Positions 1-63,254 of a stretch of 63,254 nt of DNA are shown one piece after another (the first letter of the stretch is position 1; every line of letters starts with the position of its first letter). This stretch comes from Candidatus Peregrinibacteria bacterium (GTDB lineage: Bacteria > Patescibacteriota > Gracilibacteria > UBA1369 > PNNO01). Location of the stretch: contig JAFGJT010000004.1 in NCBI GenBank assembly GCA_016928915.1, forward strand, positions 1-63,254, given 5' to 3'. Below the pieces are notes generated by a model. The model saw only the letters and a list, made by a program, of their open reading frames with translations. It had not been told where the DNA came from and searched no databases. A program made the translations under genes and the position numbers.

Positions 1-358
<358 letters not shown>

Positions 359-377
359 ATATTAAAAAGTATGATGT

Positions 378-438
378 GGCACGATGTGTTGGTGCTAAGT
401 CTCGTTTTATTCGGGATTTAGTACTGGCACATGGTGCC
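378..438 (+). other. 23S-5S spacer hairpin, probable rRNA processing stem
   Basis: The spacer folds into one long hairpin. The outer arm ggcac (378-382) pairs with gtgcc (434-438). The inner arm tgtgttggtgctaa (385-398) pairs, with several G-U pairs, with ttagtactggcaca (418-431), leaving a short loop. It lies between 23S and 5S, so an RNase III-type processing site is the simplest reading. That role is inferred; the pairing is read directly. Confidence 0.55.
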
Positions 439-490
439 GTTGACTAGCAATTTATGGAAATAACATTTGCACATTGATTTAAAAGGCACA

Positions 491-611
491 GTCTTGGTAG
501 CTATAGAGAGTGGGGTACACCTGTTCCCATCCCGAACACAGAAGTTAAGCCACTCTTCGCCAATGGTACTGCTATATTAATTAGCGGGAGAGTAGGGCGC
601 TGCCAAGACTG
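491..611 (+). rRNA. 5S ribosomal RNA
   Basis: The length is close to 120 nt. The characteristic cccatcccgaacacagaag block lies at 526-544, with a gggagagtaggg segment before the 3' end. The two ends (gtcttggtag and gccaagac) form the terminal helix I. This pairing extends outward through gcaca/gtgcc into flanking sequence, and a T-rich stretch follows at 615-623, so the precursor ends in a terminator-like structure. The TraC-like gene on the other strand ends only about 10 nt downstream. Confidence 0.96.
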
Positions 612-621
612 TGCCTTTTAT

Positions 622-1401
622 TTATCCTTCTTCCAGACCTATTTCGTTTCTTTTTTCTTCGTCCAGAACGTCTTCGTCGGTTTGAAGTTTGATACTCTCA
701 AGCTCTTCGATTTTTTGGTTTCTTGATGTAAGTGGATTGTAGATTTCGTAAAATAACTCAATAAGATCATGTGTTTTCAGCTGATTAACCTGTAATCCGC
801 AGCTTTCAAGACCGGATTTTACAACATTGATTCTCTGATTAAGACCTTTTTTGAGCTGTAAAAATTCTTTGTGTCTTTTTTGAACTTCGGCAAATGAGTC
901 TTTGGGCTGCATGTTCTGAAAAAATCTCTGCAGAACATTCGGCTTTACTGCACGAAACGGATCGTAAGGAACAACAACAAGGAACTGTTTTTCCATTATA
1001 TCCGCATATTCAACAAGTCTTTGAATATAATCCATATATTCATATGTCTGTCTTTGTAAAAGTTCGTTGGTTTGTTTTTCGCCCAGACCGTTTAATTCAT
1101 CTATATAATTATCAATATCAAGCTTTCTTGACCTTACTATTATTTGAATCGGAAATTCCAGTGAGTTTAAAAAGTTTTGATATGAATAAATAATTGCATT
1201 TTGTTCATCTTCTGATTTTAAATTAAAATTAATACTTGTAACGTCCAGTATTGATCTTATGCCGCCGTTTTTTAATACAACGGTGTCATCACGTATTTCC
1301 GCTATTCTTAAATAAAGCTGGGCGCTTGACGCCGTTCCTTTTTGAGCCTGATGAACTGTTGTGTTCTTTTGTTGTTCCTGCGTTGCAGTGTTATTCGTCA
1401 T
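622..1401 (-). CDS. TraC-like / VirB4 N-terminal-type T4SS protein
   Basis: A 259-residue protein resembling the amino-terminal, non-ATPase part of TraC/VirB4 proteins. A Gln/Thr-rich start is followed by a beta-rich segment (about residues 28-95, with the 'vvLknGgirsiLdvtsiNFnl' type pattern) and a long charged helical tail. No Walker A motif is present, so the ATPase half is missing or encoded elsewhere. It overlaps the upstream PrgI gene by 11 nt, which argues for one transcript. PrgI followed by a VirB4-type protein is the usual order in Gram-positive-like T4SS and CPR genomes. The gene ends next to 5S rRNA. Family assignment is by pattern; a role in a type IV secretion or pilus-like machine is inferred. 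Confidence 0.7.
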   Translation of the reverse strand: MTNNTATQEQQKNTTVHQAQKGTASSAQLYLRIAEIRDDTVVLKNGGIRSILDVTSINFNLKSEDEQNAIIYSYQNFLNSLEFPIQIIVRSRKLDIDNYIDELNGLGEKQTNELLQRQTYEYMDYIQRLVEYADIMEKQFLVVVPYDPFRAVKPNVLQRFFQNMQPKDSFAEVQKRHKEFLQLKKGLNQRINVVKSGLESCGLQVNQLKTHDLIELFYEIYNPLTSRNQKIEELESIKLQTDEDVLDEEKRNEIGLEEG

Positions 1402-1846
1402 GTTTATTTGGATTACCTGAATGATATTTATCCAGTTTCGTTGATATATCCTTTAATTTTTTTACCGTTTCTTTTGTTTGTTCGCTTTTTTGAATTGATT
1501 TATGTTCAGCTTCGGTCGGCTGTTTTATCAGAACCTCCTGTAAAAACACATCACCGCTTTTTTTAATCCAGATCCTTTTTCTTGGCAGCATGATAAACTG
1601 AATAAACAGCAGTATAAATCGTGAAAAAGTTACATTATAAATTTTAACAAAAGCAAAGAGCACAGTTATTACCCCAACTACCGCAACCGGAGGCAGCCAT
1701 ACTTCCCAGAAATAGGTTCTTGCAAGCGCAATATACACTACATAACCCACAGCTCCCCCCACGGCCAATATAATCATGTGCTTAAGCGTCAAGGGTCCTA
1801 CTATTTTATCTTCCATTTGAACATTTTGAGGAACTTTAAACTGCAT
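1391..1846 (-). CDS. PrgI family membrane protein
   Basis: A 151-residue protein. The N-terminal 'FKVPQNVQMEDKIVGPLTLKH' region is followed by two adjacent hydrophobic helices (about residues 28-48 and 50-68), then a third amphipathic segment and a charged Lys/Glu-rich tail. This is the PrgI family layout: small inner-membrane proteins encoded beside VirB4-type ATPases in T4SS loci. It shares an 11-nt overlap with the TraC-like gene. A possible promoter lies just upstream (1870-1899). The gene is divergent from lepA. Confidence 0.75.
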   Translation of the reverse strand: MQFKVPQNVQMEDKIVGPLTLKHMIILAVGGAVGYVVYIALARTYFWEVWLPPVAVVGVITVLFAFVKIYNVTFSRFILLFIQFIMLPRKRIWIKKSGDVFLQEVLIKQPTEAEHKSIQKSEQTKETVKKLKDISTKLDKYHSGNPNKHDE

Positions 1847-1869
1847 GTATATGTTTTATTAATCTTTAT

Positions 1870-1899
1870 ATTCTACCACAAAACGCACTTATAATTCAA
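1870..1899 (-). promoter_or_regulatory. Possible sigma70 promoter for the PrgI/TraC-like pair
   Basis: On the minus strand TTGAAT (1894-1899) and TAGAAT (1870-1875) are separated by 18 nt, and the predicted start site lies some 15 nt before the PrgI ATG. The region is AT-rich, so chance matches are common. Confidence 0.4.
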
Positions 1900-1940
1900 T
1901 TTAACTTTGCCAATAACTTATTCACCTGTTAAAATTTGTG

Positions 1941-1969
1941 TTGAAAAAGTAAAATATATTTGAATAATT
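1941..1969 (+). promoter_or_regulatory. Possible lepA promoter
   Basis: TTGAAA at 1941-1946 and ATAATT at 1964-1969 are 17 nt apart, upstream of the lepA ATG at 1995. The -10 element is poor. No Shine-Dalgarno sequence lies between it and the start codon. Confidence 0.35.
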
Positions 1970-1994
1970 TTATTGATCAAGACGACCTTGGGAT

Positions 1995-3830
1995 ATGAAT
2001 AAAAAATTTACTCAAAAAATCAGAAATTTTTGTATTATTGCGCATATAGATCATGGAAAATCGACCCTGGCGGATCGTTTGCTGGAGTATACAAAAACTA
2101 TTGAGAAGCGTGATATGAAACACAATCAGATTTTGGATACAATGGAACTTGAACAGGAAAGGGGAATTACAATCAAACTGCAGCCGGTACGAATGGATTG
2201 CGAATTTGAAGGTGAAAAGTATATTTTAAATTTAATTGATACCCCGGGACACGTTGATTTTAGTTACGAAGTTTCCAGGAGCCTGGCAGCTTGTGAGGGC
2301 GCTATTTTGGTTGTTGACGCAACTCAGGGAATACAGGCGCAGACTCTTGCAAACTGTTATATGGCGATAGATCATAATCTTACAATTATTCCGGTAATTA
2401 ATAAAATTGATCTGCCTTCGGCTGATGTAGAACGAGTTGCTCATGAAATTGAAAATACTTTGGCAATTCCAAAAGAGGAAATTATTCCCGTTTCTGCAAA
2501 GGACGGTACCAATATTGAAACGCTTTTACAGGCTGTTATAAAACGCATTCCGGCCCCTGTTATAAGCGCTTCATCAGCTGACGATGAATTTAAAGCATTA
2601 ATTTTTGATTCTGTTTATGATTTATATAAAGGAGTTGTTGCTTATATTAGAGTTAAAGCAGGTTCCGTTAAAAAAGGCGACAAGGTATGGCTTTTAAATA
2701 CCAAACAGCAGATCGAAATTATTGAGTGCGGATATTTCAAGCCTCATTATAAGCAGGCTGATGCCCTGTACGAAGGAGAGGTCGGATATATTGTAACCGG
2801 TTTGAAAACAGTGGCTGAAGCAAGAGTGGGCGATACGGTGTGGAAATCCGGATCAAATAATCTTACTCATAATCACGCTGTTTCGCTTGAGGGGTATCAT
2901 ATTGTTAAACCTTATGTTTTTGCGGGAATATTTTGTTCAAACGGAGATGATTATCCTTTGTTAAGGGATGCTCTTGAAAAACTTCAGTTGAACGATTCCT
3001 CCCTTTCATATACACCCGAACAGTCGACCGCTCTTGGACATGGTTTTAGATGCGGATTTCTTGGCATGCTGCACCTTGAAATTGTTCAGGAAAGGCTTGA
3101 ACGTGAGTATAATTTGAATTTAATAATAACCGCGCCGTCGGTTTCTTATATTGCCGTTACCATGAAAGAAGAAGAGAAATTTATTTCAAGCCCGTCGGAG
3201 CTGCCAAATCCGGCTTCTGTTAAGGCAATTAAAGAGCCATGGATGAATCTTGAAATTTTGACGCCTAAAGAATATATAGGACCAATAATGAAACTTGTAC
3301 AGGAAAGACGGGGAATTAATAAAGATATGCAGTATATCGACCAAAACCGTGTTATTTTAACTTTTGAAATACCCCTTGCCTCAATCGTTATAGATTTTTA
3401 TGACAATTTAAAGAGCATTACATCCGGATATGCTTCAATGAATTATGATTTTATTGAATATCGCGAGGAAAATCTTGTTAAAATGGATATTCTGGTTGCA
3501 GGCAAACCGGTCGAAGCATTATCCGTTATAATTCATAAAAGTGAATCTTATCATATGGGTATGAGCATAACAAAAAAACTTAAAAAGTTGATTCCGCGGG
3601 CCATGTTTGAAATTCCCATTCAGGCTGCTATTGGTGCAAAAATAATTGCCCGTGAAACAATAAGTGCAATGCGCAAAGATGTTACCGCAAAATTATACGG
3701 CGGCGACAGAACACGCAAAGATAAACTGTTAAAGAAACAAAAAGAAGGGAAAAAACGAATGAAAAGAGTTGGAAATATCGATATTCCGCAGGAGGCTTTT
3801 TTAACCATATTAAAACGGGACAGCGAATGA
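1995..3830 (+). CDS. lepA: Elongation factor 4 (LepA), ribosomal back-translocase GTPase
   Basis: A 611-residue translational GTPase. Visible motifs: G1 AHIDHGKST (residues 16-24), switch II DTPGHVDF and G4 NKID. The LepA-specific C-terminal domain follows ('YGGDRTRKDKLLKKQKEGKKRMK'-like segment near residue 570), which separates it from EF-G. Length is close to the family norm of about 600. EF4 acts on stalled or mistranslocated ribosomes. It ends with TGA, direct evidence that TGA is a stop codon in this genome. No Shine-Dalgarno sequence precedes the ATG. Confidence 0.98.
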   Translation: MNKKFTQKIRNFCIIAHIDHGKSTLADRLLEYTKTIEKRDMKHNQILDTMELEQERGITIKLQPVRMDCEFEGEKYILNLIDTPGHVDFSYEVSRSLAACEGAILVVDATQGIQAQTLANCYMAIDHNLTIIPVINKIDLPSADVERVAHEIENTLAIPKEEIIPVSAKDGTNIETLLQAVIKRIPAPVISASSADDEFKALIFDSVYDLYKGVVAYIRVKAGSVKKGDKVWLLNTKQQIEIIECGYFKPHYKQADALYEGEVGYIVTGLKTVAEARVGDTVWKSGSNNLTHNHAVSLEGYHIVKPYVFAGIFCSNGDDYPLLRDALEKLQLNDSSLSYTPEQSTALGHGFRCGFLGMLHLEIVQERLEREYNLNLIITAPSVSYIAVTMKEEEKFISSPSELPNPASVKAIKEPWMNLEILTPKEYIGPIMKLVQERRGINKDMQYIDQNRVILTFEIPLASIVIDFYDNLKSITSGYASMNYDFIEYREENLVKMDILVAGKPVEALSVIIHKSESYHMGMSITKKLKKLIPRAMFEIPIQAAIGAKIIARETISAMRKDVTAKLYGGDRTRKDKLLKKQKEGKKRMKRVGNIDIPQEAFLTILKRDSE

Positions 3831-3835
3831 GTTTG

Positions 3836-3864
3836 TTGTTATTTAAAGCCTTTTGTGTTAAAAT
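3836..3864 (+). promoter_or_regulatory. Possible promoter for the family 5 solute-binding protein gene
   Basis: TTGTTA (3836-3841) and TAAAAT (3859-3864) have a 17-nt spacer. The predicted start site near 3871 gives a leader of about 25 nt before the ATG at 3897. This favours that ATG over the upstream GTG at 3855, which lies inside the promoter. Confidence 0.5.
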
Positions 3865-3896
3865 ATACAGATAAAATAAACACAAAAAGCGGATAT

Positions 3897-5423
3897 ATGA
3901 AGATTTTGCTTAAAATATTGTTTTACCTTGCTCTTTTTTCTTTGCTGGGATTTCTTTTAATTCAGCTGTTCTTTGTTGATGAATTTAATGATTTTAAACA
4001 GAATGTCTTGCATCTTTCACCTCCTGCCAAAACAGATGTTTCTTATAAAACTTTAAATATTGCATATGCTTTTGGTCCCGCATCTTTAGAGCCAACTCAT
4101 TTTGACTCTGTCACGCGCGGTCGTCTTTTAAATATTTATGAGGCGCTTGTAAAAACCGACAAAGATTTAAAAATCCATCCATGCCTTGCGGTTTCTTGGG
4201 GAAGATTAAACGATACTACATGGGAATTTAAACTGCGGCCCGATGTTTTATTTCATGACGGTTCAAATTTAACCGCAGATGATGTTCTTGCAAGTTTTGA
4301 CAGGGCGATAAATTATCAGTATTCACAGCTCGATGATGTATTAAAGTCCATAAAATCAATAAAAAAAATTGATGATTTAACAATTGAAATAATTACAAAT
4401 TATCCTGATCCTCTTTTGGTTAACAGGATTTCGGGTGTTTTGATTTTTCCGGACACTTTAAAGGATTTTGAAAAACCCGTTGGAACAGCGCCATATGAAT
4501 TTTTCTATTTTGACAATGAGCTTTTACAACTCGAACGATTTGAAGGATACTGGGGAGCAAAACCATATTATAAACAAATAGTTATTAAAACTATTTCCAA
4601 CAGATTTGACCGGACGGAACAGTTTAAAAAAGGTCAAATTGATATTTTGGCAAATGTACCGCCTTCTTTGATTAAGGAAATTTCAGATTCCAGCTCCGTG
4701 ACAATATCTTCTTTGCCGAGCCTTGAGGTGAATTTTTTGGTATTTAATATGAATAGTGGTTTGTTTAAGGACAAAAGGCTGCGAAAAGCAATCAGTCTGG
4801 CTTTTGACAAAAAAGAGTTTATAGATTTTACACTTGGTTATGCCCAGCCAGCCGATCAGTTTGTGAGTAACGGTATATTTGGTTTTAATCCTGAAATTAA
4901 GCCTGTTCAGCAGGACATCGAAGAGACAAAAAAACTTCTACGGGAATATGACCCGTTCAAACGCGTGCAGATAAAAATTGATATGGCTGAAGGCACGGAA
5001 ATTATCGGTGAATATATAAAAGACCATTTGAACGATTTAGGTATGAGTGTTGAAATTAATATTTTGCCATTTGAAAAGCTAAACGAGAAAATCATAACCC
5101 GCTCAACCGATATTTATTATTTAGGATGGAAATCCGAAATTGGCGATGCAAGCGATTTTCTTGAGAACGCCGTACATTCGCAGGGCAGGTTTAACGGCGG
5201 CGGTTATGTTAATAAAAAGGTTGATCAGCTTATTGAGCTTAGTTTAAGAAATCTGGATCCAGAAAAACGTCTTCAGCAGCTTCATGAAATCATGAAAATT
5301 ATTGTTGAGGATGACATTGTCGGTGTGCCGCTTTTTGAGAGCAGTGTGATTTACGGCATAAAAGCCGGGGTAAGCTTTAAGCCGCGTCTTGACGGTAATA
5401 TTATTGCAGCTGAAATTTCATAA
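3897..5423 (+). CDS. Membrane-anchored peptide/nickel-type solute-binding protein (SBP family 5)
   Basis: About 508 residues from the ATG at 3897. A GTG at 3855 would add 14 residues but precedes the likely transcription start. A hydrophobic N-terminal helix (about residues 3-24) acts as signal anchor and no lipobox is seen. The rest matches the DppA/OppA fold: 'aLvktdkdlkihPcLAvsW...tWeFkLRpdVlFHDGs.ltadDV' near the N-terminus and 'FNMNsGlFkDkRLRkAIslAfDkk' in the middle. Family members deliver oligopeptides or similar ligands to an ABC permease, but no permease or ATPase gene is nearby. The next gene starts 5 nt after its stop, so it may be co-transcribed with the phosphatase and could serve as a sensor partner (inference). 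Confidence 0.85.
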   Translation: MKILLKILFYLALFSLLGFLLIQLFFVDEFNDFKQNVLHLSPPAKTDVSYKTLNIAYAFGPASLEPTHFDSVTRGRLLNIYEALVKTDKDLKIHPCLAVSWGRLNDTTWEFKLRPDVLFHDGSNLTADDVLASFDRAINYQYSQLDDVLKSIKSIKKIDDLTIEIITNYPDPLLVNRISGVLIFPDTLKDFEKPVGTAPYEFFYFDNELLQLERFEGYWGAKPYYKQIVIKTISNRFDRTEQFKKGQIDILANVPPSLIKEISDSSSVTISSLPSLEVNFLVFNMNSGLFKDKRLRKAISLAFDKKEFIDFTLGYAQPADQFVSNGIFGFNPEIKPVQQDIEETKKLLREYDPFKRVQIKIDMAEGTEIIGEYIKDHLNDLGMSVEINILPFEKLNEKIITRSTDIYYLGWKSEIGDASDFLENAVHSQGRFNGGGYVNKKVDQLIELSLRNLDPEKRLQQLHEIMKIIVEDDIVGVPLFESSVIYGIKAGVSFKPRLDGNIIAAEIS

Positions 5424-5427
5424 ATAT

Positions 5428-7002
5428 ATGTATTCAATAAAAACAAAATTAGTTAGTGTAATAATGGTCCTTATAATAGGATTATTCTCTTTTGCGGCTT
5501 TTTTACTGATTAAAGAAAAACAGAAAGAACTGACACAGAATATTTTCTTTCAGGCCAGATCATTCGGAGAATTAACTTCTAGCGATATTATTAATAATTA
5601 TCGTTTATACCTTGTTCAAAAAGGTTTTATTTATTTTAACAGGGAAATTTCATCTGTTTTTCAAAAAACCCTGGATATTGATTTGATACAAATTTACGAT
5701 TATTCCGGCGAACTTTTATATGATTCAATGCAGGAAAAAAGAGAGCAGTATGCGGGTCCTGTGCGGTTGATAAATGATCAAATACTTTTGTCCCAGGTTA
5801 AGGCCCATAATCCTTCCCTTATAACAAATGAAGGAAAAGTATATTTTCTTAAAAAATCCGAATTGGGAGAGATTTTATATGTTGATGAAAATGAAAATCC
5901 CATCGAATCACTTAAGGCTCTTGAGAGAATTAAATATTTGGTTTTCCCGGTTCTCGATCAGTATGCGGTACTTTATCATCTTAATTATGATAATCTTGAT
6001 ATTTTAATCAGGAACGATCAGATACGCATAGGCTCTCTTGCTTTGCTTGGTATGGTCATAGGACTTCTAAGCGCGATATTTTTTGCCAATCAGATCACCA
6101 GGCCCATAAGAAAGCTGACAAAAGGATCGGGCATTATTGCAACAGGAAATTTTAAGCACAGGGTGGAGATAAAAACACACGATGAGCTCGAAATATTGGG
6201 AAATGCCTTTAATAAAATGGCTGCGGATCTTGATGTAAGCACCAAAGCGCTTGTTTATAAAGAACGTGTGGCAAAAGAACTTGAGCTTGCACAAAAAATA
6301 CAGCAGGAGCTTATACCAAAACAACTGCCCGCGCTTGAGGGGCTGGATATAGCCGCAGGTCTTGTTCCCGCGGAAGAAATAGGCGGCGATGTATATGATT
6401 TTTTGAAAAAAGACGAAAAAAACACAATGTTTTATTTAGGAGATGTTACGGGGCACGGTGTGCCATCAGGTCTTGTCGGGTCAATAGCCAATGCAATATT
6501 TTTTAGCCATAAGGATAAATTGGGGCTAAAAGAAATCATGGTTGAAGTTAACAAAGTTTTAAAAGCAAAATCACCGCCAAATATGTTTATTACCCTGTGT
6601 CTTTTAAACTGGAACAGCGAACTTAAAAAATTAAGTTATGTTAATGCCGGACATGAGCAGATGATTCGTTTTAACAGCGCTGAAAACAATTCGGAATTAT
6701 TAAAAGGAGGAGGAATAGCTCTTGGAATGTTTCCTGATATTGCAAATTTAATCCTTGAACAAGAGGCTTCTTTAAATCCGGGGGATTGTGTTGTGCTATA
6801 TTCCGACGGAATCCCGGAAGCATGGAAGAACCCCAAAGAGATATACGGCATGGACAGGTTTAAAGAAGCGGTCAAAAATTTTGGCAATCTCGATAATGCA
6901 ACGGCAATCAGAAACGCCATTTTGCAGGATGTGAAAAATTTTATAGGAGACTATAAACAGATGGACGATATAACGATTCTTGTAATTAAACGAACATCTT
7001 AA
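5428..7002 (+). CDS. Membrane sensor PP2C phosphatase (HAMP + SpoIIE/RsbU-type)
   Basis: About 524 residues from ATG 5428; an in-frame upstream start would lie inside the preceding gene. A transmembrane helix (about 5-25) is followed by an extracytoplasmic sensor region to about residue 198, a second transmembrane helix, a HAMP linker (about 218-270) and a PP2C/SpoIIE domain. That domain has GGDVYDF (from about 319), [15 protein letters not shown] and a final DDITILVI, which supply the metal-binding aspartates. Such phosphatases dephosphorylate STAS anti-anti-sigma factors. A STAS protein and a matching kinase are encoded at 59.3-60.2 kb and are plausible partners, though distant. The 3' end overlaps glyA (convergent) by 4 nt. 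Confidence 0.9.
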
Positions 7003-8246
7003 ATTTTAATACCCGGCACCGGGAAATTTTTGCAGAAATCTCTGACTTCGTTTTTTAAATTATTCAAATATTCGTCGTCCTGATAATGTTCCAGCGCAGC
7101 GGTAATCCATGTTGCGATTTTTTGCATGTCCTGTTCTTTCATGCCGCGGGTTGTAATTGCGGGTGTGCCGAGTCTTAGTCCGCTCGGATCAAAAGGCGGT
7201 CTGGGGTCAAACGGTATAGTATTTTTATTGGTTGTTAAACCGATTTTATCAAGACATTCCTGCGCGACTTTGCCGGGGATCTGTTTGCTTGTAAGATCAA
7301 TTAAAATCAGATGATTGTCGGTGCCGCCGGAAACAAGATTAAAACCGTATTCCATTAATTTATTGGCGAGGGCTCTGGCATTATTTACAATCTGAGCGGC
7401 ATAATCTTTAAATTCGGGCTGCAGCGCTTCACCGAAGGCAACAGCCTTTGCGGCGGTCGTGTTGTCGTGCGGGCCGCCCTGAAGGCCCGGAAAAACAGCT
7501 TTGTCTATATCTTTTGCGTATTGCTCTTTGCACATTATCATGGCTCCGCGCGGCCCGCGAAGAGTTTTATGTGTTGTTGTTGTGATGACGTCAAAGTGAG
7601 GCACGGGGCTCGGGTGCACGCCTCCCGCAATAAGCCCCGCAATATGCGCAATATCAGCCATTAAAATTGCCCCGACATGATCTCCGATTTCTTTAAACGC
7701 TTTCCAGTCTATTATGCGCGGATAAGCGGTATAGCCCGCAATAATTAATTTTGGTTTATGTTTAAGAGCCTGCTCCCGAACCATATCCATGTTCAGTCTT
7801 CCGGTATCTTTTTCAACTTCATAAGGAACAACATTGTAGGTTCGCCCTGAAAAACTAATCGGCAGTCCGTGAGTTATATGTCCGCCATGATCAAGTTTTA
7901 ATCCCATTATTGTGTCCCCATATTCAAGCAGTCCAAAATAAACCGCCATATTTGCGGGGCTGCCCGAATAACTTTGTACGTTAACATGATCGACTCCAAA
8001 AAGCTGCTTTGCGCGTTCAACCGCAAGCTGCTCAACTTTATCCACATTTTCCTGACCTCCGTAATATCTCTTGCCGGGATATCCCTCCGAATATTTATTC
8101 GTAAAAACAGACCCGGTTGCCTCCATTACCGCTGCTGAAGCGTAATTTTCCGAGGGGATTAATTCAATTCCGTATGTCTGCCTTTCTTCCTCCGATTTAA
8201 GTATATTAAAGATTTCCTTGTCGGTTTTTTGCAGGTTAGGATGCAT
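6999..8246 (-). CDS. glyA: Serine hydroxymethyltransferase
   Basis: A 415-residue PLP enzyme that interconverts serine and glycine and charges tetrahydrofolate with a one-carbon unit. Seen: '[12 protein letters not shown]' near the start, '[14 protein letters not shown]', and the PLP-lysine segment [13 protein letters not shown]. Length is normal for bacteria. It is the last gene of a minus-strand set (SecD/parvulin chimera, folate cyclo-ligase, glyA), with only 5 nt after the cyclo-ligase. Pairing of glyA with the cyclo-ligase makes sense metabolically, feeding folate used by Fmt and purine synthesis. Confidence 0.98.
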
Positions 8247-8251
8247 ATTGA

Positions 8252-8809
8252 TTAATTAAAAAATAAAATATCCTTTTCAGTAATCAAGATGTTCATTTTA
8301 ACATCATGTTTATCGGCAGGGATATTGTCAATAATTTGAAAGCTATATGCAAGTCCAATTTTTGGGCAATGTAAAAATTTGTTTAATTTGTCAAAATAGC
8401 CTTTGCCGTAGCCGATTCTGTGGCCATTTTTATCAAAAGCGGTTCCTGGTATTATTGCCAGATCGACTTTGTTCGGATCAATCATTGGTGTGTCTAAAAC
8501 AGGTTCAAGCAGGCCGTATCTGCCTTTATAAAGGTCATCAAAACTTTTTATATGATGCAGCGACAATGAATGAAACCTTAGGTGAGTCTTCGGCACAATG
8601 ATTTTTTTCTTTTTTATATTTTTTCGTATAATTTCAAAAGTATCGATTTCTTCTTTATGCGCGATATAAATCAGTATTGTTCTGGCTTTTTTCCACTCTT
8701 TAAGATTCGCAAGTGTTTTTATTATTTTTTCATCAAGTGCATGTTTTTCACGCGCAGACAAATAACGCCTTTTTCTTGCAATACATGATCTTATTTCATG
8801 TTTAAGCAT
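8252..8809 (-). CDS. 5-formyltetrahydrofolate cyclo-ligase
   Basis: About 185 residues from ATG 8809; a TTG at 8818 would add three residues. The enzyme converts 5-formyl-THF to 5,10-methenyl-THF with ATP. Hallmarks are the basic N-terminus and the C-terminal '[22 protein letters not shown]' type segment. The start overlaps the end of the upstream SecD/parvulin gene by 8 nt, suggesting translational coupling, and glyA follows directly. It salvages folate that is otherwise trapped by the SHMT side reaction. Confidence 0.93.
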
Positions 8810-10319
8810 TTTCTTCAATAAGGATTATCGGTGCCGGAAGAGGTTTCTGCAGTAATTTTGCTTTTAATTCATCAGCCTCTTTTGTTGTAGAGGGTCTAAG
8901 TATTTTAATTTCTCCCGTTTCATTTGTTTCCTGAACCGTAAAGCTTGTTATTAATTCTTTTCCCACAAAAATTCCAAGAATATTGTTTAGATTGTTTGCG
9001 GTAAGATCTTGAAGCAGATCCTTTCCTTCGTTGTTGAAAGAAATAACTATATACGGATCATATTCCTGGGTATAAATTATTTCAATGTCCGAGATGTGTT
9101 TATATACAAGCTGCGTGTCTTTCCATTCAGCCGGCTGCACCGCATAAAAAAGAACGCCGAACTTTGCACGCGGTTCCTTATGAGATTCTTCTTTTGCTCC
9201 AGTTATTTCCCCAGCTTTAATAATATGATATCCAAAAGGGGATTCCACAACATCCGAAACTTGTCCTTTATTTTCAAGCGCTAAAGCCGCATTTTCGAAT
9301 TGTTCAATATACACTCCGTTTCCGGCCGGGGTTGTTAAGATTCCTCCACTGTTTGCATTGCTTGTGTCATCTGAATATTGTTTTGCCAAAGAAACAAAAT
9401 CTTCTCCGTTATCCAGTCTGTCTTTTATTTCGTCAGCAAGGGATTTAGCTTCCTCTTTGCTTCGTTCTGTTGTTTCCGCGGCCCGCATCGCATCTTTATA
9501 GGCAACAAGAATATGGCTTACATCAACTGATTTTGGTGTTGATGCTATTCTGTCCACTTCTTCCAGATTAAAAACTTTGAGGATTGCGATAATATCGATC
9601 GGGGCGGCCAGCGCAAAAGATCTTTCTTGATACTTTATTAGCTCAGGATAAATTTCTCCCGACTTCATACTGAATATTTTTTCAGCAAAAACAGCTTTTA
9701 TTTCATCCTGATACATCCAACCCGTATGGGAATAAACCCTTCTTAAAGGATCCTGCAGCAGCTGGTTTTGGGCTTCAGCTTCAAAACTTGAGCCTGAAAG
9801 CATTTTTTGCAGAGCTTCATTTGCCGCGGTTTCAATTTCCATCTTTTCGGGGCTTGCTTCATCCTTAACGGCAGGGGTTTCTTCTACTGCTGCTGCTTCC
9901 TCCTCATTCGCTTCCTCAGCGTCTTCAGCCAATGATTCCTCATCTTCGGCAACTGCCGGGGTAACTATTTTTTCTCTCATTATAAAGGAATCGTTCTGCT
10001 CCAAGGTTTGTTTTATTACATTAATATCGTCAATACTACCGAATTTTAATGTTAAATAATGATTATTGTCTTGATTGTCTTTTTCAATGCTTACCTGGTC
10101 TACATGAAATTTGTGCAACCGTGAATTTAGAATATTTTGTACGTCATTTATCGTAGCATTATAATTATCGGTATCTACATCGGATAAATTCACAAGATAT
10201 TTCAATTCGTATGTTTGATAATTTGAGGATTTGGTTATGTCTGACGAAGACCATGAAAGAGCAACAACAAACAGACCAGCCAGTAAAAGGGCTGCGAGTA
10301 AACGGATGAAATGTTTCAT
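8802..10319 (-). CDS. SecD-like base domain with inserted parvulin (PpiC) foldase domains
   Basis: 505 residues. An N-terminal membrane anchor (about 5-23) is followed by a segment (34-118) resembling the first half of the SecD P1 base ('inDVqniLnsRLhkf.VdqvsIek', 'SFIMREKI'). An acidic linker (120-160) comes next, then a degenerate rotamase-like unit (165-258). A clear parvulin domain spans 264-372, with SHILV (His269) and SPFGYHIIKA (His365). Finally 418-505 matches the second half of the SecD base ('VISFNNEGKDLLQDLT', 'GIFVGKELI', ending [11 protein letters not shown]). SecD's five C-terminal transmembrane helices are absent. It probably acts outside the membrane as an exported-protein chaperone. 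The fusion architecture is inferred from motif reading and deserves structural confirmation. Confidence 0.75.
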   Translation of the reverse strand: MKHFIRLLAALLLAGLFVVALSWSSSDITKSSNYQTYELKYLVNLSDVDTDNYNATINDVQNILNSRLHKFHVDQVSIEKDNQDNNHYLTLKFGSIDDINVIKQTLEQNDSFIMREKIVTPAVAEDEESLAEDAEEANEEEAAAVEETPAVKDEASPEKMEIETAANEALQKMLSGSSFEAEAQNQLLQDPLRRVYSHTGWMYQDEIKAVFAEKIFSMKSGEIYPELIKYQERSFALAAPIDIIAILKVFNLEEVDRIASTPKSVDVSHILVAYKDAMRAAETTERSKEEAKSLADEIKDRLDNGEDFVSLAKQYSDDTSNANSGGILTTPAGNGVYIEQFENAALALENKGQVSDVVESPFGYHIIKAGEITGAKEESHKEPRAKFGVLFYAVQPAEWKDTQLVYKHISDIEIIYTQEYDPYIVISFNNEGKDLLQDLTANNLNNILGIFVGKELITSFTVQETNETGEIKILRPSTTKEADELKAKLLQKPLPAPIILIEENA

Positions 10320-10343
10320 ATTGTTTTGTTAAAATCGAGGAAT

Positions 10344-10357
10344 GCCCGCCAAAGCGG
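10344..10357. repeat. GC-rich mini-palindrome downstream of tRNA-Val
   Basis: cccgc-caaa-gcggg, with a 5-bp stem and 4-nt loop, stands out in AT-rich surroundings. A close relative (ccccgcc-aa-ggcgggg) lies at 60565-60580. It could be part of a tRNA terminator, though no T-run follows. Confidence 0.4.
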
Positions 10358-10363
10358 GAAGTA

Positions 10364-10439
10364 TGGTGGGCGCTTAAGGATTCGAACCTTAGACCCTCTC
10401 GGTGTAAGCGAGATGCTCTACCAACTGAGCTAAGCGCCC
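10364..10439 (-). tRNA. tRNA-Val (anticodon TAC)
   Basis: A 76-nt cloverleaf on the minus strand. Acceptor stem gggcgct/agcgccc, D arm with gctcagttggtagagc, anticodon loop cttacac giving TAC (reads GTA), T arm ggttcgaatcc. The 3' CCA is encoded in the DNA. A promoter-like pair lies just upstream at 10454-10482. Confidence 0.97.
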
Positions 10440-10453
10440 TTACGGCTTTTTCA

Positions 10454-10482
10454 TTTTTACCATTTTTGAAATTTATTTGCAA
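10454..10482 (-). promoter_or_regulatory. Possible tRNA-Val promoter
   Basis: On the minus strand TTGCAA (10477-10482) and TAAAAA (10454-10459) have a 17-nt spacer. The predicted start near 10447 is 8 nt before the tRNA 5' end at 10439. Confidence 0.45.
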
Positions 10483-10487
10483 TAAAA

Positions 10488-10525
10488 AATAAAAAAATGA
10501 CAGCCGGATATTAAACCAGCTGTCA
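10488..10525 (-). terminator. Intrinsic terminator of the repeat-rich secreted protein gene
   Basis: On the minus strand tgacagc (10519-10525) pairs with gctgtca (10498-10504), followed directly by a run of seven T (10491-10497). It sits 26 nt after the stop codon of the gene at 10551-11318. Confidence 0.85.
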
Positions 10526-10550
10526 CATGTCAATTGTTAAACGTTTTAAA

Positions 10551-11318
10551 TTATCTTCCCCACCAGTATCCGTTGTGATACGAGCCAAAATGAAATCCTC
10601 TGTAAACGCATTTTTGGTATCTTGAGTCGCACGTCGGCCATCCCATATAATAATTGTTTACTACATAGTTAACCCAGTAGTTCCATGTGTTGCCGCGGTT
10701 TCTTGAATAATTATTATCACCGGCATTATAATCCGGGTCGTATTCGTTTCGGGGATATCGTTCCTTCTTTTCCCAGCAATGTGTGTTATCGTAGCATTCG
10801 TCGTAAATAACCCAGCAATAATCGCCGGCGCAGTAATCGCGATAGTTTTTTATGAATTTATCACTGTATTTATCATCGGAACTTGTTATTTGCGAGTCGC
10901 TTGAAGAGCTGCCGCTTCCGAAATAGTCGGATGCGCTTGAAGTGGTAACATCGCTGTTGTTATAACCGCTTGAGCTGCTGTTTCCGAAATAATCGGATGC
11001 GCTTGAGGTGGTAACATCGCTGTTATTGTAACCGCTTGAGCTGCTGCTTCCGAAATAATCGGATGCGCTTGAAGTGGTCACATCGCTGTTGTTGTAACCG
11101 CTGGTTGTGCTTGATCCGAAATAATCATCCGCGCTTGTAGTGGTCACATCATTATCATTACCGGAGTTGCGGTTTCCCGGGTTGATTAGGTAATAGCATT
11201 CACCCATTTGCGGTTCGCCGTAATGATAGCGCCAGTCGCAGTCCAGATAATCGGCATGTGCTGTGAATACAGGCATTAATATGGCTGCAGCAAGCACACA
11301 TAAAGCTAACTTTTTCAT
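10551..11318 (-). CDS. Secreted cysteine-containing protein with 22-residue tandem repeats
   Basis: 255 residues. It has a clear signal peptide (KKLALCVLAAAILMPVFTAHA, cleavage after AHA near residue 22). The mature part has a short Cys-containing segment, then four Ser/Thr/Asn/Tyr-rich repeats of 22 residues with a DYFG core, then a Cys/Tyr/Trp-rich C-terminal region. The mature protein has eight cysteines in and around the repeats (two before, six after), an even number compatible with disulfides. No known family is recognised. Low-complexity repeats and export suggest a surface or adhesive protein, which is an inference. It is a single-gene unit with its own terminator. Confidence 0.85.
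   Translation of the reverse strand: MKKLALCVLAAAILMPVFTAHADYLDCDWRYHYGEPQMGECYYLINPGNRNSGNDNDVTTTSADDYFGSSTTSGYNNSDVTTSSASDYFGSSSSSGYNNSDVTTSSASDYFGNSSSSGYNNSDVTTSSASDYFGSGSSSSDSQITSSDDKYSDKFIKNYRDYCAGDYCWVIYDECYDNTHCWEKKERYPRNEYDPDYNAGDNNYSRNRGNTWNYWVNYVVNNYYMGWPTCDSRYQKCVYRGFHFGSYHNGYWWGR
10906..11157 (-). repeat. Four 66-bp in-frame tandem repeats
   Basis: The core 'ccgaaataatcgg' recurs at exactly 66-bp spacing (near 10917, 10983, 11049, 11115). Two inner copies are nearly identical at the nucleotide level, and the copy nearest the gene start is more diverged. This points to recent expansion or contraction by slippage or recombination within the gene. Confidence 0.9.
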
Positions 11319-11529
11319 ATCAAAATTGGTTAATTATCATTTAAAGATAATCTTATAACATATAAATCATTACTTTACAAGAGGAAATTTTATTTTTTAA
11401 TATTTAGTAAAAATGCGAAGAATGAACCCTCTAAAATGCAGGGGGTGGTGGCTGGATATAAATGAGATATAAATGCGGAAGAACGCGGGCTCCATGCCCG
11501 CTGGGTAGCTCGCTTTAAAGCGAGCTATA
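11319..11529. other. Intergenic region with two hairpins after tRNA-Leu(GAG)
   Basis: No gene is seen. Next to the tRNA 3' end is the perfect 22-bp palindrome at 11506-11527 (tagctcgcttt/aaagcgagcta), preceded by gcgggc-tccat-gcccgc (11485-11501). They may form the tRNA's terminator on the minus strand, although a T-run is missing. The rest is plain AT-rich sequence and should contain the promoter region of the secreted repeat protein. Confidence 0.6.
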
Positions 11530-11616
11530 TGGTGGGCAAGAGAGGACTCGAACCTCCACGACCTATCGGCCGCCAGCCCCTCAAGCTGGTGCGTCTACCA
11601 ATTCCGCCACTTGCCC
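11530..11616 (-). tRNA. tRNA-Leu (anticodon GAG)
   Basis: 87 nt with a long variable arm typical of class II tRNAs. Acceptor gggcaag/cttgccc, D arm ggcggaattggtagacgc, anticodon stem ccagc/gctgg enclosing loop ttgaggg, so anticodon GAG (reads CTC). T arm ggaggttcgagtcctc. The 3' CCA is encoded. Confidence 0.96.
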
Positions 11617-11731
11617 GTATGATTATAAAGGTTTGCAAGTACTTATTTTATTGAAAAATCATTAAAAAACAAGGTCTGGGAAAAAGTTATAAAAAATGGT
11701 ACAATTTATAGATAAAATTAAATAAAATCCA

Positions 11732-14619
<2,888 letters not shown>

Positions 14620-14722
14620 TTAATGATGAGGTGATTTGCCATGCATAAAATACTATAAATAAATTTGCAGAGAAAGTGATTTTAAATTAATGTGAGGACG
14701 ATACTATTTTTAACTTTTCTGT

Positions 14723-15688
14723 ATGATTTCAACGGAGCAGATCAAGGAACAATTGAATTTTTGTTTAAAAGGCACAAACTTTGTAAATCTGGGCGAAAAA
14801 TATGAGGGTAAAGTGCGCGATAATTACACTAAAGATGACAGAAGAATTATCATAGTTACAGACAGGCTTTCGGCTTTTGACAGAATTATTACAATGCTTC
14901 CGTTTAAAGGTCAGGTATTAAATCAGATGGCGCAGTTTTGGTTTAATCAGACTAAAGACATTATCGGCAATCACATGGTTGAATGCCCCGATCCTAATGT
15001 AATTGTAGGCGAGCAATGCACTTTAATGCCTGCGGAGATGATAATAAGGGGTTATATCACCGGTGTTACAAAAACTTCAGCCTGGTACAATTATGAACAT
15101 GGTGTGAGAAATTTTTGCGGCAATGTTTTGCCCGAAGGATTAAAAAAGAATCAGAAACTAGAAAAACCGATATTAACCCCGACAACAAAGGGTGAAGCGG
15201 GTGCTCATGATGAGAATTTGTCAAAAGATGAGTTTGTTTCACGCGGGATTATAAGCAAAGAAGATTTTGAAATAATGGAGGATGCCGCTTTTAAATTATA
15301 TGAAAGGGGAGTTCAAATAGCTGAAAAACAGGGGATTATTCTTGTGGATACAAAATATGAATTCGGAAAAACAAAAGACGGGAAAATAATTTTAATTGAC
15401 GAAATCCACACGCCGGATTCTTCACGCTTTTGGTTTGCGGATGAATATGAAAAGAGGCTTGCTTCAGGTGAAGAGCAGAAAAAAATTGACAAGGAGTATG
15501 TAAGAGAATGGCTTGCAAAAGAAGGTTTTTTGGGTGACGGCGAAATACCGGTTGTTCCGGATGATGTGCGTGTTGAAGGCACAAGGCGCTATATTGAGGC
15601 TTATGAACTTATTACAGGGCAGATTTTTAATGCCGAGATGGGCGATCCTCTGCCGAGAATTGAGAAGAATCTGCAAAAATATGTGTAA
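14723..15688 (+). CDS. purC: SAICAR synthetase (phosphoribosylaminoimidazole-succinocarboxamide synthase)
   Basis: 321 residues, of the longer yeast-like form rather than the ~240-residue E. coli form. Seen: 'GKVRDNY' at the ATP-binding strand, 'IIVTDRLSAFDRI', 'PAEMIIRGYITG', and 'LIDEIHTPDSSRFW' with the catalytic/metal residues. It joins aspartate to CAIR. purE follows after 43 nt and purB after that, giving a coherent set of three steps around CAIR, SAICAR and AICAR. No Shine-Dalgarno sequence precedes the ATG. Confidence 0.97.
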   Translation: MISTEQIKEQLNFCLKGTNFVNLGEKYEGKVRDNYTKDDRRIIIVTDRLSAFDRIITMLPFKGQVLNQMAQFWFNQTKDIIGNHMVECPDPNVIVGEQCTLMPAEMIIRGYITGVTKTSAWYNYEHGVRNFCGNVLPEGLKKNQKLEKPILTPTTKGEAGAHDENLSKDEFVSRGIISKEDFEIMEDAAFKLYERGVQIAEKQGIILVDTKYEFGKTKDGKIILIDEIHTPDSSRFWFADEYEKRLASGEEQKKIDKEYVREWLAKEGFLGDGEIPVVPDDVRVEGTRRYIEAYELITGQIFNAEMGDPLPRIEKNLQKYV

Positions 15689-15696
15689 TTAAATTT

Positions 15697-15731
15697 AAAC
15701 ATTTGACTTTTAACATTTAACAATTGACATC
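15697..15731 (+). repeat. Short ACATTTGAC/TTAACATTTAAC intergenic repeat, copy 1
   Basis: Between purC and purE the spacer consists largely of acatttgac, ttaacatttaac and aattgacat units. The same words recur at the purE/purB junction (16172-16204) and, inverted, after ileS (21852-21880). Confidence 0.6.
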
Positions 15732-16187
15732 ATGACAGTACCAATACTTTTAGGTTCGGAGTCAGATAAAGATTTTGCAAAAACCATTGAAGGTCATTTA
15801 ACCGAGTGGGGGATTAAACATGAAACAATAGTTGCTTCAGCCCACAAAGTGCCTGAAAAGGTTCTTGAAATTGTTCAGAAATTCAATAAATCAACTGAAC
15901 CTGTTTGTTATGTAACAATTGCAGGAAGATCAAACGGTTTGTCGGGTGTTGTTGCCGCAAACAGCGTTCATCCTGTAGTCGCATGTCCTCCTTTTAAAGA
16001 CAAAGATGATATGACCGTAAATCTTTTTTCAACAATTATGATGCCTTCCGATACGCCGGTTTTAACTGTTGTTGACCCGCAAAATGCGGCTATGGCTGTT
16101 ATCAGGATTCTTGCTAATAATGACCCGGATTTAAAAGCTAAAGTTGAAAAACATATTCAAAGCGTCAAGGAAACATTTGACAATTAA
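15732..16187 (+). CDS. purE: Class II PurE, AIR carboxylase (CO2-dependent)
   Basis: 151 residues. Seen: GSESDKDF at the start, SAHKVP (36-41) and AGRSNGLSGVVAANSVHPVVACPP (64-87). The last block matches class II PurE, the animal PAICS / Treponema type, where AGRSNGLGP...NT.YPVISCPP replaces the IAGAGGAAHLPGM of class I enzymes. Class II enzymes carboxylate AIR directly with CO2 and need no PurK; no purK is present here. The C-terminal residues ETFDN are encoded by one unit of the flanking repeat. purB starts 18 nt later. Confidence 0.9.
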   Translation: MTVPILLGSESDKDFAKTIEGHLTEWGIKHETIVASAHKVPEKVLEIVQKFNKSTEPVCYVTIAGRSNGLSGVVAANSVHPVVACPPFKDKDDMTVNLFSTIMMPSDTPVLTVVDPQNAAMAVIRILANNDPDLKAKVEKHIQSVKETFDN

Positions 16188-16204
16188 CATTTAACATTTG
16201 ACAC
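16172..16204 (+). repeat. ACATTTGAC/TTAACATTTAAC repeat, copy 2, running into the purE 3' end
   Basis: acatttgacaattaacatttaacatttgacac spans the last codons of purE, its stop (16185-16187) and the spacer to purB. Copy 1 is before purE. Confidence 0.6.
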
Positions 16205-16205
16205 A

Positions 16206-17567
16206 ATGATTGACCCTTTATTTTCACTTTCACCTCTGGACGGACGTTATTATGAGAAAGTGGATGAACTTAGAAATTATTTTTCAGAAGCGGGGCTTCA
16301 GAGATACAGAATTTTGGTTGAGGTGGAGTGGTTTATTTTTATCTGCAATGAAATTAAATTGCCGGGAACAAAAGTAATTGATGAATTGTTGGTTGATAGT
16401 TTAAGGGCCCTTTACACAACTTTTGACCTTATTGCGGCAAAAAGGATAAAGGACATTGAATCTATAACTAACCATGATGTAAAGGCTGTTGAGTATTATA
16501 TTAAAGAAACAATGAAAGGTACCGGCCTTGAGCCGTATTTTGAGTTCATTCATTTTGCCTGCACCTCTGAAGATATAAATAATACAGCTTATGCTTTAAT
16601 GCTGCAGGGGGCGATTTATAATGAAATTGTTCCGCTTTTAACCGGTGTGACTGAGAGCTTGTACAACCATGCGAAAATGTATAAATCCGTTTCAATGCTT
16701 GCGCGAACTCACGGGCAGCCTGCTTCTCCTACAACAATGGGGAAGGAATTTGTAAATGTAATTGATAGAATTAAACGACAAATAAATTCATTAAAAAGTA
16801 TCGAAATCAGAGCAAAATTTAATGGCGCCGTCGGCAATTACAATGCGCATTTTAGCGCTTATCCTAAAATAAACTGGGCAAATGAGAATAAAAAATTTAT
16901 ACAGTCTTTGGGCCTTGAATTTTCCGATTATTCAACTCAAATTGAATGCCATGACTATATGGCTGAACTTTTTGACGCATTAAAAAGAATTAATACAGTT
17001 TTATTGGATTTTGACCGCGATATTTGGATGTATATAAGTTTTGGTTATTTTAAACAAAAGGTTAAAGAAGGGGAAGTGGGTTCGTCAACAATGCCGCATA
17101 AAGTTAATCCGATTGATTTTGAAAACAGCGAAGGAAACCTTGGAATGGCAAATGCAATATTGTCACATTTTTCCGCAAAACTGCCGATTTCTCGAATGCA
17201 GCGGGATTTAAGTGATTCTACCGTTCTGCGAAATATCGGGATTGCTTTTGGATATTCAATGCTCGGATATAGAGGCCTGATCAAGGGTCTTTCAAAATTG
17301 ATTATAGACAAAGAAGCCCTAAAAGCCGATTTAAAAGACCAATGGGAGCTGCTTGCCGAACCGATCCAGACAGTTATGAGAAGATACAAGTTTAAAAATC
17401 CTTATGAAAAATTAAAAGAGCTTACCCGAGGCAAGAAGATTACAAAAAATGATATTCATAAGTTTTTGGAAAAATCCGGCCTGCCCAAAACTGAAATACA
17501 AAGATTAAAAAAAATATCGCCGGAGAATTACGTTGGAATTGCGGAAAAACTGGTTGAGAAATTTTAG
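16206..17567 (+). CDS. purB: Adenylosuccinate lyase
   Basis: 453 residues, close to the E. coli-type long PurB (456). It cleaves SAICAR to AICAR and adenylosuccinate to AMP. Seen: 'SPLDGRYYEKVDELRNYFSE' at the N-terminus, ACTSEDINNTAYA, ARTHGQPASPTTMGKEF with the catalytic His, and the signature GSSTMPHKVNPIDFENSEGN. It is the last gene of the purC-purE-purB set and is followed by an intrinsic terminator. Confidence 0.98.
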   Translation: MIDPLFSLSPLDGRYYEKVDELRNYFSEAGLQRYRILVEVEWFIFICNEIKLPGTKVIDELLVDSLRALYTTFDLIAAKRIKDIESITNHDVKAVEYYIKETMKGTGLEPYFEFIHFACTSEDINNTAYALMLQGAIYNEIVPLLTGVTESLYNHAKMYKSVSMLARTHGQPASPTTMGKEFVNVIDRIKRQINSLKSIEIRAKFNGAVGNYNAHFSAYPKINWANENKKFIQSLGLEFSDYSTQIECHDYMAELFDALKRINTVLLDFDRDIWMYISFGYFKQKVKEGEVGSSTMPHKVNPIDFENSEGNLGMANAILSHFSAKLPISRMQRDLSDSTVLRNIGIAFGYSMLGYRGLIKGLSKLIIDKEALKADLKDQWELLAEPIQTVMRRYKFKNPYEKLKELTRGKKITKNDIHKFLEKSGLPKTEIQRLKKISPENYVGIAEKLVEKF

Positions 17568-17573
17568 ATTTAG

Positions 17574-17607
17574 ACCCCTAATAGGATTGTTAGGGTTTTA
17601 TTTTTGT
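17574..17607 (+). terminator. Intrinsic terminator of the purC-purE-purB operon
   Basis: ccctaa (17576-17581) pairs with ttaggg (17590-17595), followed by ttttattttt. It lies 8 nt after the purB stop. Confidence 0.85.
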
Positions 17608-17640
17608 GATATAATATTATAATATATTTAAATACAATAT

Positions 17641-18570
17641 ATGAATTTAATTAGTTATTCAAAACTTATTTATTTAAAGGAAGGACCGGTTCCTTCATCT
17701 TCATCAGAATCAGCTGAACAGAAAGAATTAATAAAGTATTTTCCTTTTGTTGATAAATATTTAAAATATACTAAAAGCATTATTAGTAAAAGCAAATCAC
17801 ACCCTAACTATGAAAGAAGCAAAGAAAAAAAATATATCCCAATTTGGGTTAATCAACTAAACGAAAAATTTTTAAAAGAAATGTCCGTTCATTCGGAAAA
17901 AATATATAAATTATCAAAGATGCCATCTGATAAAGAGGTAATAAAACATATTGGTATTAATGGTTTTACTGAAATGGATCTAAAATCTATGATTAAAGAA
18001 ACCCCAAAATTACAGGATTATATTGAGACATCTAAAAGCTTTAATACAAATATTTCACACGCATGTTTAAAAGCAATATTAGATAATTCTAAGCTTATTT
18101 CAGGGCGGTTGGTTCATCATGAAGTTATGTTGTCCTCTCTGATAAAAGGAGCCGATATGATTAGTCTTAAATTAGAATTAGCTGATTTGATGTCTGCTTT
18201 AATGGACATTATTAATGCCACATACAAAACTTTAGTAAGCCATCGCCAATCTCATTTTGTGGTCATGAAAATATTTGCACAAAAAAAAGAAAAAAAAGAC
18301 ACTGGTGGTGAAAAAGGCCGTGAATTCCAAATGAGATTGAATTCATACAAATCTAAATATCAAAACTTTGAAAAACATAAACCTCATTATTTGAGTTTAA
18401 AATATAAACAAGGTGGTTTCCCGAAATTGAAAAATCTATTTGCGAATTATTATTACGGGATTAGCGATCCCTGGATTTATTTAGCTAATAAACCAAGCGT
18501 TTATTCAATGCCTTTACTTAGCGAAGCTTTAAAAATTATTACAAAAGAACAGTTGATATTTGAATTTTAA
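17641..18570 (+). CDS. Hypothetical Lys-rich protein, no recognised family
   Basis: 309 residues, Lys/Ser/Tyr-rich and mostly helical in character, with no signal peptide, no transmembrane helix and no motif I recognise. A Ser/Glu stretch occurs near residues 19-28. Residues 160-210 contain a His/Leu-rich helical region ('LVHHEVMLSSLIKGADMISLKLELADLMSAL'). Codon use is more AT-rich than its neighbours, consistent with either relaxed constraint or acquisition. Two TATAAT boxes lie upstream (17610-17615, 17618-17623) and a terminator precedes it, so it is an independent unit. Function unknown. Confidence 0.65.
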   Translation: MNLISYSKLIYLKEGPVPSSSSESAEQKELIKYFPFVDKYLKYTKSIISKSKSHPNYERSKEKKYIPIWVNQLNEKFLKEMSVHSEKIYKLSKMPSDKEVIKHIGINGFTEMDLKSMIKETPKLQDYIETSKSFNTNISHACLKAILDNSKLISGRLVHHEVMLSSLIKGADMISLKLELADLMSALMDIINATYKTLVSHRQSHFVVMKIFAQKKEKKDTGGEKGREFQMRLNSYKSKYQNFEKHKPHYLSLKYKQGGFPKLKNLFANYYYGISDPWIYLANKPSVYSMPLLSEALKIITKEQLIFEF

Positions 18571-18628
18571 AATGTTACAAGAGTTTGTTTCATTATGATT
18601 TTTTTGTTTTGTCAATCATTAAAACAAT

Positions 18629-18657
18629 TTGAATTTTGAATGTTTTTAGACTAATTT
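18629..18657 (+). promoter_or_regulatory. Possible ileS promoter
   Basis: TTGAAT (18629-18634) and TAATTT (18652-18657) with a 17-nt spacer, 32 nt before the ileS ATG. No T-box structure is visible in this short leader. Confidence 0.35.
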
Positions 18658-18688
18658 AAGTAAAGAAAAACTAAATTATTTTTTATAT

Positions 18689-21600
18689 ATGAAAAAAGAA
18701 AGACAGCAATTTAAGGATGTAAATCCAAAACAGTCCTTTCCCGAGCTTGAAAAGAAAATCCTTGATTACTGGGAGGAAAATGAGATTTTTGAACAGTCTG
18801 TTATACGAAGAAAAAACGCAAAAAAATATGTGTTTTTTGACGGACCTCCGTTTGCAAACGGTCTTCCGCATTACGGTCATATTCTGGCGAATGCCTTAAA
18901 AGACGCTGTTACAAGGTACTGGACCATGCGCGGCTACTATGTGCCGAGAACAAACGGCTGGGACTGCCATGGTCTTCCCGTAGAGTACGAAGTTGAAAAA
19001 GAGCTGCAGATAAACGGGCGTAAGGATATTGAAAAGCTTGGTGTTGAAAATTTTAACGATAAATGCCGAAGCAGTGTTTTTAGATATACCGGGGAATGGG
19101 AAAAACTTTTAAAGCGTATCGGACGCTGGGTTGATTTTACGCAAAGTTATGCGACTCTTGAGAATAAATATATGGAATCGATATGGTGGGTTTTTAAGCA
19201 GATTTGGGATAAAAAAATGATTTATCAGGGACATAAAAGCATGCATATCTGCCCCAGATGCGAGACCCCTCTTTCAAATTTTGAAGTCAGCCAGGGGTAT
19301 AAAGATGTAACCGATCTTTCAATTACCTGCAAATTTGAATTAAAGGATGAGCCGGGAACTTTTATTCTGGCTTGGACAACCACTCCGTGGACACTTCCCG
19401 GAAATGTGGCTCTTGCGGTTGGGCCTAATATTGAATATGTAAAAATAGAAGCTGAAACTAAAAATGGCAAAGAAAAATTTATTCTTGGTAAACCTCTTCT
19501 GGAAAAGGTTATGGGTGATATTCCGTATAAAATACTACAACCGGTCGCCGCTAAAGATCTTGAAGGCAGAGAATACGAGCCGTTGTTTGATTTTTACAAA
19601 AACAAACTTGATAAAAAGGCTTATTATATAATCGTGGAAGATTTTGTTTCAACCGAAGAAGGTACCGGGGTTGTGCATATTGCCCCGGCTTTTGGTGAAG
19701 ACGACTTAAACGCAGGTTTAAAACATGATTTGCCGGTTCTTCAGCATGTTAATCTGGACGGAACATTTAAAAAGGAGGTGACGGAATGGGAGGGGAAATT
19801 CGTAAAAGGTCAGGACCAGAATATAACCGAGTGGCTTGATGAAAAATTAAAGCTGTTTCACAAAGAAAATTACCGCCATTCGTATCCTCACTGCTGGAGG
19901 TGCGATACGCCGCTTCTTAATTATTCGACAAAATCATGGTTTATAAAAGTAACCGATATAAAAGAAAGGCTTCTAAAGAATAATGACAGAATCCATTGGC
20001 AGCCCGGTCATATTAAAGACGGGAGGTTTGGTAAATGGCTTGAGGGAGCTCGTGATTGGGCGATATCACGCAATCGTTTTTGGGGGTGTCCCATGCCAAT
20101 TTGGGAATGCACAGAATGCGGAGCTTTTAAATGCATAGGTTCGGTTGATGAATTGAAAAAGAATTCCCAGGAGGGCAAAATGCCTATGAGATCCAAAGAA
20201 ATAGACCTTCATAAACCGTATATCGATAAAATTGAGTTTAAATGTGAAAAGTGCGGAAAATCCATGAAAAGAATTCCCGACGTGCTTGACTGCTGGTTTG
20301 AAAGCGGATCAATGCCGTATGCACAGCTTCATTATCCTTTTGAAAACAAGGAAGAATTTGAAAGCAATTTCCCGGCACAGTTTATTGCGGAAGGTCTGGA
20401 TCAGACCCGCGGCTGGTTTTATACTCTTCATGTTTTATCAACAATTTTGTTTGATTCACCCGCTTTTGAAAATGTTATTGTTAACGGAATATTATTGGCT
20501 GCCGACGGTGAAAAACTTTCAAAACGCAAAAAGAATTATCCCGATCCCAATATGCTTTTTGATACAAGGGGAGTTGATGCGGTTAGGTTCTTTCTGTACC
20601 AGTCAACCGCGCCGCTCGCAGAAGATGTAAGATTTTCAGAGGCGCATGTTGATGAAATAATCAAGAAATTTATTCTTACAATATGGAATACATACAGTTT
20701 TTTTGTAACATATGCCAAAATTGATAAATGGACATCGGTTGCGGACATTACAAAATTTAAACCGAAGCATAAACTGGACCAGTGGATATTATCTGAACTG
20801 CATCAGCTTATTGAAGAATGCACCAAAGAGTTTGATAATTATAATTTAACAAAAGGCACGCGTCCGATGATTGAATTTGTTGATAATCTTTCAAACTGGT
20901 ATATCCGCAGAAGCCGCAGAAGGTTCTGGAAATCCGAGAATGACAGCGACAAAAAAGAAGCTTATCAGACTCTTTACATTGTGCTTAAGGAATTTTCAAA
21001 ACTCATTGCTCCTTTCACCCCTTTTATTGCGGAAGAAATATATCGGAATCTCGGCGGGTCGGAAGAGTCCGTGCATTTATGCGACTGGCCGAAAGCAAAT
21101 AAAAAATTAATAAAATCCGAACTTAATCTGGAAACCGCTGTTATAAGAAGAATTGTTAATCTTGGGCACAGTGTAAGGGCAAAAACCGGCATTAAAGTAA
21201 GGCAGCCTTTATTAAAGATTCAGGTAGGTCTGCCTGAAAAAGTAAATCCAAAGATTGTTAAAGACCAGTCAGAAGTTATTTGTGAGGAGCTTAATGTTAA
21301 AAAGCTGGAAATTTTAAAAGAGGTAGGTGAAGTTGTATCAAAGATACTTAAACCCGATGCAAGAAAACTCGGTCCAAAATACGGTAAAGATGTGCAAAAA
21401 ATTATTCAGCAGATAAAGTCGGGCCATTATGAAGAGATGGAAGACGGTAAAATACGGGTGGATGATTTTATTCTTGATTCTGATGAATTTGAAGTCGGTT
21501 ATGAGGGTAAAAAGGGTCTTGATGCGCAGGGTGAAGACGGGTACGTTGTTGTCCTCGATTCAACCATAACGCAGGATCTTAAATATGAGGGGTATGCAAG

Positions 21601-21847
21601 AGAAATTATAAGATCAATTCAGGAAATGCGAAAAAAAGCCGGATTTGACGTGTCTGACCGCATTTATCTTCAGGTCAAAACAGAAAAAGAACTTGCTGAT
21701 GCGATTACACAGAATGCCGATTATATTAAAAGGGAAACTCTTGCCATAGAGCTGCAGCAAGGCGGCGATTTTGAGTGTGATCTTGATGAAGAAATGGTAA
21801 TTGACGGAGTATCCGTAAAACTTGCTGTTCGAAAAGAGGAACAATAA
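18689..21847 (+). CDS. ileS: Isoleucyl-tRNA synthetase, archaeal/eukaryal-type
   Basis: 1052 residues. The class I signatures are FANGLPHYGH (residues 54-63, HIGH motif as HYGH) and EKLSKRKKNYPDP (about 607-619, KMSKS motif). The run 'SKRKKNYPDP' and the long C-terminal anticodon/junction region without the bacterial zinc tail are typical of type 2 IleRS found in archaea, eukaryotes and some bacteria; this type is associated with natural mupirocin tolerance. The CP1 editing domain with 'AWTTTPWTLPGNVALAVG' is present. The stop is followed by a copy of the ACATTTGAC-type repeat. Confidence 0.97.
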   Translation: MKKERQQFKDVNPKQSFPELEKKILDYWEENEIFEQSVIRRKNAKKYVFFDGPPFANGLPHYGHILANALKDAVTRYWTMRGYYVPRTNGWDCHGLPVEYEVEKELQINGRKDIEKLGVENFNDKCRSSVFRYTGEWEKLLKRIGRWVDFTQSYATLENKYMESIWWVFKQIWDKKMIYQGHKSMHICPRCETPLSNFEVSQGYKDVTDLSITCKFELKDEPGTFILAWTTTPWTLPGNVALAVGPNIEYVKIEAETKNGKEKFILGKPLLEKVMGDIPYKILQPVAAKDLEGREYEPLFDFYKNKLDKKAYYIIVEDFVSTEEGTGVVHIAPAFGEDDLNAGLKHDLPVLQHVNLDGTFKKEVTEWEGKFVKGQDQNITEWLDEKLKLFHKENYRHSYPHCWRCDTPLLNYSTKSWFIKVTDIKERLLKNNDRIHWQPGHIKDGRFGKWLEGARDWAISRNRFWGCPMPIWECTECGAFKCIGSVDELKKNSQEGKMPMRSKEIDLHKPYIDKIEFKCEKCGKSMKRIPDVLDCWFESGSMPYAQLHYPFENKEEFESNFPAQFIAEGLDQTRGWFYTLHVLSTILFDSPAFENVIVNGILLAADGEKLSKRKKNYPDPNMLFDTRGVDAVRFFLYQSTAPLAEDVRFSEAHVDEIIKKFILTIWNTYSFFVTYAKIDKWTSVADITKFKPKHKLDQWILSELHQLIEECTKEFDNYNLTKGTRPMIEFVDNLSNWYIRRSRRRFWKSENDSDKKEAYQTLYIVLKEFSKLIAPFTPFIAEEIYRNLGGSEESVHLCDWPKANKKLIKSELNLETAVIRRIVNLGHSVRAKTGIKVRQPLLKIQVGLPEKVNPKIVKDQSEVICEELNVKKLEILKEVGEVVSKILKPDARKLGPKYGKDVQKIIQQIKSGHYEEMEDGKIRVDDFILDSDEFEVGYEGKKGLDAQGEDGYVVVLDSTITQDLKYEGYAREIIRSIQEMRKKAGFDVSDRIYLQVKTEKELADAITQNADYIKRETLAIELQQGGDFECDLDEEMVIDGVSVKLAVRKEEQ

Positions 21848-21851
21848 ACTA

Positions 21852-21880
21852 ATGTCAAATATCCTTGTTAAATGTCAAAT
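21852..21880 (-). repeat. ACATTTGAC-type repeat, copy 3 (inverted)
   Basis: aatgtcaaat ... ttaaatgtcaaatgtt is the reverse complement of the acatttgacatttaa units around purE. It sits in the 73-nt spacer after ileS. Confidence 0.5.
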
Positions 21881-21920
21881 GTTTATCTATACTGTCACAA
21901 GAAAAAATTAAATCTTAAAT

Positions 21921-22286
21921 ATGCTTAAACGCGCTTTACTCAGTATCTTTATAAACGGTTTGGCCCTGTATCTGCTGGTTTCGTTTCTATCTGAAATTAC
22001 CGGCACCGGCGGTATTAAACTTTATATTATTGGAGGTCTTATTATTGGTATCTTAAATGCCTTTGTAAAACCGGTCATGAAAATTTTATCGTTGCCGTTT
22101 GTCGTAATAACAGCGGGACTGTTTTTGATAGTGATTAATGCTGTGATTTTGTATTTAACCGAATGGATTATTAACACAATGGCCTTTAGAGATGTTGCTC
22201 TGCATTTTATCGGTCTTGGAAGCTATCTTGTTGCTGCCATTATTCTTGGTATAATCAACTGGATTTCAAATGTTTTCTTAAAATAA
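21921..22286 (+). CDS. Four-helix membrane protein of the YvlD / phage-holin-IV-like family
   Basis: 121 residues, almost entirely hydrophobic, with four predicted membrane helices (about 5-25, 32-50, 57-80, 95-118). The 'G.IlGiLNafvKPvmkiLslPf.viTaGLFlivINaviLyl' pattern matches the widespread YvlD/DUF-type family named after mycobacteriophage holin IV. There is no phage context. Its role is not established in general; envelope-stress links are known in Bacillus. secG follows 14 nt later. Confidence 0.85.
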   Translation: MLKRALLSIFINGLALYLLVSFLSEITGTGGIKLYIIGGLIIGILNAFVKPVMKILSLPFVVITAGLFLIVINAVILYLTEWIINTMAFRDVALHFIGLGSYLVAAIILGIINWISNVFLK

Positions 22287-22300
22287 TTTAACCTAAATTT

Positions 22301-22516
22301 ATGAAAAGCGTACTTGAAGTTGCACATATAATTATTTCAATTTTACTTATTCTTTCAATATTGTCCCAGCAGAGATCCGCGGGGCTTTCTTCAACTTTCG
22401 GAGGAACCGGCAGCTTTCAAGTTTCAAAAAGGGGCGCGGAAAAAGTTTTGTTTAATATGACTGTCATTTTCGCGGTTTTGTTTGTTGCATGCTCAATTTT
22501 ATATCTTTTTGTATAA
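22301..22516 (+). CDS. secG: Protein-export membrane protein SecG
   Basis: 71 residues: two membrane helices (about 4-20 and 48-69) joined by a polar loop with the SecG signature 'LSQQRSAGLSSTFGGTGSFQVSKRGAEK'. It is the auxiliary SecYEG translocon subunit. The solute-binding protein gene begins 15 nt downstream, so the two are probably co-transcribed. Length is normal. Confidence 0.93.
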   Translation: MKSVLEVAHIIISILLILSILSQQRSAGLSSTFGGTGSFQVSKRGAEKVLFNMTVIFAVLFVACSILYLFV

Positions 22517-22531
22517 TTCCTAAATAAAGAC

Positions 22532-24301
22532 ATGCGGGTTAAAGAAAAATTTTTTAAAGTAATCCGCTCCTATACGGGAGTTGAAAAAATACTTAGTATT
22601 ATTTTAATCGGATTTTTTGTAATCTTTGGCTTTAAATGTATTTTGGACAGAATAGGGATTTTTGGCAGCCCTGAAAGCGGAATTAAAGAGGGTATATATA
22701 CCGAAGGCTTTCAAAGTAATCTTTTAAGAATTAATCCCGTTTATGCGGATATGAACGAGCCGGACAGGGATGTGTCACGGCTTGTGTTCAGCGGACTTAC
22801 CAAATATGACACAGAAACACAGAAAATTGTCGGTGATATGGCTGATATAACCGTAAGTGAAGATAAATTAACCTATACCTTTGTTTTAAAAGACGGAATT
22901 ATGTGGCACAACGGCGATCCTGTTACAGCTGATGACGTGTATTTTACTTTTCATGATGTAATCCAGAATCCGGATTTTCAAAACTCAGTTTTAAAAGTAA
23001 ATTTTGAGGGGGTGGCAATAAATAAAATCGATGACAAAACGATTTCTTTTGTTTTAACTAAGCCAAATTCATTTTTTATAACCAATACAACAACTGGTCT
23101 TCTACCTTATAATTTATTAAATAATATAGCTGTTGCCGATCTGATTAATTATCAGTTTAATCAGAACCCTGTGGGTACGGGTCCATATAAAATTAATTCT
23201 CCGCTTACAAATTTATCAGGTGGCGTTTCACAGGTTGTTTTGGAAAAGTTTGATCAGTATTACGGACCCCAGCCCAAAATTTTAAAAATCAGATTTTTTG
23301 GATTTTCGTCGAAAACCGAGCTTGTGGCAAATCTTAATTCTCTTAATGCAATTCCCAAATTAAGCGACGAAGACATAGAAACCGTAATCCAGAACGGCAG
23401 ATTTTCTTTATATGGTTATTCTCTGCCGCAGTATCAGGCTGTATTTTTTAATATGGGGAGTCCGCTGTTAAAGAGCTTAAAAGTTAGACAGGCTTTATTA
23501 AAAGCCATTTTTAAAGATGTTTTTTTGGATCAGCTTCCCAATACAATTAGGGTTGAAACGCCGGTTTTAAACCTTGATCAAAATGCCTGGAGGTATGAAT
23601 CCGGCATGGATGAAGCAAAGAAACTACTTGCGGATGCTGGATTCAATCAGTTTTACAAAGACTCGCCGTCAGAACCGGCTGAAGATGAAACATCCGAAGA
23701 AACATCCGATGAAGCCGAACAGCCTGATGCTGCTGAAGAGGCAGCCGACGATTCAGCGCCGGAATACAGGCAGAACGCAGGCGGTACAAAACTTGAACTA
23801 AAACTTATAACAAGATTATATCCGGAGGACAGCTATAAATATAATGAACTTAAAACCGTACTTGATTATCTGCAGGGAAACTGGCAGAAAGCTGGTATAA
23901 AAGTGAATATTGAGATGTATGATTCCGCGACTTTGCAGACGAAAATACAGGCGCGTGATTACGATCTTCTTCTTTACGGTCAGAGTTTGGGATACAATCT
24001 TGATCTTTATGGTTATTTTCATTCAACCCAGTCAATTGAAACAGGTTTGAATCTTTCAAATTACCAGAGTTTTAATGTCGATGTGTTAATTGAGGCTATC
24101 CGCAATACTTTTGACGATGAGGTGAAGACAAAAAAACTTCAGGAGCTTGCAAAAGTAATTCAGGATGATATTCCGGCTTTATTCTTGTACAGACCCGTTT
24201 ATTATTATGCAAGCGACAATAAAGTTGAAGGTATTATTCTGGATCATCTTGCATTTCCTTCCGACAGATTTTGCCATATTGATGAATGGTCGTTTACTTA
24301 G
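22532..24301 (+). CDS. Membrane-anchored peptide-type solute-binding protein (SBP family 5)
   Basis: 589 residues. A cytoplasmic start 'MRVKEKFFKVIRSYTGVEK' precedes a membrane anchor (about 21-42) rather than a cleavable signal. The extracytoplasmic part has the DppA/OppA features: 'dRdVSRLVFSGLTKYD', 'TFVLKDGImWHNGDPVTADDV' and 'NPVGTGPYKI'. An acidic insert (about residues 382-412, Glu/Asp/Ala-rich) interrupts the domain between lobes. No ABC permease or ATPase gene is near. The layout recurs in CPR genomes, where the protein may be a lipid-side receptor for peptides; that is inference. Confidence 0.85.
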   Translation: MRVKEKFFKVIRSYTGVEKILSIILIGFFVIFGFKCILDRIGIFGSPESGIKEGIYTEGFQSNLLRINPVYADMNEPDRDVSRLVFSGLTKYDTETQKIVGDMADITVSEDKLTYTFVLKDGIMWHNGDPVTADDVYFTFHDVIQNPDFQNSVLKVNFEGVAINKIDDKTISFVLTKPNSFFITNTTTGLLPYNLLNNIAVADLINYQFNQNPVGTGPYKINSPLTNLSGGVSQVVLEKFDQYYGPQPKILKIRFFGFSSKTELVANLNSLNAIPKLSDEDIETVIQNGRFSLYGYSLPQYQAVFFNMGSPLLKSLKVRQALLKAIFKDVFLDQLPNTIRVETPVLNLDQNAWRYESGMDEAKKLLADAGFNQFYKDSPSEPAEDETSEETSDEAEQPDAAEEAADDSAPEYRQNAGGTKLELKLITRLYPEDSYKYNELKTVLDYLQGNWQKAGIKVNIEMYDSATLQTKIQARDYDLLLYGQSLGYNLDLYGYFHSTQSIETGLNLSNYQSFNVDVLIEAIRNTFDDEVKTKKLQELAKVIQDDIPALFLYRPVYYYASDNKVEGIILDHLAFPSDRFCHIDEWSFT

Positions 24302-24365
24302 GCTTTACATTACATAAAATTTCTTATATATTTTTCTAGCTTTTTAAAATTAAACTTACAGGAAT

Positions 24366-24851
24366 ATGCAGGTATTATTAATGCAAAATGTGGCTAAACT
24401 TGGCCGAAAAGGAGATCTTAAAAATGTAAAAAACGGTTATTATCGAAATTTTCTTTTTCCAAAGGGGCTGGCAACCATTCCTTCAGCACCGTTATTAAAA
24501 TGGGCCGAGGGCGTAAGAGCGCAAATCATGAAGGAAAGAGAGGAGATTATTAAGCAAGCCAATGCAATTAAGGATCAGCTTGAAGAAAAGGCCTATACTA
24601 TTGAGGTTAAAACAACAGATAAAGACACGCTTTACGGGTCGATTGGTGAAAAAGAAATTGTCGATTTGCTCGCAAAAGAAGCCAAGATCAAGCTTGAAAA
24701 GAAACAGGTCGAACTCAAAGATAACATCAAAAAAACAGGTAAATATAAAGTTGCCATAAGTCTTTCTGATGAAGTAAAGGCTACGGTTTTAATTGATGTT
24801 GTTGCCAAAGAGAAGGCTAAAAAGGAAACTAAAGCCAAAAAAGCAAAATAA
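24366..24851 (+). CDS. rplI: Ribosomal protein bL9
   Basis: 161 residues. The N-terminal rRNA-binding half matches L9 ('MQVLLMQNVAKLGRKGDLKNVKNGYYRNFLFPKGLA' pattern), then a long helix and a C-terminal domain with 'LYGSIGEKEIVDLL'. A Lys/Ala-rich tail extends it a little beyond the usual ~150 residues. A weak AGGA lies 5 nt before the ATG, one of few Shine-Dalgarno-like sites in the window. Several CPR lineages lack L9, so its presence helps with placement. Confidence 0.96.
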   Translation: MQVLLMQNVAKLGRKGDLKNVKNGYYRNFLFPKGLATIPSAPLLKWAEGVRAQIMKEREEIIKQANAIKDQLEEKAYTIEVKTTDKDTLYGSIGEKEIVDLLAKEAKIKLEKKQVELKDNIKKTGKYKVAISLSDEVKATVLIDVVAKEKAKKETKAKKAK

Positions 24852-24853
24852 TT

Positions 24854-25315
24854 ATGCCAGACACAGGCAAAGTTTTAGGTATTGATTATGGCGATGCCAA
24901 TATTGGTATTGCAGTTTCTGACATAAATCAGGATATTGCATTTCCAAAAATAACAATTAAGAATATATCTTTATATGATCTTATTGCTCAAATAAAAAAT
25001 TTGTGTGATGATCTTGGTGTTGTTGAGATTGTGGTAGGAATGCCTGTATCAATGAGCGGACTTAAATCTCCGCAGACAATTAAAACAGAAAAATTCATAA
25101 GCGAATTAAAAAAGATGCTTCAAATTCCAGTATATTCGCACGATGAAAGGTTGACAACTAAGGAAGTTCATGTTATATTTGCATCTTTGGATGTAACCGG
25201 CACAAAAGAAAAAAGAATAAAGGATGAAATTGCGGCTTCACTTATTCTGAAAAATTATTTAGACTTAAAACGCAATAAAGGGAAAAAAGGGGAAGCAAGG
25301 GGAGCTATTAAATAA
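24854..25315 (+). CDS. ruvX: Putative Holliday junction resolvase / pre-16S rRNA nuclease YqgF
   Basis: 153 residues with the RNase H-like fold of YqgF: 'VLGIDYGDANIGIAVSD' (first catalytic Asp), 'VEIVVGMPVSMSG', and 'YSHDERLTTKEV' (second acidic pair). It has a basic C-terminal tail. The enzyme matures the 5' end of 16S rRNA in E. coli. It begins 3 nt after rplI. Confidence 0.92.
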   Translation: MPDTGKVLGIDYGDANIGIAVSDINQDIAFPKITIKNISLYDLIAQIKNLCDDLGVVEIVVGMPVSMSGLKSPQTIKTEKFISELKKMLQIPVYSHDERLTTKEVHVIFASLDVTGTKEKRIKDEIAASLILKNYLDLKRNKGKKGEARGAIK

Positions 25316-25325
25316 CTTAAATTAA

Positions 25326-28010
25326 ATGGATATAGCTCTTATTGTATATATCGGACTCGCTTTTCTGGGAATATATCTTGCGTTCATAGGACTGGAACTG
25401 TTTTCCGCCGGTCTTGCGAAATCCAGACAGTTTGCAAAAAAATTTACAGTCCTTGAGGTAAGGGTCGCAAAAGAAAATGAATCAGGTCCTATTGTTGCCG
25501 AACAAATTTTTGCCACTTTACACGGAATTTATAAAAAAATCCCATTTTTAAAGAGACTTTTTGGAAGAAGGCAGGAAAAAATCAGCTTTGAAATCGCAAA
25601 TATAGGCAATTACATAAAATTTTATATTACTTTTCCAACAAAATACAGAAATCTGGTTGAAGGACAAATTTATGCACAATATCCGGATATAGAAATTGAA
25701 GAGGTGACTGATTATTCGTCAATTAATAAAACAGAAATTGCAAAGATTAAAGATCTTGGGGTTATTTCCGAAGGTACTTCTTTGATCCAGCCCAAGAAGC
25801 TACCCACAATCAAGGATCGTCTTGAGTTTGAAGAAATTGATTTTTATAAAAACACGTACGGCATAGAACTTTCGCTTATAAATCCCGATATTTATCCTGT
25901 TAAGCGCTACGCACAGTTTGAGGATAAAATTAATAAAGCAATCGTTGATCCTTTGGCAGGTATTACAGCAACACTCGCAAAGTTAAATGATCCTGATGAG
26001 CAGGCATGGATTCAGCTTATTGTAAGCCCTCTTGATGACAAATGGAGGGACAAATATGTTAAATGCTTAAAAATAATCAGCAAGGGCTTATATAAAAATT
26101 TTTCAAATTTACAAAAAATTTATACTAAAATTTTCTGCACACGAAAAAGGCTTTTAAGAATAATATTTTTTCCAATTTATTTTGTTTTATGGCTTCAGGG
26201 TTTGGGAGCCGGATCCGCTTCTGTGTCTTCATCATCTGAAAGTTCAAAAGAAGGAGCAGAAGAAGAACTTTCCCGCTCACATGAAAGAGAAACCGCTGTC
26301 ACAGCAGGTATGGATAAAGTATTGAAACTTCTTTTTGAGGCAAAAATCAGAATTTTATATATTCAAAAAAATAAAGATATTGAAACGGCAAAAATCAAGC
26401 TGCAGGAAATTGCAGGTTCATTTAAACAATTCAATGTGCCGCAGATGAACGGTTTTGCACCGGTCAAAACCATAAAGGGGCAGGAAGCTCTTGATTTATA
26501 CAGAGCTCGTTTTATTGATGACACGTTTGTTGTAAATACAGAAGAACTTGCATCAATATATCATCTGCCGAACAAATCGGTTGCAACTCCCAATATTTAC
26601 TGGGTTCAGTCACGCAAGCTTGAACCTCCCGCGGATCTTCCCACATTAAAAAAACATCAGCCTGAAGATATTACACTTATCGGGGAAACCAATTTTAGGG
26701 GTGTAAAAAAGACTTTTGGGATTAAACAACTGGACCGCAGGAGACACATTTATATTATAGGAAAAACAGGTATGGGCAAATCAACGCTTCTTGAAAATAT
26801 GATTTATTCCGATATAAATGCGGGGAAGGGTGTGGGTATTATTGATCCGCACGGAGATTTGGCGGAGGCTGTGATGAATTTTATTCCTGCCAACAGAACT
26901 AATGATGTGATTTTGTTTGATCCTTCGGATCGCGATTTCCCGATAGCCTTTAATATGCTTGAAGTTGCAAATCCGGCGCTTAAAACAATTGTTGCGTCCG
27001 GTCTTGTGGGAATATTTAAAAAGATTTATTCGGAAAGCTGGGGCCCAAGGCTTGAGCATATCCTTAGAAATACAATTCTTTCGCTTCTTGAATATCCTAA
27101 TACCACCATGCTGGGGATTATTCGCATTCTTCAGGACCGCGATTACAGAAGGAAAGTTGTAAACAAACTTGAAGATCCTGTTTTAAAATCGTTCTGGATA
27201 AATGAATTTGAGGCAATGCAGGATAAAATGCGGGTTGAGGCTATTTCTCCGATTATGAACAAGGTGGGGCAGTTTTTATCAAGCCCTATCGTGAGAAATA
27301 TTGTTGGACAGCCAAAAAGCACGGTAAATTTAAGATTTGCCATGGACAAGGGCAAAATTATCATTGTAAATCTTTCAAAAGGCAGAATAGGGGAGGATAT
27401 ATCACAGCTTTTAGGTTCCATGCTGATTACCAAGTTTCAGATTGATGCCATGAGCCGCGCCGATGTTCCTGAAAAGGAAAGAAAAGACTTTTATTTATAT
27501 GTAGATGAGTTCCAGAATTTTGCGACCGATTCATTCGCCACAATCCTTTCGGAGGCCCGAAAGTACCGCCTGAATTTAACAATGGCGAACCAGTATATTG
27601 CTCAGATGCCCGATGAAGTTAAAGACGCTGTGTTCGGCAATGTGGGGTCGATTGTATCGTTTCAGGTCGGTTTTGATGATGCGGAATATATTTCACAGCA
27701 GTACGGTGAGGAAGCAATGCCTCCCGATCTTGTTGCTTTAAGCAAATATACCGCTTATATGAAGCTTTTGATCGACGGTATGCCTTCCAGGACTTTTTCA
27801 TTAAATACTCTGCCGCCTCCCGGAATTTATTTGGATGATGAAAGGAAAGAAACCATCCGCAAAGTTGTTCGAGAAAGATATTCACAGAAACGTGTTACTG
27901 TTGAGGATAAAATTAAAAGATGGAGTGCGCCTCAAAAGCGAGAACTGCCTGAAGGAGCAAGAAAAGAACTTTACCAAAAGGGTAAAAAGGAATTTCGTTC
28001 AGGCCATTAA
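25326..28010 (+). CDS. T4SS-type coupling ATPase (VirD4/TraG-like, DUF87/TraM-recognition)
   Basis: 894 residues. An N-terminal membrane helix (about 4-24) is followed by a large mixed domain to about 280, a short membrane-proximal hydrophobic patch and a Ser/Glu-rich linker (about 300-318). The ATPase domain has Walker A GKTGMGKST (about 479-487), then IIDPHGDLAE and Walker B LYVDEFQNF (about 721-729), and an 'ARKYRLNLTMANQY' sensor segment. This is the FtsK/HerA-superfamily type seen in CPR genomes as 'type IV secretory system conjugative DNA transfer protein'. PrgI/TraC-like (0.6-1.8 kb) and the pilin (56.4 kb) may belong to the same machine. The 3' end overlaps pgk (convergent) by 12 nt. 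Confidence 0.85.
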   Translation: MDIALIVYIGLAFLGIYLAFIGLELFSAGLAKSRQFAKKFTVLEVRVAKENESGPIVAEQIFATLHGIYKKIPFLKRLFGRRQEKISFEIANIGNYIKFYITFPTKYRNLVEGQIYAQYPDIEIEEVTDYSSINKTEIAKIKDLGVISEGTSLIQPKKLPTIKDRLEFEEIDFYKNTYGIELSLINPDIYPVKRYAQFEDKINKAIVDPLAGITATLAKLNDPDEQAWIQLIVSPLDDKWRDKYVKCLKIISKGLYKNFSNLQKIYTKIFCTRKRLLRIIFFPIYFVLWLQGLGAGSASVSSSSESSKEGAEEELSRSHERETAVTAGMDKVLKLLFEAKIRILYIQKNKDIETAKIKLQEIAGSFKQFNVPQMNGFAPVKTIKGQEALDLYRARFIDDTFVVNTEELASIYHLPNKSVATPNIYWVQSRKLEPPADLPTLKKHQPEDITLIGETNFRGVKKTFGIKQLDRRRHIYIIGKTGMGKSTLLENMIYSDINAGKGVGIIDPHGDLAEAVMNFIPANRTNDVILFDPSDRDFPIAFNMLEVANPALKTIVASGLVGIFKKIYSESWGPRLEHILRNTILSLLEYPNTTMLGIIRILQDRDYRRKVVNKLEDPVLKSFWINEFEAMQDKMRVEAISPIMNKVGQFLSSPIVRNIVGQPKSTVNLRFAMDKGKIIIVNLSKGRIGEDISQLLGSMLITKFQIDAMSRADVPEKERKDFYLYVDEFQNFATDSFATILSEARKYRLNLTMANQYIAQMPDEVKDAVFGNVGSIVSFQVGFDDAEYISQQYGEEAMPPDLVALSKYTAYMKLLIDGMPSRTFSLNTLPPPGIYLDDERKETIRKVVRERYSQKRVTVEDKIKRWSAPQKRELPEGARKELYQKGKKEFRSGH

Positions 28011-29189
28011 TACTTTAATTCCAGGAAGCTCCTTTCCTTCAAGATATTCAAGCATTGCGCCACCGCCCGTTGATACGTGTGTAAATGATTTTTCATTTAT
28101 ACCAAATTTATTTATGGCATCAATGGTGTCTCCGCCTCCGAGATAGGTTTTTGCTTTAACTTTCGAGAGCGCAATCGCAATTTCTCTGGTACCGTTTTCA
28201 AAAGGTTTTTTTTCATATAATCCAACAGGGCCGTTCCATATGATTGTTTTTGCTTTGTTTAATATTTCAATATATTTTCGGACCGACCTTTTACCGAGAT
28301 CAAGGATTTGCATATTCCCCTCGACACCGGTTATCTCGGCATCTGCGGTTATTGCATTGTCGCTGATTTCGTCAGCAACAATTACGTCTTCGGGCAGGAC
28401 AATTTTACATTTTGTTTTTTCTGCTTCAATCAATATATCCTGAGCTGTTTCTATTTTGTCTTTTTCGCAAAGTGAAAGGCCTATGTCATGGCCTTTCGCC
28501 GCAAGAAATGTGTTCGCCAGACCGCCGCCGATTAATATTGTGTCCGCTTTATGAATAAAATTTTTAAGAATTCCTATTTTGGTGTCGATTTTTGCTCCGC
28601 CTATTAAAAGAATAAGGGGTTTTGCGGGATTTTTTAACAACGGTTCAAGGTTTTCAATTTCTTTTTCAATTAAAAATCCCGCGAATGAAGGCAAAAAATG
28701 CGCAACCCCCTCTGTTGACGCGTGCGCTCTGTGTACAGTGCCGAATGCGTCGCTTACATAAATATCAGCGATATTGGCAAGCTGTTTGCTGAAGGTTTTG
28801 TCATTTTCTTCCTCCTCTTTGTAAAATCGTGTATTTTCAAGCATCAATACATCCCCCGGACGCATTGCATTCGCAGCCGCCTCAACCGAGGCTCCAATGC
28901 AGCTGTCCACCTTTATAACAGGCTTATTTAAAAGTTTTGAAAGGTGGCTGGCAACCGGGTTTAAACGATAATTTTCATCAACGCCTTTCGGACGTCCCAG
29001 ATGAGACATTAATATTATTTTCGCCCCCATTTTTATTAGGAATTCGATTGTTTTAAGGGATTCTCGTATCCTTGTATCGTCTGCAACAGTTCCGTTTTCA
29101 ACAGGAACATTGTAATCAACCCGCAGAAGCACTTTTTTATCTTTTAATTGTATTTCTTTAGAGGCTGTATGGAGCGTTTTAAGTTTCAT
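27999..29189 (-). CDS. pgk: Phosphoglycerate kinase
   Basis: 396 residues. It transfers phosphate between 1,3-bisphosphoglycerate and ADP in glycolysis. Seen: RVDYNVPVENG near the N-terminus, 'ILMSHLGRPKG', 'LLIGGAKIDTKI', 'IIWNGPVGLYE' and 'STGGGAMLEYL' with nucleotide-binding Gly residues. Length is normal. It is the third gene of ribE-ribH-pgk on the minus strand, an unusual partner for riboflavin genes; the 13-nt spacing after ribH suggests one transcript. Confidence 0.98.
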   Translation of the reverse strand: MKLKTLHTASKEIQLKDKKVLLRVDYNVPVENGTVADDTRIRESLKTIEFLIKMGAKIILMSHLGRPKGVDENYRLNPVASHLSKLLNKPVIKVDSCIGASVEAAANAMRPGDVLMLENTRFYKEEEENDKTFSKQLANIADIYVSDAFGTVHRAHASTEGVAHFLPSFAGFLIEKEIENLEPLLKNPAKPLILLIGGAKIDTKIGILKNFIHKADTILIGGGLANTFLAAKGHDIGLSLCEKDKIETAQDILIEAEKTKCKIVLPEDVIVADEISDNAITADAEITGVEGNMQILDLGKRSVRKYIEILNKAKTIIWNGPVGLYEKKPFENGTREIAIALSKVKAKTYLGGGDTIDAINKFGINEKSFTHVSTGGGAMLEYLEGKELPGIKVLMA

Positions 29190-29202
29190 ATTTATTAAAA
29201 AG

Positions 29203-29622
29203 TTATATGTTTTTTAATGTGTTTATTAGTTGAATAGCGCTTTTAGCGTAATAAGTTCCGTTTTTAGTTCTCTCATCAGCTTGTTTTTCGGTATAAGCGG
29301 TTATAATTCCTGTAATTATGGGGAACGTATGGTCTAAAGACAGTCTTTGGATGCCTCGTATGCTTTCGTTTGAAACATGCTCAAAATGCGCTGTTTCACC
29401 CTTAATTACAACACCCAATGCAATAACGGCATCATATTTCTTTTGTACAATTATTTTTTTACAGACAACGGGGATTTCAAGCGCGCCCGGTACTTTGAAA
29501 ATTTTTGTTTTTGCTGTTTTTTTAAGTTCTTCAAGCGTTTTATTTAAAAGCTTTTCTCCGATTTTTTTATTAAATTCAGAGAAGACAACGGCTATTTTGA
29601 ATTTTTGGCTGACTTTTTTCAT
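29203..29622 (-). CDS. ribH: 6,7-dimethyl-8-ribityllumazine synthase
   Basis: 139 residues. It condenses DHBP with the ribityl-aminouracil. Signatures: 'VPGALEIPVVCKK', 'ALGVVIKGETAHFEHVSNES' with the active-site His, and 'PIITGIITAYTEKQADERT'. It overlaps ribE by 4 nt. The DHBP-forming gene (ribB) is at 62.6 kb; ribA and ribD are not in the window. Confidence 0.97.
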   Translation of the reverse strand: MKKVSQKFKIAVVFSEFNKKIGEKLLNKTLEELKKTAKTKIFKVPGALEIPVVCKKIIVQKKYDAVIALGVVIKGETAHFEHVSNESIRGIQRLSLDHTFPIITGIITAYTEKQADERTKNGTYYAKSAIQLINTLKNI

Positions 29623-30254
29623 ATAAAACCCCGCTCTTTTAAAAATTCATACGATGTCTGATTGTCCCTTTCATCAAATAATCTTAGTAAGTAACGCGAT
29701 AAAAGATCCGCTTCGATATTTACTTTATCATTTTCTTTTTTATTTCCCAAGGTTGTATTTTTTAAAGTATAGGGGATCAGGGATATTCTGAAAAAATTAT
29801 CATCTAAGTATGAAACAGTAAAACTTATACCATCAACCGTTATTGAGCCTTTGAGCGCTACAAATTTTGATAATTCTTTGGGGAGCGCTATGTCCAGCTC
29901 AATATTGCCGTGAATTTTGTGGAATTTAATTATTTTACTTACACAGTCAACATGGCCGGCAACAAAATGTCCGTTGATTTTATCTAATAATGTAAGTGCA
30001 GGTTCAATATTTACCTTGTCACCTTCTTTCCAGTTTTTAATCGTAGTTTTGCGTTGAGTTTCAGGCATATAATCAACTTCAAAATCCGGGTATTTAATGC
30101 GCGTTATTGTTGAACATATGCCGTCAATATTTATCGAGTCACCGGTTTTAAGATCTTTTGGAATGTCTTTGCATGTTATTACTACGCGCAAATTCCCGTC
30201 TTTTAAGACGGTTTTTTTTAGCACTCCAATTGATTTAATAATCCCTGTAAACAT
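29619..30254 (-). CDS. ribE: Riboflavin synthase, alpha chain
   Basis: 211 residues, with two tandem lumazine-binding domains (start MFTGIIKSIG; second repeat near 'INGHFVAGHVDCVSKI'). It dismutates two lumazines to riboflavin. First gene of ribE-ribH-pgk. The ~120-nt spacer to the divergent ssb shows no FMN riboswitch, so control is not by that element. Confidence 0.97.
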   Translation of the reverse strand: MFTGIIKSIGVLKKTVLKDGNLRVVITCKDIPKDLKTGDSINIDGICSTITRIKYPDFEVDYMPETQRKTTIKNWKEGDKVNIEPALTLLDKINGHFVAGHVDCVSKIIKFHKIHGNIELDIALPKELSKFVALKGSITVDGISFTVSYLDDNFFRISLIPYTLKNTTLGNKKENDKVNIEADLLSRYLLRLFDERDNQTSYEFLKERGFI

Positions 30255-30373
30255 GGCTTAAACAATTATTCCCGATTGGTTCTGCAAATACAATCTTTTT
30301 TTATGATTATTTTATATTTTTTTTAACTTGCCCGTGTACAGTTAAAACGTTTTATTCTTTAACTAAAAAACAT

Positions 30374-30772
30374 ATGAAAACGCTCAACCGGGCAATGCTC
30401 ATCGGGAATCTTGCGGCTGATCCCGATGTAAGACAAACACAGTCGGGCCGAACAGTTGCAAATTTTGCGATTGCAACACACCGTTTATTAAAACCAAAGG
30501 AAGGAGAAAACAACACCGATTACCACAGGGTTGTTGCATGGCATAAACTTGGGGAAATTTGCGGAGAGCATTTAAAAAAGGGGTCAGCTATATTTGTAGA
30601 AGGGGAGCTTCGCAACAGATCTTATGAAACAAAAGAAGGCGACAAGCGATACGTTACAGAAATCAAGGCTGATAATATAAATATTTTAACATGGAAAAAA
30701 GCAAAAAACGGCCAGCCCGAAGCTGAATTAAAACCCATGATAAACAACGAAGACGCTGAAGAAGAAGATTAA
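30374..30772 (+). CDS. ssb: Single-stranded DNA-binding protein
   Basis: 132 residues, one OB fold ('LNRAMLIGNLAADPDVRQTQSGRTVANFAIAT', 'YHRVVAWHKLGEICGEHLKKGSAIFVEGELRNRSYE'). The C-terminal tail is short and ends in EDAEEED. It is acidic like the canonical DDDIPF tail but lacks the final Pro-Phe, so docking of SSB partners may differ. It has its own terminator. Confidence 0.95.
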   Translation: MKTLNRAMLIGNLAADPDVRQTQSGRTVANFAIATHRLLKPKEGENNTDYHRVVAWHKLGEICGEHLKKGSAIFVEGELRNRSYETKEGDKRYVTEIKADNINILTWKKAKNGQPEAELKPMINNEDAEEED

Positions 30773-30798
30773 AAACGCCCTGGAAAAGCCTTAAATAA

Positions 30799-30838
30799 AA
30801 GAAGGTGGAGTTGAATGTGAAACTCCGCCTTCTTTTTC
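30799..30838 (+). terminator. Intrinsic terminator of ssb
   Basis: gaaggtggagtt (30801-30812) pairs with aactccgccttc (30821-30832), followed by ttttt. It lies about 28 nt after the ssb stop. This is the strongest hairpin-plus-T-run terminator in the window. Confidence 0.93.
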
Positions 30839-30909
30839 ATGGCTTAAATTACAATATAAAACCGGTCTTGAAGCAATTCCTAGCAATTCCTAAAGTGTTA
30901 AAAACATAG

Positions 30910-30915
30910 TATAAT
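30910..30915 (+). promoter_or_regulatory. -10 box placing transcription start at or next to the ATG (leaderless candidate)
   Basis: A perfect TATAAT ends 6 nt before the ATG at 30922. A normal 6-8 nt distance to the start site would put the first nucleotide on the start codon itself. The -35 region is not recognisable. Confidence 0.45.
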
Positions 30916-30921
30916 ATATAT

Positions 30922-32373
30922 ATGAATAAAAGATTAATTATCATTATCGGAGCAGGTATAATAGGTCTCATTATAATTTTCCTTTTTATGTTTGGCGCCG
31001 GCTGTTTGAGACAAAAGGAAGTTAAAACCGTGCAGAAAGTTGAAACCATTGAAATTACCTATTATAAACTTTTTGATAATTCCGATGTAATAGAGCCTTT
31101 AATTCAGGAATATCAGAGCAAGCATTCAAATGTTAAGATAAAATACCGTAAATTCACCAATCCGGATGAATATTTCGATCTTATACTTAATGAACTTGCA
31201 GAAGGCGAGGGGCCTGATATTTTTTCGGTTCCCAATACCTGGTTTGTAAAGAATTATAAAAAGATTTCTCCAGCCCCCCTTGATTTAATTCCGCCCAAAG
31301 TTTTTGAAGATACTTTTGTCGCTGTAACCGCCAAGGATTTAATAAGAACCGATCCTTTAACAGGCGCAAGCGCCGTATATGGTCTGCCAATGACTGTTGA
31401 TACACTGGCTTTGTATTATAACAAAGATCATTTTGACGATAAAATCCCTGAAAGAGGAAAACCTTCAACAACATGGGAGGGGATTAAGGAAGATGTATTT
31501 AAGCTCACAAAAAAAGATAATAGTTTCGAACGTTTTGAAGTTGCGGGCATTGCAATGGGTTATGCTGACAATATTTCACGCGCTTCTGATATATTAATGA
31601 TGCTTATTATTCAAATGGGAGGAAATTTTTATGACGCTAATTATGCAAAAGCTATTTTTGCCAACAGCCAGGGCGTTTCGAGCGACGGAATAACGTTAAA
31701 ACCCGGAGAGCAAGCCCTTGAACTTTATACAAGCTTTGCAAACCCCTCAAATAAAAATTATTCATGGAATAATTATCTTGCTGATTCAAACTCCGCGACA
31801 AAAGAAATAACAACTTTCGCCCGCGGGAAAGTGTCTATGATTATTGGATATTCTTATATGTACGAACAGATAATGAATGAGATTGACGCGTTGAAAAATA
31901 AAGGCCTGGATACTGTAAATAAAAACAGTGTGAAAGTTGCAATAATTCCGCAGACCAGGGATCCGTCACTCGCAACAACTAAACGCGATGCGTACGCCTA
32001 TTATTATGTTGAAACAGTACCCAGAACATCTGAAAATTCCAGATATGCGTGGGATTTCCTTAATTTTATCACAACAAAAGAATCACTTGAGCATTATTAT
32101 ACTCAAACTCATAAGCCTACGAGCCGAAGGGATATGATAGAGCAGCAAAAAAACGATCCTGTGTACGGGGTCTTTGCTGAACAGATCGGGTTTGCTGAAA
32201 GCATACCGGTTTATGATGAAAATACTTACAAAAATTCATTTTTAAAAGCTATAAACGCAGTTCTCGCCACAAAAAAGCCTGAAGATGCAATGAAGATTGC
32301 ACAGGACGAAATAAATGCTATTCTACCTAGTGGCGGATTACTCCCGCAGGTAACTGTAACAGCTGAACAATAA
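30922..32373 (+). CDS. Extracellular solute-binding protein, family 1 (sugar-type), probable lipoprotein
   Basis: 483 residues. The N-terminal hydrophobic stretch (about 4-26) ends in FGAGC, an imperfect lipobox that could give a lipid-anchored Cys28. The mature part looks like a MalE-type binding protein: 'PLIQEYQSKHSNVKIKYRKF', 'GPDIFSVPNTWF', 'YGLPMTVDTLALYYNKD' and 'FARGKVSMIIGYSY'. No ABC permease is nearby. The stop overlaps the ATG of the O-antigen ligase gene (TAATG), implying coupled translation. Confidence 0.85.
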   Translation: MNKRLIIIIGAGIIGLIIIFLFMFGAGCLRQKEVKTVQKVETIEITYYKLFDNSDVIEPLIQEYQSKHSNVKIKYRKFTNPDEYFDLILNELAEGEGPDIFSVPNTWFVKNYKKISPAPLDLIPPKVFEDTFVAVTAKDLIRTDPLTGASAVYGLPMTVDTLALYYNKDHFDDKIPERGKPSTTWEGIKEDVFKLTKKDNSFERFEVAGIAMGYADNISRASDILMMLIIQMGGNFYDANYAKAIFANSQGVSSDGITLKPGEQALELYTSFANPSNKNYSWNNYLADSNSATKEITTFARGKVSMIIGYSYMYEQIMNEIDALKNKGLDTVNKNSVKVAIIPQTRDPSLATTKRDAYAYYYVETVPRTSENSRYAWDFLNFITTKESLEHYYTQTHKPTSRRDMIEQQKNDPVYGVFAEQIGFAESIPVYDENTYKNSFLKAINAVLATKKPEDAMKIAQDEINAILPSGGLLPQVTVTAEQ

Positions 32374-33683
32374 TGAAATTAAATCCCGGAAAGCTTCGTT
32401 TTGCGACGCTGGCAAAATTCTTTTTTTACACATTCGTTTTTTTTCTTCCTTTCAATATTAATTTAATTATTTATACTGCGCCGGTTTTTTCTACCGGAAT
32501 TTTTAATCCTTATTCCTCGTTTTTTATTTATATTGCCGATTTTTTTCTAATATTTGCTTTGTTGTTTTGGGCGGTTGCCATCTTTAAAAAGGAATACAAC
32601 GAAGAAATCAGGTACGGGAACCCTTTTGTTTTCATGTTGTTGATTTTACTTGTTGTGGCGGCTGAAATTTCGGTTTTTTTCGCAAGAGACAACATACTTG
32701 CAATACTAACTGTCATTCGTCTTTTTGAATTTGGAATCGTTTATTTTATCATTCAGAATAAAATTGTTTCTTTGCAGACTGTAATAAATGTTTTTATTGC
32801 TTCCGTTTCGCTGCAGGCCTTGATCGCAATAATGCAGTTTTTACTCCAGGGTTCTTTAAATCTTCAGTTTTTAGGCGAATCCGTTGTTTCTCCTCAAACA
32901 TACGGAGCAGCTAAAATGGCCGTTGCCGACGACGCTGTGATGCGGCCATACGGCACATTCCCGCATACCAACATTTTGGCCGGCTATCTTGTTATGGCCA
33001 TATTGTTTACTTTTTATAAACTTCTTAAAAAGGAAACTATTGTTTTTCCTCTTCTTCTGCTGCAGATTGGTGCGCTTATTTTAACTTTTTCCAGGACAGC
33101 TCTGTTAGCATTGATTATTGCCTGGTTTATTTATATTTCAGTCAAAAACACAAAAATCCCCTATAAATTAATTTTGTTAATTTTAACATGTATTTTGCTG
33201 TTTATTGTTGTATTTAATCTGGAGAATTTGATTTATTCAAGGCTGATTTTTAATGATATCAGCAATTTAAATGAACGGGTATTTTATTTTAATTTAGGCA
33301 AAGCAATATTATTTGCAGCTCCCTTTGGTATCGGGATCGGAAATTTTACACTTGTTATGCAAAATTTTACGAATGCCAAGATCGCACCATGGGATTTTCA
33401 GCCTGTTCATAATATTTATATGTTAATGGTCAATGAAATCGGCATACCCGGACTTGTGGTTTTTAGTGCTGCCATTATTACATTCGGCATCTATTTGTTT
33501 CGCAAAATTAAAAAAACACATTCTTTTCAGAAACAGTTGAATGTCATACTTTTATGCAGCCTTGGAGCATATATTGTGCTCGGAATGTTCGATCATTATT
33601 TGTTTTCTTTATACCAGGGGCTGGTTTTAACTTTTTTGCTTTTTGGTATTTATGGAAGATCGCTTACCGAAGAAAACCATTAA
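32373..33683 (+). CDS. O-antigen ligase family (Wzy_C) polytopic membrane protein
   Basis: 436 residues with about ten to twelve hydrophobic helices. The Wzy_C region includes 'RPYGTFPHTNILAGYLVMAILF', 'LTFSRTALLALIIAWF' with the conserved Arg, and the periplasmic loop 'PWDFQPVHNIYMLMVNEIGIPGLVVF' with HN. Family members polymerise or ligate surface polysaccharide. Together with the WecG/TagA-type enzyme at 38.1 kb and the glycosyltransferase at 56.9 kb it fits a glycosylated surface layer. It overlaps fmt (convergent) by 20 nt. Confidence 0.87.
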   Translation: MKLNPGKLRFATLAKFFFYTFVFFLPFNINLIIYTAPVFSTGIFNPYSSFFIYIADFFLIFALLFWAVAIFKKEYNEEIRYGNPFVFMLLILLVVAAEISVFFARDNILAILTVIRLFEFGIVYFIIQNKIVSLQTVINVFIASVSLQALIAIMQFLLQGSLNLQFLGESVVSPQTYGAAKMAVADDAVMRPYGTFPHTNILAGYLVMAILFTFYKLLKKETIVFPLLLLQIGALILTFSRTALLALIIAWFIYISVKNTKIPYKLILLILTCILLFIVVFNLENLIYSRLIFNDISNLNERVFYFNLGKAILFAAPFGIGIGNFTLVMQNFTNAKIAPWDFQPVHNIYMLMVNEIGIPGLVVFSAAIITFGIYLFRKIKKTHSFQKQLNVILLCSLGAYIVLGMFDHYLFSLYQGLVLTFLLFGIYGRSLTEENH

Positions 33684-34578
33684 TAAAATCCTGGGCAGCC
33701 AGTACTTTTTTGCCTTCGGGTTGTATCGTGTAAATAATCAGCGCTCCGTTTTTTGTTCCAAGGTATAAGTTTTTATTGACCGCTTTAAGGTTGCCGGGAT
33801 TTACATCAACTTTATCGTTTGTAATTTCCGCATTAATTATTTTTATTTTTTTATTGTTAAAATTAATATAGATACCCGGCCACGGCGTATAGGCTCTAAG
33901 CTTATTTAAAATGTTTTCGGAAGATTCGTTTTGCGCATCCAGCAATGAATCTTTTTTTGATATTTTTTTACAGTAAGTTGCTTTTGAATCATTTTGCGGA
34001 ATGGGCTCAAGTACATGATTTTGAATATCTTTAAGAACGGATGGCAGCATTACGGCTCCGGTTTTTGCCAGCTTTGCAGATAAAGTCGTAAAATTATCTT
34101 CTTTGTTAATCGCTTCCCGTTTTAATAAATAAACATCCCCAGTGTCTAATTCTTTAGAAATTTTCATAAAACTTATTCCGGTTTCTTTATCGCCGTTTAA
34201 CAGTGCTGTTTGTATTGGAGAGGCACCACGGTATCTGGGAAGCAGTGATCCGTGAACATTAACTGCCCCATATTTTGGTATATCCAGATATTCCGTTGGT
34301 ATAATTTTACCGTAGGCAACAACAACAAAAAAGTCAGCTTTAAGTGCTTTTATTAAATTAAAGAAATCGGGGTTGTTTTTAAGTTTTTGAGGCTGCAGGA
34401 CGGTTAAATTAAGTTTTGCAGCTTCGGTCTTAACAGGAGATTGAGTTAATATTTGTTTTCTTCCGATTTTTTTATCAGGCTGACAAACAACAGCAAGTAT
34501 TTCAATATCTTTATCTCCATGCAGTGTTTTTAAAAACGGTACCGCAAAATCCGGTGTTCCAAAGAAGACTGTTTTCAT
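33664..34578 (-). CDS. fmt: Methionyl-tRNA formyltransferase
   Basis: About 304 residues from the ATG whose product starts MKTVFFGTPDFAVPFL; another ATG at 34596 would add six residues, but family starts favour 34578. It formylates initiator Met-tRNA with 10-formyl-THF. Seen: 'VHGSLLPRYRGASPIQTALLNGD' with catalytic residues and the 'TGDVYLL' segment. No def gene sits next to it, unlike many bacteria. Confidence 0.96.
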   Translation of the reverse strand: MKTVFFGTPDFAVPFLKTLHGDKDIEILAVVCQPDKKIGRKQILTQSPVKTEAAKLNLTVLQPQKLKNNPDFFNLIKALKADFFVVVAYGKIIPTEYLDIPKYGAVNVHGSLLPRYRGASPIQTALLNGDKETGISFMKISKELDTGDVYLLKREAINKEDNFTTLSAKLAKTGAVMLPSVLKDIQNHVLEPIPQNDSKATYCKKISKKDSLLDAQNESSENILNKLRAYTPWPGIYINFNNKKIKIINAEITNDKVDVNPGNLKAVNKNLYLGTKNGALIIYTIQPEGKKVLAAQDFINGFLR

Positions 34579-34668
34579 TTTAAGTTTATTAATCATTTTT
34601 TATATTATAATCAGGACTTTTCATATTTATCAAATCGCGCTACTATACTTACAGTAATAATCTTGAAT

Positions 34669-35295
34669 ATGTCATCATTGCGAAGTTATTTATTTTCGGA
34701 TTATCTTGAGGAAAACGAACAGATTATGTTTGTATCCCATAGGCATATTATAGTATTATTCAGGGATTTTTTACGAATTTTTGCGGTTCATTTTGGTATT
34801 GCTCTTTTTGTATGGTTTTTGTTTCCACAGATTTTATGGATTTGTATTGCATGGTGTGCAATAGGGTTTGTTCGTTTTTTGCTGGTTTTGCAGGACTGGT
34901 ATTATGATGCATGGCTGATTACAAATATGGGGATAGTCGGTGTTCAGTGGACAGGTTATTTTAACAGGACATCCACACGAGTTGAATATGCGTCAATTGA
35001 AGGCGTGAGCTATAATATTAAAGGTTTTTTACCTACGGTTTTAAACTATGGGAATGTGACTCTTGCAAAGCTGGGCGGACCATCAACCGTAACTTTAAAA
35101 GACGCTTATAATCCAAAGAAAGTTGAAAAGAATATTTTGCAGTTCCAGGAAGAATTTTTAACCACTAAAAACTTTAAAGATCAGGAGGTTTTAAAGGCCC
35201 TTCTTTCGGATCTTGTTGCCGACCATGTAAAAAAACACGGTCTTCCGCAGGCAATGCAGGAAGACATCACAATAAATACTGTTAAAAAGAAATAG
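34669..35295 (+). CDS. Membrane protein with bacterial PH domain (YdbS/bPH2-like)
   Basis: About 208 residues from ATG 34669 (a TTG at 34663 is the alternative). Two membrane helices (about 38-75) follow a cytoplasmic start 'YLEENEQIMFVSHRH'. Then a PH-like beta region has 'ydawlITNmgIVgVqW.GYFNRTstRVEYASIEGV' and 'YGNVTLAKLGGPSTVTLKDAYNPKKV'. Function of this family is unknown. The next gene starts 2 nt later, and both it and coaE are in one tightly packed run. Confidence 0.8.
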   Translation: MSSLRSYLFSDYLEENEQIMFVSHRHIIVLFRDFLRIFAVHFGIALFVWFLFPQILWICIAWCAIGFVRFLLVLQDWYYDAWLITNMGIVGVQWTGYFNRTSTRVEYASIEGVSYNIKGFLPTVLNYGNVTLAKLGGPSTVTLKDAYNPKKVEKNILQFQEEFLTTKNFKDQEVLKALLSDLVADHVKKHGLPQAMQEDITINTVKKK

Positions 35296-35297
35296 AA

Positions 35298-35711
35298 ATG
35301 GAGATAACATTAATTTTTCTGATTATATTTTTTATTTTGGCCGTTTTTATATCGATAACGGTTTTTATTTTGGCGACCAAACATAAGGTTACCGAGCGAC
35401 ATAAACGTTTTGTGCGCAAGGAATGGGCAAAAATAATTCAGATTAAAGATTTGAATCCGAATGCAGCTTTAATGGAAGCCGATAAGCTTTTTGACCATCT
35501 TTTAACCCTTTTAGGTTATACCGGCGGTCTTGGTGATAAATTAAAAAAATGCGGTTCTTTATTTCATGATCTGAACGGGCTTTGGCTTGCACATAAAACG
35601 CGTAATAAAATTGCCCATGAAATAGGTTTTAAATTAAATGTAAAAGAATGCGACAGCCTTCTTAAAAAATTCAAACATGCTTTTCATGACTTAGGCGTAA
35701 CTTTTAAATGA
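35298..35711 (+). CDS. Membrane-anchored small protein with HEPN-like RX4H motif
   Basis: 137 residues. One N-terminal membrane helix (about 5-27) is followed by a cytoplasmic helical domain ('ALMEADKLFDHLLTLLGYTGGLGDKLKK') ending in HKTRNKIAHEIG. Here R102 and H107 form RX4H, the signature of HEPN folds. HEPN proteins are often RNases or toxins, but related 'R-N-x-x-A-H-E' domains also occur in non-catalytic helical proteins. No nucleotidyltransferase antitoxin is adjacent. Its stop overlaps the coaE start (ATGA). The role is open. Confidence 0.7.
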   Translation: MEITLIFLIIFFILAVFISITVFILATKHKVTERHKRFVRKEWAKIIQIKDLNPNAALMEADKLFDHLLTLLGYTGGLGDKLKKCGSLFHDLNGLWLAHKTRNKIAHEIGFKLNVKECDSLLKKFKHAFHDLGVTFK

Positions 35712-36316
35712 TTAAAACTAAATCAAAAATCATAGCTGTGTCAGGTTATTTAGGATCAGGAAAATCAACTGTTCTAAACATATTGGATAAAAAAGGTTTT
35801 GATACGGTCGATGCGGATCGGATTGTGCATTTTCTTTATGAACGCGGCAGAGACGGATATAGAAAAATCAACGATTTTTTCGGCGAGGAATATATTTTAA
35901 AGAGCGGTAAAGTAAACCGCAAGAAATTAGGCAGGGTTGTTTTTACAAATACAACAAAACTTCAGATTTTGGAAAAACTTATTCACCCCCTTGTATACAA
36001 CGAAATCAATAAGATATTGGACAAAAACAAATCAAAGTTTACTTTTATTGAAGCCGTAAGTTTAAATGAAAAAAAACTGATTTCGCCCGTTCAATACAGT
36101 ATTTGGATTGATGTGGATAAAAAAACCGGATATAAAAGATTTTGTAAAAAACGCAGGATTTCCTACAATGAGTATGAACAAATAATCAAATATCAGAAAA
36201 AACCGGATAAAATTGATTTTAAAATAGTTAACAACGGCACAAAAACCGCACTTAAAAAACAGGTTGATAATTTATTAAAAAAGCTATCATTATGTCCAAA
36301 TACGAAGCGATCATAG
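35708..36316 (+). CDS. coaE: Dephospho-CoA kinase-like protein
   Basis: 202 residues. P-loop GYLGSGKST (residues 13-21), 'GFDTVDADRIVHFLYERG', 'NRKKLGRVVFTNTTKLQILEKLIHPLVYNEI'. The order and spacing match CoaE, last step of CoA synthesis. The usual GGIGSGKS is GYLGSGKS here, a mild divergence. It overlaps gatB by 25 nt. Other CoA genes are not in the window, so a salvage role or another substrate is possible. Confidence 0.82.
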   Translation: MIKTKSKIIAVSGYLGSGKSTVLNILDKKGFDTVDADRIVHFLYERGRDGYRKINDFFGEEYILKSGKVNRKKLGRVVFTNTTKLQILEKLIHPLVYNEINKILDKNKSKFTFIEAVSLNEKKLISPVQYSIWIDVDKKTGYKRFCKKRRISYNEYEQIIKYQKKPDKIDFKIVNNGTKTALKKQVDNLLKKLSLCPNTKRS

Positions 36317-37725
36317 GTCTTGAAATGCATGCACAAATATCTACAAAAACAAAAATGTTTTGCAGATGCTCAACTGATTCTTTTGATAAAGAACCAAACT
36401 TGAACGTGTGTGAGATTTGTATGGGATTCCCCGGCCAGCTGCCGGTAATTAATAGAGAAGCAGTAAGAAAGGGGATTGTTGCTGCGCTTGCATTGAATTG
36501 TAAAATACCCGAATTTTGCAAATTTGACCGCAAGAATTATTTTTATCCGGACCTGCCCAAGGGTTATCAAATTTCTCAGTTTGACAAACCGCTTTCTGTA
36601 AACGGTCATATTGAAATTGAACTTCCTGACGGCAAAATGAAAAGTATTAATATAACCCGACTTCATCTTGAAGATGATGCGGGTAAGTTAACACATATTC
36701 CCGGAGGGACTTTGTGTGATTACAATAGAACAGGGGAGCCATTAATGGAGATAGTATCTGAACCCGACATGAGGAGCGCCGAAGAAGCTGTAGCCTATGC
36801 CAGGGAAATCCAGAATATTTTAAGGTATTGCGGAGCTTCGGATGCTGATATGGAAAAAGGGATGATGCGATTTGATGCCAGCGTATCGGTTCGTGAAAAA
36901 GGTGAAAAAAAACTTAATCATCGTGCTGAAATTAAAAATTTGAATTCTTTTAGGTCATTGGGAGCGGCAATCGCATACGAAATTGACCGTCAGATAACCC
37001 TTGCCGAAGAAGACCAACCTTTAAAAACAGATGTTACCATGGGCTGGACCGATGATGGCGGGAAAACGTATTTTCTGCGTGAAAAAGAAGGTTCCGATGA
37101 TTACAGGTATTTCCCCGAGCCGGATCTCCCGCCGCTTGTAACAACAAAAGAAGATTTGGAGGAGTTGCGAAAATTAGTGCCCGAAATGCCTCAGCAAAAA
37201 AGAAAAAGATATTCGGAGGAGTGGGGGCTGCTTCCCGATGATATCCGCATTTTAACGGCAGATTTATATACCGCCCAATATTTTGAAAAAGTTGTTAGTT
37301 TGATAACTGATCCAAAAAAAGCGGTTTCTTTTATAAACACCGTTTTATTAAAAAAACTTAACGAAGACCAGATTGCTTTAAAAGATAGTAAGGTTACGGC
37401 AGAGTTGCTGGCGGAATTGATCCAAATGGTTGAAGAAGGAAAAATTTCAAATAATCAGGCAAAAGCCCAGGTATTTGACGAAATGTACAATACCGGAAAG
37501 AATCCGGCAAAGATTGCCGCTGAAAAAGGTTTGGAAGTTGTAAGCGACACATCAAAGATTGAGGCGATCTGTAAACAGATAATCCGGACAAATCAAAATG
37601 TTGTGGATGATTATAAAAACGGCAAAGACAGGGCTTTTGGCTTTCTTGTAGGTCTTGTCATGAAAGAATCTCGAGGTAAGGCCAATCCGCGGATTGTGAA
37701 TGAAATATTGAAAAAGCTTTTGTAA
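36292..37725 (+). CDS. gatB: Asp-tRNA(Asn)/Glu-tRNA(Gln) amidotransferase subunit B
   Basis: 477 residues. The start 'MSKYEAIIGLEMHAQISTKTKMFCRCST' and 'KNYFYPDLPKGYQISQFDKPL' are diagnostic. The C-terminal Yqey-like tail 'GFLVGLVMKESRGKANPRIVNEILKKLL' is intact. GatB binds tRNA and Mg-ATP in the GatCAB complex that makes Gln-tRNA(Gln). gatA and gatC are not in the window. The 25-nt overlap with coaE suggests coupling. Confidence 0.97.
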   Translation: MSKYEAIIGLEMHAQISTKTKMFCRCSTDSFDKEPNLNVCEICMGFPGQLPVINREAVRKGIVAALALNCKIPEFCKFDRKNYFYPDLPKGYQISQFDKPLSVNGHIEIELPDGKMKSINITRLHLEDDAGKLTHIPGGTLCDYNRTGEPLMEIVSEPDMRSAEEAVAYAREIQNILRYCGASDADMEKGMMRFDASVSVREKGEKKLNHRAEIKNLNSFRSLGAAIAYEIDRQITLAEEDQPLKTDVTMGWTDDGGKTYFLREKEGSDDYRYFPEPDLPPLVTTKEDLEELRKLVPEMPQQKRKRYSEEWGLLPDDIRILTADLYTAQYFEKVVSLITDPKKAVSFINTVLLKKLNEDQIALKDSKVTAELLAELIQMVEEGKISNNQAKAQVFDEMYNTGKNPAKIAAEKGLEVVSDTSKIEAICKQIIRTNQNVVDDYKNGKDRAFGFLVGLVMKESRGKANPRIVNEILKKLL

Positions 37726-37761
37726 AAGCTTAATATAAAATAGTCTTTTACCTTAAACAAC

Positions 37762-38064
37762 ATGATTAATTCATCACTCGATATTCTGTTTCTTGTACTG
37801 GCTGCGATAATATTGCTTGTCGGCGTTCTTCTGGCCATTGCAATCGTTTATTTGATTATGATTCTGCGCGATGCCAGCAAAGCTTCGTATTTTATACGTG
37901 ATACGGCCAAGCAAATAAATGAGTTTGTTTATAAACCTATTGTTTTGGTCAATTCGCTTCTTGAAAAACTTGCTCCTCTACTGGAGATGGTTAAAAATAA
38001 AGGAGAAGATATGGCTGAAGCTGCGGTAAAAAAATATTCAAAAGGTAAAAAAGGCAAGAAATAG
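37762..38064 (+). CDS. Small single-span membrane protein, Lys-rich tail
   Basis: 100 residues. One long hydrophobic helix (about 8-35), then an amphipathic segment ('DTAKQINEFVYKPIVLVNSLLEKLAPLLEMVK') and a strongly basic C-terminus. The design resembles DUF948/YtxH-like or 'membrane-anchor plus coiled coil' proteins, but I do not recognise a family. It starts 36 nt after gatB. Confidence 0.6.
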   Translation: MINSSLDILFLVLAAIILLVGVLLAIAIVYLIMILRDASKASYFIRDTAKQINEFVYKPIVLVNSLLEKLAPLLEMVKNKGEDMAEAAVKKYSKGKKGKK

Positions 38065-38090
38065 AATTACTGTAATTATAGTAATTTTAT
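38065..38090 (+). terminator. Weak AT-only terminator-like hairpin
   Basis: aattact (38065-38071) pairs with agtaatt (38080-38086), followed by ttat. It lies between two convergent genes separated by 11 nt and extends into the 3' end of the minus-strand gene. Confidence 0.35.
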
Positions 38091-38873
38091 TATTTCTATT
38101 GGGAATTTAATTGTTGCGTTATATATCCTTTTCCAGCGTGTTGGCTCCTGAAAAAGCCTGTAAAGCCATTCAAGACCAATAATCTGCATCCATACAGGCG
38201 CTCTTTTACGTTTTCCGGATATAAAATCGAATGCCCCTCCCACGCCAATGGCAATTTTAACTGTTTTAAGGTTTTTTAAATTTTCATAAATCCACATTTC
38301 CTGTTTTGGAGCCCCAAAAGCAACAAAAAGAATATCTGCTTCCGATTTGTTAATAAGCTGAACAATAGTGTCTTTATCCTTTAATTCCGCGGATCCCGCA
38401 AAAGTTCCCACAATTTTAAGGGCAGGGGATTTTTGCTGGAGTTTTTCTTTGGTTATTTCAGCTATACCGGGCACTGCACCCAGCAGGAAAACTTTATAGG
38501 GAGTTCCGGCCGATCTTTCACATATTTTTTGAATTAAATCGGTGCCGGTTACTCTTTCTTTTAAAACTGTCTTAAATTTCTTGGGATATAACGCTATTAA
38601 AGGAAGATTCAGGATGGCTTTTAATTTTGAATTGTGTTTTTCCATGTTGTAAGCAGCCCAGAGGATGCCAATTCCGTCAGCTATATTCAATAACGAATTG
38701 TTAATAACATTTAAGAATGGGCTGTTTTTTTGAGCTTCCAGCAGCATTTCGGGATTCGGGGTGCAAATATATCCTTTATTGTCTTTATTTAAATATTTAA
38801 ATATTAAATTTAACGCTTCTATCTGCGTAACATTATCAAACATGATATTCATTACATTTATTTTATTTTGCAT
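38076..38873 (-). CDS. WecG/TagA/CpsF-family glycosyltransferase
   Basis: 265 residues. Seen: 'YICTPNPEMLLEAQKN', 'NIADGIGILWAAY', 'VTGTDLIQKICERSA', 'VFLLGAVPGIAEITKEKL', 'DILFVAFGAPKQEMWIYENL' and 'VGGAFDFISGKRKRAPVWMQIIGLEWLYRLFQEP'. These are the conserved blocks of GT26 enzymes that add ManNAc-type sugars to lipid-linked carriers. It suggests a teichoic-acid-like or surface glycan pathway. It overlaps the methyltransferase gene by 16 nt. Confidence 0.93.
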   Translation of the reverse strand: MQNKINVMNIMFDNVTQIEALNLIFKYLNKDNKGYICTPNPEMLLEAQKNSPFLNVINNSLLNIADGIGILWAAYNMEKHNSKLKAILNLPLIALYPKKFKTVLKERVTGTDLIQKICERSAGTPYKVFLLGAVPGIAEITKEKLQQKSPALKIVGTFAGSAELKDKDTIVQLINKSEADILFVAFGAPKQEMWIYENLKNLKTVKIAIGVGGAFDFISGKRKRAPVWMQIIGLEWLYRLFQEPTRWKRIYNATIKFPIEIIKLL

Positions 38874-39532
38874 ACAAGGCAGTGATTATGGTTGCTTGTA
38901 AATTCTAATATTTTAAAGCCGTTTTTAACAAAAAGATTTTTTAATTCTCTCTTATTAAAAGCATGATAGTATCTTAACACTTTTTTATTACCCCAGGGGA
39001 TAAATGTATCATTCCAATTATATTTTCCAAGCTGTATAAAATATTTGAACAATGATTTTAAAATATAGCTAAAATATTTTGGTTGAAATAGATTCCAAAC
39101 AGTAATGATTAAAACTGAATTTGGAGTTAGAAGCCTTTTGATTTCTTGAATACATTTTATGCGCAACTTATTTGAAGGAATGTGATGAAAACTTGCAATG
39201 ATAAACAAAATATCAACTTTAGAAGAGTAGGGGATTGATAAGGCGTTTCCGTATAAAAATTTTGCACTCTTGAATTTTTCTTTTGCAAGTTGAACAAATT
39301 TTTTGTTATTATCTATTCCAACATATTTTAGATTTTTCAAGTCCTTTAAAAGTGGGTATAATCTTCCGTTGCCACAACCAAGATCAAGTATCGTCTGTCC
39401 GTCTTTTAAATATTTTTTAAAACCTTCAAATTCCGGCCAGAGCCACTTTCTTGTTTCTGAAAATTCGTCAGCTATTAGATCATAATCTTGCTCGACTTTT
39501 TTTAATAATTGTTTTGCAGTACTTTCTTTCAT
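38858..39532 (-). CDS. Trm9/ALKBH8-like class I SAM methyltransferase, candidate tRNA wobble-uridine enzyme
   Basis: 224 residues. The N-terminal YDLIADEFSETRKWLWPEF (17-35) and SAM motif I LDLGCGNGRL (49-58) are followed by a class I Rossmann core with FHHIPSNKLR. A C-terminal block contains NDTFIPW (174-180) and RYYHAFNKREL (187-197). The same block order, with YD.IA..FS.TR, D.FVPW and RYYH, marks yeast Trm9 and the ALKBH8 methyltransferase, which turn cm5U34 into mcm5U34 with the partner Trm112. No Trm112-like gene is visible here. The gene is head-to-head with elp3, 41 nt apart, which supports a joint role (inference). Confidence 0.75.
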   Translation of the reverse strand: MKESTAKQLLKKVEQDYDLIADEFSETRKWLWPEFEGFKKYLKDGQTILDLGCGNGRLYPLLKDLKNLKYVGIDNNKKFVQLAKEKFKSAKFLYGNALSIPYSSKVDILFIIASFHHIPSNKLRIKCIQEIKRLLTPNSVLIITVWNLFQPKYFSYILKSLFKYFIQLGKYNWNDTFIPWGNKKVLRYYHAFNKRELKNLFVKNGFKILEFTSNHNHCLVCKIK

Positions 39533-39573
39533 AAGCTAAAATACAGACCTGTTTAAACATACTAAAAACCGAT

Positions 39574-41175
39574 ATGAACCGCAAGCACGAGAATCTTCAG
39601 GAGAATATAATTGAAGCAATGCTCAAAGAGGCATTAAAATTAAAAGTGAAGTCCCAAAAAGAGCTCCAATCATTAAAGAACCAATATTCCCTTAAATATA
39701 AAATAAGTTCACCTTCAAATGTTGCTTTAATAAGAACTTATAGAAATCTTGTTGAAAAGGGCAAAATCAGAGATGATAAAGGTTTTTTTCATCTTATTAA
39801 AAAGAGAAAAATCAGGTCGGAATCGGGGATTGCGAATATAACTGTTATTACCAAGCACTATAAATGCCCGGGAAATTGTATCTACTGTCCTTCAGAGCCC
39901 AATATGCCCAAGAGCTACCTCTCAAACGAACCTGCCATGATGAGGGCAATTTTAAATGATTTTGATGCTGAAAGTCAGGTCAGAAATCGTTTGTCGGGAC
40001 TCCAAAGAACCGGACACAATACCGATAAAATAGAGATTATTGTTGCCGGAGGCACTTTTTCATTTTATCCAAAAATTTATCAAACTTCCTTTGTTAGAGA
40101 TGTTTATAATGCTTTAAATGGAAAGAAATCAAGAACTCTTGTTGAAGCACAAAGTTTAAATGAAACGGCACAACATCGATGTGTTGGGCTTTCTCTTGAA
40201 ACCCGACCGGACTGGATAAACATTGATGAGATAAAAAGAATGCGAAATCTTGGCGCTACAAAAGTTGAAATCGGAATTCAGTCTTTGGACGAAGAAGTTC
40301 TTAAAATGAACAACAGGGGACACGGAGTTAAAGAAATCCGCATTGCCATGAAGCTTTTAAAAGACGCAGGATTTAAGATTAATGCCCATATAATGCCGAA
40401 TTTATACGGAAGTTCCATTGAAAAAGATATTGAAATCTTTACCAATTTATTTGAAGATAGTGATTTTAGACCGGATTGGCTGAAAATTTATCCATGTGTA
40501 GTAACTCCCTATTCGCAGCTTGAAAAGATGTGGAGAAAAGGCTTGTTTAAGTCTTATTCTGATGAGGAGCTAATAAAATTAATGATTGAGCTTAAAAAAC
40601 TAGTTCCCGAGTATGTTAGGATTGCACGTTTGTACAGAGATATTCCGGCTGAAAGCATTTTGGCGGGTTCGAAAATTTCAAACTTACGACAGATTGTTCA
40701 CAAAACAATGGCTGAAACAGGGGACAGATGCAAATGTATCCGCTGCCGTGAAATAAAAACAACCATCCCCGATCCCGAAAATATTAAATTAGTTGAAAGA
40801 TCTTATTATTCTTCTGACGGAAAAGAACACTTTTTAAGCTTTGAAGACACAAAAAATGATAAACTAATAGCCTTTCTGCGCCTGCGCATCCCCTCACAGA
40901 TATTCAAGTACGAAAAACATTTTATTAAAGAGCTTTCCGGCTCTTCTATAATAAGGGAATTGCATACTTATGGTGAGCATTTGCCCATAAAGGACCATAA
41001 AACCGAGGCTTCTCAGCACCAGGGTTATGGAAAAAGGTTAATAGAAAAAGCAGAGGAAATAACATACAATTACGGATTAAATAAAATTGCCGTAATTTCA
41101 GGCATCGGTGTTCGTGAATATTATAAGAAAAGACGATTTGAATTGCAGGGGACATATATGGTTAAGTCCCTTTAA
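39574..41175 (+). CDS. elp3: Elp3-family tRNA uridine(34) acetyltransferase/radical SAM enzyme
   Basis: 533 residues, both catalytic halves intact. The radical SAM part has 'HYKCPGNCIYCPSEPNMPKSY' with Cys98, Cys102 and Cys105 as cluster ligands, and 'KVEIGIQSLDEEVLKMNNRGH'. The GNAT part (about 400-533) has QHQGYGKRLIEKAEEI for acetyl-CoA and 'GIGVREYYKKRRFELQGTYMVK' at the end. Characterised bacterial and archaeal Elp3 form cm5U at the wobble position of tRNA from acetyl-CoA and SAM. It occurs without other Elongator subunits in these lineages. The divergent Trm9-like gene would supply the next step. Confidence 0.95.
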   Translation: MNRKHENLQENIIEAMLKEALKLKVKSQKELQSLKNQYSLKYKISSPSNVALIRTYRNLVEKGKIRDDKGFFHLIKKRKIRSESGIANITVITKHYKCPGNCIYCPSEPNMPKSYLSNEPAMMRAILNDFDAESQVRNRLSGLQRTGHNTDKIEIIVAGGTFSFYPKIYQTSFVRDVYNALNGKKSRTLVEAQSLNETAQHRCVGLSLETRPDWINIDEIKRMRNLGATKVEIGIQSLDEEVLKMNNRGHGVKEIRIAMKLLKDAGFKINAHIMPNLYGSSIEKDIEIFTNLFEDSDFRPDWLKIYPCVVTPYSQLEKMWRKGLFKSYSDEELIKLMIELKKLVPEYVRIARLYRDIPAESILAGSKISNLRQIVHKTMAETGDRCKCIRCREIKTTIPDPENIKLVERSYYSSDGKEHFLSFEDTKNDKLIAFLRLRIPSQIFKYEKHFIKELSGSSIIRELHTYGEHLPIKDHKTEASQHQGYGKRLIEKAEEITYNYGLNKIAVISGIGVREYYKKRRFELQGTYMVKSL

Positions 41176-41538
41176 GAACAATATCTTATTTTGCACAATA
41201 TATCTTGTACAAAGTATAAATATATCATTGGTAATTTTTCATTAATTTGGCAGTTTTTGAAGATTCCGTTATCTATTATAATGTGTGGAACCATCTGATT
41301 TGCTCTAGTTGTAGGCGTTATCTCGAAACTTTCGTTTTAACGCGTTTTTAATAAATTTTTGATATCTATGCTTTTCAGGTTAAAATTTTTATACATCTTT
41401 TTTGATGATTTTTTATTCCTTTTAATTATATTCGAATATTTTAGCAATATTTATAATTTTAGTAGTTTAATTATGTGAAATTATATTGATAATATTTTTT
41501 AGATAAATAAACTTGTCAAATTACCTATTAAATTAAAC
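41176..41538. other. AT-rich non-coding stretch, no gene seen
   Basis: After elp3 the sequence is strongly AT-rich with several T-runs and no open frame of note. No convincing hairpin-plus-T-run terminator for elp3 is seen. It ends at the strong promoter of the structured RNA. Confidence 0.7.
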
Positions 41539-41567
41539 TTGACTCTATGTAAACAAAATGATACAAT
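41539..41567 (+). promoter_or_regulatory. Strong sigma70-type promoter of the unknown structured RNA
   Basis: TTGACT (41539-41544) and TACAAT (41562-41567) are separated by exactly 17 nt, one mismatch each from consensus. This is the best promoter in the window. The predicted start is near 41574-41577. It drives no open reading frame. Confidence 0.75.
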
Positions 41568-41574
41568 ATTAATG

Positions 41575-41880
41575 TAATAAAACAAAAGTGAACTTTTACA
41601 ATTAGATTTTGAAAGCCGGGGGCATAGGTGACTGTGAGTTTTTCTCATCGTCACCTACGCCTCAAGCTTTCAACAGCGTAATAGGGCTTGTTGTAAATCC
41701 TCCCAAAGATTTATAGCGATCAACTACTGTTTTTGAACGGGCTTTGGTGCTCAGAAATAAGTATTGAACAGGTTGTAATTATGGGTGACTATGGTTACTG
41801 AAGGTTATATAGAAATGTGTAATCTCTACTTTAAACTCTACCTGATCTTGAAATGCTGTTGGAGACTTGGGGCTTTTTTT
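41575..41880 (+). ncRNA. Candidate structured non-coding RNA, family not recognised
   Basis: A promoter-to-terminator unit of about 305 nt without an ORF. Parts seen: (a) hairpin 41611-41671 with aggtgac/gtcacct, a tgag/ctca tip and gaaagc/gctttc at the base; (b) a 21-position helix joining 41659-41679 to 41853-41873, with one mismatch and four G-U pairs; (c) a hairpin taaatc/gattta (41694-41713); (d) aggttatat/gtgtaatct (41802-41825); (e) seven T at 41874-41880. Hairpin (a) and helix (b) compete for 41659-41671. Length is in the range of tmRNA, 6S or RNase P RNA, but tag/T-arm, RNase P core and SRP signature sequences were not found. It ends 10 nt from the recG stop on the other strand. Confidence 0.65.
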
Positions 41881-41889
41881 ATGCCCGTT

Positions 41890-43929
41890 TTAATCCTGAA
41901 CAAATACATCCGTCTCCTGCTTTAATTTTTCCTGTAACTCCGGGTATTTTAATAACTCCGGATCTTCTTCAATTATTTTTTGAGCTTCTATTCGGGCTTT
42001 TTCTATTGTTATTGAATCTGTTAATGAAGCCATTTTTAAATCCGGTATGCCGCTTTGTTTTATTCCGTAAATTTCGCCCGGGCCTCTTAAGTTTAGATCG
42101 ATTTCCGCCAATTTGAATCCTGAAGAATGGCTTACCATAGCTGATAATCGTTTTTTTGAATCTTCGCTTTCTGAAGTAGGGAACAGAAAACAATATGACT
42201 GGTGCTCTCCCCTGCCGACTCTTCCGCGGAACTGGTGCAGTTGTGACAGACCGAACCTTTCGGCACCTTCAATAAGCATTATTGTGGCATTTGGCACATC
42301 AATTCCCACTTCCACTACCGAGGTTGAAACCAGAACATTTATTTTATTATCTTTAAAATCTTTCATTATTTGTTCTTTATCAGCCGGTTTTAATTTACCG
42401 TGCAGTAAGCCGATTTTAAACTGTGGAAATATGTGCTCGCTTAAATAATCGTATTCTTTTGTTACGGCTTTTACGCCGAGAACATCGGATTCGTCAATCA
42501 AAGGGCAAATTACGAATACCTGTCTCCCCTTTCTTACCTGGTCTTCAATCCATCTATATGCATCAATTCTTTTATTTTCGGGAACAACGCGGGTAATAAT
42601 TTCCTGCCTTCCTTTAGGCAATTCATCAATCACTGAAAGATCCTGGTCACCGTAAATTGTCATTGCAAGAGTTCGGGGGATAGGAGTTGCTGAAAGGCTT
42701 AACAGATGCGGAGAACCAAAGCTTTTAAGAATTGTACGCTGTTTTACTCCAAATCTATGTTGTTCATCGATTACAGCTAGTCCGAGTTTTTTAAAATTAA
42801 TTTTTTCCTGAATTAAAGCATGAGTTCCGATTACCAGATCAACAGTCCCCTTTTTCATCTGGCTTATAATTTCATCTTTGTTTTTTTGAGTTGTACTGCC
42901 GGAAATAAACTGAATATTTATTCCGTAAGGCAGTAAAAATTTTGCAAGAGTCTGATAATGCTGTTTGGCTAAAATTTCAGTCGGGGCCATTAAAGCGCAT
43001 TGGAAACCGGCTTTTACTGTATTTAGTATTGCAGCCGCTGCAACTACGGTTTTACCCGATCCAACATCTCCCTGAACTAATCGATGCATTGGATATGGAT
43101 TTTCAAGGTCCCTGAGTATTTCCGCCAATGTCTTTTTTTGCGCATTAGTAAGATCAAAAGGAAGCTTGCTTAAAAATTCTTTTATTAAATCAATATTTTG
43201 CGGAATTTTCTTCTCATCTTTTGATGAAATTTTCTGCCAGTACCATTTTTTCTGCAAAGCCTTTAACTGCAGCAAAAAGAGCTCATCAAAACTAAGCCTC
43301 TCAACAGCTTTTTTTAAGGTTTCTTCACTTTCCGGAAAGTGAATATTTTTAACAGAATCGCTATATGATAATAAATTGTGATTTTTAATAATCTCATCAG
43401 GTAAATATTCTTCAAATCCTCCGGCCCAGTCATCAATTAATGGTTTAATTTTTTCTCTTATCCATTTTGAAGTAATGCCTTCAGTTTCATGATAAACCGG
43501 AACAATACGCTCGCTGTGAACCATTTCATTTTTTAGTAATTCATAAGAAGGGCTCAGAAGACTGAGCCTGCCATATGCATATTTAGCCTTTCCCATTAAA
43601 ACAACTTCAGCTTCGTTATATAAAATTCTTTTTAGATGCGGCTGATTAAACCAGACAACCTCAACAGTTCCTGTATCATCGGTAAGCATGCCCTTTGTTA
43701 TAAATTTGCCGTTCCTTGTCCTTATTGTGCTTAGATGAGTTAAAATTCCTTTTACCGTATTAACTTCCTCAGTGCTTAAATCAACAATTTTAGTTAAATC
43801 TGATCTGTCCGTATATGTTCGCGGGAAATACAAAAGAAGATCCCGGACAGTTGTAACCCCAATATCTTTAAGCTTATTTAAATGCCCGCTTGTTGTTCGG
43901 AGAATCTCTTTTAGTTGTTTTAAAAGCAT
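41890..43929 (-). CDS. recG: ATP-dependent DNA helicase RecG
   Basis: 679 residues. The N-terminal wedge/OB domain is followed by superfamily 2 helicase motifs: GDVGSGKTVVAAAA (motif I), APTEILAKQH, DEQHRFGVKQR (motif II) and SATPIPRT (motif III). The C-terminal part has 'LIEGAERFGLSQLHQFRGRVGRG'. RecG reverses stalled forks and processes branched DNA. Length matches the family. It lies 33 nt after tyrS on the same strand and may share its transcript. Confidence 0.98.
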   Translation of the reverse strand: MLLKQLKEILRTTSGHLNKLKDIGVTTVRDLLLYFPRTYTDRSDLTKIVDLSTEEVNTVKGILTHLSTIRTRNGKFITKGMLTDDTGTVEVVWFNQPHLKRILYNEAEVVLMGKAKYAYGRLSLLSPSYELLKNEMVHSERIVPVYHETEGITSKWIREKIKPLIDDWAGGFEEYLPDEIIKNHNLLSYSDSVKNIHFPESEETLKKAVERLSFDELFLLQLKALQKKWYWQKISSKDEKKIPQNIDLIKEFLSKLPFDLTNAQKKTLAEILRDLENPYPMHRLVQGDVGSGKTVVAAAAILNTVKAGFQCALMAPTEILAKQHYQTLAKFLLPYGINIQFISGSTTQKNKDEIISQMKKGTVDLVIGTHALIQEKINFKKLGLAVIDEQHRFGVKQRTILKSFGSPHLLSLSATPIPRTLAMTIYGDQDLSVIDELPKGRQEIITRVVPENKRIDAYRWIEDQVRKGRQVFVICPLIDESDVLGVKAVTKEYDYLSEHIFPQFKIGLLHGKLKPADKEQIMKDFKDNKINVLVSTSVVEVGIDVPNATIMLIEGAERFGLSQLHQFRGRVGRGEHQSYCFLFPTSESEDSKKRLSAMVSHSSGFKLAEIDLNLRGPGEIYGIKQSGIPDLKMASLTDSITIEKARIEAQKIIEEDPELLKYPELQEKLKQETDVFVQD

Positions 43930-43962
43930 AATCTTTAGCTGATCATGGTATTTAAGTTTACC

Positions 43963-45162
43963 TTAAGTACCTTTTACCTTCAAGAATTTTCGCTTGCCCA
44001 CCTGTAAAAGCTTTTCGTTATGCAAATCCAGCGTGTGGTTAACATCGGTTATTTTTTCCTGGTCGATTTTAACACCGCCCTGTTCGATAAGCCTTCTTGC
44101 TTCGCTTTTTGAAGGAGCCATTTTTTCATTAACTATTAATTCAACCAGATTTATTGCTTTTGCATCAATGGTTGTTTCTTCGATATCTTCGGGAAGTTCG
44201 TTCTTGCTGAAAACATTGGTGAATTCTATTTCCGCGTTGTGTGAGGCTTGCTCCGAATGATAAATTTTAACAATTTCTTTACCAAGAAGCTTTTTTATTT
44301 TCATTGGATTTTCCCCTTCTTTTAGTGCTTTTTTGTATTTTTTAATTTCTTCCGTATCTATATTGGTTGCCAGTTCAAAATATTTTAATATCAAGTTATC
44401 GGGTATGCTCATCACTTTGCCGAACATGTCTTTAGGCTCATCATCAACGGCAATATAATTGTTTTCGGATTTCCCCATCTTTTTAACACCGTCAAGACCT
44501 TCAAGAATAGGTACTGTTAAAATATCCTGCGGAGCTTGACCATATGCTTTTTGTATTACACGTCCGGCAAGCAGATTGAATGTCTGATCTGTTCCTCCCA
44601 GTTCCAAATCAGCTTTTAAGGCTACAGAATCATATCCCTGCATTAACGGATACATAAATTCGTGCATTGAAATCGGAATATTCTTTTTCACACGATCCTG
44701 GAACATGTCGCGTTCCATCATCTGCGCAACGGTAAAGCACGAAGCAAGTCGTATAACATCGGCAAAATTTAGTTTTTCAAGCCAGTCTGCGTTCCAGCGC
44801 ACTTCGATTTTATCTATATCAAGAAAAATCTTTACCTGATCAAGATATTTTTCAGCGTTTTTTTCAAGCTCCTGTTTGGATTTTGCCGCTCTGGCTTCTA
44901 TTTTGCCGGTCGGATCACCTATCTGACCAGTAAAATTTCCGAATAACAATATTATCTGATGGCCCATATCCTGAAATTCCTTTAGTTTTTTAATAACAAC
45001 CATATGCCCTATATGGAGATCTTTTCCTGACGGATCAATGCCAAGCTTTATTCTAAGCTTGCGCCCTGATTTTAATTTCTCCATAAGATCGTTTTTTACC
45101 ACAGTGTCAACAACTCCCCTGCTTAATAAATCATTAATTGCCGCTTTATTAATTTTAGACAT
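43963..45162 (-). CDS. tyrS: Tyrosyl-tRNA synthetase
   Basis: 399 residues. Class I motifs HIGH (LHIGHMVVIKKL) and KMSKS-like KMGKSENN, plus the tRNA-Tyr-binding C-terminal S4 domain ('PSKSEARRLIEQGGVKID'). The sequence is of the TyrZ-like branch ('IDPSGKDLHIGH'). A two-hairpin structured RNA with a terminator lies 70 nt upstream (45233-45325); if transcription reads through, it would act as an attenuator. No T-box consensus is seen. Confidence 0.97.
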   Translation of the reverse strand: MSKINKAAINDLLSRGVVDTVVKNDLMEKLKSGRKLRIKLGIDPSGKDLHIGHMVVIKKLKEFQDMGHQIILLFGNFTGQIGDPTGKIEARAAKSKQELEKNAEKYLDQVKIFLDIDKIEVRWNADWLEKLNFADVIRLASCFTVAQMMERDMFQDRVKKNIPISMHEFMYPLMQGYDSVALKADLELGGTDQTFNLLAGRVIQKAYGQAPQDILTVPILEGLDGVKKMGKSENNYIAVDDEPKDMFGKVMSIPDNLILKYFELATNIDTEEIKKYKKALKEGENPMKIKKLLGKEIVKIYHSEQASHNAEIEFTNVFSKNELPEDIEETTIDAKAINLVELIVNEKMAPSKSEARRLIEQGGVKIDQEKITDVNHTLDLHNEKLLQVGKRKFLKVKGT

Positions 45163-45232
45163 AGTATTTGTTTAAGTTCGCCTTACATATTAAGAATAAA
45201 AGAGTTTCTTGTAAACCAATAAAACTATATAC

Positions 45233-45325
45233 AAAAAAAGTAGAAGCGCGCTCACCTCCTGGTTGGCTTCTACTCTTTTGGTGTAGCTAGATGTAAGGAT
45301 GAAAATATCTCCTTAATCTAGCTGC
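45233..45325 (-). ncRNA. Two-hairpin small RNA / tyrS leader with Shine-Dalgarno sequence in the terminator loop
   Basis: On the minus strand a promoter (45332-45359) starts an RNA of about 93 nt. Hairpin 1 (45285-45323) pairs agctagat-taagga with tccttacatctagct around one bulged base. Hairpin 2 is gtagaagc (45266-45273) with gcttctac (45240-45247), followed by seven T (45233-45239), a standard intrinsic terminator. Its 18-nt loop contains AGGAGGTGA (45252-45260), a nine-base match to the 16S anti-Shine-Dalgarno sequence, with no start codon at a normal distance. It may be a free sRNA that titrates ribosomes or a translation-sensing attenuator for tyrS; both are inferences. Confidence 0.65.
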
Positions 45326-45331
45326 ATCTCT

Positions 45332-45359
45332 ATGATAGCCTTTTGTAAAAAATAATCAA
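45332..45359 (-). promoter_or_regulatory. Promoter of the tyrS leader RNA
   Basis: On the minus strand TTGATT (45354-45359) and TATCAT (45332-45337) are 16 nt apart. The predicted start at about 45325 coincides with the base of hairpin 1. Confidence 0.6.
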
Positions 45360-45454
45360 CAATTTCTGACACCTAGCAAATACGACTTGATTCTTCCTTG
45401 TAGATCTGCGATAATTCGCCTGTTGGTGATCGTAAACAACATAATCGTATTGAT

Positions 45455-46246
45455 ATGTTAGAAGGAATACTTAAAAAAATAGGTTTAACTGAAAAAGAAG
45501 CTCAGGTGTATCTAGGGCTGCTTGAACTTGGATCACAGCCTGCAAGTGTAATAGGCAAAAAAACCAAAATCAACCGCTCCACTACTTATTTGATTCTGGA
45601 AAGTTTAATGAAAAAAGGATATGTTAATCAGCATGTAAGGGCTGATGTTAAATATTTTACCGCTGCTGATCCGCAGGTTGTTGTTCAGTCGCTTGAAAGA
45701 GAAGAACAGCAAATACAGGAGTCCAGAAAAGCAATGATTGATCTGCTTCCTGATTTTTATTCGCTTTCCAATCCGTTAAGCATTAAGCCCAAAGTAAGGT
45801 TTTATGAAGGGGAAGAAGGCGTTAAACGTGCCATGGAGGACACTCTAAGCTCTAAAGAGGTATTATTGAGCTGGGATGCTATGGACAGCTGGTTTAACGC
45901 AACTTCGAACCTTCAAAAATTCATAAGGGATTATGCAAAATTAAGAGTTGAAAAATATAAAATACCAGTACGTGTTCTTGTTCCGGATACTCCGATTGCC
46001 CGTCAGTATTTATTAAATGAATACCCGGGTTTAAAAGAAAAGAAGGATCCGCTTATGGAAATACGATGGATACCCAAGGGAGTCAGGGTTTTTAAAAACG
46101 AAATTAATGTTTATGATGATAAGGTTTCTATTGTTTCTTTGGCTAAAAATGAATTGATTGGTATTGTTATTGAAAGTCACGAGATCGCACAAACTCACAG
46201 ATCAATTTTTGAACTGGCATGGAAAGCCGGGAAAAAAAATAAATAA
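45455..46246 (+). CDS. TrmB-family transcriptional regulator
   Basis: 263 residues. The N-terminal winged HTH ('LTEKEAQVYLGLLELGSQPASVIGKKTKINRSTTYLILESLMKKGYV', residues 11-57) is of the archaeal TrmB type. A short coiled linker leads to a C-terminal sensing domain ('KVRFYEGEEGVKRAMEDTLSS', 'RWIPKG..VFKNEINVYDDKVSIVSL'). TrmB regulators control sugar metabolism in archaea; the ligand here is unknown. It is divergent from tyrS and its leader RNA, with about 130 nt between promoters, and could regulate both. No palindromic operator stands out. Confidence 0.88.
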   Translation: MLEGILKKIGLTEKEAQVYLGLLELGSQPASVIGKKTKINRSTTYLILESLMKKGYVNQHVRADVKYFTAADPQVVVQSLEREEQQIQESRKAMIDLLPDFYSLSNPLSIKPKVRFYEGEEGVKRAMEDTLSSKEVLLSWDAMDSWFNATSNLQKFIRDYAKLRVEKYKIPVRVLVPDTPIARQYLLNEYPGLKEKKDPLMEIRWIPKGVRVFKNEINVYDDKVSIVSLAKNELIGIVIESHEIAQTHRSIFELAWKAGKKNK

Positions 46247-46252
46247 TTTCGA

Positions 46253-47212
46253 ATGAATAAAACCATTGTTGTCCTTATTGATCCGGATAACGCAAAATTA
46301 AGGATAGATAAATTTTTGGCAAAAGATTTCAAGCGGTATTCGCGTTCTTGTTTGCAGAAATTGATTTTAGAAAACAAAATCAAAGTAAACGGAAGCCCGA
46401 TATCGAGCAGTTATAAGCTTAAAGCCGGGGATAAAGTCGCCCTTGAGCTGCCCATTGAACGTAAAATTAAAAAACCTACAAGGCAGCGTATTCCCCTTAA
46501 AATAATATTTGAAAATAATGATCTGGCTGTAATTAATAAACCGGCCGGTATGGTTGTTCATGCTTCGGAACAGGGGCAGCATCTTGAAGGGGCTCTTGTT
46601 AATGCTTTATTGTATAAATATGGCAAAGAAAAATTAAGCGATACGGGCGGCATTTTAAGACCGGGGATTGTTCACAGGCTGGACAAAGATACTTCGGGGC
46701 TTATTATTATTGCCAAAAACAACAGAATTCATAAATATCTTGTTAATATGATGAAAAACAGAGAAATCGAAAAGAAATATATTGCTTTGCTTGTAGGCCA
46801 CCTGAATGAAAAAGCAGGTTTAATAGATTCCCCTTTAATAAAATCCTCCAAATACTGGGGAAAAATAATTTTAGCGACCGAAGGAGAAGGCCGCGATGCC
46901 AAAACATTATATAATGTCCTTGGATATTTTAGTAAAGAAAATTATAAATTTACACTGATTGAAGCACAAATATTGACAGGCCGCACACATCAAATCAGAG
47001 TGCATTTTAGTTCCATCGGGTATCCGATTGCAGGAGATTTTTTATATGGAAATAAAAAAACAAATGAATTTTTAAAGAAATTCAATTTGAAAAGACAGTT
47101 TTTACATGCTGAAAATATAAAATTCACTTTGCCTGACGGGAAAATTCTTGATGTTAAAACCGAGATTCCCGCAGATTTAAAGGGCGTTTTGAAAAATCTG
47201 GAGTCAGACTAA
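46253..47212 (+). CDS. RluA/RluD-family 23S rRNA/tRNA pseudouridine synthase
   Basis: 319 residues. An N-terminal S4 RNA-binding domain ('RIDKFLAKDFKRYSRSCLQKLILENKIKVNG') precedes the catalytic domain with 'NKPAGMVVHAS', the active-site HRLDKDTSGLIIIAK and 'GRTHQIRVHFSSIGYPIAGDFLYG'. The layout is that of RluD, which modifies helix 69 of 23S rRNA. The exact target cannot be read from sequence. It starts 6 nt after the TrmB gene and overlaps rplU (convergent) by 4 nt. Confidence 0.93.
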   Translation: MNKTIVVLIDPDNAKLRIDKFLAKDFKRYSRSCLQKLILENKIKVNGSPISSSYKLKAGDKVALELPIERKIKKPTRQRIPLKIIFENNDLAVINKPAGMVVHASEQGQHLEGALVNALLYKYGKEKLSDTGGILRPGIVHRLDKDTSGLIIIAKNNRIHKYLVNMMKNREIEKKYIALLVGHLNEKAGLIDSPLIKSSKYWGKIILATEGEGRDAKTLYNVLGYFSKENYKFTLIEAQILTGRTHQIRVHFSSIGYPIAGDFLYGNKKTNEFLKKFNLKRQFLHAENIKFTLPDGKILDVKTEIPADLKGVLKNLESD

Positions 47213-47538
47213 TCCTTTTTTTTACCTCCAATAACAATATCTTTGATTTCAATCAGGCTTAAATGTTTCTTAAATCCTTTGGTTCTTGCGTAGCGTTTTT
47301 TGGATTTCATTTTAAATACACGTATTTTTTCACCTTGAACGGCTTGTAAAATTTCAGCATCAACACGGGCGCCGTCAATGTACGGATGACCAATATCAAT
47401 ATTTTTATCATCTTTGGCATACAGAAGCACTTTGTCAAAAGTAATTTTTCCGGTATCTTTTTTTAAAGAATCCACTTCTATTTTGTCGTTTTGCTTGACC
47501 TTATATTGTTTTCCGGCTATTTCGACTATTGCGTACAT
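47209..47538 (-). CDS. rplU: Ribosomal protein bL21
   Basis: 109 residues, normal length. Start 'MYAIVEIAGKQYKVKQNDKIEVDSL' and C-terminal 'KRYARTKGFKKHLSLIEIKDI' are typical. In most bacteria rplU is followed by rpmA (L27) and then obgE. Here the order on the minus strand is obgE-pth-rplU, and the convergent pseudouridine synthase gene immediately follows, so rpmA is not adjacent. Confidence 0.96.
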   Translation of the reverse strand: MYAIVEIAGKQYKVKQNDKIEVDSLKKDTGKITFDKVLLYAKDDKNIDIGHPYIDGARVDAEILQAVQGEKIRVFKMKSKKRYARTKGFKKHLSLIEIKDIVIGGKKKD

Positions 47539-47596
47539 AATATTAAATTAATAATTGGAAAATGCGTGATTACTCTATAGAAAAAGCTGATAAAAA

Positions 47597-48181
47597 TCAA
47601 GTTTTTTGATTGAATTTGTTCATTGCAGAATTAATGCCGTTTTTCAGCCATTCCAACGCGGCTTCACAGGCTTTGTCTTTTATAGGTTTTAATTCTTTTT
47701 CTTCTTCCCCGGAAAATCCGGACAAAACATAATCTTTTCCTTTATATTTGGCTTTTATTTCATCTTTTCTTGCTTCAATGCCAATTTTTATCCTTGGGAA
47801 ATCCTTCGTTGATAATTGATTAATGATTGAAATCATGCCGTTATGGGAACCCGGTCCACCTTTTGACTTTATTTTAAACTCCCCAAAAGGCAGATCCAGA
47901 TCATCAACAATAATCATTAAATCTTGAGCGGAGCTTTTGTAAAATTGCATTACGGACTGAACAGCATTCCCCGAGAGATTCATAAATGTTAGAGGTTTAA
48001 CCAAAAATACTTTTTCCCCATTTAATTCACCTTCCGATATCATGGATTGGAACTTATTTTTCTCCTGAAAGTCACCGGATTTGAGTTTTTCTTTTAAAAT
48101 GTCCAAAACCATGAAACCGATATTGTGTCTTGTATTTTCATATTCTGTGCCGGGATTTCCAAGTCCGACTATTATCTTCAT
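47597..48181 (-). CDS. pth: Peptidyl-tRNA hydrolase
   Basis: 194 residues. Seen: 'IVGLGNPGTEYENTRHNIGFMVLD' with the catalytic His, 'LVKPLTFMNLSGNAV' and 'IIVDDLDLPFGEFKIKSKGGPGSHNGMISI'. It recycles tRNA from drop-off peptidyl-tRNA. It overlaps obgE by 4 nt, so the two are co-transcribed, a common Obg-ribosome-factor pairing. Confidence 0.97.
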   Translation of the reverse strand: MKIIVGLGNPGTEYENTRHNIGFMVLDILKEKLKSGDFQEKNKFQSMISEGELNGEKVFLVKPLTFMNLSGNAVQSVMQFYKSSAQDLMIIVDDLDLPFGEFKIKSKGGPGSHNGMISIINQLSTKDFPRIKIGIEARKDEIKAKYKGKDYVLSGFSGEEEKELKPIKDKACEAALEWLKNGINSAMNKFNQKT

Positions 48182-49494
48182 TTTCTAAAAATTAAAATTT
48201 TATTGGATATGCATATTTGATCCCCTTCACATGCTCCTTTTTTGACCAGAGCTTTTTGAATGCCTGATTTTTCCAGATAAGTATATATTCTTTCAACGGC
48301 CTCGTCATTTGAAAAGTTAGTCATTTGCGCAATTTTTTCCACTCCCCTACCTTTCACAACAAAAATTTTTTCTTTTTTTGATTTTAGCATGCTGATTTCA
48401 TATCTTTTCCCGGATAGTTTTAAATGAGGCTTAAAAATTTTCAAAGGTGCTGATTTTTTTGTTTTAATTGACGGCTCTTTTTCTTTTATTTGGTTAAGAA
48501 TTTTAAAGGTCTGCATAATCAGTTCCGGAATTCCGGCTCCGGTAACTGCAGAAATTAAAAATGTTTTTATTGATTTAAGGTGTTTTTTTAAATCTTTTTT
48601 AAAAAGTTCGGCAAGTTCGGGATCAAGTGTGTCTATTTTGTTTAAAGCCACTATTTGAGGTTTTTTTGTAATATCCGGATCATATTTTTTTAGTTCGGTA
48701 AGAATTGTTTTATATGTTTTATAAAGTTCATTTTCATTAATATCAATAATGTGAATTAAAGCTTTTGTTCTGACGATATGTTTTAAAAATTCGTGCCCAA
48801 GACCTTTGCCTTTGTGGGCACCTTCGATGAGTCCAGGGATATCAGCAACAACAAAAGAATCGTGAATATTGGATTTTGTAACTTTTCCAATATCGGTTAT
48901 ACCGAGGTTAGGAATTAAAGTAGTAAAAGGGTATGGGGCAATTTTTGGTTTAGCGTTGGAAATTCGTGAAAGCAGAGTTGATTTACCGGCAGAAGGCAGC
49001 CCTATAATCCCTATATCTGCAATCAATTTTAATTCCAATATCACTTCGGTTTCCTCTCCCGGCTCTCCTATTTCAGCAAATTTTGGCGCCTGAAAAACAC
49101 TGGTGGCAAAATGCGCGTTTCCCCGACCGCCCTGTCCACCCTTAACAACAACATAGTCTTTATAGTTTTCATCCAGATCTTCATAAACATCAAGGGTTTT
49201 TGGTTTTAAGATAAGGGTTCCTACAGGCACTTCGAGTATAAGATCTTCCCCGCTTACACCGGCTTTATTTTGCCCTTGCCCGTTTCGGCCGTCAGCAGCT
49301 TTATACATTTTTCTTGTGCGGAAGTCGGATAGCGTTGTTATATTTTCATTGGCCCGGATTATAATACTGCCCCCTCTGCCGCCGTCCCCGCCGTCAGGAC
49401 CGCCATATGGTACGTATTTTTCTCTGCGAAAACTTACGCAGCCGTTGCCTCCGTTTCCTGCAATGAATTTTACTTTAGCGCTGTCGCAAAACAT
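48178..49494 (-). CDS. obgE: Obg/CgtA GTPase with OCT domain
   Basis: 438 residues in three parts: the Gly-rich Obg fold (about 1-158, 'GGNGGNGCVSFRREKYVPYGGPDGGDGG'), the G domain (GLPSAGKST, 'DIPGLIEGAHKGKGLGHEFLKHI', NKID) and a C-terminal OCT domain (about 350-438, 'KRYEISMLKSKKEKIFVVKGRGVEKIAQMTNFSNDEAVERI'). Obg supports 50S assembly and stress responses. OCT-carrying Obg is typical of Firmicutes-like lineages. It is the first gene of obgE-pth-rplU. Confidence 0.97.
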   Translation of the reverse strand: MFCDSAKVKFIAGNGGNGCVSFRREKYVPYGGPDGGDGGRGGSIIIRANENITTLSDFRTRKMYKAADGRNGQGQNKAGVSGEDLILEVPVGTLILKPKTLDVYEDLDENYKDYVVVKGGQGGRGNAHFATSVFQAPKFAEIGEPGEETEVILELKLIADIGIIGLPSAGKSTLLSRISNAKPKIAPYPFTTLIPNLGITDIGKVTKSNIHDSFVVADIPGLIEGAHKGKGLGHEFLKHIVRTKALIHIIDINENELYKTYKTILTELKKYDPDITKKPQIVALNKIDTLDPELAELFKKDLKKHLKSIKTFLISAVTGAGIPELIMQTFKILNQIKEKEPSIKTKKSAPLKIFKPHLKLSGKRYEISMLKSKKEKIFVVKGRGVEKIAQMTNFSNDEAVERIYTYLEKSGIQKALVKKGACEGDQICISNKILIFRK

Positions 49495-49570
49495 AAATTT
49501 AATAATATCTTCTGGTTTCTTGTTGAATTCTATCAGAAATTGGTTATATTAGTAAGGCTAAATGATACCA

Positions 49571-49657
49571 GCCGAAGTGGCGGAATTGGTAGACGCGCAC
49601 GACTCAAAATCGTGTGATCTTACGGTCATGAGGGTTCGATTCCCTCCTTCGGCACCA
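49571..49657 (+). tRNA. tRNA-Leu (anticodon CAA)
   Basis: 87 nt, class II with long variable arm. Acceptor gccgaag/cttcggc, D arm ggcggaattggtagacgc, anticodon stem cacga/tcgtg around loop ctcaaaa, giving CAA (reads TTG). T arm gagggttcgattccctc. CCA is encoded. Confidence 0.97.
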
Positions 49658-49659
49658 TA

Positions 49660-49706
49660 TAGCCCTTTATGGGGCTACAAGCGCCCCCCTGGCTTTTAAG
49701 GGGCGC
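49660..49706. terminator. Two stacked hairpins after tRNA-Leu(CAA)
   Basis: tagccc-gggcta (49660-49677) and gcgcccc-ggggcgc (49681-49706) follow the tRNA and precede the convergent uvrC stop at 49735. Neither has a clear T-run on either strand, so termination is likely but not certain. The second is GC-rich like other mini-palindromes here. Confidence 0.5.
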
Positions 49707-49734
49707 AATCTTGTCGATTTAATACTTAAATTTC

Positions 49735-51717
49735 TTATTGAATCAAGCCTTTTTCCCTTAATTTTTGATGGTAAGCGATCGCAAATCTGTGGGCTTCATC
49801 CCGTATCTGCTGAAGTAAATATAAAGCCTCTGAATTTTTAGGAATGTCTATGGGAAAAGATTTTTCGGGTATATAAACTTCCTCGTTCTTTTTTGCCAGG
49901 CTTATCATCGGGATATTCATTTTAAATTCTTTCGCAATTTTTAAGCCCTGAGAAAGCTGGCCTTTACCTCCGTCAAATACAATTAAATCGGGTATTTTTC
50001 TGAATTCGTTTTCCTCAAAATACTTTTTTTTGTTAAACAGCAGACATTGCTCCCCTCTTTTTAATTGAATCCCGCCCGGAATTTTTTTTATCTCCTGAAA
50101 TCCGCACGCCTCAAAATCACTAATTAAATTTTTTTTAACCGAAACATAAACCCTGTTTTTAGGGGCTTTATCGATTATACCGAAAGCAAGCTCTTTTATT
50201 TTAATATCTTTGGAAGGTTTTATCTCATTATAAAAGCAAAAATCATCAAACATTTGTTTTTTTGCATAATTTTTTATTTTGATGCTGCTTTTGCTCTCTG
50301 AAAGGTACAAAAGTCTCCTTTTGATTACTTCAAGCATTGCGGCAAAATCATCTGGTTTTCCCTCCTTAACGGTCCTTATTTTAAATCTTCTGTATTTTTT
50401 ATTTTCAGGTATTCCGTTTTCAAATACAGCCATTGATGCAACCTGATTTGTGCCTGAAATATGTGAAATGTCGTAACATTCAATTCTTTTTGGAATCGAT
50501 GAAAGAGACAGAATATTTTTTAATTCTTCCAGAGCTTTTTTTCTTTTGTTTTCATCGCCCTGCCAGCGCGCTCTGCTTGTATCGGCGAAAATTTTTGCGT
50601 TTTTTAATGCAAGTTCCAAAAGTTTGTTTTTATCGCCTTTTTGGGCTGCGATTAATTCAACTTTTCGCCCTTTTAATACTTTTAGCCATTCTTCGAACGG
50701 ATTTTTGCCTTCAATTTCATGAGGGATAATAATTTTTTTGGGAATATCGGTTGAGTTTTCATAATACTGATTTAAAAACGATTCAAGGATTTCCGAATCT
50801 TCGGAAGTTGTTTCCCCGGAGTCATCCATTTTGAAAATAAAATTTTCCTGATCAATCAGTTTTCCGTCTCTTATAATAAACAAAGTGAAATATATTCTGC
50901 CCAGCTGATAAACATAATTTATTATATCCATTTCTTCACCTGTTGGTGCCGAAATTATTTGTTTTTCAAGGATTTCGTTTATTGCGTGAAGTTTATCGCG
51001 TAAAGCTGCGGCTTTTTCAAAATTCTTTTCACCGGCCGCTTCATTCATCGGTTTAACAAGGGATTCAATTATTTTATCACCTTTTCCTTTAAAAAAATTA
51101 ATGATTTGCTTAATCATTTCAGCATATTCACCCTTTGTGCAAGCACATACACAGGGACCGATACATCTTTTTATGTGAAAATCGAGGCACGGATATTTCA
51201 TTGTTTTTTTTGTGACAATCACTTTTCCCGGACCTTCGTATTTCAAAAATAAATTGCAGTGCCTGTACGGAAAAATCTTTTTTAAAACATCCAGGGTTTT
51301 TTTAAGTTTGCCCGAGGCTGTCTTGGGTCCAAAATACAGAGCTCCGTCGTTTAACACATTTCTAACTATCAGGACCCGCGGAAAATCTTCGTTTTGCGTA
51401 ATTTTTAAGTAAACATAGTTTTTATCATCCTTCATTAAAATATTATATTTCGGACGGTTTTCTTTAATAAGATTGGTTTCAAGAATAAGAGCTTCAAGCT
51501 CCGAACCTACAACCGTATATTCAATATCTTCTATTTGTGAAACAAGTTTTTGAATTCTTTGGCTCAATTTATGTGTTTTTTGGAAATAACTTTTAACTCT
51601 ATGCGCAAGATTTATGGCTTTTCCTACATATAGAAGGTTGTTTTCTCCATTATAAAATCTGTAAACACCGGGTTTGCGAGGCAGGTTTTTTAATATGTTT
51701 TGAATTTTTTGGTTCAT
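49735..51717 (-). CDS. uvrC: UvrC excinuclease subunit, with insert and without C-terminal HhH
   Basis: 660 residues. N-terminal GIY-YIG-type nuclease ('PRKPGVYRFYNGENNLLYVGKAINLAHRVKSYF'), Cys-rich block ('CLDFHIKRCIGPCVCACTKGEY'), UVR motif, and the RNase H-like nuclease ('ECYDISHISGTNQVASMAVFENG', 'DGGKGQLSQGLKIA'). An insert of about 90 residues (about 480-572) separates the two RNase H strands. The protein ends right after 'RDEAHRFAIAYHQKLR', where the tandem helix-hairpin-helix domain normally begins. The HhH loss is a real deviation from E. coli UvrC. It performs dual incision in nucleotide excision repair with UvrAB. Confidence 0.95.
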   Translation of the reverse strand: MNQKIQNILKNLPRKPGVYRFYNGENNLLYVGKAINLAHRVKSYFQKTHKLSQRIQKLVSQIEDIEYTVVGSELEALILETNLIKENRPKYNILMKDDKNYVYLKITQNEDFPRVLIVRNVLNDGALYFGPKTASGKLKKTLDVLKKIFPYRHCNLFLKYEGPGKVIVTKKTMKYPCLDFHIKRCIGPCVCACTKGEYAEMIKQIINFFKGKGDKIIESLVKPMNEAAGEKNFEKAAALRDKLHAINEILEKQIISAPTGEEMDIINYVYQLGRIYFTLFIIRDGKLIDQENFIFKMDDSGETTSEDSEILESFLNQYYENSTDIPKKIIIPHEIEGKNPFEEWLKVLKGRKVELIAAQKGDKNKLLELALKNAKIFADTSRARWQGDENKRKKALEELKNILSLSSIPKRIECYDISHISGTNQVASMAVFENGIPENKKYRRFKIRTVKEGKPDDFAAMLEVIKRRLLYLSESKSSIKIKNYAKKQMFDDFCFYNEIKPSKDIKIKELAFGIIDKAPKNRVYVSVKKNLISDFEACGFQEIKKIPGGIQLKRGEQCLLFNKKKYFEENEFRKIPDLIVFDGGKGQLSQGLKIAKEFKMNIPMISLAKKNEEVYIPEKSFPIDIPKNSEALYLLQQIRDEAHRFAIAYHQKLREKGLIQ

Positions 51718-51749
51718 TATGTTGCTTTAATCATATACGATTATATCAT

Positions 51750-51786
51750 AAAAAAGCCCCGCCTGAGCAGTCAGGCAGGGCTTTTG
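51750..51786 (-). terminator. Terminator of the SLH surface-protein gene
   Basis: On the minus strand agccctgcctgac pairs with gtcaggcgggct around a short loop, followed by ttttttat. It sits about 15 nt after the stop. The palindrome also terminates in T-rich sequence on the other strand, so it may be bidirectional. Confidence 0.88.
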
Positions 51787-51800
51787 ATTCAGAATTCAAA

Positions 51801-53900
51801 TTACATAAATCCGCCATTGTGGAATCTATAGAAAAGTTCAGCAACATCTCCTCTTTTCATTCCTTGATCCGGGTAAAATTTGCCGTCCGCGGAAGCATCA
51901 ACCAGTGCGTTATTTTTGGAGAACTGTACATAAATTATGTACCAAGCATCCAAAGGAGTATCAGGGTAAGGCATAGTTGTTACCGTTACACCTGATAAAT
52001 CTTCTCCTGATGCCACTAAAACTATTTTTAACATTTCAACGCGGTTCACCTGCTGGCCGGGTCTAAAAAGACCGTCCGCATAACCAACAACAATTCCCGC
52101 ATCTTTTGCTGTTCTTACGTACGGGACATACCATGCTCCTATAGTAATATCAGGAAATCCAAGATTGGTTCCGTTATCGGGCAGTATAGTATAATTAAAT
52201 GCTTCGGTGGCGACTTTGGTTGTTTCAGCCCTGTTGATTATTGTGTATGGCTGAAATGTTCCATCCGGATAACCTTCAAATATACCTTCATTTTTTACGT
52301 AAGTGATTGCCGGGCATAAAGGATCATTGAAAGCGACATCAGTGAATCCGGCGCAAAGATTTCCGGATACTCCGTATTCAATTGAAACATTGCCTGATTT
52401 TTCATTCATTCCTTCGCTGTTTTGAGCCGTGATTTTATATGTGTAAGTTTTCACAGGCATTGTTTCGCCTCCCGTATTTTTTCCGTCCCATACCACATTG
52501 TGGGTGCCGGAACTTTTAACTTCGTTTATTAGTTGTTTAACGATGTCAGAACCATCGTAAATTGCAACTATCACATTGCTTCGTACATTCAAATTAAACG
52601 ATATGGTTGTTGTGTCGTTATTGCCGTCATCATTTGGAGAAAAAATGTTCGGGCTGGCCGTGTTTGCAGAAACAACAGGAGCGGCTGCTGTGTCTCCGTC
52701 TGCTTCATGAGCTCCGGGATCGCTTGCATACACAGCATCATTATTGCCGTCCTTTTTTCTTGCAGATCCGAAATAGTCTTTTAACACTTCAGCAAGTTCG
52801 GTTCCTTCATCAATGCAGGTTGAATTTGCACCGAGTTTATAGTCTCCTGTATTTGTTGAATTGACATTATTCAATTTTGGATCACAGCTAAGTTCGTTTA
52901 CAGCTTGGGTATGGGTTGTTGTATTGCTGAAATAAGCATTAAAATCATATTCCGCGGTTGTTGTTCCAACATCAAGTTCTTTGCCTGAATTATAAGCAAT
53001 TAGATTGTTTTTTATAATTACACCGGTTGCTCCGCTCGCTACAGTGATGCCATTTTTATTATTTACAACTGTGTTGTTATAAGCTTTTGTTCCGCTCTTT
53101 AAATACAGACCGCTTCCGAATTCAATTTTGGAGATAATATTATTATAAACTAATGAATTTTGAGCGTTAATTCCTCCCTGAAATCCGCCCATATTATCAT
53201 AGAGGAAATTATTATAAATTTTTGAGGTTGAGGGAGTTCCTTCAACAAAGATTGTTGCACCAACGGAATCATTATTGTTTAAATAATTGCCGTTAACATG
53301 AACAGCATCTCCTGATTCAAAATTCCCATAGATTGCGGCTAAAGTTGAAACTGTATCGGCTATTTCAACCCCTTCAATTATCACAGTATGATCGTCAACA
53401 CCTGTAAGATCTAGATATATAACTGCATCACCACTTGTCTGGCTGTGAATTTTAAGCCCGGACAAAGTAAAACTACGATTTAAAACATCAAAGGTTGTAT
53501 TAGCGCTACCGCGAATCTGCGTTAAATGATTCTCCGGATCCCTGCTGGCAAAATTATTGTAATAACCTCCATAGAAATAAAGGTTTCTACTGGTTACAGA
53601 TAGGGGAAAAGTTTCGTTTTGGCAGGTGCCTTCTGATATTAAGACCTGATAAGTTGTTTCTGATCCTGCATTTGCTAAAGAAATTGCTTTTGTTATTGTT
53701 TTTACGGCTTGAGCAGCTGTTGTACCGTCATTTGTATCGTTTCCTCCGGAACAATTGACGTAAATCGGATTAAAGACCAGCGGAATTGCCGGAATTAACG
53801 GTTCGAACGGAATGAGAATCAAGGCTTGTGCAGGCAAAATACTTGTGAACATAAATGTAAGCCCTGCAATAATGCTTACAATCAGTTTTTTAGTTTTCAT
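51801..53900 (-). CDS. Surface protein: beta-helix, FlgD-like Ig domain and three SLH domains
   Basis: About 699 residues from ATG 53900. The in-frame upstream ATG at 54038 would add 46 residues that do not resemble a signal and would overlap the divergent promoter. Signal peptide (KLIVSIIAGLTFMFTSILPAQA) comes first, then a right-handed parallel beta-helix (about 45-390, repeated Asn-rich 'NN.i..n' rungs). An Ig/FlgD-like domain follows (about 415-510, 'SPNDDGNND' start and 'VVWDGKNTGGE'). Three SLH modules come last (about 517-699, 'GYPDGTFQPYTIINRAE', 'GYADGLFRPGQQVNRVE', 'DGKFYPDQGMKRG'). SLH modules anchor proteins to cell-wall polymers, implying a wall or S-layer. No Shine-Dalgarno sequence is seen. 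Confidence 0.9.
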   Translation of the reverse strand: MKTKKLIVSIIAGLTFMFTSILPAQALILIPFEPLIPAIPLVFNPIYVNCSGGNDTNDGTTAAQAVKTITKAISLANAGSETTYQVLISEGTCQNETFPLSVTSRNLYFYGGYYNNFASRDPENHLTQIRGSANTTFDVLNRSFTLSGLKIHSQTSGDAVIYLDLTGVDDHTVIIEGVEIADTVSTLAAIYGNFESGDAVHVNGNYLNNNDSVGATIFVEGTPSTSKIYNNFLYDNMGGFQGGINAQNSLVYNNIISKIEFGSGLYLKSGTKAYNNTVVNNKNGITVASGATGVIIKNNLIAYNSGKELDVGTTTAEYDFNAYFSNTTTHTQAVNELSCDPKLNNVNSTNTGDYKLGANSTCIDEGTELAEVLKDYFGSARKKDGNNDAVYASDPGAHEADGDTAAAPVVSANTASPNIFSPNDDGNNDTTTISFNLNVRSNVIVAIYDGSDIVKQLINEVKSSGTHNVVWDGKNTGGETMPVKTYTYKITAQNSEGMNEKSGNVSIEYGVSGNLCAGFTDVAFNDPLCPAITYVKNEGIFEGYPDGTFQPYTIINRAETTKVATEAFNYTILPDNGTNLGFPDITIGAWYVPYVRTAKDAGIVVGYADGLFRPGQQVNRVEMLKIVLVASGEDLSGVTVTTMPYPDTPLDAWYIIYVQFSKNNALVDASADGKFYPDQGMKRGDVAELFYRFHNGGFM

Positions 53901-54006
53901 GTTATTGTGGTTAAACAACTTAATGATTATATAATTAAATTTGATATAACACAATTTATAACGAAATATTTTCAAATTTTTTACAAAATTAATAATTTCG
54001 CACCTA

Positions 54007-54034
54007 TTGTAAAATTTTAAATTTAATGTATAAT
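54007..54034 (+). promoter_or_regulatory. Promoter of the nucleotidyltransferase-like gene
   Basis: TTGTAA (54007-54012) and a perfect TATAAT (54029-54034) have a 16-nt spacer. The predicted start near 54041 rules out the in-frame ATG at 54026 and supports ATG 54056. Confidence 0.6.
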
Positions 54035-54055
54035 TCATGCGAATTAATATTTTTG

Positions 54056-55096
54056 ATGTTAGATCAGGAAATATTAAAAAAACGCATGTCTTTCATTAAA
54101 ACAATATGTTTTTTTGACTGTTTTGATTTTGCTTTAACAAACGAGGAAATCTGTGAGTATATGCTATATAAAAAGTGGTCTTATGATGAACTTTATAATT
54201 TTATAAACCACGAGGAGTTTGTGATTGAAAACAACTGCCATGTTTATTTAAAAGGCAGATTCTTAACAGTGGATGTAAGGACAGATATGGAACACAGGGC
54301 AAAAAAGCTAATCAGAAAGGCTCAAAAGTTTATCAAATATATGCAGTTGCTGCCATTTATAAGAATGATCGGGATATGCAACAGCCTTGCATTTTATGAT
54401 GCTGATAAAGGAAGCGATATTGATATCTTTATAATAACAGAAAAAAACAGGTTGTTTACAGCCAGGCTGTTTGCTTTTATCTTTACGCAATTTTTGGGCA
54501 TAAGGAGGCATGGTAGAAAAATAAAGGGTAGGTTTTGTTTAAGTTTTTGGGTTTCCAGAGACAATATGAATCTGGAAACTTTAAAACTAAATACTGATGA
54601 TATTTATTTTATTTATTGGATAAGATTGATGCAGCCTATAATAGGCAAAAAGACTTACATGGATTTTCTTAATGAAAATGCGTGGATACATAATTATTTT
54701 GAATATGAGTTTGAGCAAAATAAATTTATACTGCCCGAATCCGGAGTTATAATTAGGCTACAGAAATTGTTTGAGTTTCCGCTGAAAGGAATTATTGGTA
54801 ATTTTATCGAAAATATTATTGGAAAACTGCAAAAACGGCGTTCGGAAAGGAAAGCAAAAAAACTTGAAAGCAGAAGCGGCATTCTTATTACTGACACAAT
54901 ATTAAAATTTCATGATATAGATATGAGGGAGCGATATTCCTTTTTATGGAAGAAAAGAATTAATCAGTTTGAGAAATATTTCATTCCCGGCGTTCGCGGC
55001 TCCGAAAAACAAGGCTTATCGCTGTACCCGAAAATTGATACTGCTTCCGTATTTCATTCTCAAGATAGCGCTTATATGAAAAATGGAGCGCATTAG
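54056..55096 (+). CDS. Nucleotidyltransferase-like protein, function unknown
   Basis: About 346 residues from ATG 54056. The region around residues 108-132 has 'RMIGICNSLAFYDADKGSDIDIFIIT', a pol-beta nucleotidyltransferase pattern (Gly-x-x-x-x-Ser then Asp-x-Asp) with GSDIDIFIIT carrying the metal Asps. The strict GS pair is relaxed to GICNS. The rest is helical and basic with no recognised domain; a helix-turn-helix-like segment may occur near residues 25-55. The last ~38 residues are read across the antisense end of der. Substrate is unknown. Confidence 0.7.
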   Translation: MLDQEILKKRMSFIKTICFFDCFDFALTNEEICEYMLYKKWSYDELYNFINHEEFVIENNCHVYLKGRFLTVDVRTDMEHRAKKLIRKAQKFIKYMQLLPFIRMIGICNSLAFYDADKGSDIDIFIITEKNRLFTARLFAFIFTQFLGIRRHGRKIKGRFCLSFWVSRDNMNLETLKLNTDDIYFIYWIRLMQPIIGKKTYMDFLNENAWIHNYFEYEFEQNKFILPESGVIIRLQKLFEFPLKGIIGNFIENIIGKLQKRRSERKAKKLESRSGILITDTILKFHDIDMRERYSFLWKKRINQFEKYFIPGVRGSEKQGLSLYPKIDTASVFHSQDSAYMKNGAH

Positions 55097-56315
55097 CATC
55101 ATTAACAAAAAAGACAAATTCAGGCGGGTTTGTTCCTGTTTGTGAAACATAAAGAATTTTGGGTCTAATTCTTTTTGTGCCTGAAGGAATGTGTTTTGCT
55201 GTTATTTTCTTTACAAAACCGTTTAATTCTCCAGTTGGAATTCGTTTGTTTCTTTCCAAAATAATCTGTTCCGCCAGCTCGAAAACTTTTGTTATATTTT
55301 GTTTATTTAAAGCTGAAATAAAAACTACCGGAGCCCAGGGCAAGAATGCAAATTTGCTTTTTGCCTTTGCAATAAATTTAAGCTTGTCATCGTTGTCATC
55401 AGCTAAATCGCTTTTGTTAATAACAAGAATTAAACCTTTTTTTGCCTCTAGGATAAATTCAGCTATATGCATGTCCTGTTTCGTTATTCCTTCGGAAAAA
55501 TCGAGCATCAAAAGAGCGATGTCGCTTGCATCCAGCGCATGAAAAACACGCAGGCTTGAGAATTTTTCAATACCCTTTTCTATTCTGCCTCTGCGTCTTA
55601 AACCCGCGGTATCAACAAGAATAATTTTTTTTTCATTATAATTGAGGTGAATATCGAGGCTGTCGCGTGTTGTGCCGGGTATATCAGAAACAATTACCCT
55701 TTTTTCACCAAGAAGAGCGTTGATTAATGAAGATTTGCCCACATTAGGTTTTCCGAGCAGGCATAGTTTAATAACATCACTTTTTTTCTTACCCTCTTTT
55801 ACAGGTTTGAATTTAAGAGCTTTTAATGTTTTGACTGTAGTGTTTTTAAGCTCATCTATTCCGGTGTTGTGTATTGAAGATACTCCCACAGGGTCCCCAA
55901 AACCCAGAGCGTACAGCTCCGGCAGTCTGCCAAAGGATGCATTACTGTCGTATTTATTGGCAATTAAAATTATTTTTTTGTTAGATCTTCTTAATAAGTC
56001 GGAAGCCGCATAATCATCAATTGTTAACTGTTCCGCCGCATTAACTACAAAATAAATCAGATCCGCTTCCTGTACGGCTATTTGCGCCTGAGATTTAATA
56101 TCATTTTCAATATTTTTTTTTGTTTCGGATGAAAGTCCGCCGGTATCTATTAATGTAACCGGGAAGTCATTGATGGATATATTTTGGTAAATTCTGTCGC
56201 GGGTCGTGCCCGCTTCTTTAGAAATTATAGACAAACGTCTGCCTATTAACCTGTTAAATAAGGTTGATTTGCCAACATTAGGTCGTCCCACGATTGCAAT
56301 TATCGGTTTTTCCAT
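54981..56315 (-). CDS. der: Ribosome biogenesis GTPase Der (EngA)
   Basis: 444 residues with two GTPase domains: first G1 GRPNVGKST (10-18) with 'SKEAGTTRDRIYQ' and 'DTGG', second G1 GKPNVGKSS with 'VSDIPGTTRDSLDIHL', then the KH-like C-terminal domain ending in 'HFSYKRYLENEIRKQY.FSGTAISLVFRSR', the usual end. Der is needed for 50S assembly. Its 3' end overlaps the convergent gene by 116 nt. Confidence 0.98.
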   Translation of the reverse strand: MEKPIIAIVGRPNVGKSTLFNRLIGRRLSIISKEAGTTRDRIYQNISINDFPVTLIDTGGLSSETKKNIENDIKSQAQIAVQEADLIYFVVNAAEQLTIDDYAASDLLRRSNKKIILIANKYDSNASFGRLPELYALGFGDPVGVSSIHNTGIDELKNTTVKTLKALKFKPVKEGKKKSDVIKLCLLGKPNVGKSSLINALLGEKRVIVSDIPGTTRDSLDIHLNYNEKKIILVDTAGLRRRGRIEKGIEKFSSLRVFHALDASDIALLMLDFSEGITKQDMHIAEFILEAKKGLILVINKSDLADDNDDKLKFIAKAKSKFAFLPWAPVVFISALNKQNITKVFELAEQIILERNKRIPTGELNGFVKKITAKHIPSGTKRIRPKILYVSQTGTNPPEFVFFVNDANALHFSYKRYLENEIRKQYQFSGTAISLVFRSRERRE

Positions 56316-56369
56316 GGTTTGTTAATTTTGGAGCCAGTCTATTTTAACCTAAAAATTAGTTGATTGCTA

Positions 56370-56378
56370 TGATATAAT
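56370..56378 (+). promoter_or_regulatory. Extended -10 promoter of the pilin gene
   Basis: TGATATAAT (56370-56378) is a perfect extended -10 element. No clear -35 is present, as expected for extended -10 promoters. The predicted start near 56385 is beside a short ATG reading frame of six codons that ends in the ATGA of the pilin start. Confidence 0.55.
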
Positions 56379-56402
56379 ATTAAGGATGAATAATCAAAAA
56401 TC

Positions 56403-56894
56403 ATGAAAAAAACAATATCAGGTCTGATTGTAATTAGTTTTTGTTTTTTAAATTTTTCATTTCAAACCATTTATGCACAGGTAGACCAAAGCGGGCTTGA
56501 ACTCGGCACTTTGCTGCCGCAGCCGAAACAAGAAACTATGTTATGCAAAGACAGACTGGATGACCTTGATGAACTTGCGGATCCGGTAAAAGAATTTAAA
56601 GAATCTTCATCCCAAGATAGAAATGAAATTTTGGCTTGCGGGATACAAACCGGCAGAATCCATTTTTGGATGGTCCCCTATTATGTAGTATATTTGATAC
56701 AGTTTATAATCGGAATTGCAGGCCTTATTGCAGTGCTTTTTCTTGTTTTAGGAGGATATCAATATGTAATTTCCGGCCTTGGGCAGGATAAGGAAAAAGG
56801 CAAAAAAACGATCACAAACGCTTTGATCGGTTTGGTTGTTGTTCTTGTAGCCTGGGTGGTTGTAAACGTGGTCCAGTATGTACTTACGGTCTAA
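56403..56894 (+). CDS. T4SS pilin (VirB2/TrbC-like)
   Basis: 163 residues. A signal peptide (KKTISGLIVISFCFLNFSFQTIYAQ) is followed by a polar mature N-terminus with two Cys, then two hydrophobic helices (about 96-120 and 137-162) joined by a short basic loop 'ISGLGQDKEKGKKTITN'. This is the VirB2/TrbC pilin topology and the pattern 'vlfLvlGGyqYviSglgqdkekGKktI.NALiGLvvvlvaWvvVn' is characteristic of CPR T4SS pilins. It supports a pilus or secretion role with PrgI, TraC-like and the coupling ATPase elsewhere in the window. Confidence 0.85.
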   Translation: MKKTISGLIVISFCFLNFSFQTIYAQVDQSGLELGTLLPQPKQETMLCKDRLDDLDELADPVKEFKESSSQDRNEILACGIQTGRIHFWMVPYYVVYLIQFIIGIAGLIAVLFLVLGGYQYVISGLGQDKEKGKKTITNALIGLVVVLVAWVVVNVVQYVLTV

Positions 56895-56895
56895 A

Positions 56896-58017
56896 TCAGC
56901 GCATGGTTTTTTGCCAATAATTCCATTGTGTTTCTAAGTATTTGTTAAAATCTTTTTCAAACACTTTTTCATCGAATTTCATTGCGTGCTGTCTTATTGT
57001 TTTTGAATTCCATTTGGTCTTTTCACACTTTTCAACCGCCGCTTTAAGCGAAATGACATTTTGTTCGTTAAAAAATATTCCTGTTTGATTATTAATAACC
57101 GTTTCAAGCGCGCCTCCCTTGTTAAATGCAACAACAGGCCTCCCGGAAGCCATGGCTTCAAGAGGAGTTATGCCAAAATCTTCTATCTGCGGGAATATTA
57201 GAGCCTTACAGTTTGCATATAAATCTTTAAGCGAAGTTTCGGAAACATGCCCCAAAAATTCAATATTTGTTCTGGCCCGTTTTTTAAGTTCATTTTCTTC
57301 CAAGCCGGTTCCTACAATTTTTAATTTGTAGGGCAGTTCATTAAAAGCATCAACAATCAGGTCAAAGCGTTTGTATGGTGTAAAACGGCCGACAGCCAAA
57401 TAATATTTTTTTGGATCCTGATTTGAAATATAGAATTCGTTTGTATTAACCATAGGATAAATAACTTGCGCATCATGCTTATAATATTTTTTTATACGTT
57501 TTTTAACAAAATTTGAATTTGTCGCAAAGAAATCCACACGATCCGCGGCCAGACGATCCCATATTCTTATTTTATTCATCAGTTTTGGAACAAATCGTTT
57601 AAGAAAGCCGTGCATTTTATAGGTTCTAAGGTATTCATGCGAATTGTCCCACGCGTAGCGCATTGGGGAATGGCAGTAACAAACATGCATGGTTTCCGGT
57701 TTTGTTATTATGCCTTTTGAACAAGAATGGCAGCTTGAAATGACAATGTCATAACCGCTTAAATCGAACTGTTCAAACGCAACCGGATATAATTTTAAAA
57801 AAAGCTGATGTTTTTCTTTTGCTTTTGGTATTTGTTGAATAAATGAAGTATGAATTACCGCGTTTTTAAATTCGGGCATTTTTTTTTCGTTGTACACGGA
57901 TGTATAAATAGGGGCTGCTGGAAACATTTTGTGCAACTTTAAAATAACGCGTTCGGCGCCGGCAAAATTTGTGAGCCAGTCGCATACAATGGCGATTTTT
58001 GCTTCTTTTAAAGTCAT
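56896..58017 (-). CDS. Glycosyltransferase family 4 (GT-B)
   Basis: 373 residues. N-terminal 'IVCDWLTNFAGAERVILKLHKMFPAAPIYTSVY' and C-terminal 'YYLAVGRFTPYKRFDLIVDAFNELPYKLKIVGTG', 'FLGHVSETSLKDLYANCKALIFPQIEDFGITPLEAMASGRPVVAF', the nucleotide-sugar-binding E-x7-E type block. GT4 enzymes transfer mannose, glucose or similar sugars. The substrate is not predictable here. It ends 1 nt before the convergent pilin stop. Confidence 0.93.
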   Translation of the reverse strand: MTLKEAKIAIVCDWLTNFAGAERVILKLHKMFPAAPIYTSVYNEKKMPEFKNAVIHTSFIQQIPKAKEKHQLFLKLYPVAFEQFDLSGYDIVISSCHSCSKGIITKPETMHVCYCHSPMRYAWDNSHEYLRTYKMHGFLKRFVPKLMNKIRIWDRLAADRVDFFATNSNFVKKRIKKYYKHDAQVIYPMVNTNEFYISNQDPKKYYLAVGRFTPYKRFDLIVDAFNELPYKLKIVGTGLEENELKKRARTNIEFLGHVSETSLKDLYANCKALIFPQIEDFGITPLEAMASGRPVVAFNKGGALETVINNQTGIFFNEQNVISLKAAVEKCEKTKWNSKTIRQHAMKFDEKVFEKDFNKYLETQWNYWQKTMR

Positions 58018-58066
58018 GACGTATTTGTTTTATGCCACCCTATAATAAAAACTTAAACACTCTGCG

Positions 58067-59260
58067 TCAAATTTTTAATTTAAACACTTCATCGGTTTTT
58101 TGTTTTTTCTCATCAATAAATCTGAATAGTTTTTCTTTTTTATTCTCGGATATGTTCTTTCCGGCAACTTCTTTCTTTTGCCGGTAGTATGTGATTGTAT
58201 TGATTTCCGACTCGTTTCTTTTTTTGCCAAGCATGGTATCAATGATTTTTCTGTACGGATTATCCGGATCCAATTTGTCCATGGCTTTTGCTTTAAACAG
58301 TTTTACAACATTATTGTCAGGATCCCTTTCAAGAAGTCGTTCGCAAATATGCATAACATCAACATATTTTTTTTGATCAAACCATAAACCAAGAAGCTCA
58401 AGAACCACGTCTTCATCTTTTTTGCCCATGCTGGAGCGTTTTTTCTCATCAATATCAGATATTAATATTAAATTTCCCGCCTTTCTTTGCAATAAATATT
58501 TTAAATATAAATACCCGAGTACAACTATTATAATTGCCGGCAGAATTAAATTCAGCTGCAATAAAAAGTTAAATACTGCATGTATTCCTATGGCAATAAT
58601 CAAACCCTGCAGGATTTTTACCTCTTTTACAGCATGAGAATAAGAAATTCTGAATATCCTGCTTAAAATCCAGGCTATAACGTTTTTTTTGCCCTCAAGC
58701 CCCTTCTGCAAATAAATATCTATAGTGAATTTTGCAATTCCAAAATAATATCCAAATATACCTGAGAACACCATATGTCCGCATGCCGTGAATATTGATC
58801 TGAAAAGGAAAGTTATAATAATCTGCTGAATGCTTTCTTCCTGCATCACTGCATAGAAATACACAATATTTTCGGCAAAAGCAAAACCCAGAGCAGCGGC
58901 AATTCCAAAGCGTATTGAGTCGTTTATCGTCTGTATAATGACTTTTTTTGAGTCAACATAACGAACCATCATCTGTTTAACAATTTCTTCCAGAACCCCC
59001 ACCACTATGAAAAGAACCACATAATAGTATGTAGGATCCTCGATATTTATTCTTATCCATTCAAAAGGATCGAATTCAGGGTAATAGCCCCAGAAAAATT
59101 CAAGAACAAAAACTGAAAGAACGGCAATAATTCCGCCCGAAAACATAAGTGCGAGTAGTTTTTTTTCTTTTTTTCTGTCACTAAAAAGTATATACAGCCA
59201 AATAACAACCGGAATGGAAGAAAGAACAACACTGATTATCCAAAGAAATGTATCACTCAT
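58067..59260 (-). CDS. PrsW-family intramembrane protease with extended cytoplasmic tail
   Basis: 397 residues with eight or so hydrophobic helices. The PrsW catalytic motifs are visible: EEIVKQMMVRYV (the Glu pair), 'ACGHMVFSGIFGYYFGIAKF' and 'IAIGIHAVFNFLLQ' (His-containing). PrsW cleaves anti-sigma factors in Bacillus. The C-terminal 120 residues are hydrophilic and add a TPR-like segment ('YVDVMHICERLLERDPDNNVVKLFKAKAMDKLDPDNP'). Its ATG overlaps the stop of the STAS gene (TAATG), tying it to the partner-switching genes. Confidence 0.9.
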   Translation of the reverse strand: MSDTFLWIISVVLSSIPVVIWLYILFSDRKKEKKLLALMFSGGIIAVLSVFVLEFFWGYYPEFDPFEWIRINIEDPTYYYVVLFIVVGVLEEIVKQMMVRYVDSKKVIIQTINDSIRFGIAAALGFAFAENIVYFYAVMQEESIQQIIITFLFRSIFTACGHMVFSGIFGYYFGIAKFTIDIYLQKGLEGKKNVIAWILSRIFRISYSHAVKEVKILQGLIIAIGIHAVFNFLLQLNLILPAIIIVVLGYLYLKYLLQRKAGNLILISDIDEKKRSSMGKKDEDVVLELLGLWFDQKKYVDVMHICERLLERDPDNNVVKLFKAKAMDKLDPDNPYRKIIDTMLGKKRNESEINTITYYRQKKEVAGKNISENKKEKLFRFIDEKKQKTDEVFKLKI

Positions 59261-59634
59261 TAATGGGTAATAGCAAATTTTGCCTCGTCAATCGTGGGAT
59301 ATGTTTTGATGAGCTGTGTGAGCCCGACAACCTGAAGTATATCCAAAATATTGGGTCTTGTTTTTGCGATAACAATTTTTCCGCCATTTTCATAAACTTT
59401 GCCGTACCAGTCAGTAAGATACCCTATTGATTTTGAATTCATGTATTCCAGCTCTTCAAAATCAAAAATCAAATTTAAATTTGTGGGATTACTTTCAATA
59501 AGCTGATAGATCTGCTGCGCTTTTTCGTCTACGTTGCTTTCATCAAGCTGGCCCGAAAACTTAACAAGTTTTACAACAACGCCTTGTGTTGTTGATTCAA
59601 CGTCTTCTATTGTAATTGATGCTGGTGTAGCCAT
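59260..59634 (-). CDS. STAS-domain anti-anti-sigma-type protein
   Basis: 124 residues: a STAS fold ('TQGVVVKLVKFSGQLDESNVDEKAQQIYQLI', 'NLNLIFDFEELEYMNSKSIGYLTDWYGKVYENGGKIVI', 'ILDILQVVGLTQLIKTYPT'). The NSKSIG segment corresponds to the phosphorylatable Ser region of SpoIIAA/RsbV. It is a likely substrate of the adjacent kinase and of the PP2C phosphatase at 5.4-7.0 kb. The cognate sigma factor is not visible; the output may be something else. Confidence 0.88.
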   Translation of the reverse strand: MATPASITIEDVESTTQGVVVKLVKFSGQLDESNVDEKAQQIYQLIESNPTNLNLIFDFEELEYMNSKSIGYLTDWYGKVYENGGKIVIAKTRPNILDILQVVGLTQLIKTYPTIDEAKFAITH

Positions 59635-59652
59635 ATTTATAATTGTTATTTG

Positions 59653-60198
59653 TTAAATTAATATATGTGTTTTATCTTCTGAATAAACAAAACTTTTTTT
59701 AAGCTCTTCCGTTTCAACATGCGTAAGATATTTTACCACTTTCACTTTAAGGCCTCCTTCGGGTTTGTCAATAAATTCTAATTCATCCGTCCATTCGTGA
59801 ACAATTTTTGCAAGCCCTCTGCCGCGAATGTTGGCCATTGGAACACTTTGTTGAATATACTGATCCACTATTTTTTTTATTTCTTCGGCTTTTCTTGCAT
59901 CTTTTCCTGTGCCGGAATCTTCAACTTGTATCTCTATTGATTCATTTGGATTGTAAATAAAAGTAATTTTAATTTCTTCGCCGGGCTGTGAGCCGTGTTC
60001 AATGGCATTATTGGCAAGTTCATCAACAACCGACTGAAACCTGTAAGCCCATTGCTCAGAGAATTCAGTTGTATTTTTTATCAGCGAAAGCGTAAAATCC
60101 CTGATCCCGGACATAAAATACGCATGAGTAGGCAGCGTTATGGTGATTTTAACGGGTTTATATGTGTTTTCTTTTAATGTTGTTGCAATATCATTCAT
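59653..60198 (-). CDS. Anti-sigma-type serine kinase / GHKL ATPase (RsbW/SpoIIAB-like)
   Basis: 181 residues. ATP-binding boxes of the HATPase_c_2 type: N box VVDELANNAIEHG, G1 VEDSGTGKD and G2 'MANIRGRGLAKIVHEWTDE'. Such kinases phosphorylate STAS partners and hold sigma factors. It is 18 nt upstream of the STAS gene on the same transcript, and overlaps the chorismate-mutase-like gene by 4 nt. Confidence 0.9.
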   Translation of the reverse strand: MNDIATTLKENTYKPVKITITLPTHAYFMSGIRDFTLSLIKNTTEFSEQWAYRFQSVVDELANNAIEHGSQPGEEIKITFIYNPNESIEIQVEDSGTGKDARKAEEIKKIVDQYIQQSVPMANIRGRGLAKIVHEWTDELEFIDKPEGGLKVKVVKYLTHVETEELKKSFVYSEDKTHILI

Positions 60199-60482
60199 AG
60201 TATTATTTTATCATTTTTTCCATTTTTTGTAAACCGTCTCTTTGCTGCGGTTTGGTACTTTTTGGATGCGTCTAAAATTGATTTAAAAATGGAAAATAAA
60301 TATTTGCTTCCTTTAATTTGCATTAGCTTTGTTTTTTCTCTTTGTTTTATATATATTGGCACTCCTTGTTTTACTTTTAAATGAGCCAACCTGTCGATCA
60401 GTTTAAACCTTTTTACAAGCAGATTTTGAATTTGATTATCGATTAAATCGATTTTTTCACGTAAAGATCTAATATTTTTCAT
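60195..60482 (-). CDS. Chorismate mutase (AroQ-fold)-like small protein
   Basis: 95 residues. The pattern 'LREKIDLIDNQIQNLLVKRFKLIDRLAHLKVKQG...YIKQREK' matches the AroQ helical mutase: Arg8, Arg25, a Lys near 36-38 and the Arg48-Glu49 pair correspond to substrate-contact positions. The C-terminal helix 'FKSILDASKKYQ' keeps the S-x-x-x-Q spacing. No shikimate genes are in the window. In this operon a regulatory or degenerate role is as likely as chorismate conversion. It is the first gene of the kinase-STAS-PrsW set. Confidence 0.6.
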   Translation of the reverse strand: MKNIRSLREKIDLIDNQIQNLLVKRFKLIDRLAHLKVKQGVPIYIKQREKTKLMQIKGSKYLFSIFKSILDASKKYQTAAKRRFTKNGKNDKIIL

Positions 60483-60623
60483 AATTTAAACTTGCATGTT
60501 TTTCGCGCATATATTACAGTGGCGGTGCATTTTATTCTAGTCTATCTTTTGATTGCGGCATCCTCCCCGCCAAGGCGGGGTCAATCCGTAAAATGATAAA
60601 GACGGGCGTTAACCACAAGGATT
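60483..60623. other. Intergenic region upstream of rpsB with GC-rich palindrome
   Basis: No gene. ccccgcc-aa-ggcgggg (60565-60580) is a compact palindrome, similar to the one at 10344-10357. An S2/EF-Ts leader structure could include it. A weak AAGGA-like site (aagg, 60618) precedes the rpsB ATG. Confidence 0.55.
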
Positions 60624-61313
60624 ATGTCTCAAGTAGAACTTAAAGAAATGCTGGCGGCGGCCGTGCATTTCGGGCACCCAACGCAAAAATGGAATCCTAA
60701 AATGAAACGTTATTTATATGGCGTTTATCAAGGCGTTCATGTATTTGACCTTCAAAAAACTTTTGACCAGCTTCAAAAAGCGATTATCTACATTCAAAAG
60801 AGCATTGAAGAAGGGAAAACTATATTATTTGTAAGCACAAAGCAACAGGCCGCTTCAGTTGTTGAAACTGTAGCTAAAAAATGCGGCATGCCGTTTGTAA
60901 CACACAAATGGATAGGAGGTCTTCTGACAAATTTTGCAACCGTTAAAAAACGCATTAAGCATTTTCAGGATCTTTTGAATGCTCAGGAATCGGGAGAATT
61001 TGTAAAATATACAAAGAAAGAGGCCAGCAAATTCAAAAAAGAGCTTGAAAAACTTCAAACTGCTTTCGGCGGTTTAAAAAATTTAAATCGTCTGCCGGAC
61101 ATTCTTTTTGTCATAGATACAGTAAGGGACAATATAGCCATACAAGAAGCAAAAAAATTGCATTTGCCTTTGATCGCAATAACAGATTCCAATTCCAATC
61201 CCGATGAGATTGATTATCCGATACCCGGCAATGATGATGCGGTTAAGTCATTAAAGTATTTTCTTGCAAAGATTGAAGATGCAATTCTTAATGCAAAAAA
61301 TAAGAAAAAATAA
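60624..61313 (+). CDS. rpsB: Ribosomal protein uS2
   Basis: 229 residues. Seen: 'MLAAAVHFGHPTQKWNPKMKRYLYGVYQGVHVFDLQKTFDQL', 'ILFVSTKQQAASVVETVAKKCGMPFVTHKWIGGLLTNFATVKKRI' and 'LPDILFVIDTVRDNIAIQEAKKLHLPLIAITDSNSNPDEIDYPIPGNDD'. It is one of few genes with a Shine-Dalgarno-like AAGG. In most bacteria tsf follows directly; here a membrane protein gene intervenes. Confidence 0.98.
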   Translation: MSQVELKEMLAAAVHFGHPTQKWNPKMKRYLYGVYQGVHVFDLQKTFDQLQKAIIYIQKSIEEGKTILFVSTKQQAASVVETVAKKCGMPFVTHKWIGGLLTNFATVKKRIKHFQDLLNAQESGEFVKYTKKEASKFKKELEKLQTAFGGLKNLNRLPDILFVIDTVRDNIAIQEAKKLHLPLIAITDSNSNPDEIDYPIPGNDDAVKSLKYFLAKIEDAILNAKNKKK

Positions 61314-61346
61314 TTAATTCATCTTTAATTCATTAAAATATATTTT

Positions 61347-61949
61347 ATGTTTCAAGATACTCAACAACAACCACAGCAGCAACCGGCAGAACAACAGACC
61401 CCGTCGGCTGGTCAACCGGCAGAAACGCCCACCGCACAGCCCCAAACTTCACCTACCCCAACACCTCCTCCTGCTCCAACGACTCCCCCGCCTCCTCCGG
61501 TGCATACAACCCAGGAAGAGCGTGTATGGTCGGCAATCGGATATATTGCTTTTCTTGGACTTCTTACTCTTGCGATGATGCCGAAAAGTGAATTCTGTAA
61601 AAAGCACGCAGCGCATGGCCTTACAATATTCAGTGTATGGTTTGTCGCATTGATCGCGGCTTTAATTCTATTATGGCCGTTTCCCGCTGTTTTTGTAAGC
61701 ATGGTGGAAGGTCTTTTATTTTTGGGTCTTGCTGCTTTGTCTGTTCTTGGGATTATCAAATCGGTGCAGAGTTATGATATGAATATTCCGGTTCTTACAC
61801 CTATTGCTTTGAAATTTCCCGTTAATGCAATAATCGGAACAATAACCGGAAAAACACCGGAAACGAAAGAGCCTTCTCAACCCACACAAAACCCTCCTCC
61901 GGGCGATCAGCAGACGCAGCCTCCGCAAGAACCTAAAAATCCGCAATAA
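61347..61949 (+). CDS. Pro/Gln-rich membrane protein (DUF4870-like) between rpsB and tsf
   Basis: 200 residues. A Gln/Pro/Thr-rich disordered N-terminus (1-55, poly-Pro runs) precedes a membrane domain of three to four helices (about 58-150; 'SAIGYIAFLGLLTLAMM..KSEFCKKHAAHGLTIFSVWFV', 'LSVLGIIKSVQSYDM'). A second Pro/Gln-rich tail follows. The central pattern resembles DUF4870-type proteins of unknown function. It has no obvious link to translation. Its insertion in the rpsB-tsf operon is unusual. Spacing is 33 nt after rpsB and 19 nt before tsf. Confidence 0.75.
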   Translation: MFQDTQQQPQQQPAEQQTPSAGQPAETPTAQPQTSPTPTPPPAPTTPPPPPVHTTQEERVWSAIGYIAFLGLLTLAMMPKSEFCKKHAAHGLTIFSVWFVALIAALILLWPFPAVFVSMVEGLLFLGLAALSVLGIIKSVQSYDMNIPVLTPIALKFPVNAIIGTITGKTPETKEPSQPTQNPPPGDQQTQPPQEPKNPQ

Positions 61950-61968
61950 TTCTTTAATTCTTACGAAT

Positions 61969-62559
61969 ATGACTGATGTTTCTCTTGATTTAATTAAAAA
62001 ACTTCGGGAAATGACCGGGGTTTCAATGATGGCATGTAAATCCGCTCTTGCAGAATCAAACGGAGACTTAAATAAAGCTGTTGATGTTTTAAGGGCTAAA
62101 GGCGAAGCAAAAGCCGTTTCGCGTTCGGTAAGGTCCACGACACAGGGGGTAATTATTTCATATATCCATCCTAATTTTAAAGTCGGATCCATGGTTCATC
62201 TTGGATGTGAAACTGATTTTGTGGCAAAAAATACGGATTTTCAGGCGCTTGCTAAGGATATTGCCATGCATATTGCAGCATCCTCTCCGTTATGCCTAAA
62301 TCCCGAAGACGTTCCCTCAGAGTTAATTGATAAGGAAAAAGACATCTGGCGTGAACAGCTTAAAAGAGAAGGAAAACCTGAAAAAATGTGGGATAAAATA
62401 CTTGAAGGCAAAGAAAATAAATTTCGTGATGAACTTTCGCTTTTAAAACAGGCTTTTGTAAAAAATCCCGAAATTACAATTAGTCAGTTATTGACTGATA
62501 CCATAACAAAACTCGGTGAAAATATTAAAATTGAAAAATTTGTGAGATATTCAATTTAA
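61969..62559 (+). CDS. tsf: Translation elongation factor Ts
   Basis: 196 residues, the short form found in many lineages. Seen: 'IKKLREMTGVSMMACKSALAESNGDLNKAVDVLRAKGEAKA' (TDVGDMMDCKKAL-type motif), 'VGSMVHLGCETDFVAKNTDFQALAKDIAMHIAAS' and the C-terminal 'ITISQLLTDTITKLGENIKI'. It regenerates EF-Tu-GTP. ribB starts 1 nt after its stop. Confidence 0.96.
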   Translation: MTDVSLDLIKKLREMTGVSMMACKSALAESNGDLNKAVDVLRAKGEAKAVSRSVRSTTQGVIISYIHPNFKVGSMVHLGCETDFVAKNTDFQALAKDIAMHIAASSPLCLNPEDVPSELIDKEKDIWREQLKREGKPEKMWDKILEGKENKFRDELSLLKQAFVKNPEITISQLLTDTITKLGENIKIEKFVRYSI

Positions 62560-62560
62560 T

Positions 62561-63190
62561 ATGTTCAAATATAATAAAATAGAGGATGCTCTTGCTGATT
62601 TTAAGAAAGGCAGGATTATTATTGTTGTTGATGATAAAAGCAGAGAGAATGAAGGAGATCTTGTTTGCGCCGGACAAAAAGTCACACCCGATACAATTAA
62701 CTTTATGTCGAAATATGGCAGAGGGCTTATTTGTGTTCCATTAGAGGAAAAACGGGCAAAAAAATTTAAACTTCCTTTAATGGTTGCTTCAAATACAGAA
62801 AAAAATAGCTGCAGATTTACGGTATCGGTTGATTATAAACATGGTACGACTACCGGGATTTCGGCTTACGACAGAGCTAAAACAGTTAAAGCCCTTGTTT
62901 CAGACACAACAAAATATACAGATTTTTGCAGGCCCGGGCATATATTTCCGATTATTGTTGACTCCAACGGCTTAAATAAAAGGAAAGGTCATAGTGAGGC
63001 GGCAATAGAATTATGCAGGATAAGCAATTTTGTTAAAGTTGCCGTAATATGCGAGATTTTACGGGATGACGGTAAAATGGCCAGAAATAAAGATTTGTAT
63101 GATTTCGCGCTGCGGCATAACATAAAAATCATCCATATTAATCAATTATTAAATCGAATTTTTCAAGATGTAGTAGTTTCAGACATTTAA
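62561..63190 (+). CDS. ribB: 3,4-dihydroxy-2-butanone 4-phosphate synthase
   Basis: 209 residues, single-domain form (not the RibBA fusion). Seen: 'IIIVVDDKSRENEGDLVCAG' with the acidic loop, 'GTTTGISAYDRAKTV', 'FCRPGHIFPIIVDSNGLNKRKGHSEAAIEL'. It makes DHBP from ribulose 5-phosphate, feeding RibH at 29.2 kb. It sits 1 nt after tsf in the ribosomal operon. The end of the window (63191-63254) shows no gene. Confidence 0.96.
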   Translation: MFKYNKIEDALADFKKGRIIIVVDDKSRENEGDLVCAGQKVTPDTINFMSKYGRGLICVPLEEKRAKKFKLPLMVASNTEKNSCRFTVSVDYKHGTTTGISAYDRAKTVKALVSDTTKYTDFCRPGHIFPIIVDSNGLNKRKGHSEAAIELCRISNFVKVAVICEILRDDGKMARNKDLYDFALRHNIKIIHINQLLNRIFQDVVVSDI

Positions 63191-63254
63191 GACACCGTAG
63201 TTGAGTTTTTGTTTTTGTAACTGGTATTTCAGGATTCCAAATTGTAGCGGTGAC

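What the first reader, a model, noticed from the sequence alone, without database searches (positions are those of the whole stretch)
38858..41175. Elp3 and a Trm9/ALKBH8-like methyltransferase encoded head-to-head in a bacterium
Seen: an intact Elp3 (radical SAM Cys98/102/105 plus GNAT) diverges, with 41 nt between starts, from a methyltransferase whose N-terminal YD.IA..FS.TR and C-terminal D.F.PW...RYYHAF blocks match yeast Trm9 and ALKBH8. Known: Elp3 makes cm5U34; Trm9-Trm112 methylates it to mcm5U34 in eukaryotes. Inference: this organism may make mcm5U-type wobble uridines by a two-gene route without Elongator accessory subunits or Trm112. I am not aware of a described bacterial pathway of this kind. 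Head-to-head pairing suggests coregulation.
Basis: partly seen in the sequence, partly recalled or inferred. Interest (0 to 1): 0.78.

Follow-up and report, generated by a model that had tools for sequence, protein, structure and literature searches.

The report
Bacterial Elp3–Trm9-like wobble-uridine gene pair
A tiny-genome bacterium, like many of its relatives in the candidate phyla radiation, carries side by side the two genes that animals, fungi and plants use to put a methyl-ester group on the decoding uridine of certain tRNAs, so these bacteria probably make a tRNA modification until now credited to eukaryotes (and predicted in some archaea).

Summary
An intact Elp3 (39574-41175, +) diverges, with 41 nt between starts, from a class I SAM methyltransferase (38858-39532, -). 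The methyltransferase is Trm9-like by four tests: best PDB sequence match, best PDB profile match (1.8e-29; next 1.6e-20), best PDB fold match, and retention of the residues reported as critical in yeast Trm9. UbiE, BioC and CmoM score far lower. In 287 genomes of the phylum, all 71 genomes with this methyltransferase also have Elp3, and none of 181 Elp3-less genomes has it. In 63 of the 71 the two genes are divergent within 3 kb, across 39 families. In GTDB contigs, 69 of the 80 best hits have Elp3 head-to-head. The host genome lacks MnmE, MnmG and Trm112 but has MnmA and all five tRNAs that carry mcm5U in yeast. Best reading: a two-gene cm5U34 to mcm5U34 route without Elongator subunits or Trm112. 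A 2017 review found no bacterial homologues of such enzymes; the pair was already predicted in archaea, so this is a new variant, not a new kind. Enzyme activity is inferred. By-product: six Elp3+ genomes lacking the methyltransferase have an AsnB-like synthetase beside elp3, a candidate cm5U-to-ncm5U enzyme.

The parts
39574..41175 (+). elp3: radical SAM + KAT enzyme, predicted tRNA U34 carboxymethylase (U34 to cm5U34)
   Evidence: TIGR01211 582 bits; M. infernus Elp3 E 5.8e-131
39865..39888 (+). [4Fe-4S] cysteines C98, C102, C105 of Elp3 (CPGNCIYC)
   Evidence: sequence
40198..40491 (+). stretch holding E209, K304, Y306 of Elp3, equivalents of Min Elp3 E207/K302/Y304, which are needed for tRNA modification
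   Evidence: alignment (chain numbering plus 16), mutant data in PMC13315578, positions
38858..39532 (-). Trm9-like class I SAM methyltransferase, predicted cm5U34 carboxyl O-methyltransferase (cm5U34 to mcm5U34)
   Evidence: best PDB match Trm9 5cm2 by sequence, by profile and by fold; model pLDDT 94.5
39449..39451 (-). R28, aligns with yeast Trm9 R29
   Evidence: invariant in 21 relatives
39182..39187 (-). H116-H117, aligns with the HH of Trm9 that contains H115
   Evidence: H117 invariant
38966..38974 (-). R187-Y188-Y189 (RYYH), aligns with the Trm9 R241/Y243 block
38885..38887 (-). N216, aligns with Trm9 N271
   Evidence: invariant
39533..39573 (.). 41-nt intergenic region between the divergent starts; any promoters would overlap; only a weak sigma-70-like match reads towards elp3 (39513-39542)

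Best explanation
The pair is a two-enzyme wobble-uridine pathway. Elp3 uses acetyl-CoA and radical SAM chemistry to put a carboxymethyl group on C5 of U34 (cm5U34). The neighbouring Trm9-like enzyme then methylates that carboxylate with SAM, giving mcm5U34, and MnmA can add the 2-thio group (mcm5s2U34) on Lys, Glu and Gln tRNAs. It works without Elongator subunits, and apparently without Trm112, in a genome that lacks the usual bacterial MnmEG route. Shown here: the gene pair, its conserved linkage and co-occurrence, Trm9-type sequence, fold and active site, the absence of MnmE, MnmG and Trm112 hits, and the presence of MnmA and substrate tRNAs. Inferred: both activities, their order, and independence from a partner protein.
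For: Elp3 full-length with catalytic residues kept. Methyltransferase: Trm9 5cm2 is the top PDB hit by sequence E 7.9e-11, by profile 1.8e-29 against 1.6e-20 for the next, by fold 4.6e-15 against 1.5e-12; 104.6 bits against at most 34.1 for E. coli UbiE, BioC, CmoM, CmoA, CmoB; Trm9 critical residues R29, H115, R241, Y243, N271 all have counterparts. Linkage: 71 of 71 methyltransferase genomes have Elp3, 0 of 181 Elp3-less genomes have the methyltransferase (Fisher 4e-41, not corrected for kinship), 63 of 71 divergent within 3 kb; GTDB contigs 69 of 80. MnmG in only 6 of 287 genomes and never with Elp3; no MnmE or MnmG in the host. MnmA in the host. tRNAs with anticodons UUU, UUC, UUG, UCU, UCC in the host.
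Against: No nucleoside or enzyme data. Trm9, ALKBH8 and plant TRM9 need Trm112, which is absent here, so the family must have become self-sufficient or use an unknown partner. About a quarter of Elp3+ genomes lack the methyltransferase. The tree places the single Trm9 sequence on the CPR side but on a long branch with weak support. No archaeal Trm9 sequences could be fetched for comparison.
Confidence: 0.82

Rival explanations
1. The methyltransferase acts with Elp3 on the same tRNAs but on a different atom or position, for example another base of the anticodon loop or the 2'-OH of U34.
For: Linkage shows only that the two genes work in one process; class I methyltransferases change substrate easily.
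Against: The residues that position cm5U34 in Trm9 are kept, N216 and R28 invariantly.
Confidence: 0.1
2. It is a CmoM-like or UbiE/BioC-like carboxyl or quinone methyltransferase that happens to sit beside elp3.
For: Generic Pfam families and UbiE models give moderate hits; CmoM also methylates a carboxylate on wobble uridine.
Against: Far below NCBIfam cut-offs (42.7 bits against 158 for UbiE); CmoM 21 bits against Trm9 105; the neighbourhood is conserved across 39 families.
Confidence: 0.04
3. The pair makes cm5U and mcm5U only as intermediates to another end product, for example ncm5U or mchm5U, made by a further enzyme encoded elsewhere.
For: In yeast, cm5U also leads to ncm5U; some CPR genomes have an AsnB-like enzyme beside elp3.
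Against: The AsnB-like enzyme next to elp3 is absent from the host and from the genomes with the methyltransferase; three of the latter have only weaker matches in longer proteins elsewhere.
Confidence: 0.1

Closest known systems
Eukaryotic Elongator (Elp1-6) plus Trm9-Trm112 / ALKBH8-TRMT112 mcm5U34 pathway
   Same: Elp3 catalytic subunit; Trm9-type fold, sequence and active-site residues; predicted chemistry U34 to cm5U34 to mcm5U34
   Different: Bacterial; no Elp1, Elp2 or Elp4-6 expected (not searched for here); no Trm112 found; thiolation would be by MnmA rather than Ncs6/Urm1; genes adjacent and divergent
Archaeal Elp3 + predicted Trm9 (Sulfolobus cluster; Haloferax HVO_2888 with HVO_1032 or HVO_0574)
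   Same: Elp3 without other Elongator subunits, Trm9 homologue, genes clustered in Sulfolobus (PMC2584109, PMC5372719)
   Different: Trm112 is widespread in archaea and some archaeal Trm9 candidates are fused to it (PMC5372719); here no Trm112 gene was found and the head-to-head pair recurs through a bacterial phylum
Dehalococcoides mccartyi Elp3
   Same: Bacterial Elp3 with solved structure (PMC6367351)
   Different: No Trm9 partner described; the window Elp3 scores higher against archaeal M. infernus Elp3 (441 against 378 bits)
Bacterial MnmE-MnmG pathway
   Same: Modifies C5 of U34 in the same set of tRNAs
   Different: Unrelated enzymes; MnmG is nearly absent from this phylum and never co-occurs with Elp3 in the sample
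E. coli CmoM
   Same: SAM-dependent methyl esterification of a carboxylate on wobble uridine in a bacterium
   Different: Substrate cmo5U34; only 21 bits against the CPR profile

Membership tests
Elp3 (tRNA U34 carboxymethylase) | Full-length TIGR01211 match over cut-off | tested here: met
   582 bits against 350, residues 16-533
Elp3 (tRNA U34 carboxymethylase) | Radical SAM cysteines and essential tunnel residues E207/K302/Y304 (Min numbering) | tested here: met
   C98/C102/C105, E209, K304, Y306
Elp3 (tRNA U34 carboxymethylase) | Forms cm5U34 in tRNA | not testable with these tools
   needs an enzyme assay
Trm9/ALKBH8 methyltransferase | Closest solved relative by sequence, profile and fold is Trm9 | tested here: met
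Trm9/ALKBH8 methyltransferase | Residues R29, H115, R241, Y243, N271 (yeast numbering) | tested here: met
   R28, H116/H117, R187, Y189, N216 align; Y189 varies in some relatives
Trm9/ALKBH8 methyltransferase | Monophyly with eukaryotic and archaeal Trm9 | tested here: inconclusive
   One Trm9 sequence falls on the CPR side, weak support and long branch; archaeal sequences not available
Trm9/ALKBH8 methyltransferase | Works as a complex with Trm112 | tested here: not met
   No Trm112 over cut-off in the host or in 27 of 28 genomes with the methyltransferase; so it works like Trm9 but is not a Trm112-dependent Trm9
Trm9/ALKBH8 methyltransferase | Converts cm5U34 to mcm5U34 | not testable with these tools
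   needs an enzyme assay
UbiE/MenG | NCBIfam model over cut-off | tested here: not met
   42.7 bits against 158.35
CmoM | Closer to CmoM than to Trm9 | tested here: not met
   21.4 against 104.6 bits
MnmE-MnmG pathway | mnmE and mnmG present in the genome | tested here: not met
   No MnmG; MnmE hits are only GTPase-domain matches below cut-off

The most novel reading that the evidence does not exclude
CPR bacteria treat Elp3-made cm5U34 with interchangeable tailoring enzymes encoded next to elp3: a Trm112-independent Trm9-like enzyme making the methyl ester (mcm5U), or, in other lineages, an AsnB-like ATP-dependent synthetase making the amide (ncm5U). The latter would be a candidate for the enzyme of the step described as unknown in yeast (PMC6367351). 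In the sample all six strong AsnB-like hits are next to elp3 and none is in a genome with the methyltransferase; within one family (f40) one genus has the AsnB-like gene where two others have the methyltransferase.
Probability: 0.35. Interest if true: 0.88.

Novelty: new variant of a known kind. Interest (0 to 1): 0.74.

Why it matters
mcm5U-type wobble modification is treated as a eukaryotic (perhaps archaeal) feature, and the methyltransferase is known only as a Trm112-activated enzyme. A phylum-wide, Trm112-free bacterial pair would widen the distribution of this chemistry, give a simple two-protein system for study, explain how part of the CPR manages without MnmEG, and raise the question of whether the pathway is ancestral or was exchanged between domains. 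The alternative partner gene gives a directly testable candidate for the cm5U to ncm5U step.

Tried and rejected
UbiE, BioC and CmoM identities rejected on scores. Trm112: the best hit in the host is 12.9 bits, E 0.165, not counted; the one hit over cut-off among 28 genomes (G192) lies inside a 335-aa frame and was not followed. MnmE hits in the host are GTPase-domain matches, two of them in the 54981-56315 ORF region. Promoter scan of the intergenic region gave nothing stronger than weak matches. The class-wide search for more AsnB-like cases covered only 7 genomes. Tree with one Trm9 row and E. coli outgroups is only indicative. Paper searches for CPR or Patescibacteria with Elp3 or wobble modification found nothing relevant; the Trm9 structure paper is not held.

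Full report
WHAT IS THERE. The window carries an intact 533-aa Elp3 at 39574-41175 (+) and, 41 nt away and divergent, a 224-aa class I SAM methyltransferase at 38858-39532 (-). The methyltransferase overlaps the next gene, a WecG/TagA-type glycosyltransferase at 38076-38873, by 16 nt, so those two are probably co-transcribed. The host genome (1.13 Mb, 20 contigs, 95.6% complete) is of the Peregrinibacteria group of the candidate phyla radiation, judging by the nearest named relatives.

ELP3. It exceeds the TIGR01211 cut-off widely (582 against 350 bits, residues 16-533). Its closest solved relative is archaeal M. infernus Elp3 (441 bits), ahead of D. mccartyi Elp3 (378) and the eukaryotic proteins (species of the chains from PMC6367351). 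It keeps Cys98/102/105, and E209/K304/Y306 correspond to Min E207/K302/Y304, whose mutation abolishes or nearly abolishes tRNA modification apart from Y304F (PMC13315578; positions). It should make cm5U34.

METHYLTRANSFERASE. Pfam and NCBIfam give only generic methyltransferase hits, well below any named NCBIfam family's cut-off. Against the PDB the best hit is Yarrowia Trm9 (5cm2) by single sequence (E 7.9e-11), by a profile of 21 sequences (1.8e-29; next 1.6e-20) and by the predicted fold (pLDDT 94.5; E 4.6e-15, next 1.5e-12). A profile of 30 CPR homologues scores Trm9 at 104.6 bits, UbiE 34.1, BioC 32.0, CmoM 21.4, CmoA 17.3 and CmoB 14.2. The yeast residues whose mutation lowers tRNA affinity and activity (R29, H115, R241, Y243, N271; PMC5372719) have counterparts R28, H116/H117, R187, Y189 and N216; R28, H117 and N216 are invariant in the family alignment. 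Which of the two histidines corresponds to H115 is not settled by my alignment. A tree places Trm9 among the CPR sequences and most E. coli relatives outside, but with long branches and weak support.

LINKAGE. In 287 genomes of the phylum, 71 have the methyltransferase at E <= 1e-15 and 106 have Elp3; all 71 are in the Elp3 set and none is among the 181 Elp3-less genomes. The Fisher value of 4e-41 ignores kinship, but the 71 span 39 families, and 63 of them keep the genes divergent within 3 kb (59 within 600 nt); six others have them on different contigs. Six weaker homologues (E between 1e-15 and 1e-10) are also head-to-head with Elp3. In GTDB contigs the 80 best homologues come from Peregrinibacteria, Parcubacteria, Berkelbacteria and other CPR groups as far as their titles name a lineage; 69 have Elp3 divergent in the same locus, 5 lack enough upstream sequence, and 6 do not have it. 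The two collections overlap in part, so they are not fully independent. This is conserved functional coupling, not a local accident.

GENOMIC CONTEXT OF THE PATHWAY. The host has no MnmG and no MnmE over cut-off; the matches are GTPase-domain hits. MnmG occurs in only 6 of 287 genomes and never with Elp3 (p = 0.09, so a trend). MnmA is present. No Trm112 is detected in the host or, over cut-off, in 27 of 28 genomes that carry the methyltransferase. The host has tRNA-Lys UUU, Glu UUC, Gln UUG, Arg UCU and Gly UCC, the set that carries mcm5U in yeast, and also the CNN counterparts CUU, CUC, CUG, CCU and CCC; so U34 modification is not needed to read NNG codons as such and more likely tunes reading of NNA and NNG.

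MECHANISM. Most likely Elp3 makes cm5U34 and the Trm9-like enzyme esterifies it to mcm5U34; MnmA may add the thio group. Shown: gene content, homology, active-site conservation, linkage. Inferred: activity, order, and lack of a partner protein.

COMPARISON WITH THE KNOWN. The pair works like eukaryotic Elongator plus Trm9, and like the pair predicted for Haloferax and Sulfolobus (PMC2584109, PMC5372719). It differs in being bacterial, in lacking Trm112, and in its fixed head-to-head layout. The 2017 review states that no bacterial genes similar to eukaryotic Trm112-partner methyltransferases could be detected. Full-text searches found no description of this pair in CPR bacteria, with the limit that only open-licence papers are held.

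A SECOND PARTNER. Among Elp3+ genomes without the methyltransferase, six (families f28, f40, f50, f51) have an asparagine-synthetase-like PP-loop protein of 260-280 aa (E. coli AsnB is its best PDB match, E 4.2e-24) next to elp3, divergent or in the same direction; in G021 one small gene lies between. No other genome in the sample has a match of that strength (next best E 2.6e-27, inside a 572-aa frame). Exclusion from methyltransferase genomes: p = 0.001. Its chemistry, activating a carboxylate for amidation, is what a cm5U to ncm5U enzyme would need. This is a small sample and an inference. One Elp3+ genome scored as lacking the methyltransferase (G076) does have a divergent methyltransferase-like frame beside elp3 (L163). 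The remaining Elp3+ genomes, many of one family (f25), showed no obvious partner among the flanks examined.

VERDICT. This is a new variant of a known pathway, of real interest because it is phylum-wide, bacterial and Trm112-free, and directly testable.

Noticed in passing
L031:16-864, L033:702-1481, L041:3349-3780, L042:3210-4022, L165:1822-2610, L166:1539-2324: AsnB-like PP-loop synthetase without a glutaminase domain next to elp3 in six Elp3+ genomes that lack the Trm9-like gene; candidate cm5U to ncm5U amidating enzyme. Two of the three tested also match Pfam DUF7411 at or above its cut-off.
   Followed up: partly
G003, G015, G019, G039, G057, G228: MnmG is nearly absent from this phylum (6 of 287 genomes), and none of the six has Elp3; about 60% of genomes in the sample have neither enzyme.
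   Followed up: partly
window 38076-38873: WecG/TagA-type glycosyltransferase gene overlaps the 3' end of the methyltransferase gene by 16 nt on the same strand, suggesting one transcript.
   Followed up: no
L072, L081, L084, L095, L096: A subclade of the methyltransferase family without Elp3 in the fetched locus; possibly relocated genes or a paralogue with another role.
   Followed up: no
L163:3-683 and 597-2234: Divergent methyltransferase-like frame head-to-head with Elp3 in G076, missed by the single-sequence search, so the counted co-occurrence is a lower bound.
   Followed up: partly
L052:3122-4538: In G174 elp3 lies beside QueH-like and Tgt-like (queuosine pathway) genes, judged by eye from the translations.
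   Followed up: no
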